Shown: piece after piece, positions 1 through 54,885 of the stretch
How the letters are laid out: each line of letters opens with the position of its first letter
How positions within the stretch are numbered: the stretch's first letter is position 1
DNA from: an uncultured Clostridia bacterium
GTDB taxonomy: Bacteria > Bacillota > Clostridia > Oscillospirales > Ruminococcaceae
Length of the DNA stretch: 54,885 nucleotides
Assembly: GCA_947627205.1 (NCBI GenBank)
Contig: CANQVE010000012.1
Coordinates: 1 to 54,885 of the forward strand
Direction of reading: 5' to 3'
Translations under genes and position numbers: made by a program
Notes under the pieces: generated by a model
What the model saw: the letters and a program-made list of their open reading frames with translations, nothing else
Told to the model about the DNA's origin: nothing
Database searches by the model: none

Positions 1-50
1 GGGTGTGACAACTTTATTATAACAGATCTCAACCACTTTTTCTATACCTT

Positions 51-1493
51 TTGTCTCACATCTATTGTAACATAACAGAAAGAATAAACAATACCGCCGA
101 TACGGATGAAACGGTCGAAAAGCCCGATTATGAAAGCGAAATACTTGAAATAATACGAGGAAAATATTCTCCGAAAGCCATGTTCGCAAAACTTGAAGAT
201 TATCATGCAAACGATATTGCCGAGGCTATGGAGAAGCTCAATGTTCAGGAGCGGAAGAAAATATACCGCATTTGTTCAACGGGTATGCTCGCTGAAATTT
301 TTGAATATTTTGACGACGCAAGTAATTATCTGAATGAAATGGATATGCAGAAAGCCGCCGAGGTCATTTCCGAGCTTGAGACCGACACAGCCGCCGAAAT
401 TCTGCGCAAAATTGAAAAGGAAAAGCGCGCGGCTCTTATTGAATTGCTTCCGCAGGAAACCAGACAGCAGATACAGCTTATTTCGGCGTTTGATGATGAT
501 GAGATAGGTTCGCGCATGACGATAAACTACATTTCCATACAGGAAAGTTTATCCGTTAAACAAGCAATGAAAGAACTTATCTCGCAGGCAAAACAAAACG
601 ATAACATATCGGCTATTTTTGCCGTTGACGAACAAAACGAATATTCGGGAGCCATTTCTCTGAAAGACCTTATCACAGCCGACGCGGACGTTCCTCTTGA
701 CGACCTGATACAGACGTCTTTTCCGTATGTATATGCCCACGAAATGACAGCGGATTGTATAGAAAAGCTGAAAGATTATTCGGAAGACAATATCCCCGTA
801 CTTGATAATTCCAACCGCCTGCTCGGCGTAATAACCGCCGCAAATATCATCGAAGCCGTTGATGATGAAATGGGCGAGGATTATGCAATGCTTGCAGGTC
901 TTACTGCGGAAGAAGATCTGAAAGAGCCTCTTAAAGACAGCATGAAAAAACGCATGCCGTGGCTTTTGATATTGCTGGCGCTTGGTATGCTGGTCTCGGG
1001 AGTTGTAGGCGTTTTTGAAAAAATTGTAGCTCAGCTTACGATAATAATGGCGTTTCAGTCGCTGATACTTGATATGGCGGGAAATGTCGGCACTCAGTCG
1101 CTTGCGGTCACCATAAGGGTTCTTATGGACGAAAACCTCACGGGCAGTCAAAAGTTCCGTCTTGTTGTCAAGGAAATGAAAGTCGGTCTGGCAAACGGTC
1201 TTATTCTTGGAGTAATATCATTTTTGCTGATAGGTCTTTACATTATGTTCTTTAAGCAAAAGGATATGCTGTTCAGCTTTTCGGTGTCAGGATGTATCGG
1301 AGTTTCGCTCTTGCTTGCAATGATGATTTCGGGGACAGTCGGTACGCTTATTCCTTTGTTTTTCAAGAAGATAAAGGTCGATCCCGCTGTTGCCTCGGGA
1401 CCGCTGATAACTACGATAAACGACCTTGTCGCGGTCGTAACTTATTACGGAATGAGCTGGATATTGCTTTTCAACGTACTTCATCTTGCATAA
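51..1493 (+). CDS. mgtE: MgtE-type magnesium transporter
   Basis: Mg2+ channel/transporter of the cytoplasmic membrane. The 480-aa product has the MgtE order: a helical, acidic N domain (about residues 35-145), a CBS pair (about 155-275) that senses cytosolic Mg2+ in this family, and a five-helix membrane domain from about residue 303. It carries the family-typical DMAGNVGTQS segment and ends in a hydrophobic helix. The frame is closed by a stop at 6-8. No ATG precedes the conserved N domain, so the start is taken as the TTG at 51; this is uncertain, and no good ribosome binding site is visible. An M-box leader, common before such genes, would lie outside the window. A terminator follows directly. 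The family call is firm, the start is not. Confidence 0.93.
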   Translation: MSHIYCNITERINNTADTDETVEKPDYESEILEIIRGKYSPKAMFAKLEDYHANDIAEAMEKLNVQERKKIYRICSTGMLAEIFEYFDDASNYLNEMDMQKAAEVISELETDTAAEILRKIEKEKRAALIELLPQETRQQIQLISAFDDDEIGSRMTINYISIQESLSVKQAMKELISQAKQNDNISAIFAVDEQNEYSGAISLKDLITADADVPLDDLIQTSFPYVYAHEMTADCIEKLKDYSEDNIPVLDNSNRLLGVITAANIIEAVDDEMGEDYAMLAGLTAEEDLKEPLKDSMKKRMPWLLILLALGMLVSGVVGVFEKIVAQLTIIMAFQSLILDMAGNVGTQSLAVTIRVLMDENLTGSQKFRLVVKEMKVGLANGLILGVISFLLIGLYIMFFKQKDMLFSFSVSGCIGVSLLLAMMISGTVGTLIPLFFKKIKVDPAVASGPLITTINDLVAVVTYYGMSWILLFNVLHLA

Positions 1494-1501
1494 TAAAACA
1501 G

Positions 1502-1541
1502 AAAAATTCCGCTGTATGCATAGAGCTACAGCGGATTTTTC
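1502..1541 (+). terminator. Intrinsic terminator after mgtE
   Basis: The inverted repeat TTCCGCTGTA / TACAGCGGAT has a short loop and ends in TTTTT. It lies 9 bp after the mgtE stop codon. Confidence 0.85.
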
Positions 1542-1559
1542 GTTAATATCCAAATCACG

Positions 1560-2027
1560 GTTTAAGTGTTTCGCGGTTTATTCGTTGTTTGGGGGTTATA
1601 GGAGCGCGCTCATTTACCTCTATTGAATAATATTAACGCTCTTGCTTTCCCGCTCCAAAGCGGTTGCGCCCTTTGGATTGTTCCCCGCTCAACACCTCTT
1701 TTAGGATTGCCTTTTCAAAACACGGCTTTGAAAAAGCAATGCGGGGAAAACCCCTGCTAGAGGTTAGAGGTAAGAAGTAAGAGGTAAGAATTTAGGGAAA
1801 CTTTTGGTAGGTAAAGCATTATAATGTTCATAGAAAGAAGCCGGAGGCTAGAATTTGTTTTATGCGGAAAACAACTTTTCCTCTTAAACTCTAGCTTCTA
1901 GCCTCTTTCTCTGAAATCCAAATAACTTCATCTCCAAAACAACCTTTGATTTCTTACCTCTTACCTCTAACCTCTAACCTCTAAAGGGGAACCCTCTTTA
2001 AAAGGTTCCCCTTGCGTTCTTTATTTC
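1560..2027. repeat. Repeat-filled gap between mgtE and jag
   Basis: No gene is seen. The gap holds a reverse-oriented copy of the paired-hairpin module (about 1681-1760: a TTGCC...GGCAA-type stem next to GCGGGGAAAA). It also holds degenerate 7-bp arrays of the AGAGGTA/AGAAGTA type at about 1757-1795 and 1834-1857. Their inverted counterparts lie at about 1885-1915 and 1948-1985, so the whole block folds into nested long hairpins. The downstream end of jag abuts it. Confidence 0.8.
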
Positions 2028-2966
2028 TTAGAGTTCAATCTTCCCGTACAGCGTCGCGTTCTTCTCCGCGTCTACTGTTTCCTTTGAAAACTCAACTCTG
2101 CTTTCCTCGGCAGTGTCCGTGCGCTTATGGTCATATCCGCCCGAATAATTCTCCGAACGGTGATAACTGCGCTTTCTCCCGTCATTGCGTCTGCGCCCGT
2201 CAAACTTCGGTCTGTCGGCGTAGATAACTACCTTTCTGTAAGGCTCACTCCCCGTCGAACGGCTCGACACGCCCTCTATCTCCGCAACACAGCTATGGAT
2301 TATCCTGCGCTCGTATGGGTTCATAGGTTCAAGCGCTATCTTTCTGCCCTGCTTTATGACCTTTGCCGAGGTCTTTTTCGCAAGAGCAATCAGCGCTTCG
2401 CGGCGCTTTTCACGGTAGCCGTTGCAGTCAAGCGATATCCTGCAGAAACTTTCTTCCGAACGGTTGCTCGCAAGTATCGTCAGATACTGCAGGCTGTCAA
2501 GCGTTTCTCCTCGCTTTCCGATAATAATGCCGAGCTTCTCTCCGCTTATATCCAGCACTACCATTCCTCCGCGCTTTTCGGGCGTTATGGTAAAGCCGTC
2601 CATTCCGAGAGCTTTCATTACCGACGTCAGATACTCTATAGCCGTCCTGACCTTTATGCTCTTATTTACATCAAAATCATCGGGGAGAGTTTCCTCCTGC
2701 TCGTCATCGGGCAAATCCGCGCTTTCGGCTCTTTCATACTCCGCGTCCTCTCTGAGGTCCTCTTCGTCTGCCTCGTAAATGCGCTCTTTCTCTTCTTCGG
2801 GCTCATACACGGCGTTTACGCGGAACTCGCCTTTCATACCCCCGAAAAGTGTCTTGCGGGGCTGTTCAAGAATGTCGAAATCAATATCGTCCTCGCTCAC
2901 GCCAAACTCTTTTGCGGCGAGCTTTTTTACTTCTTCTATGGTCTTGGCTGTAAATTCTTTTTCCAT
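2028..2966 (-). CDS. jag: Jag/KhpB (EloR) RNA-binding protein
   Basis: RNA-binding partner of KhpA and of the YidC/SpoIIIJ pathway, linked in Gram-positives to cell elongation and small-RNA/mRNA control. The 312-aa product has an N-terminal Jag_N domain (residues 1-52), an acidic linker, a KH domain with the GxxG loop in IIIGKRGET (about residues 138-146), and an R3H domain around NPYERRIIHS. A basic Arg/Lys/Tyr-rich tail of about 60 residues is longer than usual. A good GGGG-type ribosome binding site precedes the ATG. The gene follows yidC, the classic spoIIIJ-jag order. The likely partner khpA is also in the window (14995-15231). Confidence 0.95.
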   Translation of the reverse strand: MEKEFTAKTIEEVKKLAAKEFGVSEDDIDFDILEQPRKTLFGGMKGEFRVNAVYEPEEEKERIYEADEEDLREDAEYERAESADLPDDEQEETLPDDFDVNKSIKVRTAIEYLTSVMKALGMDGFTITPEKRGGMVVLDISGEKLGIIIGKRGETLDSLQYLTILASNRSEESFCRISLDCNGYREKRREALIALAKKTSAKVIKQGRKIALEPMNPYERRIIHSCVAEIEGVSSRSTGSEPYRKVVIYADRPKFDGRRRNDGRKRSYHRSENYSGGYDHKRTDTAEESRVEFSKETVDAEKNATLYGKIEL

Positions 2967-3024
2967 TTTCTAACTTTCTACCCCTTTCGGATAACCTCGC
3001 GACCAAATAACCCGACAATTACAG

Positions 3025-4551
3025 TCAGATATCGTCGTCATCGTCCTCTTTATATTCCTCTCCGTATTTAAGAGCGTCCGCTTTTCTCGCCTCGGCAAGT
3101 TTTCTGCGGTTTTCCTCTTTTTGTGAGATAGCTTCTTCTCTCGATATATGCTTTTCCTTATCTTTTACTTTTATCAGCTTATCCTTTGCCGCAAGCTCCG
3201 CCGCGGCGATCTCTCTGAGCTTTCTCGGATTGTAGAGTTTGTCAAGAACAAGCGTCTGCAATATTCCGAACAAATAGCTTACTGCCCAATAGAAACCTGC
3301 TCCCGCAGGGACCGTAAACGCGATCCAGAGCGAAATGAACGGCATGATATACATCATTATCTTCATCGAGCCGCCCACTTGCGCCGCTTCGGGGTTGTTC
3401 TTCTTCATGTTGTAGTTTGAGATGAACGTCTGAAGAAGCGAAAGTATAAACGAAATTATCGGAACAAGTATTATCGGGAAGCCGAAATGCTCTGACGGTA
3501 CACGTCCGAGCGGAATGCCGACAAAGTTCAGATTGTCATAAAGCTCGTCATAATTCGCTCTTGCTTCGGGGCGTACAGCCGCGTCGCTGTAGGCAGTCCT
3601 GTAAACGAACTTGTCGCTCGTTGTTCCGAAGCATTCGAGGGCATAAAGCTCTCTCTGGAGCGAAGATGTAGCCGTAAACAATACCGCGTCCGCACTCTGT
3701 GCTCTGTACTGACCGTAATGCATTTGAAGAGTATTGAACGCGTTTATCGTTTCATCGCTGAACGAATGCTCTAGCCTGTATGCCTCTTTTGCCTCGTCAG
3801 CAAGTTTGTCCATTTCGCTGCGCTCGGCGTCGGTTATCTTGTAGATATCCGCGTCGGCAAGAGCGGTGTTGCTGTTGTTTGCGGCATATTCCTTTGCTAT
3901 GATACCGCGGACAGCCGTTTTGAACATCTTTACGGTGTCGGTATCGAGTTTTTGCATATCCTCAAAGGTCTTAGGCTCTTCGCCGTCTGTGAGGCAGTTT
4001 TCATTGTAGAATGCAAGTATCTTATTTGCGTCGTTTACGATATGGTCATGCCTTTTGAGTGCGTTTTCGTCAAGCTCCGCGATTTCAGCGTCAGTCTTTG
4101 CGCATTCCTCCGCGAATATCGACGACATTTCGACATTGTACGATTCTTCAACAAACGCGCTTATTTCTTCGCTCGTTGAATGGACAATATGCGTCAGCGG
4201 TTTGTAAACAACATCAATGACTCCGAAAAGTATCACAAACGACAAGATCATCGGCAGACAGCCCGCAGTCGGCTTATAGCCCTGCTGCTGGAGCTTCATC
4301 AGCTCCTGCTGTTGTCTTTCGGTATTATTGGCGTATTTTGTCTGGATCTCTTTTATCTTCGGGGCAAAAGCCGCCGAAACCGCCATGGATTTCTGCTGTT
4401 TTATATAAAGGGGTATCATTGCGCCCTTTATGATGAACGTAAAAAGGATTATGTCCAGACCTACGTTCTTTGTGATAAAATTATAGATAAAATACAGCAC
4501 ATATCCCAGAGGCGTGCCTATAATACTATACAAAAATTGAATAACGTCCAC
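3025..4551 (-). CDS. yidC: YidC/SpoIIIJ membrane insertase with large insert
   Basis: Sec-associated insertase of the YidC/Oxa1/Alb3 family. Hydrophobic segments match the conserved core: residues about 5-50, 96-118, 350-372 and 398-440. At 508 aa it is nearly twice a typical Gram-positive YidC, because an acidic, helical stretch of about 230 residues separates the second and third core segments. The groove Arg expected before PL in this family is a Lys here (FIIKGAMIPLY), which keeps the positive charge. No lipoprotein Cys is present at the N-terminus. The tail alternates Lys- and Glu-rich stretches and ends in Asp residues. The start is a GTG with AAAGG only 2 nt upstream, so it may be slightly misplaced. 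The gene lies between yidD and jag. Confidence 0.93.
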   Translation of the reverse strand: MDVIQFLYSIIGTPLGYVLYFIYNFITKNVGLDIILFTFIIKGAMIPLYIKQQKSMAVSAAFAPKIKEIQTKYANNTERQQQELMKLQQQGYKPTAGCLPMILSFVILFGVIDVVYKPLTHIVHSTSEEISAFVEESYNVEMSSIFAEECAKTDAEIAELDENALKRHDHIVNDANKILAFYNENCLTDGEEPKTFEDMQKLDTDTVKMFKTAVRGIIAKEYAANNSNTALADADIYKITDAERSEMDKLADEAKEAYRLEHSFSDETINAFNTLQMHYGQYRAQSADAVLFTATSSLQRELYALECFGTTSDKFVYRTAYSDAAVRPEARANYDELYDNLNFVGIPLGRVPSEHFGFPIILVPIISFILSLLQTFISNYNMKKNNPEAAQVGGSMKIMMYIMPFISLWIAFTVPAGAGFYWAVSYLFGILQTLVLDKLYNPRKLREIAAAELAAKDKLIKVKDKEKHISREEAISQKEENRRKLAEARKADALKYGEEYKEDDDDDI

Positions 4552-4602
4552 GTCCTTTCAAGGCGTTCCACATTTTTAAAGAATAATTGCCAAAACGGCA
4601 GT

Positions 4603-4917
4603 TCAAATCCCCGAGCCGTCCTTTGATGTCATATCCGAATAAAGTTGTTCCCAATCGTCCCAGCCGCGCGAAGCGACGGTGTATTTTTCAGGTCTAAGGG
4701 TAAATTTTTTCGGCACGGGATCATAACCGTACTTTCCAAAGGGGTTGCACCTCAAAATTCTCCATAATGTCAAATAACCGCCCTTTACCGCACCGAACCG
4801 CCGAACGGCAATAAGCCCGTATTCGGAACAAGTCGGATAAAAGCGGCAGCACGGCGGCAGGATCTTTGAAAGCGTCAGCCTGTACAGCTTTATAATTCCC
4901 AAAAGAATATACTTCAT
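4603..4917 (-). CDS. yidD: YidD membrane-insertion efficiency factor
   Basis: Small amphipathic protein of 104 aa that assists YidC-dependent membrane protein insertion. It has the family hallmark Cys-rich core (PPCCRFYPTCSEY), followed by GGYLTLWRILRCNPF and a YDPVP motif. The ATG overlaps the rnpA stop by one base (TAATG), so the two are translationally coupled. yidC begins about 50 bp further on. Order and sequence both fit. Confidence 0.97.
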   Translation of the reverse strand: MKYILLGIIKLYRLTLSKILPPCCRFYPTCSEYGLIAVRRFGAVKGGYLTLWRILRCNPFGKYGYDPVPKKFTLRPEKYTVASRGWDDWEQLYSDMTSKDGSGI

Positions 4918-5276
4918 TATAGTTGCAGTGTTTTCGGCAAAACATTCTTTTTCATAAGCCCCAAGACCTGCCCCGATCCTAGCGACGGGGTTTTCGACCT
5001 TGCCACAAAAACGAAATCGAAACGCCTTTGGGTGCTTTCACGAATTATCGGATCTAAAAGGCGGAATGCTTCTCTGATTATCCGCCTCGCCCGATTTCTC
5101 TTGACCGCGTTTCCAACCTTTTTTCCCGTGACAATGCCTAATCTGTTCTTCCCCGCCCTCCTTGGGCGGATATAGCAAACAAACCCGTATGTCACGACGC
5201 TTTCGCCTTTCTTGAACAAAAAGCTGAAATCGCGGGCGCTTTTGATAACAACGTATCTTTTTTTAAGCTCGTGCAT
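4917..5276 (-). CDS. rnpA: Ribonuclease P protein component
   Basis: Protein subunit of RNase P, which matures tRNA 5' ends. The 119-aa product carries the RnpA signature NAVKRNRARRIIRE. The ATG at 5276 is preferred over a TTG one codon upstream. The gene starts 9 bp after the rpmH stop and overlaps yidD by one base, giving the conserved rpmH-rnpA-yidD-yidC-jag string. dnaA, mnmE, mnmG and rsmG, often near this cluster, are not in the window. Confidence 0.97.
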   Translation of the reverse strand: MHELKKRYVVIKSARDFSFLFKKGESVVTYGFVCYIRPRRAGKNRLGIVTGKKVGNAVKRNRARRIIREAFRLLDPIIRESTQRRFDFVFVARSKTPSLGSGQVLGLMKKNVLPKTLQL

Positions 5277-5285
5277 CAATTGCTT

Positions 5286-5420
5286 TTAATAGCTGAGTCT
5301 TTTTCTGCCTTTTGCACGGCGGCGCGAAAGAACTTTTCTTCCGTTCTTTGTAGCCATTCTCTTCATAAAGCCGTGTTCATGCTTTCTCTGGAGCTTTTTG
5401 GGCTGGTATGTTCTTTTCAT
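5286..5420 (-). CDS. rpmH: 50S ribosomal protein L34
   Basis: 44-aa ribosomal protein. It begins [18 protein letters not shown] and ends in a run of Arg and Lys residues before Ser-Tyr, as in all L34. The ATG at 5418-5420 has GGAGG 10 nt upstream. A TATAAT-like -10 lies at 5447-5452 (minus strand) with a poor -35. The gene is the first of the rnpA-yidD-yidC-jag string. It is short and easily missed. Confidence 0.97.
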
Positions 5421-5532
5421 TTCAATATTCCTCCTTACACATCGGGATTATAATTGTTATCGTCTGTTTGACGGAATTACCATTTTTTGACTAATGGAAA
5501 TTTATTACATCCGACTGTATAAATATCCTACG

Positions 5533-5688
5533 TCAGACTGTAGAGAAAGTCCCAGATGCACGCATTGAGCGCGGGGCGCTCAACGCTGAAACGGTGCTGC
5601 GGCTAGGCTTTGTGCCTGCCCGCATTATCCGCTTCGCGGAAAACGCTGTGCCGTTGACACAGCAGATGGGGCTTTATCTGCAGTCTGA
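5533..5688. repeat. Structured element E, copy 1
   Basis: A 156-bp element bounded by TCAGACTGTA and, inverted, TGCAGTCTGA. It contains the invariant hairpin GGCTAGGCTTTGTGCCTGCC. The outer arms pair further through AAAGTCCC with GGGGCTTTAT. Other copies are at 10203-10358 (also 156 bp) and 43135-43241. It lies between the divergent rpmH and coaX genes; 5421-5867 otherwise holds only promoter-type and AT-rich sequence. Confidence 0.8.
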
Positions 5689-5788
5689 CAATGTTTACAA
5701 AAGGTGTCGGCATTTAATTATTATACCTTAATTATATCCTTTTGTCAAGAGGTTTTTCAAAATAATAATGAAATTTTAGAAAAACGGG

Positions 5789-5818
5789 TTGACAATGCGA
5801 TTGTAAAAGTGATATAAT
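5789..5818 (+). promoter_or_regulatory. Sigma-A promoter of coaX
   Basis: TTGACA at 5789-5794 and TATAAT at 5813-5818, spacer 18 bp, about 50 bp before the coaX ATG. Confidence 0.85.
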
Positions 5819-5867
5819 CAATAAAAATAAGTTACGGCTTTAGCATTACTAACGAGGTGAATTTAAA

Positions 5868-6641
5868 ATGATACTGACAATTGACGTTGGAAACACAAAC
5901 ATTGTTTTCTGTGGATTTGACGAAAACGACGAGCCGAAGTTTCAGTCTAGGATAGCGACCGACCGTTTGCGAATGGAGGACGAATACGCCATACTTTTAG
6001 CGGATATTTTGAGGCTTTACGGGATAAAGGCGGAGGAAATTTCGGGCGCGGCGCTGTCGTCGGTAGTGCCGCCGGTGACGGTGCAGATAAAGCCCGCTGT
6101 GGAAAAGATATGCGGGTGTAAGGTGCTGACGGTAGGACCGGGATTAAAGACGGGGCTTAACATAAAAATCGACGAACCTGCGTCGCTCGGCGCGGATTTG
6201 GCGGCTGTCGCGGTAGGTGCAAAGGAAAACTACCCCCTGCCTGCGATAGTTATTGATATGGGGACGGCTACGAAAGTTCTTGCAATTGACAAGAGCGGGG
6301 CGTTTGTCGGAGGAATAATCGCGCCGGGGGTAAAAATTTCGGCTGAAGCACTCGCGGACAAGACTGCCACTCTCCCGCTGATAAGCGTTTCAAGCGAGCC
6401 TATACCTCACGTTATCGGAAAGAACACGGCGGATTGTATGCGGTCGGGGCTGCTCTACGGAAACGCGTTTATGATAGACGGCATGGTCGAGAGCTTTGAA
6501 AAGGAGCTTGGGGAGAAATGCACCGTAGTTGCAACAGGCGGTTTTTCGAGCGTGATAAAACCGCTCTGCAAAGCGGATTTTATACTCGATGACGAGCTGA
6601 TTTTCAAAGGCCTGCTAGCAATATACAAGAAGAACAAGTGA
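5868..6641 (+). CDS. coaX: Type III pantothenate kinase
   Basis: Phosphorylates pantothenate in the first step of coenzyme A synthesis. The 257-aa product is a normal CoaX length. It has the N-terminal phosphate loop DVGNTN (residues 6-11), the GADLA motif with the catalytic Asp, and IDMGTATK in the second ASKHA-fold phosphate loop. The ATG follows AGGTG by 9 nt, downstream of a near-consensus promoter. It appears monocistronic. A 7-bp-repeat array begins directly after the stop. Confidence 0.96.
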   Translation: MILTIDVGNTNIVFCGFDENDEPKFQSRIATDRLRMEDEYAILLADILRLYGIKAEEISGAALSSVVPPVTVQIKPAVEKICGCKVLTVGPGLKTGLNIKIDEPASLGADLAAVAVGAKENYPLPAIVIDMGTATKVLAIDKSGAFVGGIIAPGVKISAEALADKTATLPLISVSSEPIPHVIGKNTADCMRSGLLYGNAFMIDGMVESFEKELGEKCTVVATGGFSSVIKPLCKADFILDDELIFKGLLAIYKKNK

Positions 6642-7060
6642 GCCGGAAGTCAGAGGTTGGAAGCAAGAGGCAAGAATAAGTTTTGAGCGGGGAACAACGT
6701 TTAATTTCCAAACCACAAAACGAGCGGGCGCACTAAAGTTTTTTGAAAGGGAGCTCTTTTAGAGGTTAGAGATTAGAGGTAAGAGGTTAGAGTTTGAGAG
6801 GAAAAGTGGTTTTCCACACTAAACAAACTCTAGCCTCTAGCTTCTTATTCGTGACAATAAAATAACTATTCCTCTCGAATGTTCCCAAAAATTCTTACAT
6901 CTTACATCTTACTTCTTACCTCTAGCAGGGGTTTTCCCCGCATTGCCGTTTCAAATGCAAGCATTTGAAACGGCAATCCTAAAAGAGGTTTTGAGCGGGG
7001 AAGTGCTTTAAACGAGAAAAAGCTCAAAGCGTGAAAGCGCTTTCCTTTTCGGCTCTTGTC
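6642..7060. repeat. Repeat block downstream of coaX
   Basis: Degenerate 7-bp arrays of the AGAGGTA type lie at about 6650-6675 and 6755-6800, with inverted partners at 6829-6925. A GCACTAAAGTTTTTTGAAAG piece lies near 6728-6750. The paired-hairpin module is at about 6926-7002, with stem GCCGTTTCAAATGC / GCATTTGAAACGGC. From 7060 to 7377 there is one GC hairpin (CACCCGG / CCCGGGTG, about 7087-7110), AT-rich sequence and the upstream region of the XRE gene. No gene is seen. Confidence 0.8.
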
Positions 7061-7377
7061 AGTCTATAGCACAAAATAAAAGAGCATCACCCGGACCGAA
7101 GCCCGGGTGTGCCTGTTAGAGAAGGGTATTATGAAAACGTCTGAAGATATCAGCGTTTCTTTCAAGAAATAACTGCGCGCTGTTTAAAGAATTGCTGTCG
7201 GCGAATTTTGTTCCTTTAAGTACTTTTCAAGCATATTATAGCACTCTTTTTTGGATTTGTCAAGTATTTATATCTAAATAGATAATATTTTTATCATTTG
7301 TATAATATTAGTGTCAATAATGTCAGATAAAATCTTGTCATAAAAGATATAATAGATATCAAAAAGGAGTTATTTTT

Positions 7378-7683
7378 ATGACAATTTTGTATGAATTATG
7401 CGAACGTATCGCGGAACTCAGGTGGCAGTCGAGAATGACACAAGCCGAGCTTGCCAAAAGGCTTGGCGTAACGCGAAGCGCGGTGAACTCGTGGGAAATG
7501 GGCTTGTCTATCCCGCAGTTAAAGCACGTCATTGAAATGTCGAAGATATTCAACACGACCGTTGACAGTATGCTGAAAAGCCCCGAACAAGTTGTTGTAA
7601 ACATAACCGACCTCACCAAAGACGAACAACAGGCGGTTTTCAATCTTGTAGACTGTCTGAAAAAATATCACACGGAGAAATAA
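7378..7683 (+). CDS. Small XRE-family HTH regulator
   Basis: DNA-binding regulator of 101 aa. A helix-turn-helix of the Cro/C1 type spans about residues 15-70 (MTQAELAKRLGVTRSAVNSW), followed by a short helical tail. It has a strong AAGGAG ribosome binding site. Upstream lie three TGTCA-containing words (about 7312-7343) and a TATAAT, which could be a self-operator, but the -35 is unclear. The target is unknown. It converges with pcrA, sharing a two-way terminator. Confidence 0.85.
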   Translation: MTILYELCERIAELRWQSRMTQAELAKRLGVTRSAVNSWEMGLSIPQLKHVIEMSKIFNTTVDSMLKSPEQVVVNITDLTKDEQQAVFNLVDCLKKYHTEK

Positions 7684-7707
7684 AAAAGAGCGCCAGAGCG
7701 CTCTTTT
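7683..7707 (+). terminator. Two-way terminator between XRE gene and pcrA
   Basis: The perfect stem AGAGCGC / GCGCTCT has a CAGA loop, an A-run before it and a T-run after it, so it can serve both convergent genes. Confidence 0.85.
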
Positions 7708-7766
7708 AGAGATAAGAGGTAAGATTTCAGCCGAACGGTTGTTCGCTTGGATCCTACCTCTTATTT
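7705..7766. repeat. Short 7-bp-repeat hairpin
   Basis: An AGAGATAAGAGGTAAGA stretch and an inverted CCTACCTCTTA stretch flank a short loop, filling the gap up to the pcrA stop codon. Confidence 0.6.
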
Positions 7767-7769
7767 TTA

Positions 7770-10121
7770 TTATAACTTCTCCATCTTCGCAAAGTTTCTC
7801 ATTACGGCTTTAACGCCGAAGTCGTCGAAGTTTACGGTTATCATGGCGTCGTTTCCCATTTGCTGAATTTTAATTACAACGCCGTCTTTAAACTTTACAT
7901 GCCTTACTCTGTCGCCGACCTCGAAATTGTCCGAGGAGCCCTGCGCCATGGGGTTTTTCAGCTTTTCCGACTGCTCCTTTAAAAAGCTGTGAGGCAGGGG
8001 CTTTGAAATTGCAGACGCCCTCATAAATGCCGCGCCCTCTTCTCTTTCCTCAACGAATATTTCGGGTATCTCCCTTATAAACGTTGAGAGCTTGTTTGTA
8101 GAAGTGTGCCCGTACAGCATTCTGTATGCGGTGTGGGTTATGTACAGTTCTTTCTTCGCGCGGGTTATCGCGACATAAGCGAGCCTGCGTTCTTCTTCCA
8201 TTTCGGCAGGATCGCTCAAAGTCATCATTGACGGGAAAACATTGTCCTCCGCCGCAACTATAAACACAACGGGAAATTCAAGTCCCTTTGCGCTGTGCAT
8301 TGTCATAAGCGAAACTCTGTCGCTTTCGCCATCATAGCCGTCTATGTCCGCGACAAGCGCCGTCTGTTCGAGAAAATCGGGGAGAGAGGCGTTCGGATCG
8401 TCCTGCATAAGCTGAACGGCGTTTGATTTGAGCTCGGCAATGTTTTCGAGCCTCGTCATTCCCTCGTCGCCCTGTGTTTTAAGCATAGCCGAATAGCCCG
8501 TTTTCTCCGCAACGGCGTCTATAAGCTCGTCAAGCGGGAGCGTATCGGCAAGCTCGTCAAGCTCGTCGAAAAGATTTGCCGCCGCTTTAAGCGGATTTGC
8601 CTTTCGCGAGAGCGTTTCATACTGCGCCGCATTTCTGCATACTTCTATCGGATCAATGCCAAGCCCCTCCGAAACGCGGATTATTTCTTCTATAGTCGTG
8701 TCACCTATACCGCGCTTCGGCTCGTTTATTACTCTCCTGAACCTCACCGCGTCATAGGGATTGTTTAAAAGCGCAAGATATGACAAAATGTCCTTTATTT
8801 CTTTTCTGTCATAAAAGCGCAGACCGCCGACCATTTTATACGGTATCTTCTGTCTTGAAAGCGCGGTTTCTACGCTCCTTGAAAGCGCGTTTGTGCGGTA
8901 TAAAAGCGCAAAATCCGAATACTTCGCGCCCTTTGCGACTTCCTCGTTTATTATGTCGGCAATGCCCTTTGCCTCGCTCTGCTCGCTCGGATATTTTACG
9001 ATGTGAATTTTATTTCCCTTGCCGAGCTCGCTCCAGAGCTTTTTCTGTTTCCTGCGGGCATTGTGCGCAATAACGGCGTTCGCAGCGTTCAATATCGTTT
9101 CGGTCGAGCGGTAGTTCTGCTCAAGTCTTACGACTGCACAGCCCTTATACTGCTTTTCAAAATTCAGGATATTTTCAATTGTCGCGCCTCTGAAACTGTA
9201 AATTGACTGGTCGTCGTCGCCGACAACGCAGAGGTTTCCGTTTTCCCCTGCAAGCAATGACACAAGTTTATACTGCGCAATGTTAGTGTCCTGATATTCG
9301 TCTACCATTATATACTTGTACAAGTTGCGGTAATGTTCAAGAACATCGGGGAATTCCTGAAACAGCTTTACCGTCAGAAAAATAATGTCGTCAAAATCAA
9401 CGGCATTCGCGCTGACAAGCGCTTTCTGATATGACAGGTAAATTTTGGCAGTCAGCTTTTCGAGGAAATCGGTGCCGTCAAGATAATCTTCCGCATAGTC
9501 CTCTGCGGAAATGAGCCTGTCTTTGAGAGAAGAAATTTTGTTCTTCACCGACTTCGGCGGAAAGGTCTTTTCGTCAATGTTAAGCTCTTTAAGAATATTC
9601 TTTATCAGCCTCTTTGAATCGTCGTCGTCATAGATAGTAAAGCCCGAATGATATCCGAGCTTTTCTATTTCCCTGCGCAGTATCCTTACGCATGCCGAAT
9701 GGAACGTCGAGGCGTTTACTTTTCCCGCGTCCTCTCCGAGCATCTGTTTAAGCCTTTCGCGAAGCTCTCCCGCGGCTTTGTTCGTAAAGGTTATGGCGAG
9801 GATATTCCACGGCGCGACCGGCTCGACGGCTATTATTTCCGCGAGCTTTTTTGCGTTTTCGGGAGTCTTTTCCATAGCGGGAAATTCCTCCAGAAAGCGC
9901 CTTTTCTCAGCGCTCAGTCTGCGTACTTCTTCGTCATGATAGGCGTTTCCGAAGCACGTCATATTCGCAATTCTGTTTACAAGAACGGACGTTTTTCCGC
10001 TTCCTGCGCCCGCGATAATAAGCTGGGGACCTATAACGCGGAAGATCGCCGTTTTCTGCATATCGTTGGCTTTTGAAAAATAGCTTTCAAGAGCCTGCTT
10101 TTTTAATTCTGTATAATTCAA
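7770..10121 (-). CDS. pcrA: UvrD/PcrA-type ATP-dependent DNA helicase
   Basis: Superfamily 1A 3'-5' helicase for repair and for clearing transcription and recombination obstacles. The 783-aa product carries all SF1 motifs in order: Walker A GAGSGKTS (about residue 37), DEYQDTN (about 272), GDDDQSIYSFRGA (about 301), LEQNYRST (about 333), TMHSAKGLEF (about 605) and YVAITRAKK (about 652). A C-terminal Tudor-like segment, VGDRVRHVKFKDGVV (about 725-740), is typical of PcrA and contacts RNA polymerase in that family. The gene stands alone. Structured element E lies 82 bp upstream. Confidence 0.96.
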   Translation of the reverse strand: MNYTELKKQALESYFSKANDMQKTAIFRVIGPQLIIAGAGSGKTSVLVNRIANMTCFGNAYHDEEVRRLSAEKRRFLEEFPAMEKTPENAKKLAEIIAVEPVAPWNILAITFTNKAAGELRERLKQMLGEDAGKVNASTFHSACVRILRREIEKLGYHSGFTIYDDDDSKRLIKNILKELNIDEKTFPPKSVKNKISSLKDRLISAEDYAEDYLDGTDFLEKLTAKIYLSYQKALVSANAVDFDDIIFLTVKLFQEFPDVLEHYRNLYKYIMVDEYQDTNIAQYKLVSLLAGENGNLCVVGDDDQSIYSFRGATIENILNFEKQYKGCAVVRLEQNYRSTETILNAANAVIAHNARRKQKKLWSELGKGNKIHIVKYPSEQSEAKGIADIINEEVAKGAKYSDFALLYRTNALSRSVETALSRQKIPYKMVGGLRFYDRKEIKDILSYLALLNNPYDAVRFRRVINEPKRGIGDTTIEEIIRVSEGLGIDPIEVCRNAAQYETLSRKANPLKAAANLFDELDELADTLPLDELIDAVAEKTGYSAMLKTQGDEGMTRLENIAELKSNAVQLMQDDPNASLPDFLEQTALVADIDGYDGESDRVSLMTMHSAKGLEFPVVFIVAAEDNVFPSMMTLSDPAEMEEERRLAYVAITRAKKELYITHTAYRMLYGHTSTNKLSTFIREIPEIFVEEREEGAAFMRASAISKPLPHSFLKEQSEKLKNPMAQGSSDNFEVGDRVRHVKFKDGVVIKIQQMGNDAMITVNFDDFGVKAVMRNFAKMEKL

Positions 10122-10202
10122 TTTCTACCTCACTCGCCCTCGTTTTTCGGGCGCAATATTTTTGAGCCGTTTTTTTACAGCCCGATATTTTTTTAACTTT
10201 AA

Positions 10203-10358
10203 TCAGACTGTAGAGAAAGTCCCAGATACCGCATTGAACGCTTCGCGTACAACGCTGAAGCGTGGCTGCGGCTAGGCTTTGTGCCTGCCGCATGTTACAG
10301 TGTTATCCGCCTTTGGCGGATAACCTTACGAAGTAGATGGGCTTTATATACAGTCTGA
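10203..10358. repeat. Structured element E, copy 2
   Basis: 156 bp from TCAGACTGTA to TACAGTCTGA, a perfect 10-bp terminal inverted repeat. It contains the same invariant inner hairpin as the other copies plus two extra arms: one with GCGTTGTACGCGAAGCG-type sequence seen from the minus strand, and one with TTATCCGCC / GGCGGATAA. It fills the gap between the activase stop codon and the pcrA upstream region. Confidence 0.8.
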
Positions 10359-10359
10359 T

Positions 10360-13300
10360 TTAATTGCTGTTTGCGATAAGCTCGGAATACTTGTCGCTTA
10401 CGGTCATCTGCGATACTACCGATTTTCTGCTTATGCCCTCGTTTGCAAATGCCTGCGTCAGCATAAGTTTAATTCTGTTCACCTGGTTTACCTCTGACGC
10501 TCCCGGATCGAAATCTACCGCAACTATATTGCTCTCGGGGTGCTGTCTGCGAAGCTCGCCGATAACGCCCTTTCCCGTAACGTGATTAGGCAGGCAGGCA
10601 AACGGCTGCATGCATATAATATTCGGAACGCCCTCATGTATAAGCTCCAGCATTTCCGCCGACAAGAACCAGCCCTCGCCCGCGATATTTCCGTTTGAAA
10701 CTATCGGCTTTACCGATTCCATCATATCGAAGATGTCCGAGGGACAGCCGAACTTTGTGCCTTTAACGGCTTTTCTGTAACTGCGTTCCATAAAATTAAA
10801 CGCTCTTATTGCCGAGTTTTCCGCAAACTTTTTAAGTCTTGAACAGTAAAGGAGCTTGCGTTTTGTAACGCCGTGAGAACAGATATAGTAGAAAAATCCC
10901 ATAAGATCGGGAACGACAACTTCACAGCCCTCGTTTTCGAGCAAGCCTATTATATTGTTATTCGCCACGGGGTGGAATTTTACAAGTATCTCTCCGACAA
11001 GTCCGATCTTCGGCTTTTTAATATCCCTGACGGGGAATTCCGAAAATTCCTTTACTATATTGCGGACGTTTTCGTTAAAGCGCGGGAGCGAAATGGACTT
11101 CAGCTCGTCTCTCAAAAACAGTCTCCACTTTTCATAGAGCTTATTCGCCGAGCCTTTTTCAACTTCATAAGGTCTTACCTTATACAAGCACCTTTGGAGA
11201 ACATCTCCGTAGATTATGCTCATAAAGGCTCTTACCGCCATTCCCGCGGTAATTCTGAAACCGCTCTGTTTTTCAAGCCCGACAACGTTCAGCGATATAA
11301 GCGGGATATTGTCATAGCCTGCGTCTTTAAGCGCCTTTTTCAGCATACCGACATAGTTTGTCGCTCTGCAGGCACCGCCCGTCTGGGTTATCATAACGGA
11401 AGTGTTATTGAGGTCATACTTTCCGCTGTTCAGGGCGTGTATAAGCTGTCCGACGATAAGTATCGACGGATAGCAGGCGTCGTTGTTTACATACTTCAGT
11501 CCCTCGTCAACTACCGCCTTTGAGCAGTCACGGAGAATGACGATATTATATCCCGAATGTATAAACGCCGCTTCGAGCAGGTCGAAATGTATCGGCGCCA
11601 TCTGCGGGCAGAGGATAGTATGCTTTTTGCGCATTTCCTCGGTAAACTCGGGCTGTCTTATGTAGCCGATATGTCCGCGGACGGGCTTATACTGATGTCT
11701 TTCACGCTCGTCAACTACGGAGATGAGCGAGCGCAGGCGTATCCTTGCCGCGCCGAGGTTATTTACCTCGTCTATTTTAAGGCAGGTATACAGCTTTCCG
11801 AAACTGTGGAGTATCTCCTGCACTTCGTCTGTAGTCACCGCGTCAAGTCCGCATCCGAATGAATTGAGCTGTACAAGTTCAAGGCAGTCGTTATGCCCGA
11901 CAACGTGCGCCGCCGCATAGAGCCTTGTGTGATATGTCCACTGGTCTACGACTCTTATAGGTCTTACAACCTTTTCGAGGTGCGCGACGCTGTCCTCTGT
12001 CAAAACCGCAAAGCCGTATCCCGAAACCATTTCGGGAAGTCCGTGGTTTATTTCGGGATCTATGTGATACGGTCTGCCCGCAAGGACAATTCCGCGCTTG
12101 TTGTTTGCTTTGAGGAATTCGAGAGTTTCCTCGCCCTTTCTGCGCATTTCAGTCTTAAACGCCGTGTCCTCGGCGTATGCCTTTGAGAGGGCTTCTTTTA
12201 TCTCGTGCTTTGTTATGTTCAATTCGGGGAGGCTCTTTGAAAATTCCTCGAAAAGCCTTTCGCCCATTCTCTTTTCATGGAATATGGGCAAAAACGGATT
12301 TAAGAACTTTACGTCCCCGCGAAGCTCGGGAACTGAATTTTTAATTACCTCGCTGTATGTAGCGACAACGGGGCAGTTATAGTGATTGTCCCCGCCGTTT
12401 TCGTTGTTCATTTCATACGGCATGGACGGGTAGAAAATAAGTTTTACTCCGTCGTTTATGAGCGACTGAATATGTCCGTGAGCAAGTTTTGCAGGATAGC
12501 AGACGCTTTCGCTCGGCATTGTTTCAATGCCCTTGTCATAAATTGCTCTCGAAGATTTCGGCGAGAGCTTTACGGAAAATCCGAGCTCTGTAAACAGCTT
12601 GTGCCAGAAAGGATAATTCTCGTACATTCCGAGCACGCGCGGAAGCCCTATAACGCCCCTCGGCGCTTTATCCTCGGGCAGACATTCTCTGTCGAACAAA
12701 AGGTGATATTTATAGTCGTAAAGATTAGGCATTTTTTCGCCAGCATAGACGTTTCCCGCTCCGCGCTCACAGCGGTTGTTGCTGATATAGCGCTTTCCGT
12801 CGGGGAATTTTGTAATGGTCAGCAGGCAGTTGTTCGAGCATTTTCCGCAGCGCGCGGCGGTCTTTTCGACCTTGAAATCCTCGAGCTTTTCGAGCGGAGC
12901 AATTGTGCTTCCCTTTTTGTCGTCGCGCTCCAGCGCAGCAAGCGCCGAGCCGTATGCGCCCATAAGTCCCGCCTTGTCGGGGCGGACGGCGTTTTTCCCT
13001 ACGATAAGTTCAAACGCCCTAAGAACGCTGTCGTTCATAAACGTTCCGCCCTGGACGATTATCTTGTCGCCCATTGAGTTGGTGTCGCGGAGCTTTATGA
13101 CCTTAAAGAGCGCATTCTTGCACACGGAATAGGAAAGTCCAGCCGAAATATCCGCAACGGTCGCTCCCTCTTTCTGCGCCTGTTTTACGCGGGAATTCAT
13201 AAATACCGTACAGCGTGAGCCGAGGTCAACAGGGTTTTCCGCAGAAAGTCCTAAGACCGCAAACTCCGCGCTTGTCATTCCCAGAGCATTTGCGAAGTTC

Positions 13301-14667
13301 TCGATAAAACTTCCGCAGCCCGACGAGCAGGCCTCATTCAGCAAAATGCTCTCTATTTCCCCGTTTTTAACGCGCATGCATTTCATATCCTGACCGCCGA
13401 TGTCAAGGATAAATTCCGCTCCGGGAAGTATCTTTTCGGCAGCTTTATAGTGCGCCATTGTTTCAATTTCGCCGAAATCCGCTCCGAGCGCGGCTTTTAT
13501 CAGATGCTCGCCGTAGCCCGTGGCGCAGGTCTTTGCAATATACGCGCCGTTCGGGATAAGCGGATAGAGTTCCTTTAAAATGCCGATGACAGACTTCAGC
13601 GGATCGCCGTGGTTGCTGTCATAATGCGAATAAAGTATATTAGCGTTCTCGTCAATAAGAACAGCCTTTGTCGTCGTCGAGCCTGCGTCTATTCCGAGAT
13701 AGCATGCGCCCTTTGCTTCAGAAAGCTCTGCTGTCGGAATAACGGCTTTTGCATGGCGCGCGCGGAATTCATTAAGTTCATCTTCGTTTTTAAACAGCGG
13801 TGCAAGCCTCTCGACCTCACGGAGCTGGTTTTCGCCGAGAGCGCTTCCCTTTTCGCAAAGCTCGTCTATCGAAAACTCCTCTGCTTCTTCGGAAAGCGCA
13901 CAGCCCATTGCTACAAACAAATTCGCGTTTTCGGGGAATATTATGTTCTCGGGCTTTAGATCAAGCGTTTCGATAAAGCGCTGTCTTAATTCCGAGAGAT
14001 AATGAAGCGGTCCGCCTAAAAACGCAACGTTTCCTCTTATAGGCTTTCCGCAGGCAAGCCCGCTTATCGTCTGGTTTACTACCGACTGGAAAACGGACGC
14101 GGCAATGTCGCTCCGCTTTGCGCCCTCGTTTAAAAGAGGCTGTATGTCGCTTTTTGCGAACACTCCGCAGCGCGAAGCTATGGGATATATGGTGGTATGC
14201 TCTTTGGACAGCTCGTTTAAGCCCCCGATGTCTGTGTTCAAAAGCGCCGCCATCTGGTCGATAAATGCGCCCGTACCGCCCGCGCAGGAGCCGTTCATTC
14301 TCTGCTCAAGCCCGCCTGTGAGGTATGTAATTTTCGCGTCCTCTCCGCCAAGCTCTATAGCTACGTCTGTTTTCGGGATAAGCGCTTTTATGGCGGTAGT
14401 TCCCGCGGCAACTTCCTGCGCAAAGGGAATGCCGAGCCATTTAGACACGGAGATACCGCCCGAGCCTGTAACGGCAACGAGCGCATGCTCTCCTTTAAGT
14501 TCTTCTCCGACGGCGTTTAAAATGTCCGAAACCGTTTTTCTTATATCGGAAAAATGTCTTTGATATCGGCTGAAAACGAGGTTTTTGTTCTCGTCGATGA
14601 CAGCCGCTTTTACTGTTGTCGAACCTATATCAAGTCCAACTCGTTTCAAGATGTGATCACTCTCCAA
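10360..14667 (-). CDS. Giant acyl-CoA dehydratase activase-type protein
   Basis: Member of the large (about 1,400-aa) 2-hydroxyacyl-CoA dehydratase/benzoyl-CoA reductase activase family. Two ASKHA ATPase domains lie in tandem: residues 1-265 (DIGSTTVKAAVID) and about 318-580 (GIDAGSTTTKAVLID). Each has two Cys at the positions that ligate the shared 4Fe-4S cluster in HgdC-type homodimers (GSCAGGTGAF with SRCGVFAKSD; ACSSGCGSF with GSRCTVF). The chain may therefore form its own pseudo-dimer; this is inference. A CxxC-type Cys patch follows at about 607-640, then a DUF2229-like region and a C-terminal HgdB-like region with further Cys. No dehydratase subunits are adjacent, so the substrate is unknown. 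A consensus promoter lies 186 bp upstream. Confidence 0.85.
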   Translation of the reverse strand: MESDHILKRVGLDIGSTTVKAAVIDENKNLVFSRYQRHFSDIRKTVSDILNAVGEELKGEHALVAVTGSGGISVSKWLGIPFAQEVAAGTTAIKALIPKTDVAIELGGEDAKITYLTGGLEQRMNGSCAGGTGAFIDQMAALLNTDIGGLNELSKEHTTIYPIASRCGVFAKSDIQPLLNEGAKRSDIAASVFQSVVNQTISGLACGKPIRGNVAFLGGPLHYLSELRQRFIETLDLKPENIIFPENANLFVAMGCALSEEAEEFSIDELCEKGSALGENQLREVERLAPLFKNEDELNEFRARHAKAVIPTAELSEAKGACYLGIDAGSTTTKAVLIDENANILYSHYDSNHGDPLKSVIGILKELYPLIPNGAYIAKTCATGYGEHLIKAALGADFGEIETMAHYKAAEKILPGAEFILDIGGQDMKCMRVKNGEIESILLNEACSSGCGSFIENFANALGMTSAEFAVLGLSAENPVDLGSRCTVFMNSRVKQAQKEGATVADISAGLSYSVCKNALFKVIKLRDTNSMGDKIIVQGGTFMNDSVLRAFELIVGKNAVRPDKAGLMGAYGSALAALERDDKKGSTIAPLEKLEDFKVEKTAARCGKCSNNCLLTITKFPDGKRYISNNRCERGAGNVYAGEKMPNLYDYKYHLLFDRECLPEDKAPRGVIGLPRVLGMYENYPFWHKLFTELGFSVKLSPKSSRAIYDKGIETMPSESVCYPAKLAHGHIQSLINDGVKLIFYPSMPYEMNNENGGDNHYNCPVVATYSEVIKNSVPELRGDVKFLNPFLPIFHEKRMGERLFEEFSKSLPELNITKHEIKEALSKAYAEDTAFKTEMRRKGEETLEFLKANNKRGIVLAGRPYHIDPEINHGLPEMVSGYGFAVLTEDSVAHLEKVVRPIRVVDQWTYHTRLYAAAHVVGHNDCLELVQLNSFGCGLDAVTTDEVQEILHSFGKLYTCLKIDEVNNLGAARIRLRSLISVVDERERHQYKPVRGHIGYIRQPEFTEEMRKKHTILCPQMAPIHFDLLEAAFIHSGYNIVILRDCSKAVVDEGLKYVNNDACYPSILIVGQLIHALNSGKYDLNNTSVMITQTGGACRATNYVGMLKKALKDAGYDNIPLISLNVVGLEKQSGFRITAGMAVRAFMSIIYGDVLQRCLYKVRPYEVEKGSANKLYEKWRLFLRDELKSISLPRFNENVRNIVKEFSEFPVRDIKKPKIGLVGEILVKFHPVANNNIIGLLENEGCEVVVPDLMGFFYYICSHGVTKRKLLYCSRLKKFAENSAIRAFNFMERSYRKAVKGTKFGCPSDIFDMMESVKPIVSNGNIAGEGWFLSAEMLELIHEGVPNIICMQPFACLPNHVTGKGVIGELRRQHPESNIVAVDFDPGASEVNQVNRIKLMLTQAFANEGISRKSVVSQMTVSDKYSELIANSN

Positions 14668-14852
14668 AATAAATAGGTCAATATGATGTCAGGCTTTTTA
14701 TACAGCCCGTATTTTTACTTTATATGTAAACTAAACAAAATATGATAATTATAGCCCGATATTCGCGGACAGATTATATCCCGAACATTCGGACGGCGTT
14801 TATTGTCAATTTTTGTCAATTTTGATATTTTCAAATTATCGCGCTTAGATTT

Positions 14853-14881
14853 ATTATAGCACAAATAAGAAAAAAAGTCAA
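14853..14881 (-). promoter_or_regulatory. Promoter of the activase gene
   Basis: On the minus strand, TTGACT (14876-14881) and TATAAT (14853-14858) are separated by 17 bp. The predicted leader is about 180 nt. It contains two tandem words, each a short GTCCG...CGG hairpin followed by TATAAT (14740-14795). No known riboswitch is recognised. The rest of 14668-14930 is AT-rich without a gene. Confidence 0.75.
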
Positions 14882-14930
14882 CAAGCATTATTCTGAAAAT
14901 TAGAGGTCAAAACCGAGGAAAAAATTCTCT

Positions 14931-14970
14931 GAAAAAAGATGGACAAGGGAAACCCATAAAGGTCCCCCTT
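14931..14970 (-). terminator. Terminator after khpA
   Basis: On the minus strand, AAGGGGGACC pairs with GGTTTCCCTT across a 6-nt loop, and a T-rich tract follows. It lies 25 bp after the khpA stop codon. Confidence 0.6.
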
Positions 14971-14994
14971 GCTAAGATCTATCAACAGCCGTGA

Positions 14995-15231
14995 TCAATC
15001 TATCTCCACCATTATCTTCTCGTTGGCTCTGACTGCGCCTGCGCGCATAACCGTGCGAATGGACTTTGCTATTCTTCCCTGTTTGCCGATAACTCTGCCC
15101 ATATCGTCCGCGCCGACATGAAGATGATAGACCGTAACGCCCTCGGCGTTCGGCTCGTCAACTGTTACCGTGACCGCGCTCTTATCCTCAACAAGCGCCG
15201 TCGCGATAGTAATAAGAAGTTCTTTTAACAT
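14995..15231 (-). CDS. khpA: KhpA, KH-domain RNA-binding protein
   Basis: 78-aa single KH-domain protein (family formerly called YlqC), with the GxxG loop in VIGKQGRIA. In Firmicutes it forms a complex with KhpB/Jag, whose gene is at 2028-2966. It follows rpsP by 39 bp, the normal order. The usual next genes rimM, trmD and rplS are absent, so the string is broken here. Confidence 0.95.
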   Translation of the reverse strand: MLKELLITIATALVEDKSAVTVTVDEPNAEGVTVYHLHVGADDMGRVIGKQGRIAKSIRTVMRAGAVRANEKIMVEID

Positions 15232-15270
15232 ATCCTTGCCCTTCCGTTTTACATGCGCTATATCCTACGC

Positions 15271-15501
15271 TTAACCTTTAAGCAGACGCTTTACGGTGTC
15301 GGTAGGCTGTGCGCCTTTCTTTATCCATTCTTCTGCCTTTTCCTTGTCAATGTTTACGACAACAGGCTCCTTTGTCGGATCGTAATATCCTATCTCCTCG
15401 ATAAAACGACCGTCTCTCGGATAACGGCTGTCCGCTACAACTACGCGGTAGAACGGAGCTTTCTTTGCGCCCATTCTTCTCAGTCTGATTTTAACTGCCA
15501 T
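15271..15501 (-). CDS. rpsP: 30S ribosomal protein S16
   Basis: 76-aa S16, starting [19 protein letters not shown] and containing [18 protein letters not shown], both strongly conserved. An AAAGGAG ribosome binding site is present. It lies between ffh and khpA. Confidence 0.98.
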
Positions 15502-15592
15502 TTTGTTTTCTCCTTTCTTTAAAGTTTGTATAAAAACGGTTTTTCCGTTTTATTCGATTTGTCAATTTGTCAATGTTTCAAGTTTTCAGCCG

Positions 15593-16963
15593 TTACATTC
15601 CCGGAAAGCCGCCCATTCCGCCCATGCCGTTCATATTCATGGGGAATTTCGGGAAGCGCTTTTTCTTTCCCTTTCCCGTAAAGCCCATTTGCTTCATAAC
15701 TTTCTGCATCTGCTCAAACTGCCTTAAAAGCTGGTTTACTTCTTCTACCGATGTTCCCGAGCCTGCGGCTATTCTGCGCTTTCTCTTGGCGTCGATTATC
15801 GACGGCTTTTCGCGCTCGCGCTTGGTCATAGAAGTGATTATCGCCTTTGTGTGAGGCATTTTCTTTTCGTCAATGTCCTCGTCCTTTATCTTTCCCGCAA
15901 CGCCGGGTATCATATTGAGCAGGCTCTTTATATTGCCCATTTTTTCAATTTGCTCAAACTGCGCATAAAGATCATTCAGGTCGAACTTGTTTTCCTCCAG
16001 CTTTTTTACAGCCTTTGCCGCTTCTTTTTCATCAAGAGAAGCCTTTGCCTTGTCAATAAGCGTCAGCACGTCGCCCATGCCGAGTATTCTCGAAGCCATT
16101 CTGTCGGGATAAAAAGGCTCTATGTCGTCGGGCTTTTCGCCTATGCCCGCAAACTTTATCGGCTTTCCCGTTATTGCCAGCACCGTAAGCGCCGCGCCGC
16201 CTCTTGTGTCGCCGTCGAGCTTTGTCAATATAACGCCCGTTATGTCGAGTGCCTCGTTAAAGCTCTCTGCGACATTCACCGCGTCTTGTCCCGTCATTGA
16301 ATCGACAACGAGCAGAATTTCATTCGGCGTTGTCCTTGCCTTTATGTTTTTAAGCTCTTCCATAAGCGTTTCGTCAATATGCAGACGGCCCGCCGTATCG
16401 AGCAATACCGTGTCGAAACCTTGGTCTTTTGCGTATTTAATGCCGTGTTCGGCAATTTCAACGGGGTTTCCCTGCCCCTCCTCAAAGACATGCGCGCCGA
16501 CCTTTGCGCCGACTATCTTCAGCTGTTCGATAGCCGCGGGACGGTATACGTCGCACGCAACCAGAAGCGGTCTGCGGTTCTGCCCCTCGAGCCATTTTGC
16601 GAGTTTCGCGCAATGCGTCGTTTTACCTGCGCCCTGAAGTCCGCACATCATGATAACGCACGGAGGCTTTGACGGAAAATCGAGCTTCGCTGTGGACGTT
16701 CCCATAAGCTCTATAAGCTCGCCGTGTACAATGTCAATGACCTGCTGGGCAGGCGTAAGGCTCTCCATGACCTTTGCGCCGAGCGCCTTTTCGCTTACTT
16801 TGTTTACAAAGTCCTTTGCGACCTTAAAGCTGACGTCCGCGTCGAGAAGCGCCATTCTTACCTCGCGCATTGCGTCCTTTATGTCCTTTTCGGTGAGCTT
16901 TCCGTGGTTTTTAAGCCTGCCGAAAACATTGTTCAGTTTTTGTGATAGTCCCTCAAAAGCCAT
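15593..16963 (-). CDS. ffh: Signal recognition particle GTPase
   Basis: SRP54 subunit that binds 4.5S/6S scRNA and signal peptides during co-translational targeting. The 456-aa product has an N helical domain, a G domain (GLQGAGKTTHCAKL near residue 107, DTAGRL, TKLDGDTRGG), and a Met-rich M domain ending in a Met/Gly tail (PMNMNGMGGMGGFPGM). It follows ylxM by about 70 bp in a conserved pair. Length and motifs are complete. Confidence 0.98.
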   Translation of the reverse strand: MAFEGLSQKLNNVFGRLKNHGKLTEKDIKDAMREVRMALLDADVSFKVAKDFVNKVSEKALGAKVMESLTPAQQVIDIVHGELIELMGTSTAKLDFPSKPPCVIMMCGLQGAGKTTHCAKLAKWLEGQNRRPLLVACDVYRPAAIEQLKIVGAKVGAHVFEEGQGNPVEIAEHGIKYAKDQGFDTVLLDTAGRLHIDETLMEELKNIKARTTPNEILLVVDSMTGQDAVNVAESFNEALDITGVILTKLDGDTRGGAALTVLAITGKPIKFAGIGEKPDDIEPFYPDRMASRILGMGDVLTLIDKAKASLDEKEAAKAVKKLEENKFDLNDLYAQFEQIEKMGNIKSLLNMIPGVAGKIKDEDIDEKKMPHTKAIITSMTKREREKPSIIDAKRKRRIAAGSGTSVEEVNQLLRQFEQMQKVMKQMGFTGKGKKKRFPKFPMNMNGMGGMGGFPGM

Positions 16964-17033
16964 TCTGCCCGCCTCTTTTTCTGTTTATTTATTTTGTTCA
17001 ATTTAATTTTTCGTTCAATTCAACCGATTTGCT

Positions 17034-17381
17034 TTACATTGCGTTTTCAATTTCGTAAAGTATATCCGAAAGCTCCGAGATAAACTTTTCTCTTCCGTCG
17101 GGGTTACTTTCAACCAACGCCAGAAGCTCTCTTGCCCTTGCGGTTTTCTCCGAAACTAATTTCAACCGCTTTGCGTTACCGAGAATTTCTTCAAGCTCCA
17201 AAAGCCGTTTTTCGCCCTTTTTCCGCGCGTCGTTTGCGGCAGGACGGGTTATTCCGCCCATTTCCTCAGCAATTTCCGACAGCGACAGATCGGAATTATA
17301 TTTCAGATCTACCGCCTCGCGCTGGTTTTTCGAGAGCAATTCTCCGTATATATCCAGCAGCAGCGCAAAATTTTCTTCCAT
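17034..17381 (-). CDS. ylxM: YlxM/p13-type SRP-associated HTH protein
   Basis: Small helix-turn-helix protein (115 aa from this start) that regulates or accompanies Ffh in Firmicutes. Visible features are the opening EENFALLLDIYGELL, the QREAVDLKYNSDLSLSEIAE helix-turn-helix, and a helical C-terminus. The ATG at 17381 has GAGGCG upstream. A longer frame to 17453 would run into the promoter and is rejected. First gene of the ylxM-ffh-rpsP-khpA operon. Confidence 0.93.
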   Translation of the reverse strand: MEENFALLLDIYGELLSKNQREAVDLKYNSDLSLSEIAEEMGGITRPAANDARKKGEKRLLELEEILGNAKRLKLVSEKTARARELLALVESNPDGREKFISELSDILYEIENAM

Positions 17382-17424
17382 AAGCGCCTCTGTATCATAA
17401 AAATGCTTTACACCGACAAATGCT

Positions 17425-17453
17425 ATTATAACAGATACTTTCCGATTTGTCAA
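17425..17453 (-). promoter_or_regulatory. Promoter of ylxM-ffh-rpsP-khpA
   Basis: On the minus strand, perfect TTGACA (17448-17453) and TATAAT (17425-17430), spacer 17 bp, about 45 bp before the ylxM ATG. Confidence 0.9.
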
Positions 17454-17474
17454 GGGGTATCGGCGAATTTTCTT

Positions 17475-17958
17475 AAAAAATTAAAAAAACCGCTTTTCAA
17501 AACGGCTGATGTATGGTATAATGAAGAGGTTAGAGGCAAGAAATTCGGGGAGCTTTCGGGAGATAAAGGTTTTTGCTTTCGGAGAAAGAAGCAAGAGGCA
17601 AGAGTTTTAGCCGAAATGTTATTTGCCGAATAAAAGCCTATCTGTGGTTCTTATCAAACGCTACTTTTTTTAAATAACGTTAATTCGCCCTATCCCCCTA
17701 ACCCCCTTTCCCGGAGGGAAAGGGGGGAAGAATGCGGGGCGCTGCGCTCCCCGCACCCCTGCTGTCAGTTGACAGTGTACGCATTGAACGCTTCGCGTAC
17801 AACGCTGGGTACAGTATTCAGTAAGAGCGGAAAGGTAGTTCTTTTCAAACGTTGTTTCTTTAAATAACGTTTACTTGCCCTATCCCGCTGCCCCTGCCTC
17901 GCTGCGCGCTTTTACGAAACCCTGAAAAGTAACTTATTTATACAGACTGAGGAATTTT
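17475..17958. repeat. Repeat block before the 17959 gene
   Basis: 7-bp arrays of the AGAGGTTAG type lie at about 17526-17610. The module TAAATAACGTT...CGCCCTATCCCCCT followed by a CCCTTTCCC...GGGAAAGGG hairpin lies at about 17670-17770 and again, degenerate, at 17855-17910. A CAGTTGACAGTGTACG-type 7-bp array is at 17764-17825. The 3' end of structured element E (TTTATACAGACTGA) lies at 17937-17950, directly before the ribosome binding site of the next gene. No gene is seen. Confidence 0.75.
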
Positions 17959-18573
17959 ATGTCAAAAGCTAAGGAAATCTTTTTAAAACTTCTGCCGATG
18001 CTTATTGTTCTTGTATCAACGGGAATTTTTATTTTCGCGATAAAATTTGTTATCGGCATTTTTTACGATCCGAAAGACACCGTCTACGAAAAAACTTACG
18101 GCGACGAAAAGTTTGTTGTGGTTCAGTGCTATCAGAACCCGTCCAGCCACTATTATGTCTTTGCGGGGGATTATGTTTTCAACAGCGAGAATTACAACAA
18201 CGTTGCCTCGGAGCATGACAAAACGCACTTAAAGGACAACCCCATTGCCATTTTCACGCTCAACGAAACACCGCTCGACATGGAAAACACTGTCGTAAAG
18301 ACGCTGATAAGCTCTACCGAGCTTACCGCCATGCAATTCGGCGAGTTTGTCATTTACAGGCTCGAGGGAGAATATGGCGTATTTGCACCGCTCCGCGAAT
18401 TTAAAGAAAGCGCGACAAAGCGCAAGAACGATCTATACGTTGTAAGGCAATTGCTGAAAAACGAGCAATACAAGACATTCGACCTGCCGTCATGGGAAAG
18501 TGAAGCGGACTTTCTCAAAAACCTTGAGCTTATCGAATGGCACCTTGATACGGAATATATTGAGGACAACTGA
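17959..18573 (+). CDS. Membrane-anchored protein of unknown function
   Basis: I do not recognise this 204-aa protein. It has one N-terminal membrane helix (about residues 11-34, [20 protein letters not shown]). A mostly polar, aromatic- and acidic-rich outer part follows, with no Cys pair and no catalytic motif that I can see. GAGGA precedes the ATG. It ends 26 bp before lepA on the same strand and may be co-transcribed with it. The last base pairs of a copy of element E abut its ribosome binding site. Confidence 0.75.
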
Positions 18574-18598
18574 CAGCATACAGAAAAGGAGAAAAACA

Positions 18599-20413
18599 TT
18601 GTCTGACAATTACCTTGATAAAATAAGAAACTTCTGCATAATCGCGCATATCGACCACGGAAAGTCAACTCTTGCCGACCGTATCTTAGAGCAGACCGAA
18701 ACAGTCGCTCTGCGCGATATGGAAGAACAACTGCTCGACAACATGGACATCGAGCGCGAAAGAGGGATAACCATAAAAGCCCGCGCCGTAAGGCTAAAAT
18801 ACAAGGCTGACGACGGCGAGGAGTATATTTTCAATCTTATAGACACTCCCGGTCATGTTGACTTTAACTATGAAGTTTCGCGGTCGCTTGTGGCATGCGA
18901 GGGGGCGGTGCTTATCGTTGACGCTTCGCAGGGAATTGAAGCGCAGACGCTTGCGAATACCTATCTTGCGGTTGAAAACGACCTCGAAGTCGTGCCTGTC
19001 GTAAACAAGATAGATTTGCCCTCGGCTCACCCCGAAGAAGTAAAGCATGAAATTGAGGACGTTATCGGCATTGAAGCAATGGACGCTCCCGAAATTTCCG
19101 CGAAAATGGGAATAAATATCCGCGCGGTCATGGAAGAGATCGTAAAGAAAATCCCTGCGCCAAAGGGCGATACAAATTCCCCGCTCAAAGCCCTTATCTT
19201 TGACAGCTATTACGACAGCTACAAGGGCGTTATCGTATATGTAAGAGTTAAAGAGGGCGAAGTAAAGCCGGGCGACAGAATTAAAATGATGGCTTCGGGC
19301 GCGGAATTTACCGTTGTTGAAACGGGATATATGGGCGCTACAGAGCTTGTTCCCGCGGGCGGTCTAAAAGCGGGAGAAGTCGGCTATATCGCCGCGTCAA
19401 TTAAATCCATAGGCGACACAAAGGTCGGCGACACCGTTACAAATGCCTCTAAGCCCGCGAGCGAAGCGCTCCCCGGCTACCGCGAGGTAAGCCCCATGGT
19501 GTTCAGCGGAATTTATCCCGCAGACGGCGCGAAATACGGCGATCTGCGCGACGCTCTTGAAAAATTGCAATTAAACGACGCGTCGCTGTCCTACGAGCCC
19601 GAAAGTTCCGTTGCGCTGGGATTTGGTTTCAGGTGCGGATTTTTAGGTTTATTGCACATGGACATTATTCAAGAGCGCATTGAACGAGAATATAACCTTG
19701 ACATTATAACTACCGCGCCGTCTGTTGTCTACAAAATTGAAATGACCGACGGCACGACAAAGATGATAGACAACCCCACAAACTACCCCGACACTTCGCT
19801 TATTGCTCAAAGCTACGAGCCTGTGGTGAATGCACACGTCTATTCTCCGTCGGAATACGTCGGGAGCATTATGGAGCTTTGCCAGAACAGGCGCGGTATT
19901 TTCAAGGACATGAAGTATATAGACGAAAAGCGCGTTGACCTGCACTATGAATTACCGCTCAACGAAATTGTCTACGACTTCTTCGACGTGCTGAAATCCA
20001 GAACTCGCGGTTATGCAAGCTATGATTACGAGATGAAAGGCTTTGAGCCGTCAAAGCTCGTAAAGCTCGATATTATGCTGAACGGCGAGGTTATAGACGC
20101 TTTGTCGTTTATAATTCACGCCGACAGCGCATACGAACGCGCGCGGAAAATGGCTGAAAAACTGAAAGAGCATATCCCGCGCCAGCTTTTTGAAATTCCC
20201 ATACAGGCGTGCATAGGCGGAAAGATAATCGCCCGCGAAACGATAAAAGCGCTCCGAAAAGACGTTCTCGCGAAGTGCTACGGCGGCGACATAACGCGAA
20301 AGAAAAAGCTCCTCGAAAAGCAGAAAGAGGGCAAAAAGCGCATGCGTCAGTTCGGAACGGTAGCCGTTCCGCAGGAGGCGTTTATGGCAGTATTAAAGCT
20401 CGAGGACGACTGA
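18599..20413 (+). CDS. lepA: Elongation factor 4 (LepA) GTPase
   Basis: Ribosome-associated translational GTPase. 604 aa from a TTG start at 18599 with AAAAGGAG 7-8 nt upstream; the frame is open further upstream but overlaps the previous gene. It shows G1 [15 protein letters not shown]3 [11 protein letters not shown] and G4 NKIDLP, and the LepA-specific C-terminal domain ending [16 protein letters not shown]. The stop overlaps the hemW ATG (TGATG). lepA-hemW is a conserved Firmicute pair. Confidence 0.97.
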
Positions 20414-21465
20414 TGAGGGGATTATATATCCATGTTCCGTTCTGTGTGAAAAAATGCCCGTATTGCGATTTTTATTCACTGCCGTTTTCCGAAAGCCGAG
20501 CCGAGGAATATAAAAACGCCGTTGTCCTAAATCTTGCGCGTTATAATAATGAGCAATTCGACACGGTCTATTTCGGCGGCGGAACGCCCTCACTTCTTTA
20601 CAAGTATATTGCCGAAATATTAAGCAATGTCAATTACACTTGCAACGCCGAGATAACCGCAGAATGCAACCCCGAAAGCGCAAGCGAAGATGTTTTAGGC
20701 GGGCTGAAACATGCGGGAATAAACCGCCTTTCAATAGGCGTTCAGTCGCTGAATAACAGCGAGCTTCTCGCCCTCGGCAGAAAGCACAGCGCAGAAGAAG
20801 CGAAAAATGCTGTATTGCTCGCAAATAAAGCGGGTTTTGAAAATATCTCGGCTGATATTATGCTGGGGGTTTTAAATCAGACAGAGCGTTCTCTTGAACA
20901 AACGATAGACGAGCTTTGCAGGCTTCCGATAACTCATGTTTCGGCGTATCTGCTGAAAATAGAAGAAAATACGGTTTTCGGAAAGAATTACGCAGAAATT
21001 GCCGAAAAATTGCCGAATGAGGACAAGCAGGCAGAGCTATATCTTACGGCAGTTGAGGCTCTCGAAAAGCGCAGTTTTAAACAATACGAAATAAGCAACT
21101 TTGCGAAATCGGGCTGTGAAAGCCGTCACAATCTGAAATATTGGCGCGCGGAGGAATATGTCGGGATAGGTCCGTCGGCTCACTCTTATTATAAGGGAAA
21201 GCGTTTTGCAGTGCCGAAAAGGCTCGGCAAATTCCTCGAGGCCGAGTTTCAGACCGAGGAAATAACCGAGGAATTTCCCGACCGCGAAGAAGAGCGGATA
21301 ATGCTCGGTTTAAGGCTCTGCGAGGGGATAGAGCTTACGGAAGAAATAACCGCTCGGCTTAAATTTATCCCGCGGGAATATTACAAGCTGTCGGACGGAA
21401 AGTTGTCGCTTACGCCGAAAGGGTTTCTGGTGTCGAATGAGATAATAGCCGAGCTTATAGAATAA
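20413..21465 (+). CDS. hemW: HemW-type radical SAM protein
   Basis: Radical SAM protein related to oxygen-independent coproporphyrinogen oxidase, in bacteria implicated in heme handling. 350 aa. Cx3Cx2C cluster motif at C11, C15, C18 (PFCVKKCPYCDF), the GGGTPS SAM-binding motif and NPES further on. The ATG overlaps the lepA stop. The true HemN marker before the first Cys is absent, so HemW is preferred. hrcA-grpE-dnaK, which often follow, are not here. Confidence 0.93.
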   Translation: MRGLYIHVPFCVKKCPYCDFYSLPFSESRAEEYKNAVVLNLARYNNEQFDTVYFGGGTPSLLYKYIAEILSNVNYTCNAEITAECNPESASEDVLGGLKHAGINRLSIGVQSLNNSELLALGRKHSAEEAKNAVLLANKAGFENISADIMLGVLNQTERSLEQTIDELCRLPITHVSAYLLKIEENTVFGKNYAEIAEKLPNEDKQAELYLTAVEALEKRSFKQYEISNFAKSGCESRHNLKYWRAEEYVGIGPSAHSYYKGKRFAVPKRLGKFLEAEFQTEEITEEFPDREEERIMLGLRLCEGIELTEEITARLKFIPREYYKLSDGKLSLTPKGFLVSNEIIAELIE

Positions 21466-21500
21466 CCAGCGGACAGAAACAATCTGTCCGCTGGTTTTTA
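21466..21500 (+). terminator. Terminator after hemW
   Basis: AACCAGCGGACAGA pairs with TCTGTCCGCTGGTT, followed by TTTTA. It lies directly between the convergent hemW and LRR gene stops. Confidence 0.92.
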
Positions 21501-22544
21501 TCAACCATTGTTTACGGATTTATAAAAGTCTTCAATATGCGCATAATTATAAGTTTTGCCCTTATACTCTACTTTTATTTTTTCAGCTCCTGCAAATGCA
21601 CCGTCACCGATTTCCATAATGTCGCCAAGAATTTTTACGCTTGTTAAATTTGTGCAATTTGCAAACGCAGACTCGCCGATTTCCATTATCAAGTCGCTGA
21701 TCTCTACGCTTTTTAAATTATAGCAATCTTTAAACGCCGTATCGGAAATAATAGCTATGTTGCTAGGAATAATAATACTTTCTATATCGCATTTGCTGAA
21801 TGCATTTACTCCTATGTCGGTTGCGCTTTCGGGAATAGAATATGTATTGCCTTTTGCATTAGGATAAGCTATCAAACTTGTTTTATCTTTGCTGAACAAA
21901 ACTCCGTCCAAAGAACAGAACGTTTCATTATTTTCAGAAACTTCTATACTGCTTAAATTTATACAATTTTCAAACGTTTCATTTCCTATTTCGCTTACGC
22001 TGTCGGGAATGATTATAGCTGTTAGATCATAGCATGACATAAAAGCTCCGAATCCTATGGTTTCAAGAGATTTGGACAGCGTTACGCTTTTAAGACTTCC
22101 ACAATTGTCAAATGAATAGTTTCCTATTTCAGTTACACTGTCGGGAATTTCTATACTTTCAAGTTTTTCGCAATTCTGAAAAGCATACATTTCGATTTCA
22201 ACTACCGTTTCGGGGATCACAACTTTTGTAAGATCTTTGCATTTGCTGAACGCAAACTTTCCAATACTTGTAACCCCATACGGAATTTCTATTTCTGTCG
22301 CTTTTTCTCCCTTTGCTGTAGCGCTTTCGACAATATTGTCCTTAATGTTCAGATATTCTGTACTTTCAACTATTGTCGGGGCTTCGCTTGTATCAGGCTC
22401 GGAATTTGTAGATGAATTTTCTTTGTCTGAAACAATAGAGCTGTCAGAACTGTCATCTCCTACCAGCGCATTTCTAACCGCACCAACAATTACCATAACC
22501 AGCACAATTCCTACCACTATAAATATTATTTTTTTCTTATCCAT
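21501..22544 (-). CDS. Membrane-anchored BspA-type leucine-rich-repeat protein
   Basis: Surface protein of 347 aa. An N-terminal membrane helix (about residues 5-27) without a lipobox is followed by a Ser/Asp/Glu linker (30-65). From about residue 75 onward there is an array of roughly ten LRR_5 repeats of 23-residue type with the core IP.SVTEIG..AF..C..L. Such proteins act in adhesion or binding in gut bacteria; here that is inference. ATG chosen at 22544 because AAGGAGG lies 9 nt upstream. The frame continues 28 codons further into the leader, but that part is the terminator hairpin. Expression is probably controlled by the leader at 22570-22731. Confidence 0.9.
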   Translation of the reverse strand: MDKKKIIFIVVGIVLVMVIVGAVRNALVGDDSSDSSIVSDKENSSTNSEPDTSEAPTIVESTEYLNIKDNIVESATAKGEKATEIEIPYGVTSIGKFAFSKCKDLTKVVIPETVVEIEMYAFQNCEKLESIEIPDSVTEIGNYSFDNCGSLKSVTLSKSLETIGFGAFMSCYDLTAIIIPDSVSEIGNETFENCINLSSIEVSENNETFCSLDGVLFSKDKTSLIAYPNAKGNTYSIPESATDIGVNAFSKCDIESIIIPSNIAIISDTAFKDCYNLKSVEISDLIMEIGESAFANCTNLTSVKILGDIMEIGDGAFAGAEKIKVEYKGKTYNYAHIEDFYKSVNNG

Positions 22545-22569
22545 TTTCGTATCCTCCTTAAATATTGAC

Positions 22570-22731
22570 AAAAAATGCGCAGCCGAAGCTGCGCACCGTA
22601 AAAACGCAAGCTCCGATTGCTGCGACACAATTTTCCCGTCAACTTAGAAAAAGCACACGAAAATAGAGCCCACACTTTTACCATGGTAAAAGTGTACACT
22701 TTTTCTAAATTGACTATTCAATTGTGTCGCA
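22570..22731 (-). promoter_or_regulatory. Riboswitch-like leader of the LRR gene, copy A
   Basis: Read on the minus strand. GCGACACAATT at the predicted transcript start pairs with AATTGTGTCGC (22720-22730 with 22622-22632). Inside lies a 16-bp stem (GTCAATTTAGAAAAAG with CTTTTTCTAAGTTGAC) capped by a perfect ACACTTTTACCATGG palindrome arm. Then comes GCAGCAATCGGAGC (22610-22623), followed by a terminator with a UUCG loop (TGCGCAGC / GCTGCGCA, 22576-22595) and TTTTTT. The GCAGC and CGGAGC parts can instead pair with GCTGC and GCTTCG of the terminator. The same layout precedes the LRR lipoprotein gene (36472-36630). I do not recognise the class. Confidence 0.8.
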
Positions 22732-22736
22732 AGTAA

Positions 22737-22765
22737 ATTATAGCATACTTTTATACATTTGTCAA
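22737..22765 (-). promoter_or_regulatory. Promoter of the LRR gene leader
   Basis: On the minus strand, TTGACA (22760-22765) and TATAAT (22737-22742), spacer 17 bp. The first stem strand begins 6-7 nt after the -10. Confidence 0.9.
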
Positions 22766-22788
22766 TACTTTCCCTATGCGTAAAAGTA

Positions 22789-23290
22789 AACAAACCCACC
22801 CTCATCGGGCGGGTTACTTTTGCTTGTATAAAAAACTATTTGTGGTTCTTTTCAAACTTTATTTCTCTCAATAACGTTATCTCGCTCTATCCTTTTAGAA
22901 GTTAGAGGTTAGAGGCAAGAGACAAGAGTTTAAGCCGAAAGGCTGTTTGCTGAATAAAACGTACAAAAACCCATTTGTTGTCCTCTTTAAACGTTTTTTT
23001 GCTAAATAACGTTAATTCGCCCTATCCCCCTAACCCCCTTTCCCGAGGGGAAAGGGGGAAAATTGCAGGGCGCTGCGCGCCCTGCACCCGCCCGTTTAGA
23101 GGTTAGAGGCAAGAGACAAGAGTTTAAGCCGAAAGGCTGTTTGCTGAATAAAACGTACAAAAACCCATTTGTTGTCCTTTTCAGGCGAAATTTCCTTAAA
23201 TAACGTTTACTCGCTCTGCACCCGCCATTCTAGAGGTTATAGACAAGAAATAAGAGGCAAGAGTCTTTAAACTCTTACCTCTCTTGTTTT
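22789..23290. repeat. Repeat block downstream of dgkA
   Basis: A GC hairpin AACCCACC / GGCGGGTT at 22794-22816 could end the phoH-dgkA operon. It is followed by two copies, about 194 bp apart, of a unit with 7-bp arrays (AGAGGCAAGAGACAAGAG) and a CCCATTTGTTGTCCT end (from about 22907 and 23101). Between them is the CGCCCTATCCCCCT / CCCTTTCCC hairpin module with a GCAGGGCGC / GCGCCCTGC stem (about 23020-23090). No gene is seen. Confidence 0.75.
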
Positions 23291-23308
23291 TCAGTGTATA
23301 CTGCCTGT

Positions 23309-23782
23309 TCACTCGTCATCATTTATTTTTTTCTTAATTATCTCGGGCACTACTATAAATATCATCACTGCCGCCGCGACAACGGCTGCCGCCAGCAAAG
23401 CCCTTATCGGATCGGAAAAGAACTTCGCGATCCTGCCAAACAACCCCTCGCTCCAAAAGAGCTTTAACCCGACAAACACCGCCATGATCGAAATAATGAG
23501 CGACGCTCCCGCGGCGCAGTCCTTTACGTTTTGTATAAGCTCGTCCTTTTCACGGCAGACCTTGTTTGCTAATCGTTCGATCGCCGTGTTCAACCCCTCA
23601 ACGCTAAGCACTGCCCCCATAGTCAGAAGAAAAACTCCCCACTCTGCGTCCGACAGATAGCAGAACACTCTCGCAAACAACGACATGAGCGTGCCTATAA
23701 ACATCATTACCCTAAAATTTGTTCCATACGCGATTTCGACCATTCCGCGTCCCGCATAGTAAAAACTTTTAAAAAATTTCAT
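23309..23782 (-). CDS. DgkA-family lipid kinase (diacylglycerol/undecaprenol kinase)
   Basis: Small integral membrane kinase, 157 aa. Two central hydrophobic helices flank the family motif EGLNTAIERLANKVC, followed by KDCAAGASLI. Gram-positive members mainly phosphorylate undecaprenol; the substrate here is not shown. The C-terminus carries an extra helix (about 128-150, ALLAAAVVAAAVMIF) beyond the usual core. It overlaps ybeY by 4 bp (ATGA). ybeY-dgkA adjacency is normal in Firmicutes. Confidence 0.9.
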   Translation of the reverse strand: MKFFKSFYYAGRGMVEIAYGTNFRVMMFIGTLMSLFARVFCYLSDAEWGVFLLTMGAVLSVEGLNTAIERLANKVCREKDELIQNVKDCAAGASLIISIMAVFVGLKLFWSEGLFGRIAKFFSDPIRALLAAAVVAAAVMIFIVVPEIIKKKINDDE

Positions 23783-24249
23783 CTCGTTATCCCCAGCTTC
23801 TCTAAAACTTTTTCCTGCTTTTGAAACATCTCTTTTTCCTCTTCGGGCGTTTCATGGTCATAGCCCAAAAGATGAAAGAGCGAATGCGTGATAAGAAAAG
23901 CAACTTCCCGCTTTAACGAATGCCCGTATTCTTCAGCCTGCACCACCGCTTTTTCCAGCGAAATAACTATATCCCCGAGCAGTATCGCGTCATTGTCACA
24001 GTTTACTTCAAACCCGTTTTCGTCGCCCAGCGGAAACGAAAGCACGTCCGTTTCGCGGTCAATGTTGCGGTGGAGTTTATTAAGCTCGTGTATCCGCTCA
24101 TTGTCAACAAACGTTGCAGAAACTTCGGCGTCGTCCTCTATTTCTTCCTCTTTGAGAGCCTCTTTCGTGCAGTCCTCTATAAGACTTTCCGCAGGAAAAT
24201 CAAGTTTTATTTTGTCCTGCTCGTCGCTGAAATCAATGTAAATCTTCAT
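23779..24249 (-). CDS. ybeY: Endoribonuclease YbeY
   Basis: Zinc-dependent RNase involved in 16S rRNA 3'-end maturation and ribosome quality control. The 156-aa product has the diagnostic Hx3Hx5H metal site HSLFHLLGYDH (about residues 121-131) and the upstream TDVLSFPL strand. It lies between the methyltransferase and dgkA genes. The usual phoH-ybeY adjacency is interrupted by one gene here. Confidence 0.96.
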   Translation of the reverse strand: MKIYIDFSDEQDKIKLDFPAESLIEDCTKEALKEEEIEDDAEVSATFVDNERIHELNKLHRNIDRETDVLSFPLGDENGFEVNCDNDAILLGDIVISLEKAVVQAEEYGHSLKREVAFLITHSLFHLLGYDHETPEEEKEMFQKQEKVLEKLGITR

Positions 24250-24258
24250 GACCGCTCC

Positions 24259-25032
24259 TCATTTTTTCACGGCAGTAAAAAACAGCCTCGGAAATCTGAA
24301 AATGACTTCTCCGTTTTTCTGCTTTGTATATTCCTTTTCAAGCTGTGCGCGTATCTCACCGAGAAAAACTTCGCTTTCGGCATCGGAGAGCGCTTCAAGA
24401 TACGGCTTCAGGCCCGTTGACTTATACCATTCTATTATGCTTTCAGCGCCCGCCATTCTGTGGAAATAAACCGTTCTCCACATTTCAAAATCGTCCGTAA
24501 GCTCCGACAGAATATCGAAATATTCTCCGTCGGAAAGCGTGTAAAAAATACGCGTGTTTGTAAATTTTCCGCGCCATTTTCCGCTGTTTACGGTCTTTGC
24601 TATAATTTTATGTATAGGCTCTTCAAACTGAACGGGTATCTGAACGGCTAAAACGCCGTCTTTTTTCAGCATTGAAAACAAGTTCGGGATAAGCCGAGCG
24701 TGGTTTGGTATCCATTGTAAACAAGCGTTTGAAAATACAACGTCAAATTTTTCTTCAAACTCTTTAAGCTCCCCGCCTGCGTCAAGACTTATGAACTCGC
24801 ATTCGGGAACGTTTTTCCGAGCGCTTTCGAGCATATTTTCACTGTTGTCCGCGCCGATAATATGCGCATTCGGAAAGCGATCTTTAAGCACTTTCGTGCT
24901 GTTTCCGGGACCGCACCCTATGTCGATGATTTCGCGCGGAGCTTTTGATGTTATCCTCTCTGCAAGGTCAACAGAGGGCTGTGTCCTCTGCGCCTTGAAC
25001 CTCAAGTATTGCTCACTGTTCCAATCACTCAC
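24259..25032 (-). CDS. Class I SAM-dependent methyltransferase, Tam-like
   Basis: 257-aa Rossmann-fold methyltransferase. Motif I is DIGCGPGNST (about residue 37), motif II GADNSENML, motif IV FSNACLQWIP. The sequence WNSEQYLRFKAQRTQP at the N-terminus and the overall length resemble trans-aconitate 2-methyltransferase. The substrate is not proven. It overlaps phoH by 4 bp (ATGA) and lies 9 bp before ybeY, so it is co-translated within a housekeeping operon where it is not usually found. Confidence 0.85.
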   Translation of the reverse strand: MSDWNSEQYLRFKAQRTQPSVDLAERITSKAPREIIDIGCGPGNSTKVLKDRFPNAHIIGADNSENMLESARKNVPECEFISLDAGGELKEFEEKFDVVFSNACLQWIPNHARLIPNLFSMLKKDGVLAVQIPVQFEEPIHKIIAKTVNSGKWRGKFTNTRIFYTLSDGEYFDILSELTDDFEMWRTVYFHRMAGAESIIEWYKSTGLKPYLEALSDAESEVFLGEIRAQLEKEYTKQKNGEVIFRFPRLFFTAVKK

Positions 25033-26015
25033 TGTCTTTTTCTCCTGTTTCTTCTCTCGTCCTGCTCGGCATATTCGGCATACGCTTTTACAATATCCTG
25101 AACGAGCCTGTGACGGACAACGTCCTTTTCCGTAAACAAATTCTGCCCTATGTCGTCAACATTTTTGAGAATTTTCAGCGCCTCTACAAGCCCCGACTTT
25201 TTCGTTTCGGGGAGATCTATCTGCGTTACGTCGCCCGTTATTACCATTTTCGAGTTGAACCCGAGACGCGTTAAAAACATTTTCATCTGCTCGCGGGTTG
25301 TGTTCTGCGCTTCGTCAAGGATTATAAAGCTGTCATCGAGAGTTCTTCCGCGCATATACGCGAGCGGTGCGACTTCTATAACTCCTCTCTCGTGGAGTTT
25401 TGTAAAGCTCTCCTGTCCGAGCATTTCAAAAAGCGCGTCATAAAGCGGTCTTAAATACGGATCTACCTTGTTCTGGAGGTCGCCGGGGAGAAAACCGAGC
25501 TTTTCGCCTGCTTCTACGGCGGGGCGGGTGAGAATTATTCGCTGAACTTGCTTTTGCTTAAAGGCAGTAACGGCGAGCGCAACAGCAAGATACGTTTTTC
25601 CCGTACCCGCAGGACCTACGCCGAAAGTAATGGTGTTTTTTCGGATAAGGTCGCAGTATTTCTTCTGCCCGACGGTTTTCGGCTTTATGGGCTTTCCTGC
25701 GTATGAAACGCAGACGCAGTCGCCCGAAACAGACGCTATTTCATTTTCCGAGCCCTCGTTTACCATTGCGATTGCATACCTCACTTGCTGTTCTTCTATG
25801 GGTTCATTGCGGTCGTAGTAACCGCAGAGGGATTTAACGGCTTTTGAGGCGTTGTTTACGGAAAGCTCGTCCTCTCCGCAGATCTTGACTTCCTCGCCGC
25901 GGGAGAAAATGGTGACGGAAAATGCCTTTTGAATAAGGTTTATGTTTTTGTCGAGGTCGCCGAATACTGCGCTTATCTGCTCGGCACTGTCTGTAATTAT
26001 GGTTTTTTCAATCAT
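25029..26015 (-). CDS. phoH: PhoH-family ATPase (YbeZ type)
   Basis: Cytoplasmic ATPase, probably RNA-related and a partner of YbeY. 328 aa from the ATG at 26015, chosen because the family N-terminus starts here and AGG lies 8-10 nt upstream. A KH-like N domain is followed by Walker A GPAGTGKT (about residue 134), Walker B IILDEAQN (about 230) and MVITGDVTQIDLP. First gene of phoH-methyltransferase-ybeY-dgkA. Confidence 0.95.
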   Translation of the reverse strand: MIEKTIITDSAEQISAVFGDLDKNINLIQKAFSVTIFSRGEEVKICGEDELSVNNASKAVKSLCGYYDRNEPIEEQQVRYAIAMVNEGSENEIASVSGDCVCVSYAGKPIKPKTVGQKKYCDLIRKNTITFGVGPAGTGKTYLAVALAVTAFKQKQVQRIILTRPAVEAGEKLGFLPGDLQNKVDPYLRPLYDALFEMLGQESFTKLHERGVIEVAPLAYMRGRTLDDSFIILDEAQNTTREQMKMFLTRLGFNSKMVITGDVTQIDLPETKKSGLVEALKILKNVDDIGQNLFTEKDVVRHRLVQDIVKAYAEYAEQDERRNRRKRQ

Positions 26016-26057
26016 AAATAACCTATCCTTTTTTGACCGCGCCGCAAGGTGCGACAC

Positions 26058-27069
26058 GAAAGTTTTTTGAAAGGGAGCCCTGCTAGAGGCTAGAAATTAA
26101 GAGGCAAGAGGCAAGAATAAGTTTCGAGCGTAGAACCGCTATTCCGTTTAAAACCGCCTAACGGGCGGGCGCACGAAAGTTTTTTGAAAAGGGAGTCCAG
26201 AGGGAAAAAATTTTTTTCAAAAAATTTTTGCCCTCTGGTCGCGGCGAAGCCGCGAAACGGCGCTAGCTAGGCGCTAAAGGGTGCGGGGAAAACAAGAGTT
26301 TTCCCCGCATTGCCGTTTTAAAAACCTTGTTTTTAAAACGGCAATCCTAAAAGGGGTTTTGAGCGGAAAACTACCTTTAAAATGCATTTACATTAGAGCG
26401 GGAAAGCAAGAGGGGGAAACCTATTTGTGGTTCTTTTCAAACGTTGTTTCTTTAGATAACGTTATCTCGCCCTATCCTGCTAGAGGTAAGAGGTAAGATA
26501 TAAGAGGTAAGAATTTCGGGGAACTCTTGGGAAATAAAGTTTTTTGGCTTTCGGAGAAAGAGGTAAGAAGCTAGAGTTAAAACCGAAATGTTATTTGCTG
26601 AATAGGACGTACAAATCCCATTTGTTGTTCTTTTCAAACGTTGTTTCTTTAGATAACGTTATCTCGCCCTATCCTGCTAGAGGTAAGAGGTAAGATATAA
26701 GAGGTAAGAATTTCGGGGAACTCTTGGGAAATAAAGTTTTTTGGCTTTCGGAGAAAGAGGTAAGAAGCTAGAGTTAAAACCGAAATGTTATTTGCTGAAT
26801 AGGACGTACAAATCCCATTTGTTGTTCTTTTCAAACGTTGTTTCTTTAGATAACGTTATCTCGCCCTATCCCCCTGCCCCCTTTCCCGAGGGGAAAGGGG
26901 GAGAGTGCGGGGCGCTGGCGCGCCCCGCGCCCCGCCTAGGTGGCTTCGCCCCCGCTCTTCTCGCAATGCGCAAATCGAGCGTTTGAGTTGGTTCGGGGTT
27001 GATAAGGTGCGGGCGGGCAATTGCCTTTCAGCTATTACTGAATACTGTACCCTGTCTACTGTCAACTGA
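26058..27069. repeat. Large repeat block with 197-bp tandem duplication
   Basis: No gene is seen. In order: a 7-bp array (about 26085-26120); a CACGAAAGTTTTTTGAAAAG piece followed by a long A/T hairpin closed by CCAGAGGG / CCCTCTGG (about 26172-26240); the paired-hairpin module (26281-26371). Then two apparently identical 197-bp units (about 26428-26624 and 26625-26821) plus the start of a third, the CCCTATCCCC / CCCTTTCCC hairpin module (about 26867-26935), and a CTGTCAACTG-type 7-bp array at 27030-27070. The two 197-bp units encode identical 61-codon frames that are not genes. Confidence 0.85.
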
Positions 27070-28407
27070 CTACAATCCACGCTCTTTCAGCTCCGCCACT
27101 AATTGCACATAAAACTCCCTGACGTCAAATCCCTTTATGTCCTCGCGGTTCAGGTCTATCATGTCGGCGTGGGTTATGCCTCGTTTTCCTTTCGGATAGA
27201 GCTTTGTCCACTTTTCTCCCCATTCGGTGGCTTCGATAGCCACAAGCCCGTCGTTGTCGCCGTCGTATTTCTTTACGACGGGATAGCTTATGTTAAGCGG
27301 GAAACGCCCGCTTCTTCGGCTTTTAGCCTTTGAGCCTACCGACTGATAGTACACGTCGGGGCTGTCGGGTACGTCTTTGTTGAACTGCTCGCAAAATCCC
27401 GCAGTAAGCTCCTTTACTGCCGACATAAAATCGGGAGAGGCGTCGCCCAGCGTAGAAAAGATGTTGTTGTATGTCTTTTCAATAAAACTCTTCAGCTTGT
27501 CGGGCGCCTGCTCTAAAAGATACTCGGCAAAGATACAGCCCCTGTGCGGAGTGTTTATTGTCGTAAGCGACGCAACATACTTGTCACAGCCGAGCTTTGA
27601 TATCGCATAGCGCGAATCAAGCCCGCCCTTTGAGTGCGCGATAATGTTCAGCTTCCCGCAGCCCGTTTTCGCGCAGATGTCCTCTATCTTTTTCGCAAGC
27701 TCCCTTGAGCTTTCTTCTACCGAAAGTGCGCTCTGCTGTTCGCCGTAGAAAATTTCCGCGCCGTTTTTCTGTAATTCCGCGGGTATTCTTCCCCAATAGT
27801 TAAGCAGTTTGCTGTCGCGGAAAAACACTCCGTGTACAAAAAGTATCGGGTATTTCGTCGCGCATATCCGCTCGTCTTTCCTGCTTTCGTTGAGCCTTGC
27901 TTTTTCACATTCAAACTTACATTCCCTGTGCGTTTTGACATATATTATCATCAGCATTACAAGGTTTACGGGAAAAACAAATCCGAACGCTATACCTAAA
28001 ACTCTCAGCTTTATGCCGAGCTGAACGGAAGTCAGATATACCCTTATTATGCCGTTCCAGAATATTATCGCTTCGGCGACTACAAGCAGGACGAGCTGGA
28101 AAATATACTTCCCGTAATCGTCATTTCCGTTTACAAGCTCTGCAATGCTTATTGTCACAAATACGGCGGAAGCTATACAGGTCATAAAGAAAAACAAAAT
28201 AAGCTCCGCGCCGTCGCCGAGAATTCTCAGTCTGAAAGTCGGGTATTTTTCTGCGGTCGGGAAAACGTTTATGACAAAAAACAGTATCCCCAGCACCATC
28301 ATCACGGAAATTTTCGGCAAAATCGGCACATTGTCAAAAATAAACGGACAGTTTACTGCGGCGGTAAGAATGATGAAATTGAGAAAACGTAGTAAGATTT
28401 TTTTCAT
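27070..28407 (-). CDS. Membrane-anchored alpha/beta hydrolase, probable lipase
   Basis: 445 aa in two parts. The N-terminal 150 residues form four or five membrane helices. The C-terminal half is an alpha/beta hydrolase with LFVHGVFFRD (oxyanion region, about residue 188) and the nucleophile elbow AHSKGG (Ser about residue 254), and a late DNDGLV with a candidate Asp and THAD with a candidate His. This resembles triacylglycerol lipase/PGAP1-like esterases. The substrate is unknown. A consensus promoter lies just upstream, and the ATG has AGGAG 7 nt before it. Monocistronic. Confidence 0.82.
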   Translation of the reverse strand: MKKILLRFLNFIILTAAVNCPFIFDNVPILPKISVMMVLGILFFVINVFPTAEKYPTFRLRILGDGAELILFFFMTCIASAVFVTISIAELVNGNDDYGKYIFQLVLLVVAEAIIFWNGIIRVYLTSVQLGIKLRVLGIAFGFVFPVNLVMLMIIYVKTHRECKFECEKARLNESRKDERICATKYPILFVHGVFFRDSKLLNYWGRIPAELQKNGAEIFYGEQQSALSVEESSRELAKKIEDICAKTGCGKLNIIAHSKGGLDSRYAISKLGCDKYVASLTTINTPHRGCIFAEYLLEQAPDKLKSFIEKTYNNIFSTLGDASPDFMSAVKELTAGFCEQFNKDVPDSPDVYYQSVGSKAKSRRSGRFPLNISYPVVKKYDGDNDGLVAIEATEWGEKWTKLYPKGKRGITHADMIDLNREDIKGFDVREFYVQLVAELKERGL

Positions 28408-28439
28408 GACATACTCCTGAATTTATAGATTATATTAGT

Positions 28440-28468
28440 ATTATACAACCTAATGTAATATTTGTCAA
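28440..28468 (-). promoter_or_regulatory. Promoter of the lipase gene
   Basis: On the minus strand, TTGACA (28463-28468) and TATAAT (28440-28445), spacer 17 bp. Confidence 0.9.
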
Positions 28469-28530
28469 TCGTCTTGCCGAATAAAGATCGCTTAAAATTC
28501 ACATTATAGACCTACGAAAAGAGGTGCGAA

Positions 28531-28662
28531 ATGAATTTTATAACTTGCGGAGAAAACTGCCGATGGCAAAAAGACGGACTTTGCGCGCTCGAGGACCTTT
28601 CGCGCGCGTGCCTGTCGCTCAATCCCTCGTCAAAGTGCAGATATTATGAGGAGAAATTCTGA
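28531..28662 (+). CDS. Small Cys-rich protein, DUF1540-like
   Basis: 43 aa with five Cys: ITCGENCRWQKDGLC, then SRAC and SSKCRYY. The Cys spacing and the KDGLCAL stretch resemble the short Cys-rich proteins common in Clostridia (DUF1540 and similar), which probably bind metal; function unknown. GAGGTG lies 6-7 nt before the ATG. It is transcribed away from the lipase and ends at a strong terminator. Its compact reading frame and ribosome binding site argue that it is real. Confidence 0.7.
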   Translation: MNFITCGENCRWQKDGLCALEDLSRACLSLNPSSKCRYYEEKF

Positions 28663-28667
28663 ATAAA

Positions 28668-28718
28668 AACAAGAAAAGCCGTAACTTAAAGATTTTCTTA
28701 AAGCTGCGGCTTCTTGTT
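28668..28718 (+). terminator. Two-way terminator between small Cys protein and phage cassette
   Basis: AACAAGAAAAGCCG pairs with CGGCTTCTTGTT around an AAAG/CTTT inner arm, with T-rich sequence on both outer sides. It serves the + gene and the minus-strand phage cassette that ends at 28727. Confidence 0.8.
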
Positions 28719-28726
28719 ATTTTCTG

Positions 28727-30031
28727 TCAATTTATTTCCGTCAGTTCATATCTCACCTGCAATGCGTGCTGATCCGTCTTTTCTATCGGCTCGGAAAGAT
28801 TGTTTATCGTCGCCAGATAGTCCATTCTCACCAGGAGAAAAAGGTTCTGACCGTAGCTTGCCGCGAAAAACGGAGCGTGCATGTTCTTGTTTTCGTGAAG
28901 CCTGTAACCGTCAAACATCGAAATGTTCGGAAGATATACGGGCTCGTCGTTTTCAAGCGTCACATAGCACAATGAGCCTGTCGGGCTGTATTTTGAGCAG
29001 AGCCAGATCTTGTCGTCCTTTATAAACATTCCCGTAGTCGATCCGAGCTGAATGGTTTTATGTTCCGCGAGCGTCCCGTCAAGCTCGTAGATATACAGGT
29101 CCGAATAATACGAGATGTAAATTCTTCCCTTATAAAACGCCGCGGAAGTATAATAATAGCTTGTCTGTGAAAGCTCCGTTACCATGGGAGTTTCTACCAT
29201 AAACTCTACATTATAGGTATCTATATCCAAACATGCGAGCCTTATTGCCATTTTTGAATTCGTGGGATTGTTCAGGTCGAAAATATAGAGCTTGCCCTCT
29301 TTTTCGTTCGGACACAAATATACGGGATCCAGCGGGAGCGTTATTTGCTTTGTCTCTTCAAGAACAGCCGTATGATATGTGTTCAGATGTATCGCGTCGG
29401 GATCGGGCGCGCGGTATTTGTAAATTGTTATTTTCGTGTTTGAGGTATTATATTGACAGTAATAATGATATTCGCTCCCTCGGCTCATTACATAGCTTCC
29501 CTGAAACGAACCCAGCATCGCATAAGACTTTCCTGTCGCTCCGTTTGCAACGTCCAGCGCATTTGCAAACGTAACGCCCGCCGAAAAACTTGAACCGCGG
29601 TTTCCCGAATGAATGCTCGAAAGCCCCGCGCAGTTTATCGTTCCTATCGCCTTTTCGGGCGCAAAATCCCATACGAGCCTATAGCCGTTTTCTATAACGC
29701 CCGAAGCGCTCTCGTTAAATGTTCCGCGCTTCGGATCCGTGCCTGTATAAGCCGAACCCGCCGTTCCCGTTATTCTGTACCTTTCGTTCATAAAATAATC
29801 GTCTTTCCTTTCGGGGATATTCTCCCCGAAAAGTACAAGTCCGTGCAAAAGATTTTTATGAATGGGAAGATAGCTTGCCATAAAACTTGTGTTGTTATAA
29901 TCAAAGAGCACCGTTTTCGGAAAGTTGAAAATATCTTCCAAAACATTTGTCAGCATATTGTGCTCTTCGCGCTCATCAACTATCTTTCCCGTATCCTTGT
30001 CTTTAAGAATAAAAGTTGTTTTTCCCTGCAT
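28727..30031 (-). CDS. Phage tail fibre/receptor-binding-like protein
   Basis: 434 aa, last gene of the phage cassette. The opening KTTFILKDKDTGKIVDEREEHNM resembles an N-terminal attachment strand seen in phage tail appendage proteins. The rest is beta-rich, with repeating Tyr/Gly/Asp strands that would suit a propeller-like or receptor-binding domain (for example GKLYIFDLNN and GRIYISYYSDLYIYE). No signal peptide. It starts 5 bp after the upstream gene, with GGGAGAG before the ATG. The role is inferred from position and composition. Confidence 0.6.
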   Translation of the reverse strand: MQGKTTFILKDKDTGKIVDEREEHNMLTNVLEDIFNFPKTVLFDYNNTSFMASYLPIHKNLLHGLVLFGENIPERKDDYFMNERYRITGTAGSAYTGTDPKRGTFNESASGVIENGYRLVWDFAPEKAIGTINCAGLSSIHSGNRGSSFSAGVTFANALDVANGATGKSYAMLGSFQGSYVMSRGSEYHYYCQYNTSNTKITIYKYRAPDPDAIHLNTYHTAVLEETKQITLPLDPVYLCPNEKEGKLYIFDLNNPTNSKMAIRLACLDIDTYNVEFMVETPMVTELSQTSYYYTSAAFYKGRIYISYYSDLYIYELDGTLAEHKTIQLGSTTGMFIKDDKIWLCSKYSPTGSLCYVTLENDEPVYLPNISMFDGYRLHENKNMHAPFFAASYGQNLFLLVRMDYLATINNLSEPIEKTDQHALQVRYELTEIN

Positions 30032-30035
30032 TTTT

Positions 30036-31535
30036 TCACTCTCCCTCGTTTGTTGTTATGGAAAATCCGTCGTTTATGCCGCAGACCGAAAATTTGTTCT
30101 GCATGTGCAATGTTTCAATGTTATCGTATATGACTTCTCTGTCATGCAGTTTTTCGTTCCCGCCCGCCGCTCCCCTGCAAACAAGCGTTGCTTCAAGCGC
30201 TCCGCTTTTTATTGTCATCTCTCCGTCTATCGCCCTCATCGTTACAATTATTTCGTTGTTTCCCCTCGGAATATCCTGCACAAGAAAATAAAAATGCAAA
30301 AGATCGTCCTCATGCTCGCATTTATGAACTGTCTCGCGCACAAGCTCGCCGTTTAAATAAGCCTTTATTCCGACAGACGATACGCTTCCGAGCGTAAAGT
30401 TTATGTCCGTCTGGGCGAATGTTCCGCTTGCCCTTGTAGTAAATTGAAAGTCCGCAACTGCCGTTTCTTCCGAGGATAATATAATGTCCTCGCTGTTTAC
30501 GTTTTTAAGGCAAATATTGCCCAAAGAATTTTTAAGCTGTTCAAGAACAGCGCTAAGGTCGTCCTGATGCTCCGCCGCGTCCGTATAGGTGCGTATTTTT
30601 GAATAAAGCCGAGCCGTAAAAGCTCCGTCATAGTGAAATTCTATTTCGCTCACCGCTATGGGATAATATTTCTTCTGCGGATCTCTGAAGAAAATATGAT
30701 CTCCCGATTCGAGATAAGGCAGTCCCTGCATTTGTATATCTGCGCCGTAAAATAACATCATTGAAAAAACGCCGATAAAATTTTTAGCATAGTTTCTTGT
30801 CATAAACGGATTGTAAACTTCCAAGGTTATAAGCTCTCCGCCCTTTCCCTCTTCGATTATCTCCTTTCCGTTGTCGGCTATGATATGTTCAATTTTCGAC
30901 GGAGACATCGTTCTGCTGTAGTCCATGCAGTTTTCGTCCGTTAAGATAAAATTGTTCATTTGCGAATATATCCGCACATTGAGTTTTCCGTCTCTGTCAA
31001 ATTTAACATTCCCGCAGGCAACTCCCGCGATATATCCCAGCATGTCTCTTACAGTAACGCCTAGCGGAATTTCGGATATCTCGTATTTGTAGATGTCATG
31101 GCTCAATTCCAGCCCGTAATTTTCGCAGATATCTTCGAGCATCTCCATTACATTTGTCGGCGCGGTTATTCTCGGGATATATTCCATTTCGAGAGAATAC
31201 ATTTTGTCATAGCATATAATAGACGCATAGTTTCCGCGGACATATCTTCTCGCCACATAAAAAACGCCGAGCGGACACCATTCTTCGCCGTCAAAGCTAA
31301 TATACGGTCTTACCTCGTCATGCACTTCAAGCTCTCCCGAATATCTCACGGAAAAAGCAAAGCGGTTTGAACAGGTAGAGCCTATCGTATACCAATTCGG
31401 GTGGATAACGTCGTCAAAATCAAATTCGACAATCCTGTCGTCAAGAAAGACTTCGTTTCCCGCTGTTATCTTACACCAGACCTCTCTGCCGTTGCTTTTT
31501 GAAAGCTCAATAAATTTATCGGAAACCTCTACCAA
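30036..31535 (-). CDS. Phage tail hub/baseplate-like protein
   Basis: 499 aa. The N-terminal half looks like a siphophage tail-tip or hub protein: beta-rich, with the DIIHPNW-type opening region, a middle APTNVMEMLEDICENYGL stretch and GVTVRDMLGYIAGVACGN, a pattern of hub proteins that bind the tail end. The C-terminal 180 residues are a separate beta domain, possibly for assembly or host contact. TTG start with GAGGTG 7 nt upstream. It lies 9 bp after the preceding gene. No tape-measure gene precedes it. Confidence 0.65.
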   Translation of the reverse strand: MVEVSDKFIELSKSNGREVWCKITAGNEVFLDDRIVEFDFDDVIHPNWYTIGSTCSNRFAFSVRYSGELEVHDEVRPYISFDGEEWCPLGVFYVARRYVRGNYASIICYDKMYSLEMEYIPRITAPTNVMEMLEDICENYGLELSHDIYKYEISEIPLGVTVRDMLGYIAGVACGNVKFDRDGKLNVRIYSQMNNFILTDENCMDYSRTMSPSKIEHIIADNGKEIIEEGKGGELITLEVYNPFMTRNYAKNFIGVFSMMLFYGADIQMQGLPYLESGDHIFFRDPQKKYYPIAVSEIEFHYDGAFTARLYSKIRTYTDAAEHQDDLSAVLEQLKNSLGNICLKNVNSEDIILSSEETAVADFQFTTRASGTFAQTDINFTLGSVSSVGIKAYLNGELVRETVHKCEHEDDLLHFYFLVQDIPRGNNEIIVTMRAIDGEMTIKSGALEATLVCRGAAGGNEKLHDREVIYDNIETLHMQNKFSVCGINDGFSITTNEGE

Positions 31536-31544
31536 AATATCACC

Positions 31545-31886
31545 TCATTTCTCTTTAAATTCGAGCTTTACGCCGCCGTACATTTTAATGCCGTTTACGG
31601 AAATATACTCGGGCGCAGGCTCGTTCATAACATGAAACTCCTTTTCGAGATAACCCTCGGGAGCGTCAAACCCTACAGTCACAAATATCTGCCCGCAGTT
31701 TTCCCTTAATACCGCAAGCTCCTGCCCCGTCATAGGCTCAAATGTTGCTTCTATGCAGTATTTTCTCCTCACAAGGTCAATAAGCATATCCCCTTGGGTG
31801 TTGTAGTTTATGTCCGTGCGCCTAAGCTCGCGTTTTATATCCAGCTTTTTGCAGTTAAACGCAGTATTGCCGATAGTTATTGTCAT
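31545..31886 (-). CDS. Small phage tail-associated protein
   Basis: 113 aa from the ATG at 31886, which has GGGAGG 7 nt upstream; a longer start at 31901 overlaps that site. It resembles short tail-tube-adjacent proteins of siphophages: ITIGNTAFNCKKLDIKRE at the start and VNGIKMYGGVKLEF at the end. The exact role is unknown. It lies between the small acidic gene and the hub-like gene. Confidence 0.65.
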   Translation of the reverse strand: MTITIGNTAFNCKKLDIKRELRRTDINYNTQGDMLIDLVRRKYCIEATFEPMTGQELAVLRENCGQIFVTVGFDAPEGYLEKEFHVMNEPAPEYISVNGIKMYGGVKLEFKEK

Positions 31887-31904
31887 AAAACGCCCTCCCA
31901 TATA

Positions 31905-32060
31905 TCAGCGAAAACCCGTTGTTTTCTTGTCGTTGAGCTGGCGTTCAAGCTCCCTGTTTCCGAGGCGAATGAGCTTTGCTATGTTATATCCATCCTCGTC
32001 CGAAGCCTTGCCGAGCTGTTTGTCCTTTACGCTCTCGGTCTTTTCGTTGTTTTCACTCAT
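31905..32060 (-). CDS. 51-aa phage cassette protein
   Basis: Charged small protein (MSENNEKTESVKDKQLG... ending KKTTGFR) with GGAGG 7 nt before its ATG, 2 bp after the upstream gene's stop and 18 bp before the next start. Tight packing supports it as a real gene. I do not recognise it; a role in head completion or as a small chaperone is only a guess. Confidence 0.65.
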   Translation of the reverse strand: MSENNEKTESVKDKQLGKASDEDGYNIAKLIRLGNRELERQLNDKKTTGFR

Positions 32061-32062
32061 TT

Positions 32063-32398
32063 TTATTCCTCCTCAGCATTTATTTTGTCAGCAGTTATCT
32101 TTATGTGGTGGGGCGAATTTGCTTTATATTCCCTCACCTTTACTATTTCAAAAACTTCTCCTCTGAATTTTATCCTCATGCCCGCCTCAAATTCGGCGTT
32201 CGGATATGAATTCGCGCAGTCATACCAGACAAAAAGCTCGGTCTTTTCCCGCGGAATATTATAATTGTCCTCTATTGCGCTTACTTTCTCCGCTCTGACG
32301 TTCGATATCCTTGTTTCCGTCCAACCGGTCCAGCCGTTTTCGGTCGGCTTCATAAGCGTTATCTCGTCGCCAAGAAGAACATTCGGTATCGGGTTCAT
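32063..32398 (-). CDS. Phage head-completion-like protein
   Basis: 111 aa, beta-rich (GMRIKFRGEVFEIVKVREY). Position and size fit a head-closure or minor capsid protein of an SPP1-like head. It overlaps the upstream connector gene by 4 bp (ATGA), so the two are coupled. Family identification is tentative. Confidence 0.6.
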   Translation of the reverse strand: MNPIPNVLLGDEITLMKPTENGWTGWTETRISNVRAEKVSAIEDNYNIPREKTELFVWYDCANSYPNAEFEAGMRIKFRGEVFEIVKVREYKANSPHHIKITADKINAEEE

Positions 32399-32784
32399 TC
32401 GCAGACCTCCGTTCCCGTATAAAGACAGCCCGCCGCTCTCAAAAGCCTTATGACCGTAAAATTCGTGTCAAACGGCTCATCGGCAGAGCTTTCGCTTTCA
32501 GCGGTGCTCTGATACGAAAAATCCCCGATAGTTACCTTTTCGGTTTTCAGTTCTTCGTTTTCCGTTCTAAGCTCGTTTTCCTTGCGCATTATAGCATTCG
32601 CCTGAAACGCGCATGCCTGCTTTACATAATCAGCCGCGGCTCCTCCCGCAAGCGCAGTGGGAATTGCCTTTCCTCCGCTAAGCGCGTTCAGAACAAACTC
32701 CGCACGCTTTATGCAGTCCGACGCAAGCTCCTCGTCAACCGCCCGAAAACCCATTTCCTTAAATTCATCAACCGTTATTATCAT
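32395..32784 (-). CDS. Phage head-tail connector-like protein
   Basis: 129 aa, helical, with the typical opening TVDEFKEMGFRAVDE, a central helix pair rich in Ala, and a C-terminal FTVIRLLRAAGCLYTG stretch. This matches the shape of gp6/gp15-type head-tail adaptors, which dock under the portal. It lies 295 bp after the capsid gene, with a repeat insertion in that gap. Confidence 0.65.
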   Translation of the reverse strand: MIITVDEFKEMGFRAVDEELASDCIKRAEFVLNALSGGKAIPTALAGGAAADYVKQACAFQANAIMRKENELRTENEELKTEKVTIGDFSYQSTAESESSADEPFDTNFTVIRLLRAAGCLYTGTEVCE

Positions 32785-32824
32785 ATATTATGCAGTTCCT
32801 CTCCTTTTTCATCTTTAAATTGCG

Positions 32825-33050
32825 CGGGCGCGTTGGCAGTATACAGTTTACAGGGTACAGTGTACATCATAGGTATCCGCTTTGCGGATATTGTTTAGAT
32901 TGTTATTAAGTCTAAAGGTTTTTGAACTTACCCATTAAAGGTTGCTCGTGTGCTTGTTGTCTAAAAACAATCTGAATAATGTCCGCGATAGCGGACAACA
33001 TTCTACTGAATACTTTACACTTTTCACTTTACACTGTATACTGCCGTCCC
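32825..33050. repeat. 7-bp-type repeats inside the phage cassette
   Basis: GCAGTATACAGTTTACAGGG at about 32836 and an inverted counterpart (ACTTTACACTGTATACTGC type) at 33020-33045 flank AT-rich sequence with TCCGCTTTGCGGAT and GTCCGCGATAGCGGAC hairpins. These are the same words as in the host intergenic blocks. No gene is seen. Confidence 0.7.
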
Positions 33051-33078
33051 GCTTAAACCTTAATGGCTAAAACTACTA

Positions 33079-33978
33079 TCAGTCGGCGCCTGTTCCTGCC
33101 GAGCAAACGGCTATCGCCGCTTTCTTGTTTTCGGGGATAAAGAGGTCGTGATATTTGCGGTAGTCTATATCCCATGCGTCGGCAAATTGGTTCTGCTCGG
33201 GAGCGATTATCTTTACATTGTCGGTCTTTGAGACTGCAATGGGCGCGTCCTTGGGGCAGATTATCCAATTTATCTGAGAAGCTCCGCCCGCCTCGGAAAA
33301 GCCGTCTGTCGCGCTGAAAGTGTACTTGCTCTTCATTCTCGAAGAGGGAACGGGAATTATCGCCGCTCCGCAGATCGTCTTTACGTCAAGCGAAAGCTCG
33401 CCCTGCGTAAAACTTCCGCTGTCGATAGAGTGAGTGACCTCGCTCGAAAGCATGAGCATATCATAGACCGAGCGCGCCATTGTCACAACAAGCTCTCCCT
33501 CTCCGCCTACGGCCTCGCGCACCGCGGTTATCTGACCGATAAGAGTCGAAAGAACGGTGTCCTTGTCGGGAGTGTAGGAATATTTCGTTATCCCTGCCGC
33601 TTCTCCGAGCTTTGAATAACGGTAAGCGTCAATTTCGGGGATCACCTTTGTGCGCTGAAACTCGGAAGCTACATTCGCCGCCGCAAGCCCGAAACTGCTT
33701 TCGTCAACATCGAGCGCGTCAATGCGAAAACGTCTGCCCCTGTCCATGCTCATTTTCATGGTTTCATAAGCGTATGTTACCGCACCGCCCGTATAGCCGT
33801 CGTCGCGGTCGTAATTTGCAAGACCTACAAGCGTTACTTTCGGTATCTTTATCTCGTTTCCTCCGCTGTAGATGACTTGAGAGGCATTGTCCTCCATCCA
33901 GCCCGAGGTAGATCCCTCGGTTATCTGCTTGTCAAGCTCTTTCTGAAAAACCTTTGCATATTCAATTGTATTTGCCAT
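33079..33978 (-). CDS. Phage major capsid protein
   Basis: 299 aa, HK97-fold type judging by size, position after a scaffold gene, and features such as the opening TIEYAKVFQKELDKQ, DRGRRFRIDALDVDE (about residues 94-108), a TKVIPEIDAYR helix, and a C-terminal KIIAPEQNQFADAWDIDYR with a DLFIPENKKAAIAV strand. Strong AAAGGAG ribosome binding site. No protease gene adjoins it, consistent with the scaffold-dependent, non-cleaved assembly seen in SPP1-like heads. Confidence 0.82.
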   Translation of the reverse strand: MANTIEYAKVFQKELDKQITEGSTSGWMEDNASQVIYSGGNEIKIPKVTLVGLANYDRDDGYTGGAVTYAYETMKMSMDRGRRFRIDALDVDESSFGLAAANVASEFQRTKVIPEIDAYRYSKLGEAAGITKYSYTPDKDTVLSTLIGQITAVREAVGGEGELVVTMARSVYDMLMLSSEVTHSIDSGSFTQGELSLDVKTICGAAIIPVPSSRMKSKYTFSATDGFSEAGGASQINWIICPKDAPIAVSKTDNVKIIAPEQNQFADAWDIDYRKYHDLFIPENKKAAIAVCSAGTGAD

Positions 33979-34117
33979 AATAAAATTACTCCTTTCAAAA
34001 TTTAAACTTCATATCGCTTCGGCTCGGCAGCAACTGTTTCGCCTAAAATTCTTGTTCGGATAATCTCCGTAATTCGCGTCGTTGCTGCTGTAAAGCCGAA
34101 ATATATAATCCCGCCCG

Positions 34118-34168
34118 CCCTCCGCTGTTGTCAGTTGACAGTGTACACTTTACATTGTACGCTGCGAA
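34118..34168. repeat. CAGTTGACAG-type 7-bp array before the capsid gene
   Basis: The words TTGTCAGTTGACAGTGTACA, CTTTACA and TTGTACG fall on a near-7-bp rhythm in the 193-bp gap between the scaffold stop and the capsid gene. The rest of that gap is unremarkable apart from the capsid ribosome binding site. Confidence 0.65.
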
Positions 34169-34171
34169 GCA

Positions 34172-34597
34172 TTATCTTTTCGCGAAAATGTTTCGTATCG
34201 CCGCAAAGCCGTCGCCGTCGCCCGAACCGCTTGCGGAGAATTTCGGAACTTCACGGCGGACGCTCCTTAAATGCGGATAAGCCTCGGCTATCTCCCGCGC
34301 GGCTTCTTCGGGAGTTTTCCCCGCCTTGCATATCCCGCGCGCAAGCTCCGCTCCCTCGGAAAGTTTCTCCTTGGCAATCCCCGCAAGAAGCAGTTGGAGC
34401 CTTGTCTCCGTGTCCGAGAGCTTTTCGCTGAGCTCCTCTATGCGCTTCAATTCGGCGGTATCTGCGCTTTCCTGCTCCGTTTTCTGCTCCGATTTCTGCT
34501 CGGCATTTTCATTCTGTTCAACGCCTGCCGTGCTTTCGGAAATACCGTTTTTTTCACTCTCGGCAGTTTTATTGTTTTCAGTCACTTCAGTCTGCAT
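34172..34597 (-). CDS. Phage scaffolding-like protein
   Basis: 141 aa from the ATG at 34597. It is highly acidic and helical: a Glu/Gln/Lys-rich N-terminal half, a coiled-coil stretch around ELKRIEELSEKLSDTETRLQ, and a short C-terminal Ala/Gly/Phe segment. This matches phage scaffold proteins (GP20/DUF4355 type) that sit between portal and capsid genes. It overlaps the portal stop by 11 bp. A longer upstream frame lies wholly within the portal gene and is not used. Confidence 0.75.
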   Translation of the reverse strand: MQTEVTENNKTAESEKNGISESTAGVEQNENAEQKSEQKTEQESADTAELKRIEELSEKLSDTETRLQLLLAGIAKEKLSEGAELARGICKAGKTPEEAAREIAEAYPHLRSVRREVPKFSASGSGDGDGFAAIRNIFAKR

Positions 34598-35954
34598 TAA
34601 AATCCTCTCTTTCCATTGCTTTTGCTTCATTGAGCGAAACGCCGTAAATTTCCGAAAGCGCTCTCGCTCTTGAAATAAGTCCGCTTGAATATAAAGCTCT
34701 CGCACGCTCGGACTTCGCATTGTCGTCCTCGCACACCCCGTCCGCAAAGCAGAACACTGCGTCCTCCGACGCGCTCTGCGAAAGCTCACCCGACATCTTT
34801 CCGAGCAGGCATATCTTTCTTGCGACTTCTTCAAGTCCTCTCGCTATCAGCTTTCTGTAAAATGTAGCTGTGCGGTAGGTTCGGCTGTTTCTGCTGACAA
34901 CTTCGGTGGCGGTGCGTATCGTTCCGTTTTTGTAGGACAATGCTCCCTCCGACAGCCCTACCTGCATACAAAGCAGGTCAAGCAGCTCTCCGAGCGCCTC
35001 GATATGCTCCGTTACACGAAGCTCGGCGGTGTTGTCGGCAATTTTAAGGTCCTCCGTGTCGGAAGTTGAAAATGCCTCGAACACTTCGTCGTTCACGTCA
35101 AAATAACGCCTAAGCTCTCCTTTTTCGTCATACTCTCCGCGCACCGCATAGCTCGGCACAATAATGCGCTTTTTTCCGAGGACAAATTCCCTCGAAAGAC
35201 TGTCAAAGACAATGTCGAGCGATTTGAGAGTGTCCTCCGCTCCCGCAAAGACCGATGTTCCGAGCGCTCCGCATTGCTTTACAGTGCCCGTGCCTGCGCG
35301 AAAATAAACGAACAGCGGTTTTTCAATGCCGTTTATCACCGTTCTTTCCGCAAGCCCGGGATATACCTCCTTTAGCTCGGCTTCAGAACCGCTCTCGCGA
35401 TAGAGCTTGTTTTCAATAATAAGCCCCTCGTCCGAAAGCGTTTGCGTTTCCGCGAGAACATAGTTCTTGCCGTCCGCGCAGACTGCCGAGCCGAACGCTC
35501 CCGCATAAATGCCGCCTGCGTCCCATTTTGTCGGGACGAACCTGTCCGCGGGTACAAAATCGAGCTTAACGCCTCCGTCATAGTAGACCTTTATTGCCCC
35601 GCCGCCAAGCGCAAACATCTTTTCGGTGAAGTCTGCGAAGCGTTCGGAAAAATTGTTGTCGGAGAGGACTTTCCGAATGAACTGTGCGGTCTCCTTGTCG
35701 GCGGAAGTTACTCCCGAACTTTCGGTAAAACAGAGCCTTGAAAGCTCCGCGCAGACTGCCTTTGCCGCACCGAGCGACGCTACTTTTCGCATACCGCCGC
35801 TGTTCAGACCGCCTTTTCTGACATAACGCCAGCTTCCGCCGCCATTGTAGATGTCTTTCCATTTGGCGAGGTCGCCCGAATAGAATTCCGAGAGAGCGCC
35901 CGTGCTTGCCAGCCTGTTTCTTTTGAACAGCAGATCCATAAGACTCAAATTCAT
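34587..35954 (-). CDS. Phage portal protein
   Basis: 455 aa, SPP1 gp6-like portal. It opens with a WKDIYNGGGSWRYV stretch, then KAVCAELSRLCFTE, a FAEKMFALGGGAIKVYYDGG-like region (seen as KMFALGGGAIKVYYDGG), VPADRFVPTKWD, and a long C-terminal helix region with SRNSRTYRTATFY. GGAGG lies directly before the ATG. First gene of the structural cassette; no terminase gene lies upstream, only host repeats. Confidence 0.82.
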   Translation of the reverse strand: MNLSLMDLLFKRNRLASTGALSEFYSGDLAKWKDIYNGGGSWRYVRKGGLNSGGMRKVASLGAAKAVCAELSRLCFTESSGVTSADKETAQFIRKVLSDNNFSERFADFTEKMFALGGGAIKVYYDGGVKLDFVPADRFVPTKWDAGGIYAGAFGSAVCADGKNYVLAETQTLSDEGLIIENKLYRESGSEAELKEVYPGLAERTVINGIEKPLFVYFRAGTGTVKQCGALGTSVFAGAEDTLKSLDIVFDSLSREFVLGKKRIIVPSYAVRGEYDEKGELRRYFDVNDEVFEAFSTSDTEDLKIADNTAELRVTEHIEALGELLDLLCMQVGLSEGALSYKNGTIRTATEVVSRNSRTYRTATFYRKLIARGLEEVARKICLLGKMSGELSQSASEDAVFCFADGVCEDDNAKSERARALYSSGLISRARALSEIYGVSLNEAKAMEREDFNAD

Positions 35955-36015
35955 TCCTCCTTTACTGTTTATTTGCGGTTTTCTTTCCGCTAGGCAGATA
36001 GTAAATGAGAAATAA

Positions 36016-36330
36016 CTGCAAAAAACTGCACTTAGAGGTAAGAGGTAAGAGGTAGGAGGTAAGAAACTGTTCCGAGCGTCAAACAGCGTTTAACATCAAA
36101 ACCACTGCACAGGCGGGCGCACGAAAGTTTTTTGAAAGGGAGTTTGAGGGAAAACTTTTTTTCAAAAAAGTTTTCCCTCAATAACGCGTTAGCAAGCGCT
36201 AAAGGGTGCGGGGAAAACAAGAGTTTTCCCCGCATTGCCGTTTTAAAAACAAAGTTTTTAAAACGGCAATCTTACAAAGATGAGTTTAGCGGGAAATCGC
36301 TTTAAAAGTGAATTTACTTTTGAGCGGGAA
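36016..36330. repeat. Repeat block upstream of the phage cassette
   Basis: AGAGGTAAGAGGTAAGAG 7-bp array at 36032-36065. CACGAAAGTTTTTTGAAAG and an A/T hairpin closed by TTGAGGG / CCCTCAA at 36118-36182 (a sequence variant of the one at 26.2 kb with matching changes in both arms). Paired-hairpin module at 36206-36295, stem GTTTTAAAAAC / GTTTTTAAAAC. From 36330 to 36437 no gene is seen. Confidence 0.8.
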
Positions 36331-36437
36331 AGCAAATTTGTTAAAATTTTTAAAATGTAATGAATGAGCGAACATTTAACGCTGTAGGAGGTAAAAAAGG
36401 AATAAAAAAAGCGCCCGAAAATCGGGCGGGAAAGGTA

Positions 36438-36466
36438 TTGACAAATAGCGCGGGTTGTGCTATAAT
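36438..36466 (+). promoter_or_regulatory. Promoter of the LRR lipoprotein leader
   Basis: TTGACA at 36438-36443 and TATAAT at 36461-36466, spacer 17 bp, followed 5 bp later by the first stem strand of the leader. Confidence 0.92.
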
Positions 36467-36471
36467 GCAAA

Positions 36472-36630
36472 TGCAACACAACTGAATAACCAAATGGAAA
36501 TGTATACATTTTTACTGTTCGGTAAATTTGTATGCTCTATTTCGTATACCTTTCTGTTTGGGAACGAGTTGTGTTGCAGCAATCGGAGCTTGCATTTTTA
36601 CGGGTGCGCGGCTTCGGCTGCGCACTTTTT
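36472..36630 (+). promoter_or_regulatory. Riboswitch-like leader of the LRR lipoprotein, copy B
   Basis: TGCAACACAACT (36472-36483) pairs perfectly with AGTTGTGTTGCA (36567-36578). Inside, CCAAATGGAAATGTATAC pairs with GTATACCTTTCTGTTTGG with few mismatches. A TTTAC...GTAAA hairpin follows, and a GCTCTATTTCGT segment is shared with copy A. GCAGCAATCGGAGC (36576-36589) precedes a terminator with UUCG loop (GTGCGCGGC / GCTGCGCAC, 36604-36625) and TTTTT. The last bases of the closing stem overlap the segment able to pair with the terminator's GCTTCG and GCTGC. A 104-nt stretch then leads to the gene. Confidence 0.82.
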
Positions 36631-36734
36631 ATTTATGGTAAAATTCAAATTACAGAATTTGAAAGTGGTTGTGGTATAATTAAAATAGGCAATTAAAGCC
36701 TGCAAATTTTATTGACAATTATAGGAGGACAACA

Positions 36735-37727
36735 ATGAAAAAAGCAAAAATTTTATCGGCAGTATTAGCGGCGGCGCTGTTATTGTCGGGGTGCAATAAT
36801 AGCACTGAAAATTCAACCCCACAGCAGAGCAATGTTACAGACAATTCAAGCAGTTCTTCGCAAAATAGTTCATCTTCTTCCAGCTCACCTGAAAGTAGTT
36901 CGTCTGAAAGCAGCTCGTCCGAAATAACCGAAAGTTCTTCAAGCTCCGCTGTCAGCAGTTCAGAAACGGAAAGCAGTTCGGTTGAAAGTTCTTCAAGCGC
37001 AGGGGCTTCAAGTTCTAATCCTGCAAGTTCTTCAAGTAAGCCTGCTAGTTCATCAAGCAAGCCTGCTAGTTCATCAAGTAAGCCTGCTAGTTCATCAAGC
37101 AAGCCTGCTAGTTCATCAAGTAAGCCTGCAAGTTCTTCAAGTAAGCCTGCTTCAAGCAGTTCAAAGCCTGCAAGCTCGTCCACACCTGCAAGCTCGTCAA
37201 TTGCGCCTGAAAGCGGCACGGTGATAATTCAAGGCAAAGAGTACGATATTGAAACAACAACGGAAATTGTTTTAGAGCCTGTTGATTCAAATGATTTACC
37301 GCCACTTGATAATGAAGCGTTGAAAAATGTCTGGAAATTGAGAAACCTAAAAAAATTACGGATCGGTAACTATGGAATAGTCAATCATGTGACAAGCCTT
37401 AGCGGAATTGAAAATTTGCAGAATTTAGAAGAGTTTGAAATTTGCGCCAGCGATATACAAGATGTTTCTCCTCTTGAAAAACTTAAGAATTTAAAAATTT
37501 TGTCATTATACCACAATGACGAAGTTGTTGATTATGCTCCCGTCAGCAAATTGACCAATTTGACTTATTTAAGTATATTTGGACGAACAATCAAAGATAT
37601 TTCTTGTTTTGCAAATCTTACACAATTAACAGAGTTACAACTTCATTCTAACGAGCCTCAATTAAATCCTGAAGATGTTGAAGCTCTAAGGAAAAAATTG
37701 CCGAACTGTAATATAATTGCAGGCTGA
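36735..37727 (+). CDS. LRR lipoprotein with Ser-rich stalk
   Basis: 330-aa exported lipoprotein. Signal peptide with lipobox LLLSGC (Cys at about residue 21). Residues 25-155 are almost only Ser, Glu, Pro, Ala and Lys, ending in seven tandem SSSSKPA heptads (21-bp DNA units, about 37018-37165), a wall-spanning stalk. From about residue 165 comes a leucine-rich-repeat domain with LRR_4-like repeats of about 22 residues (SLSGIENLQNLEEFEI, DVSPLEKLKNLKIL, DISCFANLTQLTELQL). A binding or adhesion role is inferred. AGGAGG precedes the ATG. Expression is likely controlled by leader copy B. Confidence 0.9.
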   Translation: MKKAKILSAVLAAALLLSGCNNSTENSTPQQSNVTDNSSSSSQNSSSSSSSPESSSSESSSSEITESSSSSAVSSSETESSSVESSSSAGASSSNPASSSSKPASSSSKPASSSSKPASSSSKPASSSSKPASSSSKPASSSSKPASSSTPASSSIAPESGTVIIQGKEYDIETTTEIVLEPVDSNDLPPLDNEALKNVWKLRNLKKLRIGNYGIVNHVTSLSGIENLQNLEEFEICASDIQDVSPLEKLKNLKILSLYHNDEVVDYAPVSKLTNLTYLSIFGRTIKDISCFANLTQLTELQLHSNEPQLNPEDVEALRKKLPNCNIIAG

Positions 37728-37883
37728 GGATAAAAACATTTCTGCTTTGAGTTATTTGCATTTATAGTAAAATCAAATCACCGAAGAAGATAAAACTTGG
37801 CTTAAACAACAGCTCCCGAATTGCGACATAAGTACGTTATAATTAACCCCCCGACCGCCCAGACAGTCGGGGGCAACTCTTAT

Positions 37884-37922
37884 AAAAAAATCGGGCTTTC
37901 TGTCCAAAGCCCGAAATTTTTT
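37884..37922 (+). terminator. Two-way terminator downstream of the LRR lipoprotein
   Basis: ATCGGGCTTTCTG / AAAGCCCGAAAT stem with an A-run before it and a T-run after it. A second GC hairpin (CCCCCGAC / GTCGGGGG) lies just upstream at about 37846-37872. Confidence 0.8.
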
Positions 37923-38529
37923 GCTGCAAACGGCATTTACCGTACACGGTTCCCCCGTCCCCGGAAAACCCGCCCCCGGAAAATCCGTCAACGGATAAGC
38001 CCTCAGCGTATACTTATTATAATATAAAATACTAAATAATCAAATACTCATTCATCAATCACTCATTCTTCCGCGCTCCGCGCGAAAAGACGGATTTGAC
38101 GGAGGGAATGATTGAAAGAATGATTGAAAGAATGATGAAATAATTTTTTTAATTTTAATTCAAGCGAGAGGATAAAACTTCAACCCAGCTTGTATAAAAA
38201 CCTATTTGTGGTTCTTTTCAAACGTTGTTTTTCTAAATTACGCTCACTCGCCCTATCCCCCTGCCCCCTTTCCCGAGGGGAAAGGGGGAATTGCGGGGAC
38301 TCCGTCCCCGCAGCCCCTGTTGGCAGTATACGCACTATCTGCCTTTGGTGAATAACCATACAACACTGATTAGGCTTTATATCCAGACTGAACTTCTTTA
38401 AACAATGACAATCAGAAAACCTTTAATCCCGACAACAATCTAAATCCGTCCGCGAAGCGGATAATGCGTACACTGTCCACTGTATACTTGTCTCCCGCCG
38501 AACAACTTTTCCTCAACAGAAAACGTCCT
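37923..38529. repeat. Repeat block between LRR lipoprotein and azlD
   Basis: ATTCATCAATCACTCATTCTT and its inverted AATGATTGAAAGAATGATTG form flank a loop at about 38045-38140. Then the CGCCCTATCCCCCT / CCCTTTCCC hairpin module with GCGGGGACTCCGTCCCCGC (about 38250-38315), a 3' end of structured element E (TTTATATCCAGACTGA, 38376-38391), and a GTACACTGTCCACTGTATAC 7-bp-type array (38466-38487). No gene is supported. A + strand frame at 38464-38703 is a shadow of azlD. Confidence 0.7.
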
Positions 38530-38850
38530 CTAAATAAAGCTCATAATGAGCTCCGCGACCATCACCCCTGCGCACGAGGCAAGCGCTACGGTCATAAGCC
38601 CTCTCTCGAAAAACGCCAGAACAAGCGCTATCAAAAGCCCCACGCACGCGCTTATAAACGAGCTTGTGCTGTAAAATATCGCGGGGAAAGTCATCGCGCT
38701 TAGGACCGCATAAGGAATATAGTAGAGAAAATCCAGGACAAACCGCGACTTTATCTTCCCCCTCACCGCCGCCAGCGGAAGCATTCTGATGAGATATGTC
38801 ACCATCGCCATTATCACTATGCTAAGGCACAAATACAGCGTTTCGGTCAT
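38530..38850 (-). CDS. azlD: AzlD-family branched-chain amino acid exporter subunit
   Basis: 106-aa small membrane protein with four hydrophobic helices, the AzlD partner of AzlC in branched-chain amino acid (and analogue) export. It shows the family opening region VTYLIRMLPLAAVRGKI and YYIPYAVLSAMTFPAIFY. Start at 38850 chosen because it overlaps the azlC stop by 4 bp (ATGA). A longer frame to 38910 overlaps azlC more and is not needed. Confidence 0.93.
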   Translation of the reverse strand: MTETLYLCLSIVIMAMVTYLIRMLPLAAVRGKIKSRFVLDFLYYIPYAVLSAMTFPAIFYSTSSFISACVGLLIALVLAFFERGLMTVALASCAGVMVAELIMSFI

Positions 38851-39566
38851 TGCGCGCTCTCCTTTCTCGGGAATAAAAGCGCGCCGAGCGCCGCGGCAGC
38901 GACCGCGCATATTATCACCGATATCCCCGAAGAAATGCCCGAAAATATCGGAACGTATTTTAATACACAGCTTAACGCCGCCGCGCCCAGCACTACCGCC
39001 AGAACGCCCCTGCTCTTTTTCGCAGGCGGGATTATTATCGCCACAAACATTGTGTAAATCGCTATCCCCAGCGCGGACTTTATGTTTTCGGGGAGTATCT
39101 CGCCCAACAGCGCTCCGAGCGCCGTTCCTCCCGCCCAGAAAATATACGGAAGCGTTATCAGCCCGTACATATACCGCGGTTCAATTTCTCCCTCTTTTCC
39201 CGAGGCTACCGCAAATATCTCGTCCGTTATACCGAATGCGCTTATCAGCCTGTGAGGCATTGTATACCTTTCGCTCAGCTTTTGCGACAGCGAAAGGCTC
39301 ATAAGCGAATAGCGAATGTTTATGACAAGCTGTGAGAGCGCCATTTCCGCAAAGCCTCCGCCCGCAGAAATAACACCTACTCCCGCTAATTGCCCCGCAG
39401 AAGTAAGGTTTGTCATTGAAATCAGTATCGCCACAAGCGGGCTTATACCCATTCCGACCGCCGTTATCCCAAATGTAAACGACACCGAGAGATACCCCAG
39501 CGCAATAGGAAGCCCGTCTATAAGCCCCGTTCTGTATCTCTCCGCGCGCTTTTCCGTCTTTTCCAT
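38847..39566 (-). CDS. azlC: AzlC-family branched-chain amino acid exporter
   Basis: 239-aa membrane protein of the AzlC/YgaZ family, with ALGYLSVSFTFGITAVGMG at the N-terminus and a central INIRYSLMSLSLSQKL segment typical of the family. Acts with AzlD. The upstream gap (39567-39660) is AT-rich with several -10-like words. Confidence 0.93.
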   Translation of the reverse strand: MEKTEKRAERYRTGLIDGLPIALGYLSVSFTFGITAVGMGISPLVAILISMTNLTSAGQLAGVGVISAGGGFAEMALSQLVINIRYSLMSLSLSQKLSERYTMPHRLISAFGITDEIFAVASGKEGEIEPRYMYGLITLPYIFWAGGTALGALLGEILPENIKSALGIAIYTMFVAIIIPPAKKSRGVLAVVLGAAALSCVLKYVPIFSGISSGISVIICAVAAAALGALLFPRKESAQ

Positions 39567-39664
39567 AATTACAGTTCCCTTTTTGCTTTTGTAATTTTTT
39601 TCAATTATAATTACTATAGCACTTATTCACGTTATAATAATAATCAACAATTATAGCAACTATA

Positions 39665-39717
39665 ACAACAACGCGGTTCAGCTCACTGCCGAACCGCGTT
39701 TGCTTTTTACGGTGATT
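39665..39717. terminator. Terminator between azlC and ispH-rpsA
   Basis: AACGCGGTTC pairs with GAACCGCGTT across an 11-nt loop; T-rich tracts lie on both strands. On the minus strand it follows the ispH-rpsA stop by about 10 bp. Confidence 0.75.
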
Positions 39718-39725
39718 TTTTGTGA

Positions 39726-41720
39726 TTATTCCTCTTCTTCCGTGCTTTCGGTTTCTCCCTCGGGCTCGGAAAGCGCACGAATTGAAAGCGAAACTCTCTC
39801 GCGCTCATTGTCTATCTCGATTATCTTTACATCAACTTCCTGTCCGATTTTAAGAACAGTGTTTATGTCCGTTACTCTCTCGGTCGAGATCTGGCTTATG
39901 TGGATAAGACCGTCAACGCCGGGGATTATTTGAGCGAACGCGCCGAATTCCATGATCGAAACAACAGTCGCCTTTATAACTTCGCCCTGCTTATACTCCG
40001 CCGAGAACTTGAGCCACGGGTTTTCCTCGGGATCTTTAGCCGTCAGCGAAACGCGCTTTTTCTCCGCGTCAAACGACTTTACAATGACCTTTATCTTGTC
40101 GCCTATGTTTACTATGTCCTTGGGGTGACCGACTCTGTTCCATGTAAGGTCAGCGGTGTGGATAAGCCCGTCAACGGGACCGATATCAACAAACACGCCG
40201 TAGCTCTCTATAGAGCGGACTTCGCCCTCGAACCTCTGTCCGACTTCGATGCTCTCCCAGAACTTTGCTCTTTCTGCGTCGCGTATCTCCCTTGTTGCCT
40301 GGCGAATTGAGCCGACAACTCTTCCTCCGCGCTCGTTGCTGACTTCGATTATCTTGAACTTAACGGGCTTTTTGAGAAGCTCTTCGAGCTTTCCCGTGCG
40401 GGGAATGCCCGTATGCGAGCCGGGGATAAACACTCTCGTGTTCTCGTAGATAACGATAACTCCGCCCTTTACTACCTGCGATACAACGCCCTCTATGGTC
40501 TCGTTCGCTTCTTTTACCGCCGCGAGCTTTTCCAGACCGAGCGCCGAATCAATGCGCTTTTTGGAAAGAGCGACAGTGCCTATATTGTCGTCAACCTTTA
40601 TGACAACGGCGTCTATAACGTCGCCGGGCTTTACAATGTCCTCAACTTCGGCGTTGGGATCGTTTGTAAGCTCCTCGCGGACAATATAGCCCGTCTGCTT
40701 CGCGCCGACTTCAACGACAGCTTCCTTTTTGGAAACGCTGACAACCGTAGCTTTAACTCTCTTGTTCGTATATAATCTTGTAAAAGACTGATCCTGTTCA
40801 AGAAGCGAAGCAAAATCCTCCTCGTTATTTTCGGTGTTTTTGATGTTTTCTTCGTTCATCTTATTATGAACCTCCTTAATTATGTAGCGCGGAGTTGAAG
40901 CCCCGGCTGTAATGCCGACAAGACTGCCGGCGGACAGACTCATAAGTGTCTGCCCCAAAAGCTCGCCTGCATTTGAAACGAAAACCGTTTTACAGTATTC
41001 ACTGCAAATTTCCGCAAGCCTTTTTGTGTTAGAACTGCTCTTTCCTCCGACAACGATCATCAGATCGGCTTTCTTCGCAAGCTCCCTCGCGCTCCTCTGG
41101 CGCTTGTCGGTGGCGTTGCATATCGTGTCGTATATTTCAGCGCAGGCGTACTTTCTCCGAATATTTTCGGAATACTCGTCAAATTTCCCGCGGTCGAAAG
41201 TCGTTTGAACAACAACGGCAAACTTCCCGCCGTCTTTAACAGCGCCGCTTTGTATCAGCGCGTCGATTTCTTCAAAATTCCTGCAAGCATACGCCTTGCA
41301 GGAGGCGTTTCCCACTATCCCCACAACTTCGGGGTGGTCCTTGTCCCCCAGCACAAAGACTGTGCTGTCCTTGTCTAATCCCGAAACAATGCCGTGTATC
41401 CTCTTTACAAAAGGACAAGTCGCGTCAAAAACCTCCGCGCATTTTTCCCGCACCTCGTTTTCGACACTTTTCGGAACTCCGTGAGAACGTATAACTATCG
41501 GGCTTCCCTCCGCCTCATCGGGCGAATTTACAGCATACACGCCTTTTCTTTTTAGGTCAGCTACGGCGTCCTCGTTATGGATAAGCTCTCCGAGCGTGTA
41601 CACCTTTCCGTATTTCTCCGCGGCTTTTTGAGCTATGTCTACGGCTCTCTGCACTCCCGGGCAGAATCCCGCGTTTTCTGCTATCTCTATCTTAATTTCA
41701 GGCTTAATTTCAGACGACAT
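39726..41720 (-). CDS. ispH-rpsA: IspH::RpsA fusion (HMB-PP reductase plus ribosomal protein S1)
   Basis: 664-aa fusion known from Clostridia. Residues 1-285 are IspH, the last enzyme of the MEP isoprenoid pathway, with its three 4Fe-4S Cys in GFCPGVQ, DATCPFV and TICNATDKRQ. After a short acidic linker come four S1 RNA-binding domains (about 315-385, 400-470, 485-560, 575-650). The C-terminus is Glu-rich. It overlaps plsC by 11 bp. AGGAG lies 9-10 nt before the ATG. The frame is continuous, so this is not an assembly artefact of two genes. Confidence 0.96.
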   Translation of the reverse strand: MSSEIKPEIKIEIAENAGFCPGVQRAVDIAQKAAEKYGKVYTLGELIHNEDAVADLKRKGVYAVNSPDEAEGSPIVIRSHGVPKSVENEVREKCAEVFDATCPFVKRIHGIVSGLDKDSTVFVLGDKDHPEVVGIVGNASCKAYACRNFEEIDALIQSGAVKDGGKFAVVVQTTFDRGKFDEYSENIRRKYACAEIYDTICNATDKRQRSARELAKKADLMIVVGGKSSSNTKRLAEICSEYCKTVFVSNAGELLGQTLMSLSAGSLVGITAGASTPRYIIKEVHNKMNEENIKNTENNEEDFASLLEQDQSFTRLYTNKRVKATVVSVSKKEAVVEVGAKQTGYIVREELTNDPNAEVEDIVKPGDVIDAVVIKVDDNIGTVALSKKRIDSALGLEKLAAVKEANETIEGVVSQVVKGGVIVIYENTRVFIPGSHTGIPRTGKLEELLKKPVKFKIIEVSNERGGRVVGSIRQATREIRDAERAKFWESIEVGQRFEGEVRSIESYGVFVDIGPVDGLIHTADLTWNRVGHPKDIVNIGDKIKVIVKSFDAEKKRVSLTAKDPEENPWLKFSAEYKQGEVIKATVVSIMEFGAFAQIIPGVDGLIHISQISTERVTDINTVLKIGQEVDVKIIEIDNERERVSLSIRALSEPEGETESTEEEE

Positions 41721-42315
41721 CGGGAGCGTTCTCCTTGAGCTTTGCTATCTCTTCCATGATAAGCCTGCTTATCCTGTGTATTGCGTGCTTATCCTCAATG
41801 TCAATGTCAAAGTTCTCCGCCGAAAGAGGCTTTCCTACCGAAACAACAACGTTTCTGCGGAACTTTTTCTTTCCGTATCCCACATACACGGGAACTACGG
41901 GGACTTTTGCCCTCGCCGCAATAAGCGAAACTCCGCTTTTCGGCTTTCCAAGCTCGCCCGTTTTCGAGCGCGTGCCCTCGGGGAATATAACAAATACTCT
42001 TCCGTTTTTCAGACTTTCGAGCGCCGTATCTATGCCCGAAGAGTCCTTTGTTCCGCGCTTTACGGGGAAAGCTCCGAGCTTTTTTATAAGCCATGTAAAT
42101 ATGGGGTTTATATGAAACAGCTCGTCCTTTGCCATAAAGGTATATTTGCCTTTAAATACAATTCCGACCATAGGCGGATCGCAGTTTGAAACATGGTTAG
42201 AAGCTATTATATATCCGCCTTTTTCTTCGGGGATATTCTCTTTTCCCAAAACGGTTATCTTAAAAATAATATGGAAAATGAAGTTTACAACGCCCCTGCA
42301 GAAATTATAGAACAT
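41710..42315 (-). CDS. plsC: 1-acylglycerol-3-phosphate acyltransferase
   Basis: 201-aa PlsC/LPLAT-family acyltransferase of phosphatidic acid synthesis. Hx4D catalytic motif in NHVSNCD (about residue 40) and FPEGTRSK (about 112). N-terminal hydrophobic anchor. It overlaps cmk by 11 bp and ispH-rpsA by 11 bp, so all three are co-translated, as in many Clostridia. Confidence 0.94.
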   Translation of the reverse strand: MFYNFCRGVVNFIFHIIFKITVLGKENIPEEKGGYIIASNHVSNCDPPMVGIVFKGKYTFMAKDELFHINPIFTWLIKKLGAFPVKRGTKDSSGIDTALESLKNGRVFVIFPEGTRSKTGELGKPKSGVSLIAARAKVPVVPVYVGYGKKKFRRNVVVSVGKPLSAENFDIDIEDKHAIHRISRLIMEEIAKLKENAPDVV

Positions 42316-42985
42316 CTCGCCGCTCCCTTACGATACGGCATATACTCTCAACGCTCTGCTCGAAATCAAGCTCCGAAGTGTCCAGAAGAACAGCGTCGTC
42401 CGCCTGTTTCAAGGGCGCTTCTGCGCGGTGACTGTCGTTGTAGTCGCGCTCGTTTAAGTCGTTCAATACCTCTTCAAACGTTGTCTTTACGCCTTTTTTC
42501 AAAAGCTCGTCATATCTTCTTTTCGCCCTTATCTCGGGCTTTGCCGTCAGAAATATCTTTACATCGGCGTTCGGAAGCACGACCGTTCCGATATCTCGCC
42601 CGTCCATAACAACATTGTTCTTTTCGGCAATTTCCCTCTGTATGCCCAAAAGCGCTTTTCTAACCTCGGGAACAGCCGAAACCGCGCTCGCCGCCATAGA
42701 AACTTCGGGAAGCCTTATGTCCTTTGACACGTCCTCTCCGTTCAAGAAAACGCGCTGTTCGCCGTTTACAAGGGAAATTCCGACCTTTATCCTGCCAAGA
42801 CAGCCCGCCGCCTCACTCGGCACTTTCGGATCCGCGCCGTTTCTGAGACAGTACAGCCCGACCGCTCTGTAAAGCGCGCCCGTATCGCAGTATATAAAGC
42901 CGAGCATTTCGGCAGTTTTTCTCGCCGCGGTGCTTTTTCCCGCGCCCACAGGTCCGTCTATAGCGACAGAAATATGCTTCAACAA
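42305..42985 (-). CDS. cmk: Cytidylate kinase
   Basis: Phosphorylates CMP/dCMP. 226 aa from a TTG at 42985, chosen because AGGAG lies 7 nt upstream; an earlier in-frame TTG at 43003 lacks a site. P-loop GPVGAGKST follows the N-terminus, with GRDIGTVVLPNADVKIFL and the YDELLKKG-type lid region. First gene of cmk-plsC-ispH::rpsA. Structured element E copy 3 lies about 150 bp upstream. Confidence 0.95.
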   Translation of the reverse strand: MLKHISVAIDGPVGAGKSTAARKTAEMLGFIYCDTGALYRAVGLYCLRNGADPKVPSEAAGCLGRIKVGISLVNGEQRVFLNGEDVSKDIRLPEVSMAASAVSAVPEVRKALLGIQREIAEKNNVVMDGRDIGTVVLPNADVKIFLTAKPEIRAKRRYDELLKKGVKTTFEEVLNDLNERDYNDSHRAEAPLKQADDAVLLDTSELDFEQSVESICRIVRERRDVL

Positions 42986-43134
42986 AGAACCGCTCCTATT
43001 CAAAGGGAATATAAATGACCAACCGACAGCCTTTCGGCTTTTTTCAAGTGTCCGTGTATAATATAATTCTGCATTTTCAGTATATACTGTTTCGCACTAA
43101 TGCCCGCTTTGGTGAATTATTCGACACTTTGATA

Positions 43135-43241
43135 TCAGGCTGTATAGAAAGTCCCAGATACTAGGAAGCGTGGCTGTGGCTAGGCTTTGTGCCTGCCACA
43201 GTTACGCTGACGACGTAGATGGGGCTTTATATACAGACTGA
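43135..43241. repeat. Structured element E, copy 3 (minimal)
   Basis: 107 bp from TCAGGCTGTA to TACAGACTGA. It keeps only the outer arms and the long inner hairpin GCGTGGCTGTGGC...GCCACAGTTACGC with the invariant GGCTAGGCTTTGTGCCTGCC at its tip. The stem CTGTGGC / GCCACAG replaces CTGCGGC / GCCGCA of the other copies, changing both sides together. Lies between cmk and the flavoprotein gene. 43004-43134 is AT-rich without a gene. Confidence 0.8.
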
Positions 43242-43305
43242 TTATTTGAAATCACATCTATTTTAACATAAATACATAAAAATTGCAATAGGTTTTTAAA
43301 CTTTT

Positions 43306-44532
43306 TCATACATTTTTCTTTGAATTTTCACCCGCGAGCCGTCCCATAGCAAACGCCGCCTGCAGGTTGAACCCGCCCGTGTAAGCGTCAACGTCAATTA
43401 TCTCCCCCGCAAAGAACAGCCCCTCCACAAGCCTGCTCTCCATTGTTTTCGGGGAAATTTCTTTTACCGAAACGCCTCCGCGCGTTATAACGGCTTCTTC
43501 TATCGGACGAAATCCGCTTATGTTCAGCGTTAAATTTTTCAGCACTTTGCATAATTCCCTGCGTTCTTCTTTGGTTATTTCAGAGATTTTTTTCGTTAGT
43601 TCAATTCCCGTTATTTCCGAAAACGGCTCGACCAGCTCTTTGGGGAGCAGTTTTCTTAAAATGTCGGAAAATACACCGCTGTGAAGCTCGGCAATTTCCC
43701 GCAGTATTCTCATATCGAGCTGTTTTTCCGAAAGCGCGGGTTTAAGGTCAACAATAATTGAACAGTCGCTTTCCGCACCGTCGGGAATATGCGCCGAGGC
43801 ACTAAGCACTGTCGCGCCTCCTATGCCGTCAGAAGTGAACGAAAGCTCGCCGAAATCGTCGTAAATAGTCTTTCCTCCGTAAACAAGCCGAATTGCACAG
43901 TTTTTGAGCGTAAGACCGCATGCTTTTCCCGCCCACTTTTCCTTGGTGACAAGCGCCGAGAGCGACGGTCTCGGGGGAATTACGATATGCCCCGCCTTTC
44001 TCGCTATCTCATAGCCATAGCCGTCCGAGCCTGTTTTGGGATAGGACATTCCGCCCGTTGCAAGAATTACGGCGTCTGCTGGTATCTGCCGCATATTTGT
44101 GTTTACGCCCCTGCATTTCCCGTTTTCAATGATAAGCGACCTGACATTTTCGCGTATCACCGAAACTCCGCGCCTCTTCACTTCCCGTTCAAGCGCACTT
44201 ACAATATCCCCCGCCCTGTCCGATACGGGAAAAACGCGCTTTCCGCGCTCGGTCTTAAGACTTACGCCGAGGCTCTCAAAAAAGCTCATGACTTCGCTCG
44301 GCGGAAAGTTGTTCATTGCGCTGTAGAGAAAGCGCGGATTGCGCGGAATATTCTGCATGACTTCGGCAATATCGCAGTTGTTTGTGACATTACATCTGCC
44401 TTTTCCCGTTATAGCGAGCTTTTTCCCGAGCCTGTCATTCTTTTCGGCAAGCAGTACCCGCGAATGTTCAGCGGCAAATATCGCGGCAGTCATTCCCGCC
44501 GCGCCGCCTCCGACAACAATAATTTCAGACAT
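43306..44532 (-). CDS. HI0933/BaiN-like FAD-dependent oxidoreductase
   Basis: 408-aa flavoprotein. GxGxxG FAD motif VVGGGAAGMTAAIFAAE at the N-terminus, then KNDRLGKKLAITGKGRCN, the strong HI0933 family signature, an AVILATGGMSYPKTGSDG segment, and AGEIIDVDAYTGGFNLQAAF near the C-terminus. The reaction is unknown; members include bile-acid enzymes and many housekeeping proteins. It is commonly found beside cmk in Clostridia, supporting a core role. Confidence 0.93.
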   Translation of the reverse strand: MSEIIVVGGGAAGMTAAIFAAEHSRVLLAEKNDRLGKKLAITGKGRCNVTNNCDIAEVMQNIPRNPRFLYSAMNNFPPSEVMSFFESLGVSLKTERGKRVFPVSDRAGDIVSALEREVKRRGVSVIRENVRSLIIENGKCRGVNTNMRQIPADAVILATGGMSYPKTGSDGYGYEIARKAGHIVIPPRPSLSALVTKEKWAGKACGLTLKNCAIRLVYGGKTIYDDFGELSFTSDGIGGATVLSASAHIPDGAESDCSIIVDLKPALSEKQLDMRILREIAELHSGVFSDILRKLLPKELVEPFSEITGIELTKKISEITKEERRELCKVLKNLTLNISGFRPIEEAVITRGGVSVKEISPKTMESRLVEGLFFAGEIIDVDAYTGGFNLQAAFAMGRLAGENSKKNV

Positions 44533-44580
44533 AGAATACCTTTCAAAAGGATATCGTTTTATTCGGAAAAGACAGTTGCT

Positions 44581-45447
44581 TTAAATATCCTTTTTATAAA
44601 CGTCATTGCTCTCCCACAGCCCCTCGAGCTTTGCAAAGGTCTGTTCTACTCGGCAGCGCTTTGAAGCCGAAACCGCCGCGATAAGCGCGTTAATTAAGCT
44701 CATGGGAGCGACAAGACTGTCCACAAAAGAAACCATGTCCGAATATGCATAGAGCCTTGTCTTGGCATAAGTTACGAGCGGGGAGCTTTCGGAGTCGGTG
44801 AGGGCTATTATCTGCGCGCCCTCTTCGTGAGCAAACCTGCAGGCTTCGACAGTGCTTTTCGCATACCTCGGAAAGCTCATTGCAATAAGCAAGTCGCCCT
44901 CGCCTATGTGGACCATCTGCTGATAAAGTTCGCTTATGCCGACCGAGCCGACGAGGGTTACGTTGTCCGCAATAAGACGGAGGTTGTAGTGCATAAAACT
45001 TGCGAGCACGCCCGAGGACATTGCACCTTGAATGTAGATGTTCTTTGCGGTGTTTATGAGGGTGACGGCGTTTTCAAAGCTCTCCTTGTCCACTAAATCA
45101 ATCGTCTTGCGAATTCTGTCGATGTCCTGATTTAAGACGCCGTTCAGGGTGTCCTCGTCGCCTATTCTTGTACGAGTTACGTCCATGCGCTGGATAGAGG
45201 TGAGGCGGTTTTTTATATGGTGCTGGAGGGCGCGCTGCATCTGCGGATAACCCTCGAATCCCATTTCGATGGCAAATCTCACGACGGTAGATTCGCTTAC
45301 ATTTACGGTCTGTCCGAGCCTAAGCGCGGTCATATACGCAGCTTTTTCGTAGTGTTCGAGGATATAGCCTGCTATGAGCTTCTGGCTTTTAGAAAACTTC
45401 GGCATCATTTCCTCGATATTCTTCAAAAGATTATCGCCCAAAATCAT
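44581..45447 (-). CDS. MurR/RpiR-family transcriptional regulator
   Basis: About 288 aa: an N-terminal helix-turn-helix domain (TVNVSESTVVRFAIEMGFEG) and a C-terminal SIS sugar-phosphate-binding domain (IYIQGAMSSGVLA, LIAMSFPRYAKSTVEACRFA). RpiR proteins respond to amino-sugar or sugar phosphates; the ligand here is not known and no sugar genes adjoin. Start: GGGGAGG precedes ATG at 45447 by only 2 nt, so TTG at 45441 is also possible; the ATG at 45489 lies too near the transcription start and lacks a site. Confidence 0.9.
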   Translation of the reverse strand: MILGDNLLKNIEEMMPKFSKSQKLIAGYILEHYEKAAYMTALRLGQTVNVSESTVVRFAIEMGFEGYPQMQRALQHHIKNRLTSIQRMDVTRTRIGDEDTLNGVLNQDIDRIRKTIDLVDKESFENAVTLINTAKNIYIQGAMSSGVLASFMHYNLRLIADNVTLVGSVGISELYQQMVHIGEGDLLIAMSFPRYAKSTVEACRFAHEEGAQIIALTDSESSPLVTYAKTRLYAYSDMVSFVDSLVAPMSLINALIAAVSASKRCRVEQTFAKLEGLWESNDVYKKDI

Positions 45448-45510
45448 TACCTCCCCAAAAAATTGACGGAAAAAATCCGCACGTTTCATTTTTTATACGT
45501 TCATATACAT

Positions 45511-45539
45511 ATAATACTACATTTCTCCGTGATTTTCAA
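45511..45539 (-). promoter_or_regulatory. Promoter of the RpiR-family gene
   Basis: On the minus strand, TTGAAA (45534-45539) and TATTAT (45511-45516), spacer 17 bp. Confidence 0.7.
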
Positions 45540-45574
45540 GGGCTTTTTGAATTTTTTGGCAAAACTTCTTTCAA

Positions 45575-46640
45575 ATAGAGGCTAGGCGCTAGAAGCAAGA
45601 GGCAAGAAACTGTTTTGAGCGAGGAACAACGTTTCCGCTATCCGACCGCGCCTGTAGTCAGTTGACAGTACACAGTGTACAGTGTAAAGTAAAAGTTGTA
45701 TTGAGCGGAAAACAACATTTCCTCTATCCAACCGCGCCGTAAGGCGCGGTATATGGGTTTCCAAAGGGCGCATTGCGCCCTTTGGTGGGGGTGCGGGGGC
45801 AAAGCCCCCGCAATCCGCTTCAAAAGCGCTAAAGGGTGCGGGGAAAACAAGAGTTTTCCCCGCATTGCCGTTTCAAAGCCATGCTTTGAAACGGCAATCC
45901 TAAAAGAGGGTTTGAGCGGGGAACAACCCAAAGAGTGAAACCGCTTTGGAGCGGGAAAGAAAATCCGCTCCGCTTGTATAAAAGTTGTTCTTCTCAAACG
46001 GTATTTTCCTCAATAACGCTCACTCGCCCTATCCCCCTGCCCCCTTTCCCGAGGGGAAAGGGGGAAAGTACGGGGCGCGCCCCGCGCCCTGCCTCGGGGG
46101 CTTCGCCCCCGAACCCCTGTTGACAGCTGACAGTTGACAGTTTACATGGTACAGTATTCAGTAACAGCCAAAATGCTATCCGCTCATTTATCACTGTTAA
46201 AAAACCTTAACCAACTTTTTTCCGCTCTAATGTTTTTTGCTTTTAAAGTTATTCCACGCTCAAAACCTCTTTTAGGATTGCCGTTTTAAAAACACGGTTT
46301 TTAAAACGGCAATGCGGGGAAAACTCTTGTTTTCCCCGCACCCTTTAGCGCTTTTGAAGCGGATTGCGGGGGCTTTGCCCCCGCGCCCCCCACCAAAGGG
46401 CGCAATGCGCCCTTTGGAAACCCATATACCGCGCCTTACGGCGCGGTCGGATAACGGAAACGCTGTTCCTCGCTCAAAACAGCTTTTACTTTACACTGTA
46501 CCCGGCGTTCAATGCGTCTGCTGACAGTTGACAACATGGAGAATGAGCGTTATTCATAAAAACAGCGTTTGAAAAGAAATAAGCGGTAAGAGTTTAAATT
46601 CTTACCGCTTACCTTTAAAAGAGCAATTTTTTGCTTTAGG
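45575..46640. repeat. Composite palindrome I
   Basis: No gene is seen. The left arm (about 45690-45945) and inverted right arm (about 46240-46490) share, in mirror order, the modules CCGCGCCGTAAGGCGCGG, CAAAGGGCGCAATGCGCCC, GCGGGGGC / GCCCCCGC, the GCGGGGAAAA / TTTTCCCCGC stem and the TTGCC...GGCAA stem (left: GTTTCAAAGC; right: GTTTTAAAAAC). The centre holds CGCCCTATCCCCCT with a CCCTTTCCC hairpin and CAGTTGACAG-type 7-bp repeats in + orientation. Outer flanks carry AGAGGTAAG-type arrays (45580-45608, 46570-46615). Confidence 0.85.
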
Positions 46641-46682
46641 TCAATGAACAGTGGTTTTAGCCGATTTGGCTGATAAAGCCGT

Positions 46683-47429
46683 TTACGCCTGCCTTATCTT
46701 TTTCCCGCGCTTTAAGCCGCGGTTCCTGATAAGGGCGGGAATGTACGCCGCGAGCATTGCCAAAATGCCCACAAGTTCCAGCCAGAATATCGGCGGGAGC
46801 ATATCAAGAAACGGGTATATGTCGTATAACTGATCGGGAAGCCCCGTTATCATTATGTAGTTGGTGTGGAAAAAATAATTGAACACCGCCATTGCCGCGA
46901 CAAGCCCGTTGCCGATGAAAAATGTCGGAATAATGCACTTGAACGTCACTTCGTATTCAAAAACAAACAGGCAGTACAGGCTGAAAAGAAACATAAAATG
47001 GTGACTTATTATAAACTGATAGAACGTATAGCTGTCCCATGATACCGTCAGGTCGGGCCATATCATTGCGGGAAGCGGTCCTATAAACGTAAAGAAATAC
47101 ACCACGCGGTAGAGTTTATGCTTATTGTCGGTGAGCAGAATGTAGATCATAAAAAAGTTTGTGATAAAACACAGGTGAAACGGAAGATCGTATTCAAAGC
47201 GCCATATACCGAGAATAATTTTCGACAGATAATGCACGAGCATATTTCCCGCGAGAATTCCCGCCATAACATATCTGACGGCGCGCTTGTGAGCAGAGCG
47301 TTTAAGCCGTCCGCGCAGAAAATAAATTGCCAGCGCGGCGGCTATCTCTGCGGCTGAAATCGCGATATGAAGCGGACCGAAAAGCTCGACGCGGTTTTCC
47401 GTACCTATAAAGAATTGTGCTATGTTCAT
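46683..47429 (-). CDS. YwaF/TIGR02206-like integral membrane protein
   Basis: 248 aa with about seven membrane helices. Conserved-looking features are LFGPLHIAISAAEI at the N-terminus, DLPFHLCFITNFFMIYILLT, and FYQFIISHHFMFLFSLYC. This pattern belongs to a family of unknown function (TIGR02206, B. subtilis YwaF). A GGAGG ribosome binding site precedes the ATG, below a consensus promoter. No operon partner; repeat blocks lie on both sides. Confidence 0.82.
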   Translation of the reverse strand: MNIAQFFIGTENRVELFGPLHIAISAAEIAAALAIYFLRGRLKRSAHKRAVRYVMAGILAGNMLVHYLSKIILGIWRFEYDLPFHLCFITNFFMIYILLTDNKHKLYRVVYFFTFIGPLPAMIWPDLTVSWDSYTFYQFIISHHFMFLFSLYCLFVFEYEVTFKCIIPTFFIGNGLVAAMAVFNYFFHTNYIMITGLPDQLYDIYPFLDMLPPIFWLELVGILAMLAAYIPALIRNRGLKRGKKIRQA

Positions 47430-47511
47430 TGGTTCCTCCTTTAGTGTGATTGAATGCCGGAATTTTTGTTAAGATCGTTCAATGATGTTAGCAAAAAACT
47501 GCTTCGCAATT

Positions 47512-47540
47512 ATTATAGCACAATAACGGCATAGTGTCAA
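47512..47540 (-). promoter_or_regulatory. Promoter of the YwaF-like gene
   Basis: On the minus strand, TTGACA (47535-47540) and TATAAT (47512-47517), spacer 17 bp. Confidence 0.9.
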
Positions 47541-47544
47541 GTTG

Positions 47545-48460
47545 TTAGAAGCAAGAATGTAAGCGCATTATCCGCTTTACGGCGGATAACGCTGTAAGAG
47601 GTAAGAAACAGTTTTGAGCGGAAAACAACATTTCCTCTATCCGACCGCGCCGTAAGGCGCGGTATATGGGTTTCCAAAGGGCGCATTGCGCCCTTTGGTG
47701 GGGGCGCGGGGGCAAAGCCCCCGCAATCCGCTTCAAAAGCGCTAAAGGGTGCGGGGAAAACAAGAGTTTTCCCCGCATTGTCGTTTTAAAAACTGTGTTT
47801 TTAAAACGGCAATCCTAAAAGATGTTTTGGGCGGGGAACAACCCAAAGAGTGAAACCGCTTTGGAGCGGGAAATTAAGTTCCTTAGGGGTTATTAACATT
47901 GATGAAAGAAAGAACAACCTTTCGGTTGTTACTGAATACTGTACCCTGTAAACTGTCAACTGTCAACAGGCAGGGCACGGGGCACGCCGGCGCCCCGCAC
48001 TCTCCCCCTTTCCCCTCGGGAAAGGGGGCAGGGGGATAGGGCGAGATAACGTTATTGAAGAAAATACCGTTTGAGAAGAACAACTTTTATACAAGCGGAG
48101 CGGATTTTCTTTCCCGCTCTATTGTAATTTCATTTTTTAGATGTTTTCACGCTCAAAACCTCTTTCAGGATTGCCTTTCCAAATGCAAGCATTTGGAAAG
48201 GCAATGCGGGGAAAACTCTTGTTTTCCTCCACCCCAGGTTCAATGCCGTAGGCATTTAACCTGATGCGCTTTTGAAGCGGATTGCGGGGGCTTTGCCCCC
48301 GCACCCCCACCAAAGGGCGCAATGCGCCCTTTGGAAACCCATATACCGCGCCTTACGGCGCGGTCGGATAACGGAAATGCTGTTCTCCGCTCAATACAAC
48401 TTTTACTTTACACTGTACAAAGCGTTGCATGCGTCTGTTGTCAGCTGTCATCCCCTCGCA
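47545..48460. repeat. Composite palindrome II
   Basis: Same architecture as I: left arm about 47612-47870, inverted right arm about 48150-48405. The hairpin stems differ between arms (left GTTTTAAAAAC, right TTTCCAAATGC), each pairing with its own complement. The centre (about 47885-48110) holds the CTGTCAACTG 7-bp array and CCCTTTCCC hairpin module in the opposite orientation to composite I. No gene is seen; open frames here recur across copies and are repeat shadows. Confidence 0.85.
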
Positions 48461-48461
48461 C

Positions 48462-48490
48462 TTGCAATTCTCGCCGAAATGTTGTATTAT
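48462..48490 (+). promoter_or_regulatory. Promoter of the Gfo/Idh/MocA gene
   Basis: TTGCAA at 48462-48467 and TATTAT at 48485-48490, spacer 17 bp, directly after the repeat block and 34 bp before the ATG. Confidence 0.65.
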
Positions 48491-48523
48491 ATTATCAACA
48501 AGAAATTTGAAAGGAGTTTTAAA

Positions 48524-49498
48524 ATGAATTGGGGTATAATTGCAACAGGGAATATTGCGGGGAAGTTTGCAAAAATAATAAACGCAATGAACGCCGAAAG
48601 TCAGCGCCTTGTCGCGGTAGGTTCAAGGGATATTTCAAAAGCAGGGGAGTTTGCCGAAAGCTACGGAATAAGCAGAGCTTACGGCAGTTATGAAGAACTT
48701 TGTTCGGACAAAGACGTTGACGCGGTATACATAGCCACTCCGAATAATCTTCACTATGAAAACGCGCTTATGTGCCTTGAACACGGAAAGCACGTCTTGT
48801 GCGAAAAGCCGTTTACACTTAACGCCGCAGACGCTGAAGCCCTTTACAGAACGGCTGATGAAAAAGGATTGTTTATTGCCGAGGGATTGTGGACAAGATT
48901 TCTGCCGTTATATCATGAGCTGAAAGAAATTATAAAGTCTAAAAGATACGGCGAGCTTAGGCATGCAAGATGTGAATACGGGTTTATTGCAAACGGAAAG
49001 CGCCGCGAGCGCAAGTTCAGGTCGGAGCTTGGCGGCGGTGCGCTTTATGATATAGGCATTTACAATCTGGGATTTTTGCAGGCTGTTATGGGCGAAGAGC
49101 CGACGGATTTTGACAGTGAAGTAAGGTTTAACGAGTTTAAGACGGACGAGTTCGGTATAATTCAGCTTTATTATCCGAGCGGAAAGACGGCACAGTGTTT
49201 GCAGACAATCGGGCTTGATATAGAGAGGCGCGCGGCGCTTTATTTTGATAAAGCAAGCATTTATCTTCCCGACTTTCAGGGGGCGTATTCCATGACGATA
49301 AAGGCGGACGGTGAGGAGCAGACTGTCAGCTTTCCGCCCGAGATAAACGGTTTTGAATACGAGGTGCGTGATATGACGGAGTGTATTGCAAAGGGAAAGA
49401 CGCATAGTGATGTTTATAAGCCCGAGGACAGTATCGCGCTGGCGAGGCTTATGGAGAGGATAAGGGCAAAGTGGGGGCTGGAGTTTACTAGAGGCTAG
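48524..49498 (+). CDS. Gfo/Idh/MocA-family oxidoreductase
   Basis: 324-aa NAD(P)-dependent dehydrogenase. It has an N-terminal Rossmann fold starting WGIIATGNIAGKFA, then VDAVYIATPNNLHYENALMC and the catalytic-region motif GKHVLCEKPFTLN (Lys of EKP), followed by EGLWTRFLPLY and the C-terminal substrate domain. Closest in look to trans-1,2-dihydrobenzene-1,2-diol/aldose-type dehydrogenases; the substrate is unknown. ATG at 48524 with AAAGGAG 8 nt upstream; a longer open frame runs into the repeats. The stop TAG is itself part of a GAGGCTAGAGGCTAGAG array, so the last codons derive from repeat sequence. Confidence 0.92.
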   Translation: MNWGIIATGNIAGKFAKIINAMNAESQRLVAVGSRDISKAGEFAESYGISRAYGSYEELCSDKDVDAVYIATPNNLHYENALMCLEHGKHVLCEKPFTLNAADAEALYRTADEKGLFIAEGLWTRFLPLYHELKEIIKSKRYGELRHARCEYGFIANGKRRERKFRSELGGGALYDIGIYNLGFLQAVMGEEPTDFDSEVRFNEFKTDEFGIIQLYYPSGKTAQCLQTIGLDIERRAALYFDKASIYLPDFQGAYSMTIKADGEEQTVSFPPEINGFEYEVRDMTECIAKGKTHSDVYKPEDSIALARLMERIRAKWGLEFTRG

Positions 49499-50590
49499 AG
49501 GCTAGAGTTTAAGCCTTTACCCCATTTTATGCGTCATATTCAATGGACAACCTTTCGGCTGTTACTGAATACTGTACCCTGTAAACTGTAAACTGTCAGC
49601 TGTCAGCAGGGGGCAACGCTGGGTACAATGTAAAGTAAAAGTTGTGTTGAGCGGAGAACAGCGTTTCCGTTATCCGACCGCGCCGTAAGGCGCGGTATAT
49701 GGGTTTCCAAAGGGCGCATTGCGCCCTTTGGTGGGGGCGCGGGGGCAAAGCCCCCGCAATCCGCTTCAAAAGCGCTAAAGGGTGCGGGGAAAACAAGAGT
49801 TTTCCCCGCATTGCCTTTCCAAATGCTTGCATTTGGAAAGGCAATCCTAGGAGAGGTATAGAGCGAGAGAGTTCCTACAGTATGAAAAAACCTTAGTTCG
49901 GGAAATTAAGTTCGTTAAGGGTTATTAACATTGATGAATGAAAGAACAACCTTTCGATTATTACTGAATACTGTACCCTGTCTGCTGTCAACTGTCAACA
50001 GGGGTTGCGGGGACGAAGTCCACGCGAGGCGGGGTGCGGGGCGCGCCGGCGCCCCGCATTCTCCCCCTTTCCCCTCGGGAAAGGGGGCAGGGGGATAGGG
50101 CGAGTAAAGGTTATTTAGGGGAACAACGTTTGAGAAGAACAGCAAATGGGGTTTGTACAGGCAGAGCAGAATTTTTCCCGCTCTATTGTAATTTCATTTT
50201 TTAGATGTTTTCACGCTCAACACTTGTTTTAGGATTGCCGTTTTAAAAACATAGTTTTTAAAACGGCAATGCGGGGAAAACTCTTGTTTTCCCCGCACCC
50301 TTTAGCGCTTGCTGACGCGTTTGCGGGGACTCCGTCCCCGCACCCCTGCCAGAGGGCAAAAATTTTTTGAAAAAAATTTTTTCCCTCTGGACTCCCTTTT
50401 CAAAAAACTTTCGTGCCGCGCCTTACGGCGCGGTCGGATAGCGGAAACGCTGTTCTCCGCTCAATACAACGTTTACTTTACACTGTACACTGTGTACTGT
50501 CAACTGACTACAGGCGCGGTCAGATAGCGGAAACGTTGTTCCTCGCTCAAAACTTATTCTAGCCTCTAGCTTCTAGCCTCCGGCAGTTTC
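49485..50590. repeat. Composite palindrome III
   Basis: Left arm about 49648-49870, inverted right arm about 50215-50465, with the same modules as I and II. The left stem is TTTCCAAATGC, the right GTTTTAAAAAC. The right arm carries an extra GCGGGGACTCCGTCCCCGC hairpin and an A/T hairpin closed by CCAGAGGG / CCCTCTGG (about 50348-50390). The centre is in the same orientation as in II. Flanks: TAGAGGCTAGAGGCTAGAG at 49490-49508 and TCTAGCCTCTAGCTTCTAGC at 50558-50577. No gene is seen. Confidence 0.85.
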
Positions 50591-50709
50591 TTGACTTTAT
50601 CATGAATTCATTGTATAATATTATTGCCCCTATGTGTCCGCATCAGCAAGGCTTCCCGCCAAATCTCGCCGGGAAATAAAACAACTTTATTTACAAAGGA
50701 GCGCTTAAC

Positions 50710-51297
50710 TTGTCCGAAAATAACAGCACTTTTTTCGAAGAGGCCCGCAAAAGAGCCGAAGCGGCTTTTAATGAGCGAAGCATTATGAACGCAGAGTTTC
50801 AATTCGGCAAAGCCCAAGGCAGAATTGAGACTGTCTCGGAAATGCTTGAAAACGGTTATACCGAAGATCAGATCGACAGCATTTTAAATTCCCAACCTAA
50901 GAACAATACCCGCCAAAAGCCCGCCGTCAATGAGCTGACCGCCGAAGAACAAGAAGCCCGCAAAATGGCTGAAGCGTTCTTTATTGAGCATAACAAGCAT
51001 GACAAGTCCGAGGGTTTATCCGAGGGCGAAGCAAAGATCATTGTTAAAATGCTTGACAGCGGGTTTACACTTGAACAAATTGAACAAACACTAAACAGCA
51101 TAAACCTGCAAAATAACAATGACGGACCGAAGATCGATCTTTGCACAGCGGCAGCTTTCAGCAGGATAGTTGAAGAGATAAACAAAAACACGGAAGAAGC
51201 CTCGGCCGCGCTTGCCGCAAAAAAGGCTGAACTGACCGAGATAATGCGTGAACACGGGTGTTCCGAAAAACAAATTGACAGAATTTTAAACGGCTGA
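50710..51297 (+). CDS. Triple-repeat helical protein of unknown function
   Basis: 195 aa, cytoplasmic, acidic, no membrane helix. I do not recognise it as a whole. A helical motif occurs three times: SEMLENGYTEDQIDSILN (about residues 43-60), VKMLDSGFTLEQIEQTLN (about 117-134) and TEIMREHGCSEKQIDRILNG (about 176-195). Such units resemble the short helix-turn-helix-like tails found on PD-(D/E)XK transposase/Rpn-type nucleases, but no nuclease domain is present. TTG start with AGGAG about 11 nt upstream. The gap before it (50591-50709) holds no repeats. Confidence 0.75.
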   Translation: MSENNSTFFEEARKRAEAAFNERSIMNAEFQFGKAQGRIETVSEMLENGYTEDQIDSILNSQPKNNTRQKPAVNELTAEEQEARKMAEAFFIEHNKHDKSEGLSEGEAKIIVKMLDSGFTLEQIEQTLNSINLQNNNDGPKIDLCTAAAFSRIVEEINKNTEEASAALAAKKAELTEIMREHGCSEKQIDRILNG

Positions 51298-51346
51298 TAA
51301 AAAGCCCGTTTGTCCGATAATGTCCAACAATTCGCTGTTTATGGTA

Positions 51347-51375
51347 TAGACTTTCCGAAGCAGATTTGCTATACT
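51347..51375 (+). promoter_or_regulatory. Possible promoter of the XRE-membrane gene
   Basis: TAGACT at 51347-51352 and TATACT at 51370-51375, spacer 17 bp. The -35 is weak. Confidence 0.4.
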
Positions 51376-51391
51376 GTTATTGAACGAAAAT

Positions 51392-51429
51392 AAAAAACAC
51401 CCTCGGCTTTTAATTGCACGGGTGTTTTT
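51392..51429 (+). terminator. Terminator-like hairpin abutting the next ribosome binding site
   Basis: AAAAACACCC pairs with GGGTGTTTTT; the T-run is followed at once by GGAGG of the XRE-membrane gene. It may end the preceding gene or attenuate the following one. Confidence 0.65.
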
Positions 51430-51442
51430 GGAGGTAATTTAT

Positions 51443-51958
51443 ATGGATATGGTAAGTATTGGAAAATTTATTTCGGAACTAAGAAAGCAACAAGGTCTTA
51501 CGCAAGAGCAACTCGGAGAAAAGATAGGCGTTACGAATAAGACTGTTTCACGCTGGGAAACGGGGACATATCTGCCGCCCGCTGACGCACTTTTGACTAT
51601 GAGCAGGCTTTTTGGGGTGAGTATCAATGAGATACTTAGCGGCAAGAGGCTTTCTGACGCCGAATACAAAAATGCCGCCGAAAAAAACCTTGCGCAGGCT
51701 GTAGGGAACAGCAGTTTTTCCGTAAAGGAAAAAACGGATTATTATCGGAAAAAATGGCTGAAAGAGCATATTGCGGATATGGTCTTTATGGGGATCTGTA
51801 TAATAGCAATTGCCGCGGCAGGGTTTATATTCCGTGAGCCTTTAATAAGCTATGCCGCGTTTCCCGCTCTTATTATATGTCATTGTATCAGGCACAATAT
51901 GATGATGTCGTATGTTGAAAATCATGTTTATGGGGAGAATGATAAGCCCGACGGCTGA
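51443..51958 (+). CDS. XRE-family regulator with membrane tail
   Basis: 171 aa. An N-terminal Cro/C1 helix-turn-helix (GKFISELRKQQGLTQEQLGE, continuing KTVSRWETG) spans about residues 5-60. A linker follows, then two hydrophobic segments (about 113-131 and 133-150). Such membrane-tethered XRE proteins are common in Clostridia; targets are unknown. ATG at 51443 with GGAGG 8 nt upstream; a longer frame to 51380 would include the terminator-like hairpin. It converges with the SUKH-like genes. Confidence 0.85.
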   Translation: MDMVSIGKFISELRKQQGLTQEQLGEKIGVTNKTVSRWETGTYLPPADALLTMSRLFGVSINEILSGKRLSDAEYKNAAEKNLAQAVGNSSFSVKEKTDYYRKKWLKEHIADMVFMGICIIAIAAAGFIFREPLISYAAFPALIICHCIRHNMMMSYVENHVYGENDKPDG

Positions 51959-52010
51959 TTTTAGGCATTGTTTTTATTTTAGCACAAAGATACGAGGATT
52001 TTTCCCCGGA

Positions 52011-52856
52011 TCAGTCTTTTTCGGGCGGGATCCATTTGCTATCTTCCGAGATGCCGTCACACAGCCAGTTTATACACTCCATTTTTGTTCTGCCAAGAGG
52101 AACTCCCCAAAACTTTAAAAGTCCGTCAGGATGGAGCGCAAGCGGTCCGTCATCAGTGTCCCCGCAGTAAATCACCTTGTATTCATTTTTTTCTTCGGAT
52201 TTTTCACCATGGTATTCTTTATTTGAAAGAATTTGTTCCAATGTATCAAATCCCCAAGAATAATTTCTGTCAAATGAAAAGTACAAACCGCTGAATTCAC
52301 TTAAAAACTCAAGTTGCTTTTCGGACAGTTTAATTCCGCGCCGATTCAATTCCTGTTCAAATGCAGTAGTGTCAACATGTCTGCCCTCGTACCAACCAAA
52401 GAAACGAAGCATATCGTATGTGCGCTGCGGTATCACGGGATGAAAATCGTATTCGACTGTGGTGATGTACTCGGTAAAACCCTCTATATCCTCGGAAATC
52501 AGCTTATGATCTTGGTTGTAAAATTTGCCCTCTTCTGAAATATAAAACCACTCTATTCTTCCGGCACAATTATCCACACTGCCGGTCAAATTAACAACAC
52601 AATTGATGTCCTGCCAAAATTCGATCTTTGACCTCCACCCTATGCCAAAACGCAATTCATCGTTAGAGCCTTTTTCGATACGGTCAAAATCTACATCTCC
52701 GGTAATTAAAAAATATTCTACAATCTTGCTTGTGTCAATAACGCCGGAATAATATTCGCGGATATTATTTTCAATTTCCTCGGCAGTGAACGTTTGAAAA
52801 GTGGATACTTTGCTTGACGAAGCGTATAAGCGATTTAAAAATTCTTGATTTGTCAT
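52011..52856 (-). CDS. SUKH-like immunity protein, paralogue 1
   Basis: 281 aa. The C-terminal half matches the SUKH-3 look: RFFGWYEGRHVDTTAFEQEL, then LSEKQLEFLSEFSGLYFSF. SUKH proteins neutralise toxins of contact-dependent or polymorphic toxin systems. The N-terminal 150 residues are a second, unrecognised domain. About 70-75 percent identical by eye to the neighbouring paralogue. No toxin gene is seen nearby. AGGAGG ribosome binding site. No clear terminator follows. Confidence 0.7.
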   Translation of the reverse strand: MTNQEFLNRLYASSSKVSTFQTFTAEEIENNIREYYSGVIDTSKIVEYFLITGDVDFDRIEKGSNDELRFGIGWRSKIEFWQDINCVVNLTGSVDNCAGRIEWFYISEEGKFYNQDHKLISEDIEGFTEYITTVEYDFHPVIPQRTYDMLRFFGWYEGRHVDTTAFEQELNRRGIKLSEKQLEFLSEFSGLYFSFDRNYSWGFDTLEQILSNKEYHGEKSEEKNEYKVIYCGDTDDGPLALHPDGLLKFWGVPLGRTKMECINWLCDGISEDSKWIPPEKD

Positions 52857-52963
52857 TATAAACCTCCTAATTATTATCCCTCTAAATTAGAGAGAAAGTA
52901 CTGCTGAATGTGTGCTGACAATTTTTACAGCGCCGATTTGAATGATTGTTTTTGTTCCCCGGA

Positions 52964-53809
52964 TCAATCTTTTTTGGGCGGGATCCATTTCCAATCCTCC
53001 GAGACGTCCTCGCACAGATGATTTATACACTCCATTGTCGTTCTGCCCCAAGGGTGTCCCCAAAGTAAGTTTATGATACCGTCAGGATCAATCGCAAGCG
53101 GTCCGCCCTGAGTGTAACCGCAGTAAATCACTTTGTAGTCGTTTTTTTCACGGGATGCTTCAACATAGTATTTTTCCTCAGCCAGAATTCTTTCCAATGA
53201 ATCAAATCCCCAATTATCTCTGTCAAACATGAAGTACAAACCACTGAATTCACTGAAAAACGCAAGCTGTTTTTCGGACAGTTTAATTCCGCGACGATTC
53301 ATTTCCTGTTCAAATGCTGTTGTGTCAACATGTCTGCCCTCATACCAGCCGAAGAATCTAAGCATATCGTATGTGCGCTGTGTTGTTTTGGGGTGGTAGT
53401 CATATTCAACAGTGGAAATGTACTCGGCAAAACCCTCTATATCTTCGGAAATAAGTTTATGATCTTGGTTATAAAATTTGCCCTCTTCTGAAATGAAAAA
53501 ACGTTCTATTCTGCCGGCACAATTATATACATCACCTGCCAATATGACAGTGCAATTAATATCCTGCCAATATTCAATAATTGATGTTAGTAACAATCCA
53601 AAGCGTAATTCATCGTTCGAACACTTTTCTATGCGCCTAAAAACCATACGTCCAAAAATTAAAAAACATTCCGCCATCTTGCTTGTGTTAGAAATATCGG
53701 GATAGAGTTTGCGGATTTTATTTTCGATTTCCTCGGCAGAGTATGTTTCAAGAGGTGATACGGAGCTTGACGCAGCGTATAAGCGATTTAAAAATTCTTC
53801 TCTGGTCAT
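52964..53809 (-). CDS. SUKH-like immunity protein, paralogue 2
   Basis: 281 aa, same length and layout as paralogue 1: GWYEGRHVDTTAFEQEMNRR and LSEKQLAFFSEFSGLYFMF are nearly unchanged, while residues 60-110 and 225-245 vary most. AGGAGG precedes the ATG, and a TATAAT lies at about 53830-53836 on the minus strand. The 107-bp gap to paralogue 1 begins with the same CCGGATCA 3' flank, showing that the duplication included flanking sequence. Confidence 0.7.
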   Translation of the reverse strand: MTREEFLNRLYAASSSVSPLETYSAEEIENKIRKLYPDISNTSKMAECFLIFGRMVFRRIEKCSNDELRFGLLLTSIIEYWQDINCTVILAGDVYNCAGRIERFFISEEGKFYNQDHKLISEDIEGFAEYISTVEYDYHPKTTQRTYDMLRFFGWYEGRHVDTTAFEQEMNRRGIKLSEKQLAFFSEFSGLYFMFDRDNWGFDSLERILAEEKYYVEASREKNDYKVIYCGYTQGGPLAIDPDGIINLLWGHPWGRTTMECINHLCEDVSEDWKWIPPKKD

Positions 53810-53914
53810 AATATCCTCCTATTAAAAAGTATTATAGTATTTATTTTTTATCCTCGCGCTCAGCCACCGATTAGATTATAACATATTGTTTATAAAAATG
53901 CAATATCCGTCAAC

Positions 53915-54780
53915 TGTCAACTGTCTACAAAAAAACAACCTTTCCGCTACAACTTTACTGTACACTCTACACTGTCCACTGTATACTGCAAAACCCCTCT
54001 ATGCGAAGCATAGAGAGGATTGTCAGACTTTTTAAAAAATTGTTAAAAACTTTATACAAAAACCACTTTTCGGGAAGTGCGCATTTTTACGGTTTTGCGA
54101 AGCAAAATTGAATTGCGCTTTTAGAGGTAAGAGGTTAGAGGTAAGAAGTAAGAGGCAAGAACCTCAAATTCCTACCTCTAACTTCTAACCTCTAAGCTGT
54201 CTAACCTTTACAAAAAAGATTTTTGCAAGTTATAATTTAAAACCACTTTTCGGGAAGTGCGTATTTTTACGGTTTTACGAAGCAAAATTGAAATTCCCTT
54301 TTAGATGTAAGAAATAAGAAGTAAGAGGTAAGAAATGAGCGAACAACCGTTCGGTACAAATTCTTACCTCTTACCTCTAACTTCTAAGCTGTCTAACCTT
54401 TACAAAAAAGATTTTTGCAAGTTATAATTTAAAACCACTTTTCGGGAAGTGCACATTTTTACGGTTTTGCGAAGCAAAATTGAAATTCCCTTTTAGATGT
54501 AAGAAATAAGAAGTAAGAGGTAAGAAATGAGCGAACAACCGTTCGGTACAAATTCTTACCTCTTACCTCTAACTTCTAAGCTGTCTAACCTTTACAAAAA
54601 AGATTTTTGCAAGTTATAATTTAAAACCACTTTTCGGGAAGTGCACATTTTTACGGTTTTGCGAAGCAAAATTGAAATTCCCTTTTAGATGTAAGAAAAA
54701 AGAAGTAAGAGGTAAGAACTCGGCGAACAACCGTTCGGTACAAATTCTTACCTCTTACCTCTAACTTCTAACCTCTAAGC
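53915..54780. repeat. Tandem 192-bp repeats next to tRNA-Asn
   Basis: A CTGTCAACTG-type 7-bp array lies at 53915-53990. Then four tandem units (the first, from about 54005, diverged) each contain CCACTTTTCGGGAAGTGC, TTTTTACGGTTTTGCGAAGC and a hairpin of 7-bp repeats (GTAAGAGGTAAGAA with TTCTTACCTCTTACC). The AGCTG junctions lie at 54196, 54388, 54580 and 54779, giving periods of 192, 192 and 199. The last unit is exactly one 7-bp word longer. No gene is seen; not CRISPR (no spacers). Confidence 0.88.
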
Positions 54781-54857
54781 TGGCTCCCCCGACTGGACTT
54801 GAACCAGTGACACCCTGATTAACAGTCAGGTGCTACTACCGACTGAGCTACGGAGGA
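54781..54857 (-). tRNA. tRNA-Asn (GTT)
   Basis: Full cloverleaf on the minus strand. The acceptor TCCTCCG pairs with CGGGGGA, discriminator G, and the CCA end is encoded (54781-54783). Anticodon stem CCTGA / TCAGG with loop CTGTTAA gives anticodon GTT (genomic AAC at 54821-54823). T-arm with GGTTCAAGTCC. Confidence 0.97.
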
Positions 54858-54885
54858 ATAGAGAAACTCAGCAAAACGGGAGTTC

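Follow-up and report, generated by a model that had tools for sequence, protein, structure and literature searches.

A promoter-linked leader element mainly before envelope-like protein genes of Clostridia: a widespread family of probable transcription attenuators and a probable orphan riboswitch

Introduction

The window studied here, a stretch of 54,885 nt from an uncultured Clostridia bacterium, raises the question of what a structured leader, bounded by its own promoter-like sequence and terminator, does before a lipoprotein gene with leucine-rich repeats (LRR), and to which signal it might respond. From the letters alone, an earlier note had read this leader (copy B), with a partner elsewhere in the window (copy A), as a riboswitch-like transcription attenuator, and the comparative sequence analysis reported below supports that reading. 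With moderate confidence, we regard the element as a transcription attenuator that is linked to a promoter, forms a widespread family and most likely represents an orphan riboswitch; its kind would be a known one (transcription attenuator, probably riboswitch), and the class is apparently new.

Results and Discussion

Two copies in the window

The two copies and their parts, named as used throughout, are the following.

36438..36466, + strand: promoter of copy B, -35 TTGACA at 36438-36443, -10 TATAAT at 36461-36466, 17-nt spacer, ending 4 nt 5' of the element
36471..36630, + strand: entire leader element of copy B, by DNA similarity and covariance model (R2, 138.2 bits)
36472..36483, + strand: P1 5' strand of copy B, a perfect 12-bp stem with 36567-36578
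36485..36488, + strand: J1/2 of copy B, AAUA, its AUA part nearly invariant family-wide
36490..36507, + strand: P2 5' strand of copy B, outer part 36490-36500 with 36551-36561 (RNAfold), inner GUAUAC 36502-36507 with 36544-36549
36508..36515, + strand: P3 5' strand of copy B (switch strand 1), pairing imperfectly with U; RNAfold extends P3 into P2
36522..36538, + strand: U of copy B (strand 2), P3 3' strand plus bulge GCUCU, candidate partner of the P3 5' strand or of D
36534-36545, + strand: GCUCUAUUUCGU of copy B, a segment named in the earlier note and confirmed in place
36539..36543, + strand: remaining 3' bulge of copy B, AUUUC, U-rich in the family
36567..36578, + strand: P1 3' strand of copy B, partner of 36472-36483
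36576-36589, + strand: GCAGCAAUCGGAGC of copy B, likewise named earlier and confirmed in place
36584..36601, + strand: D of copy B (strand 3), CGGAGCUUGCAUUUUUAC, candidate partner of U (OFF) or of the terminator 5' arm and loop (ON)
36604..36630, + strand: predicted intrinsic terminator of copy B (strands 4 and 5), 36604-36612 with 36617-36625, C(UUCG)G with UUCG loop, U-run 36626-36630
36735..37727, + strand: gene behind copy B, Ser-rich lipoprotein of 330 aa with LRR_4 repeats, start codon 104 nt 3' of the terminator
21501..22544, - strand: gene following copy A, encoding 347 aa with a hydrophobic N-terminus, its start codon 25 nt 3' of the terminator
22570..22732, - strand: leader element of copy A; read 5' to 3', U 22682-22663, D 22616-22598, terminator 22596-22576
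22737..22765, - strand: promoter of copy A, -10 at 22742-22737, -35 at 22765-22760, 17-nt spacer, 4 nt 5' of the element

The sequence features that had been described for copy B were all found in place, and both copies fold far better than shuffled sequence (z-scores of -6.81 for copy B and -8.71 for copy A, with 0 of 200 shuffles as good for each). The gap of 104 nt between the copy B terminator and its gene exceeds that of most other copies, and an extended -10-like sequence, TGTGGTATAAT, lies within it at 36670-36680, so that transcription from a second promoter might avoid the attenuator. Phage-like genes (portal, major head, tail protein and PhoH-like; PHROGs) on the opposite strand occupy 24259-35954 (-), immediately upstream of copy B, as an apparent prophage to which the LRR lipoprotein gene may or may not belong. 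A third candidate element at 7017-7137 (-), with an E-value of 0.017, was dismissed after inspection of its sequence.

Anatomy and promoter of the family

From 5' to 3', the element is ordered as promoter, P1, J1/2, P2, P3, 3' bulge, P2', P1', about 5 nt, D, terminator, U-run and ribosome site. P1 has at least 12 bp in the family, the AUA of J1/2 (columns 22-24 of alignment A5) is present in 58, 58 and 56 of 59 copies, and P3 is A-U rich, with a 3' bulge of the form CUCU-AUUUUC; P2 is variable in sequence, with mean arms of 24.7 and 23.4 nt (sd 2.9 and 2.5) and larger insertions in some distant members. Segment D, CGGAG..UGCAUUUUU, lies just 3' of the closing stem P1 and starts about 5 nt after it. 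Upstream of 126 of 137 copies stands a TTGACA/TATAAT pair that departs from these hexamers at no more than 3 positions; shuffled sequence gives 21 of 137. In 110 of the 126 promoter-bearing copies the -10 hexamer ends exactly 4 nt 5' of the element, a position from which the transcript would be expected to start at P1. Extra sequence within P2 was seen at loci L090, L092, L095, L096, L098, L102 and L105, where matches extend over 190-218 nt and the core is largely kept.

Pairing and the proposed strand exchange

Among 78 copies from the genus and family, 28 of 34 pairs are compensatory and covariation reaches 0.366 against 0.179 after shuffling (0/500); in the inner P2 helix of these copies, 5 of 5 pairs are compensatory. 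In 59 copies from the order and class, P1, P3 and the terminator together have 98.0% of cells paired and 19 of 31 pairs compensatory, with a covariation of 0.321 against 0.159 shuffled (0/500) and at most 0.069 in slid registers; the terminator helix alone is paired in 100% of cells (7 of 9 pairs compensatory) and P1 in 99.2% (8 of 12). As is generally looked for in riboswitches, the alignments describe a 5' leader that precedes genes and whose structure is conserved and covaries.

The earlier note had placed before the terminator an 11-bp antiterminator interrupted by a bulge, of which one part stands. The pairing of D with the terminator 5' arm and loop is formed in 92.0% of cells of the 59 copies, with 7 of 12 pairs compensatory and a covariation of 0.348 against 0.281 shuffled (0/500); the GCAGC:GCUGC half, tried on the same copies, covaries weakly (89.1% paired, 1 of 5 pairs compensatory, 0.114 against 0.097 shuffled, 11/500 as high) and was dropped. 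Neither did the stem P1 prove to exclude the antiterminator, as had been supposed, since RNAfold shows P1-P2-P3 and the antiterminator together when copies A and B are truncated in the terminator loop. The alignments and folds point instead to a competitor that had been missed, namely U, the P3 3' strand with the CUCU bulge, which would take the place of P1 in the switch.

The pairing of D with U is formed in 93.8% of cells of the 59 copies, with 34 double-changed cells against 14.5 in shuffles and a covariation of 0.197, where shuffles give 0.145 (0/500) and slid registers no more than 0.096. Eleven of the 59 copies have an A at U column 127, and every one of them has a U at D column 209. By other measures the signal is smaller: 'further pair types' do not rise above shuffles (412/500), 13 of 500 shuffles reach the count of 'pairs with a change on both sides', and the pair 133-203 is formed in just 37 of 59 copies. 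Each copy's own strands also fit one another better than strands exchanged among copies, with -16.15 against -13.07 kcal/mol (sd 0.21) for U:D and -13.84 against -12.29 kcal/mol (sd 0.17) for D and the terminator arm (0/5000 each; n=134, three of the 137 copies being left out for a short U or D), and the ten copies of the genome to which the window belongs behave alike (U:D -17.82 own, -15.47 permuted, 0/5000); these shuffle and permutation statistics retain common descent. The covariation signals are partly linked, because U is a partner common to D and the P3 5' strand, and the antiterminator makes use of D as well. On this evidence, alternative helices are supported by covariation, and the two partners of D (U and the terminator 5' arm) appear mutually exclusive, as in the expression platform of a riboswitch.

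For copy B, the helix energies are -12.0 for P3 with its P2 extension, -16.9 for D:U, -13.3 for the antiterminator and -17.5 for the terminator. At full length, the minimum-energy fold combines P1-P2-P3 with the terminator in copy B and with the antiterminator in copy A; the copy B terminator is formed in this prediction without D:U, a pseudoknot of a type that RNAfold cannot score. Since D lies close to P1 and U across P2, D:U would require the RNA to bend sharply at J1/2 or to open in part.

The chain of P3 5' strand, U, D, and the 5' and 3' terminator strands, with its alternative pairings, yields two consistent states. P1-P2 would display the hairpin P3 and the CUCU(AUUUUC) bulge. In the ON state, P3 would be intact (1:2) and D would hold the terminator 5' arm and loop (3:4), so that RNA polymerase reads through; in the OFF state, D would pair with the P3 3' strand and bulge (2:3), which leaves the terminator free to form (4:5). 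The choice would be biased by a diffusible signal that binds the P1-P2-P3/bulge region and is probably a small molecule of the cell interior, and as to the sign of regulation, a ligand-OFF switch through stabilisation of D:U is favoured. At one locus (L080:401-521, +), before a lipoprotein gene, the element is without most of P3 and the bulge and keeps P1, D and terminator, so that nature offers here a case in which the role of U could be examined.

The same helices could also serve an attenuator with no dedicated ligand, which would sense Mg2+, temperature, polymerase speed or elongation factors, or fix a low level of read-through into surface genes. Such a device would agree with the closeness of the mean duplex energies (P3 -11.0, antiterminator -13.8, D:U -16.2 and terminator -15.6 kcal/mol); however, mutually exclusive helices are kept by covariation across the order and class samples, and fixed attenuation would presumably need merely a weak terminator, so that we consider this explanation distinctly improbable.

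Distribution

In its own genome, the element occurs in 10 copies by DNA similarity, and covariance model R1, built from these copies, returned the identical 10 places; a deeper search with the broader model R2, built from 78 aligned copies, gave 11 matches. Of the 43 genomes searched in the genus, 26 have it according to R1, with 97 matches in all. Beyond the genus, counts are lower bounds because at most seven candidates per genome were scored and filters were stricter: at least 48 of 396 genomes and 27 of 126 genera in the family sample (R1), at least 144 of 394 genomes and 73 of 168 genera in the order sample (R2), and at least 100 of 391 genomes and 57 of 223 genera in the class sample (R2), with the own genome as sole match (1/398) in the phylum sample of 398 genomes among the candidates scored. 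The homologue search that the earlier note had proposed has returned many homologues with covariation in the genus, family, order and class samples. In 40 element-bearing genomes, picked mostly for high copy number, a deeper search found 4-30 copies per genome, the highest numbers being 30 (G1054), 28 (G1020) and 24 (G839). For alignments A3-A5, 174 matches less 9 antisense ones (the element is palindromic) and 9 duplicate or weak ones left 156 sense copies; alignment A4 (75 loci) excludes weak and most long-insert family loci.

A search with the copy B lipoprotein found relatives in two uncultured records ('Clostridia bacterium' and 'Clostridium sp.'), and in one of these, L166, an element at 2820-2974 is followed at 3001 by the start of such a relative (37% identity). 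Copies were also seen in two unannotated human-faecal 'Bacteriophage sp.' records (MT835845.1, 2076-2230; MT837627.1, 2228-2346), which may be true phage or host DNA. From the two faecal records and the two uncultured relatives, we infer that the element may be associated with the gut. A phage origin was considered and rejected: on viral contigs one sequence pattern gave 0 matches and a second gave 3, none upheld by R2 at 1e-4. Plasmids searched with one element copy gave no match.

Downstream genes and tandem modules

Of the 156 sense copies, 138 are followed by a called open reading frame (ORF), which starts 14-40 nt 3' of the terminator in 85 and within 110 nt in 115; behind the other 18, no ORF satisfied the length and Shine-Dalgarno rule. 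The family's place before genes, its promoter-like sequence and its predicted terminator are read directly from the loci. A hydrophobic N-terminus was predicted for 92 of 127 distinct downstream proteins against 49 of 194 other ORFs of the same loci (Fisher 6e-17), and a lipobox-like motif, by a crude rule, for 43 of 127 against 9 of 194 (Fisher 4e-12), the 194 control ORFs possibly containing some spurious ones. The surface-protein target that had been guessed from copy B holds, on predicted protein features, for the family at large, whose downstream proteins are mostly envelope-like.

Pfam and NCBIfam searches covered 119 of the 127 proteins (excluding L044, L046, L073, L075, L080, L099, L103 and the longer reading of L139). 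LRR_5 (BspA type) was found in 24 of these, LRR_8 in 24 and LRR_4 in 12, in sets that may overlap, together with CAP, copper amine oxidase N-terminal, CotH, GH9 and AMP-binding domains. The copy B product itself, with LRR_4 and internalin-like repeats, resembles internalin-like and BspA-like LRR proteins, a likeness of product and not of RNA that stays at the level of repeats (53.4 bits against an NCBIfam cut-off of 1600). No biosynthetic or transport gene dominates downstream, and the genes consequently give no clue to a metabolite.

At eight tandem loci, promoter-like sequence, switch and terminator are repeated as full units, three in L171 and L175 and two in the other six. In L171 the three units are not identical to one another in sequence, nor are those of L175, and in each locus they stand before one called ORF; no ORF was called behind the tandem units of L173 and L180. 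Between its two units, L173 carries a piece resembling the start of the downstream sequence, from which it would appear that modules have probably spread by duplication with their gene. As an exception to the envelope trend, elements at L073 and L074 (tandem) and at L072 and L075 (single) stand before a short non-envelope gene, which by eye we take to be ribbon-helix-helix-like.

Part of this evidence could be read as a small RNA gene, that is, an RNA of about 160 nt acting in trans and only incidentally followed by genes. Promoter and terminator do bound a complete unit, each tandem copy carries promoter-like sequence of its own and intact genes are missing between the units, and the 18 copies with no called ORF behind would fit. 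Against it stand the short distance to the next ORF in most sense copies, the strong bias of the downstream proteins to envelope-like types and an antiterminator for which a stand-alone small RNA has no obvious use, and we hold this explanation to be very unlikely. Still less credit is due to a mobile MITE-like repeat with the P1 arms as terminal inverted repeats, which we judge extremely improbable: it would account for the many copies per genome and for the module duplications, L173 with its gene-start-like piece included, yet the arms vary among copies within one genome and covary, conserved parts lie outside the repeat, and the promoter distance and the placement before genes are regular.

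Candidate signals and relation to known systems

If the element is an attenuator of the orphan riboswitch type, as we favour, many envelope-protein genes would be switched together by its signal. An RNA-binding protein, such as a global regulator acting on P3 and the bulge or on D, might instead be the trigger of the same attenuator. Such a protein would be in keeping with the plain stem and its asymmetric bulge, with the many unrelated genes and with the tandem arrangement, and the four domain families profiled leave room for others; none of those looked for is, however, universal in element-rich genomes, and we consider a protein trigger rather unlikely. Proteins with CAT_RBD were found in 0 of 27 element-rich, 3 of 23 comparison and 4 of 14 control genomes; CsrA in 3 of 27 element-rich genomes (not found in 24) and 3 of 3 comparison genomes; and ANTAR proteins in 18 of 27 element-rich (absent in 9), 3 of 3 comparison and 0 of 14 control genomes. 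GGDEF proteins were found in 20 of 27 element-rich and 18 of 23 comparison genomes; the 7 element-rich genomes in which none was found at E<=0.001 include G1054 with its 30 copies, and single absences are no proof because the genomes are 94-98% complete. Together, these absences make c-di-GMP and BglG-type, CsrA and ANTAR proteins unlikely as the universal partner.

Accordingly, a BglG/LicT ribonucleic antiterminator and a CsrA target were rejected on the CAT_RBD and CsrA counts, and c-di-GMP as universal signal on the seven element-rich genomes with no GGDEF protein found and on the lack of any match to the models of its class I and II riboswitches, which we take to be RF01051 and RF01786. 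Ribosome-mediated attenuation was also set aside, as an upstream ORF of at least 5 codons preceded by a Shine-Dalgarno sequence occurs in only 19 of 137 copies (a raw count with no shuffled baseline).

Trp-type attenuators alternate between helices 1:2, 2:3 and 3:4, and the element likewise has a chain of alternative helices choosing between antiterminator and terminator; unlike them, it has upstream ORFs in those 19 of 137 copies only, and its promoter puts the transcript start at P1. T-box riboswitches are multi-copy terminator/antiterminator leaders of Gram-positive bacteria, which the element resembles in this respect, whereas it has no Rfam match and amino-acid and tRNA-synthetase genes lie outside the 25 commonest families behind it.

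The closest parallel is with c-di-GMP riboswitches. For C. difficile strain 630, 12 class I and 4 class II c-di-GMP riboswitches are predicted, which turn transcription OFF or ON ahead of genes for motility, adhesion and the cell surface (PMC11477304), and 347 doublets and 12 triplets are given for class I (PMC9481103). Like these, the element is multi-copy, occurs in tandem and stands before surface genes (PMC11477304; PMC9481103); it differs in having no Rfam match and in the element-rich genomes with no GGDEF protein found. Because of this resemblance, a second messenger or a metabolite is our leading guess for the signal. A bolder version, possible and put forward tentatively, is that the element is the RNA receptor of a novel signal, perhaps a second messenger, which would set the surface-protein repertoire genome-wide through up to 30 promoter-switch cassettes per genome, each working by P3/U/D strand exchange. 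As the element is present in about a quarter of the class-sample genomes, mainly before envelope proteins, it may represent an unrecognised input for surface remodelling, and the question of its ligand is approachable with a defined RNA of about 160 nt and termination as read-out.

With regard to known RNA families, cmscan against Rfam 15 at gathering scores gave nothing over the elements in the entire window or in 20 diverse loci, in agreement with the earlier statement that copy B matches none of the riboswitch classes considered there. At permissive E-values (copies A and B and the divergent loci L138 and L073), sub-threshold matches alone appeared, the best being to a microRNA family (E 0.006, 25.3 of 80 bits). 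No description of the element was found in the accessible text of the literature, including PMC11109978, PMC8632094, PMC2864571, PMC8040213, PMC11477304 and PMC9481103, a scope outside which lie supplementary tables and the 2017 set of '224 candidate structured RNAs'; in its accessible part, PMC8040213 reports thousands of candidates, whose tables are outside the comparison made here. Among the loci, a Gut-1 RNA (RF01706) was observed at L142:1905-1976 (-), about 245 nt upstream of an element.
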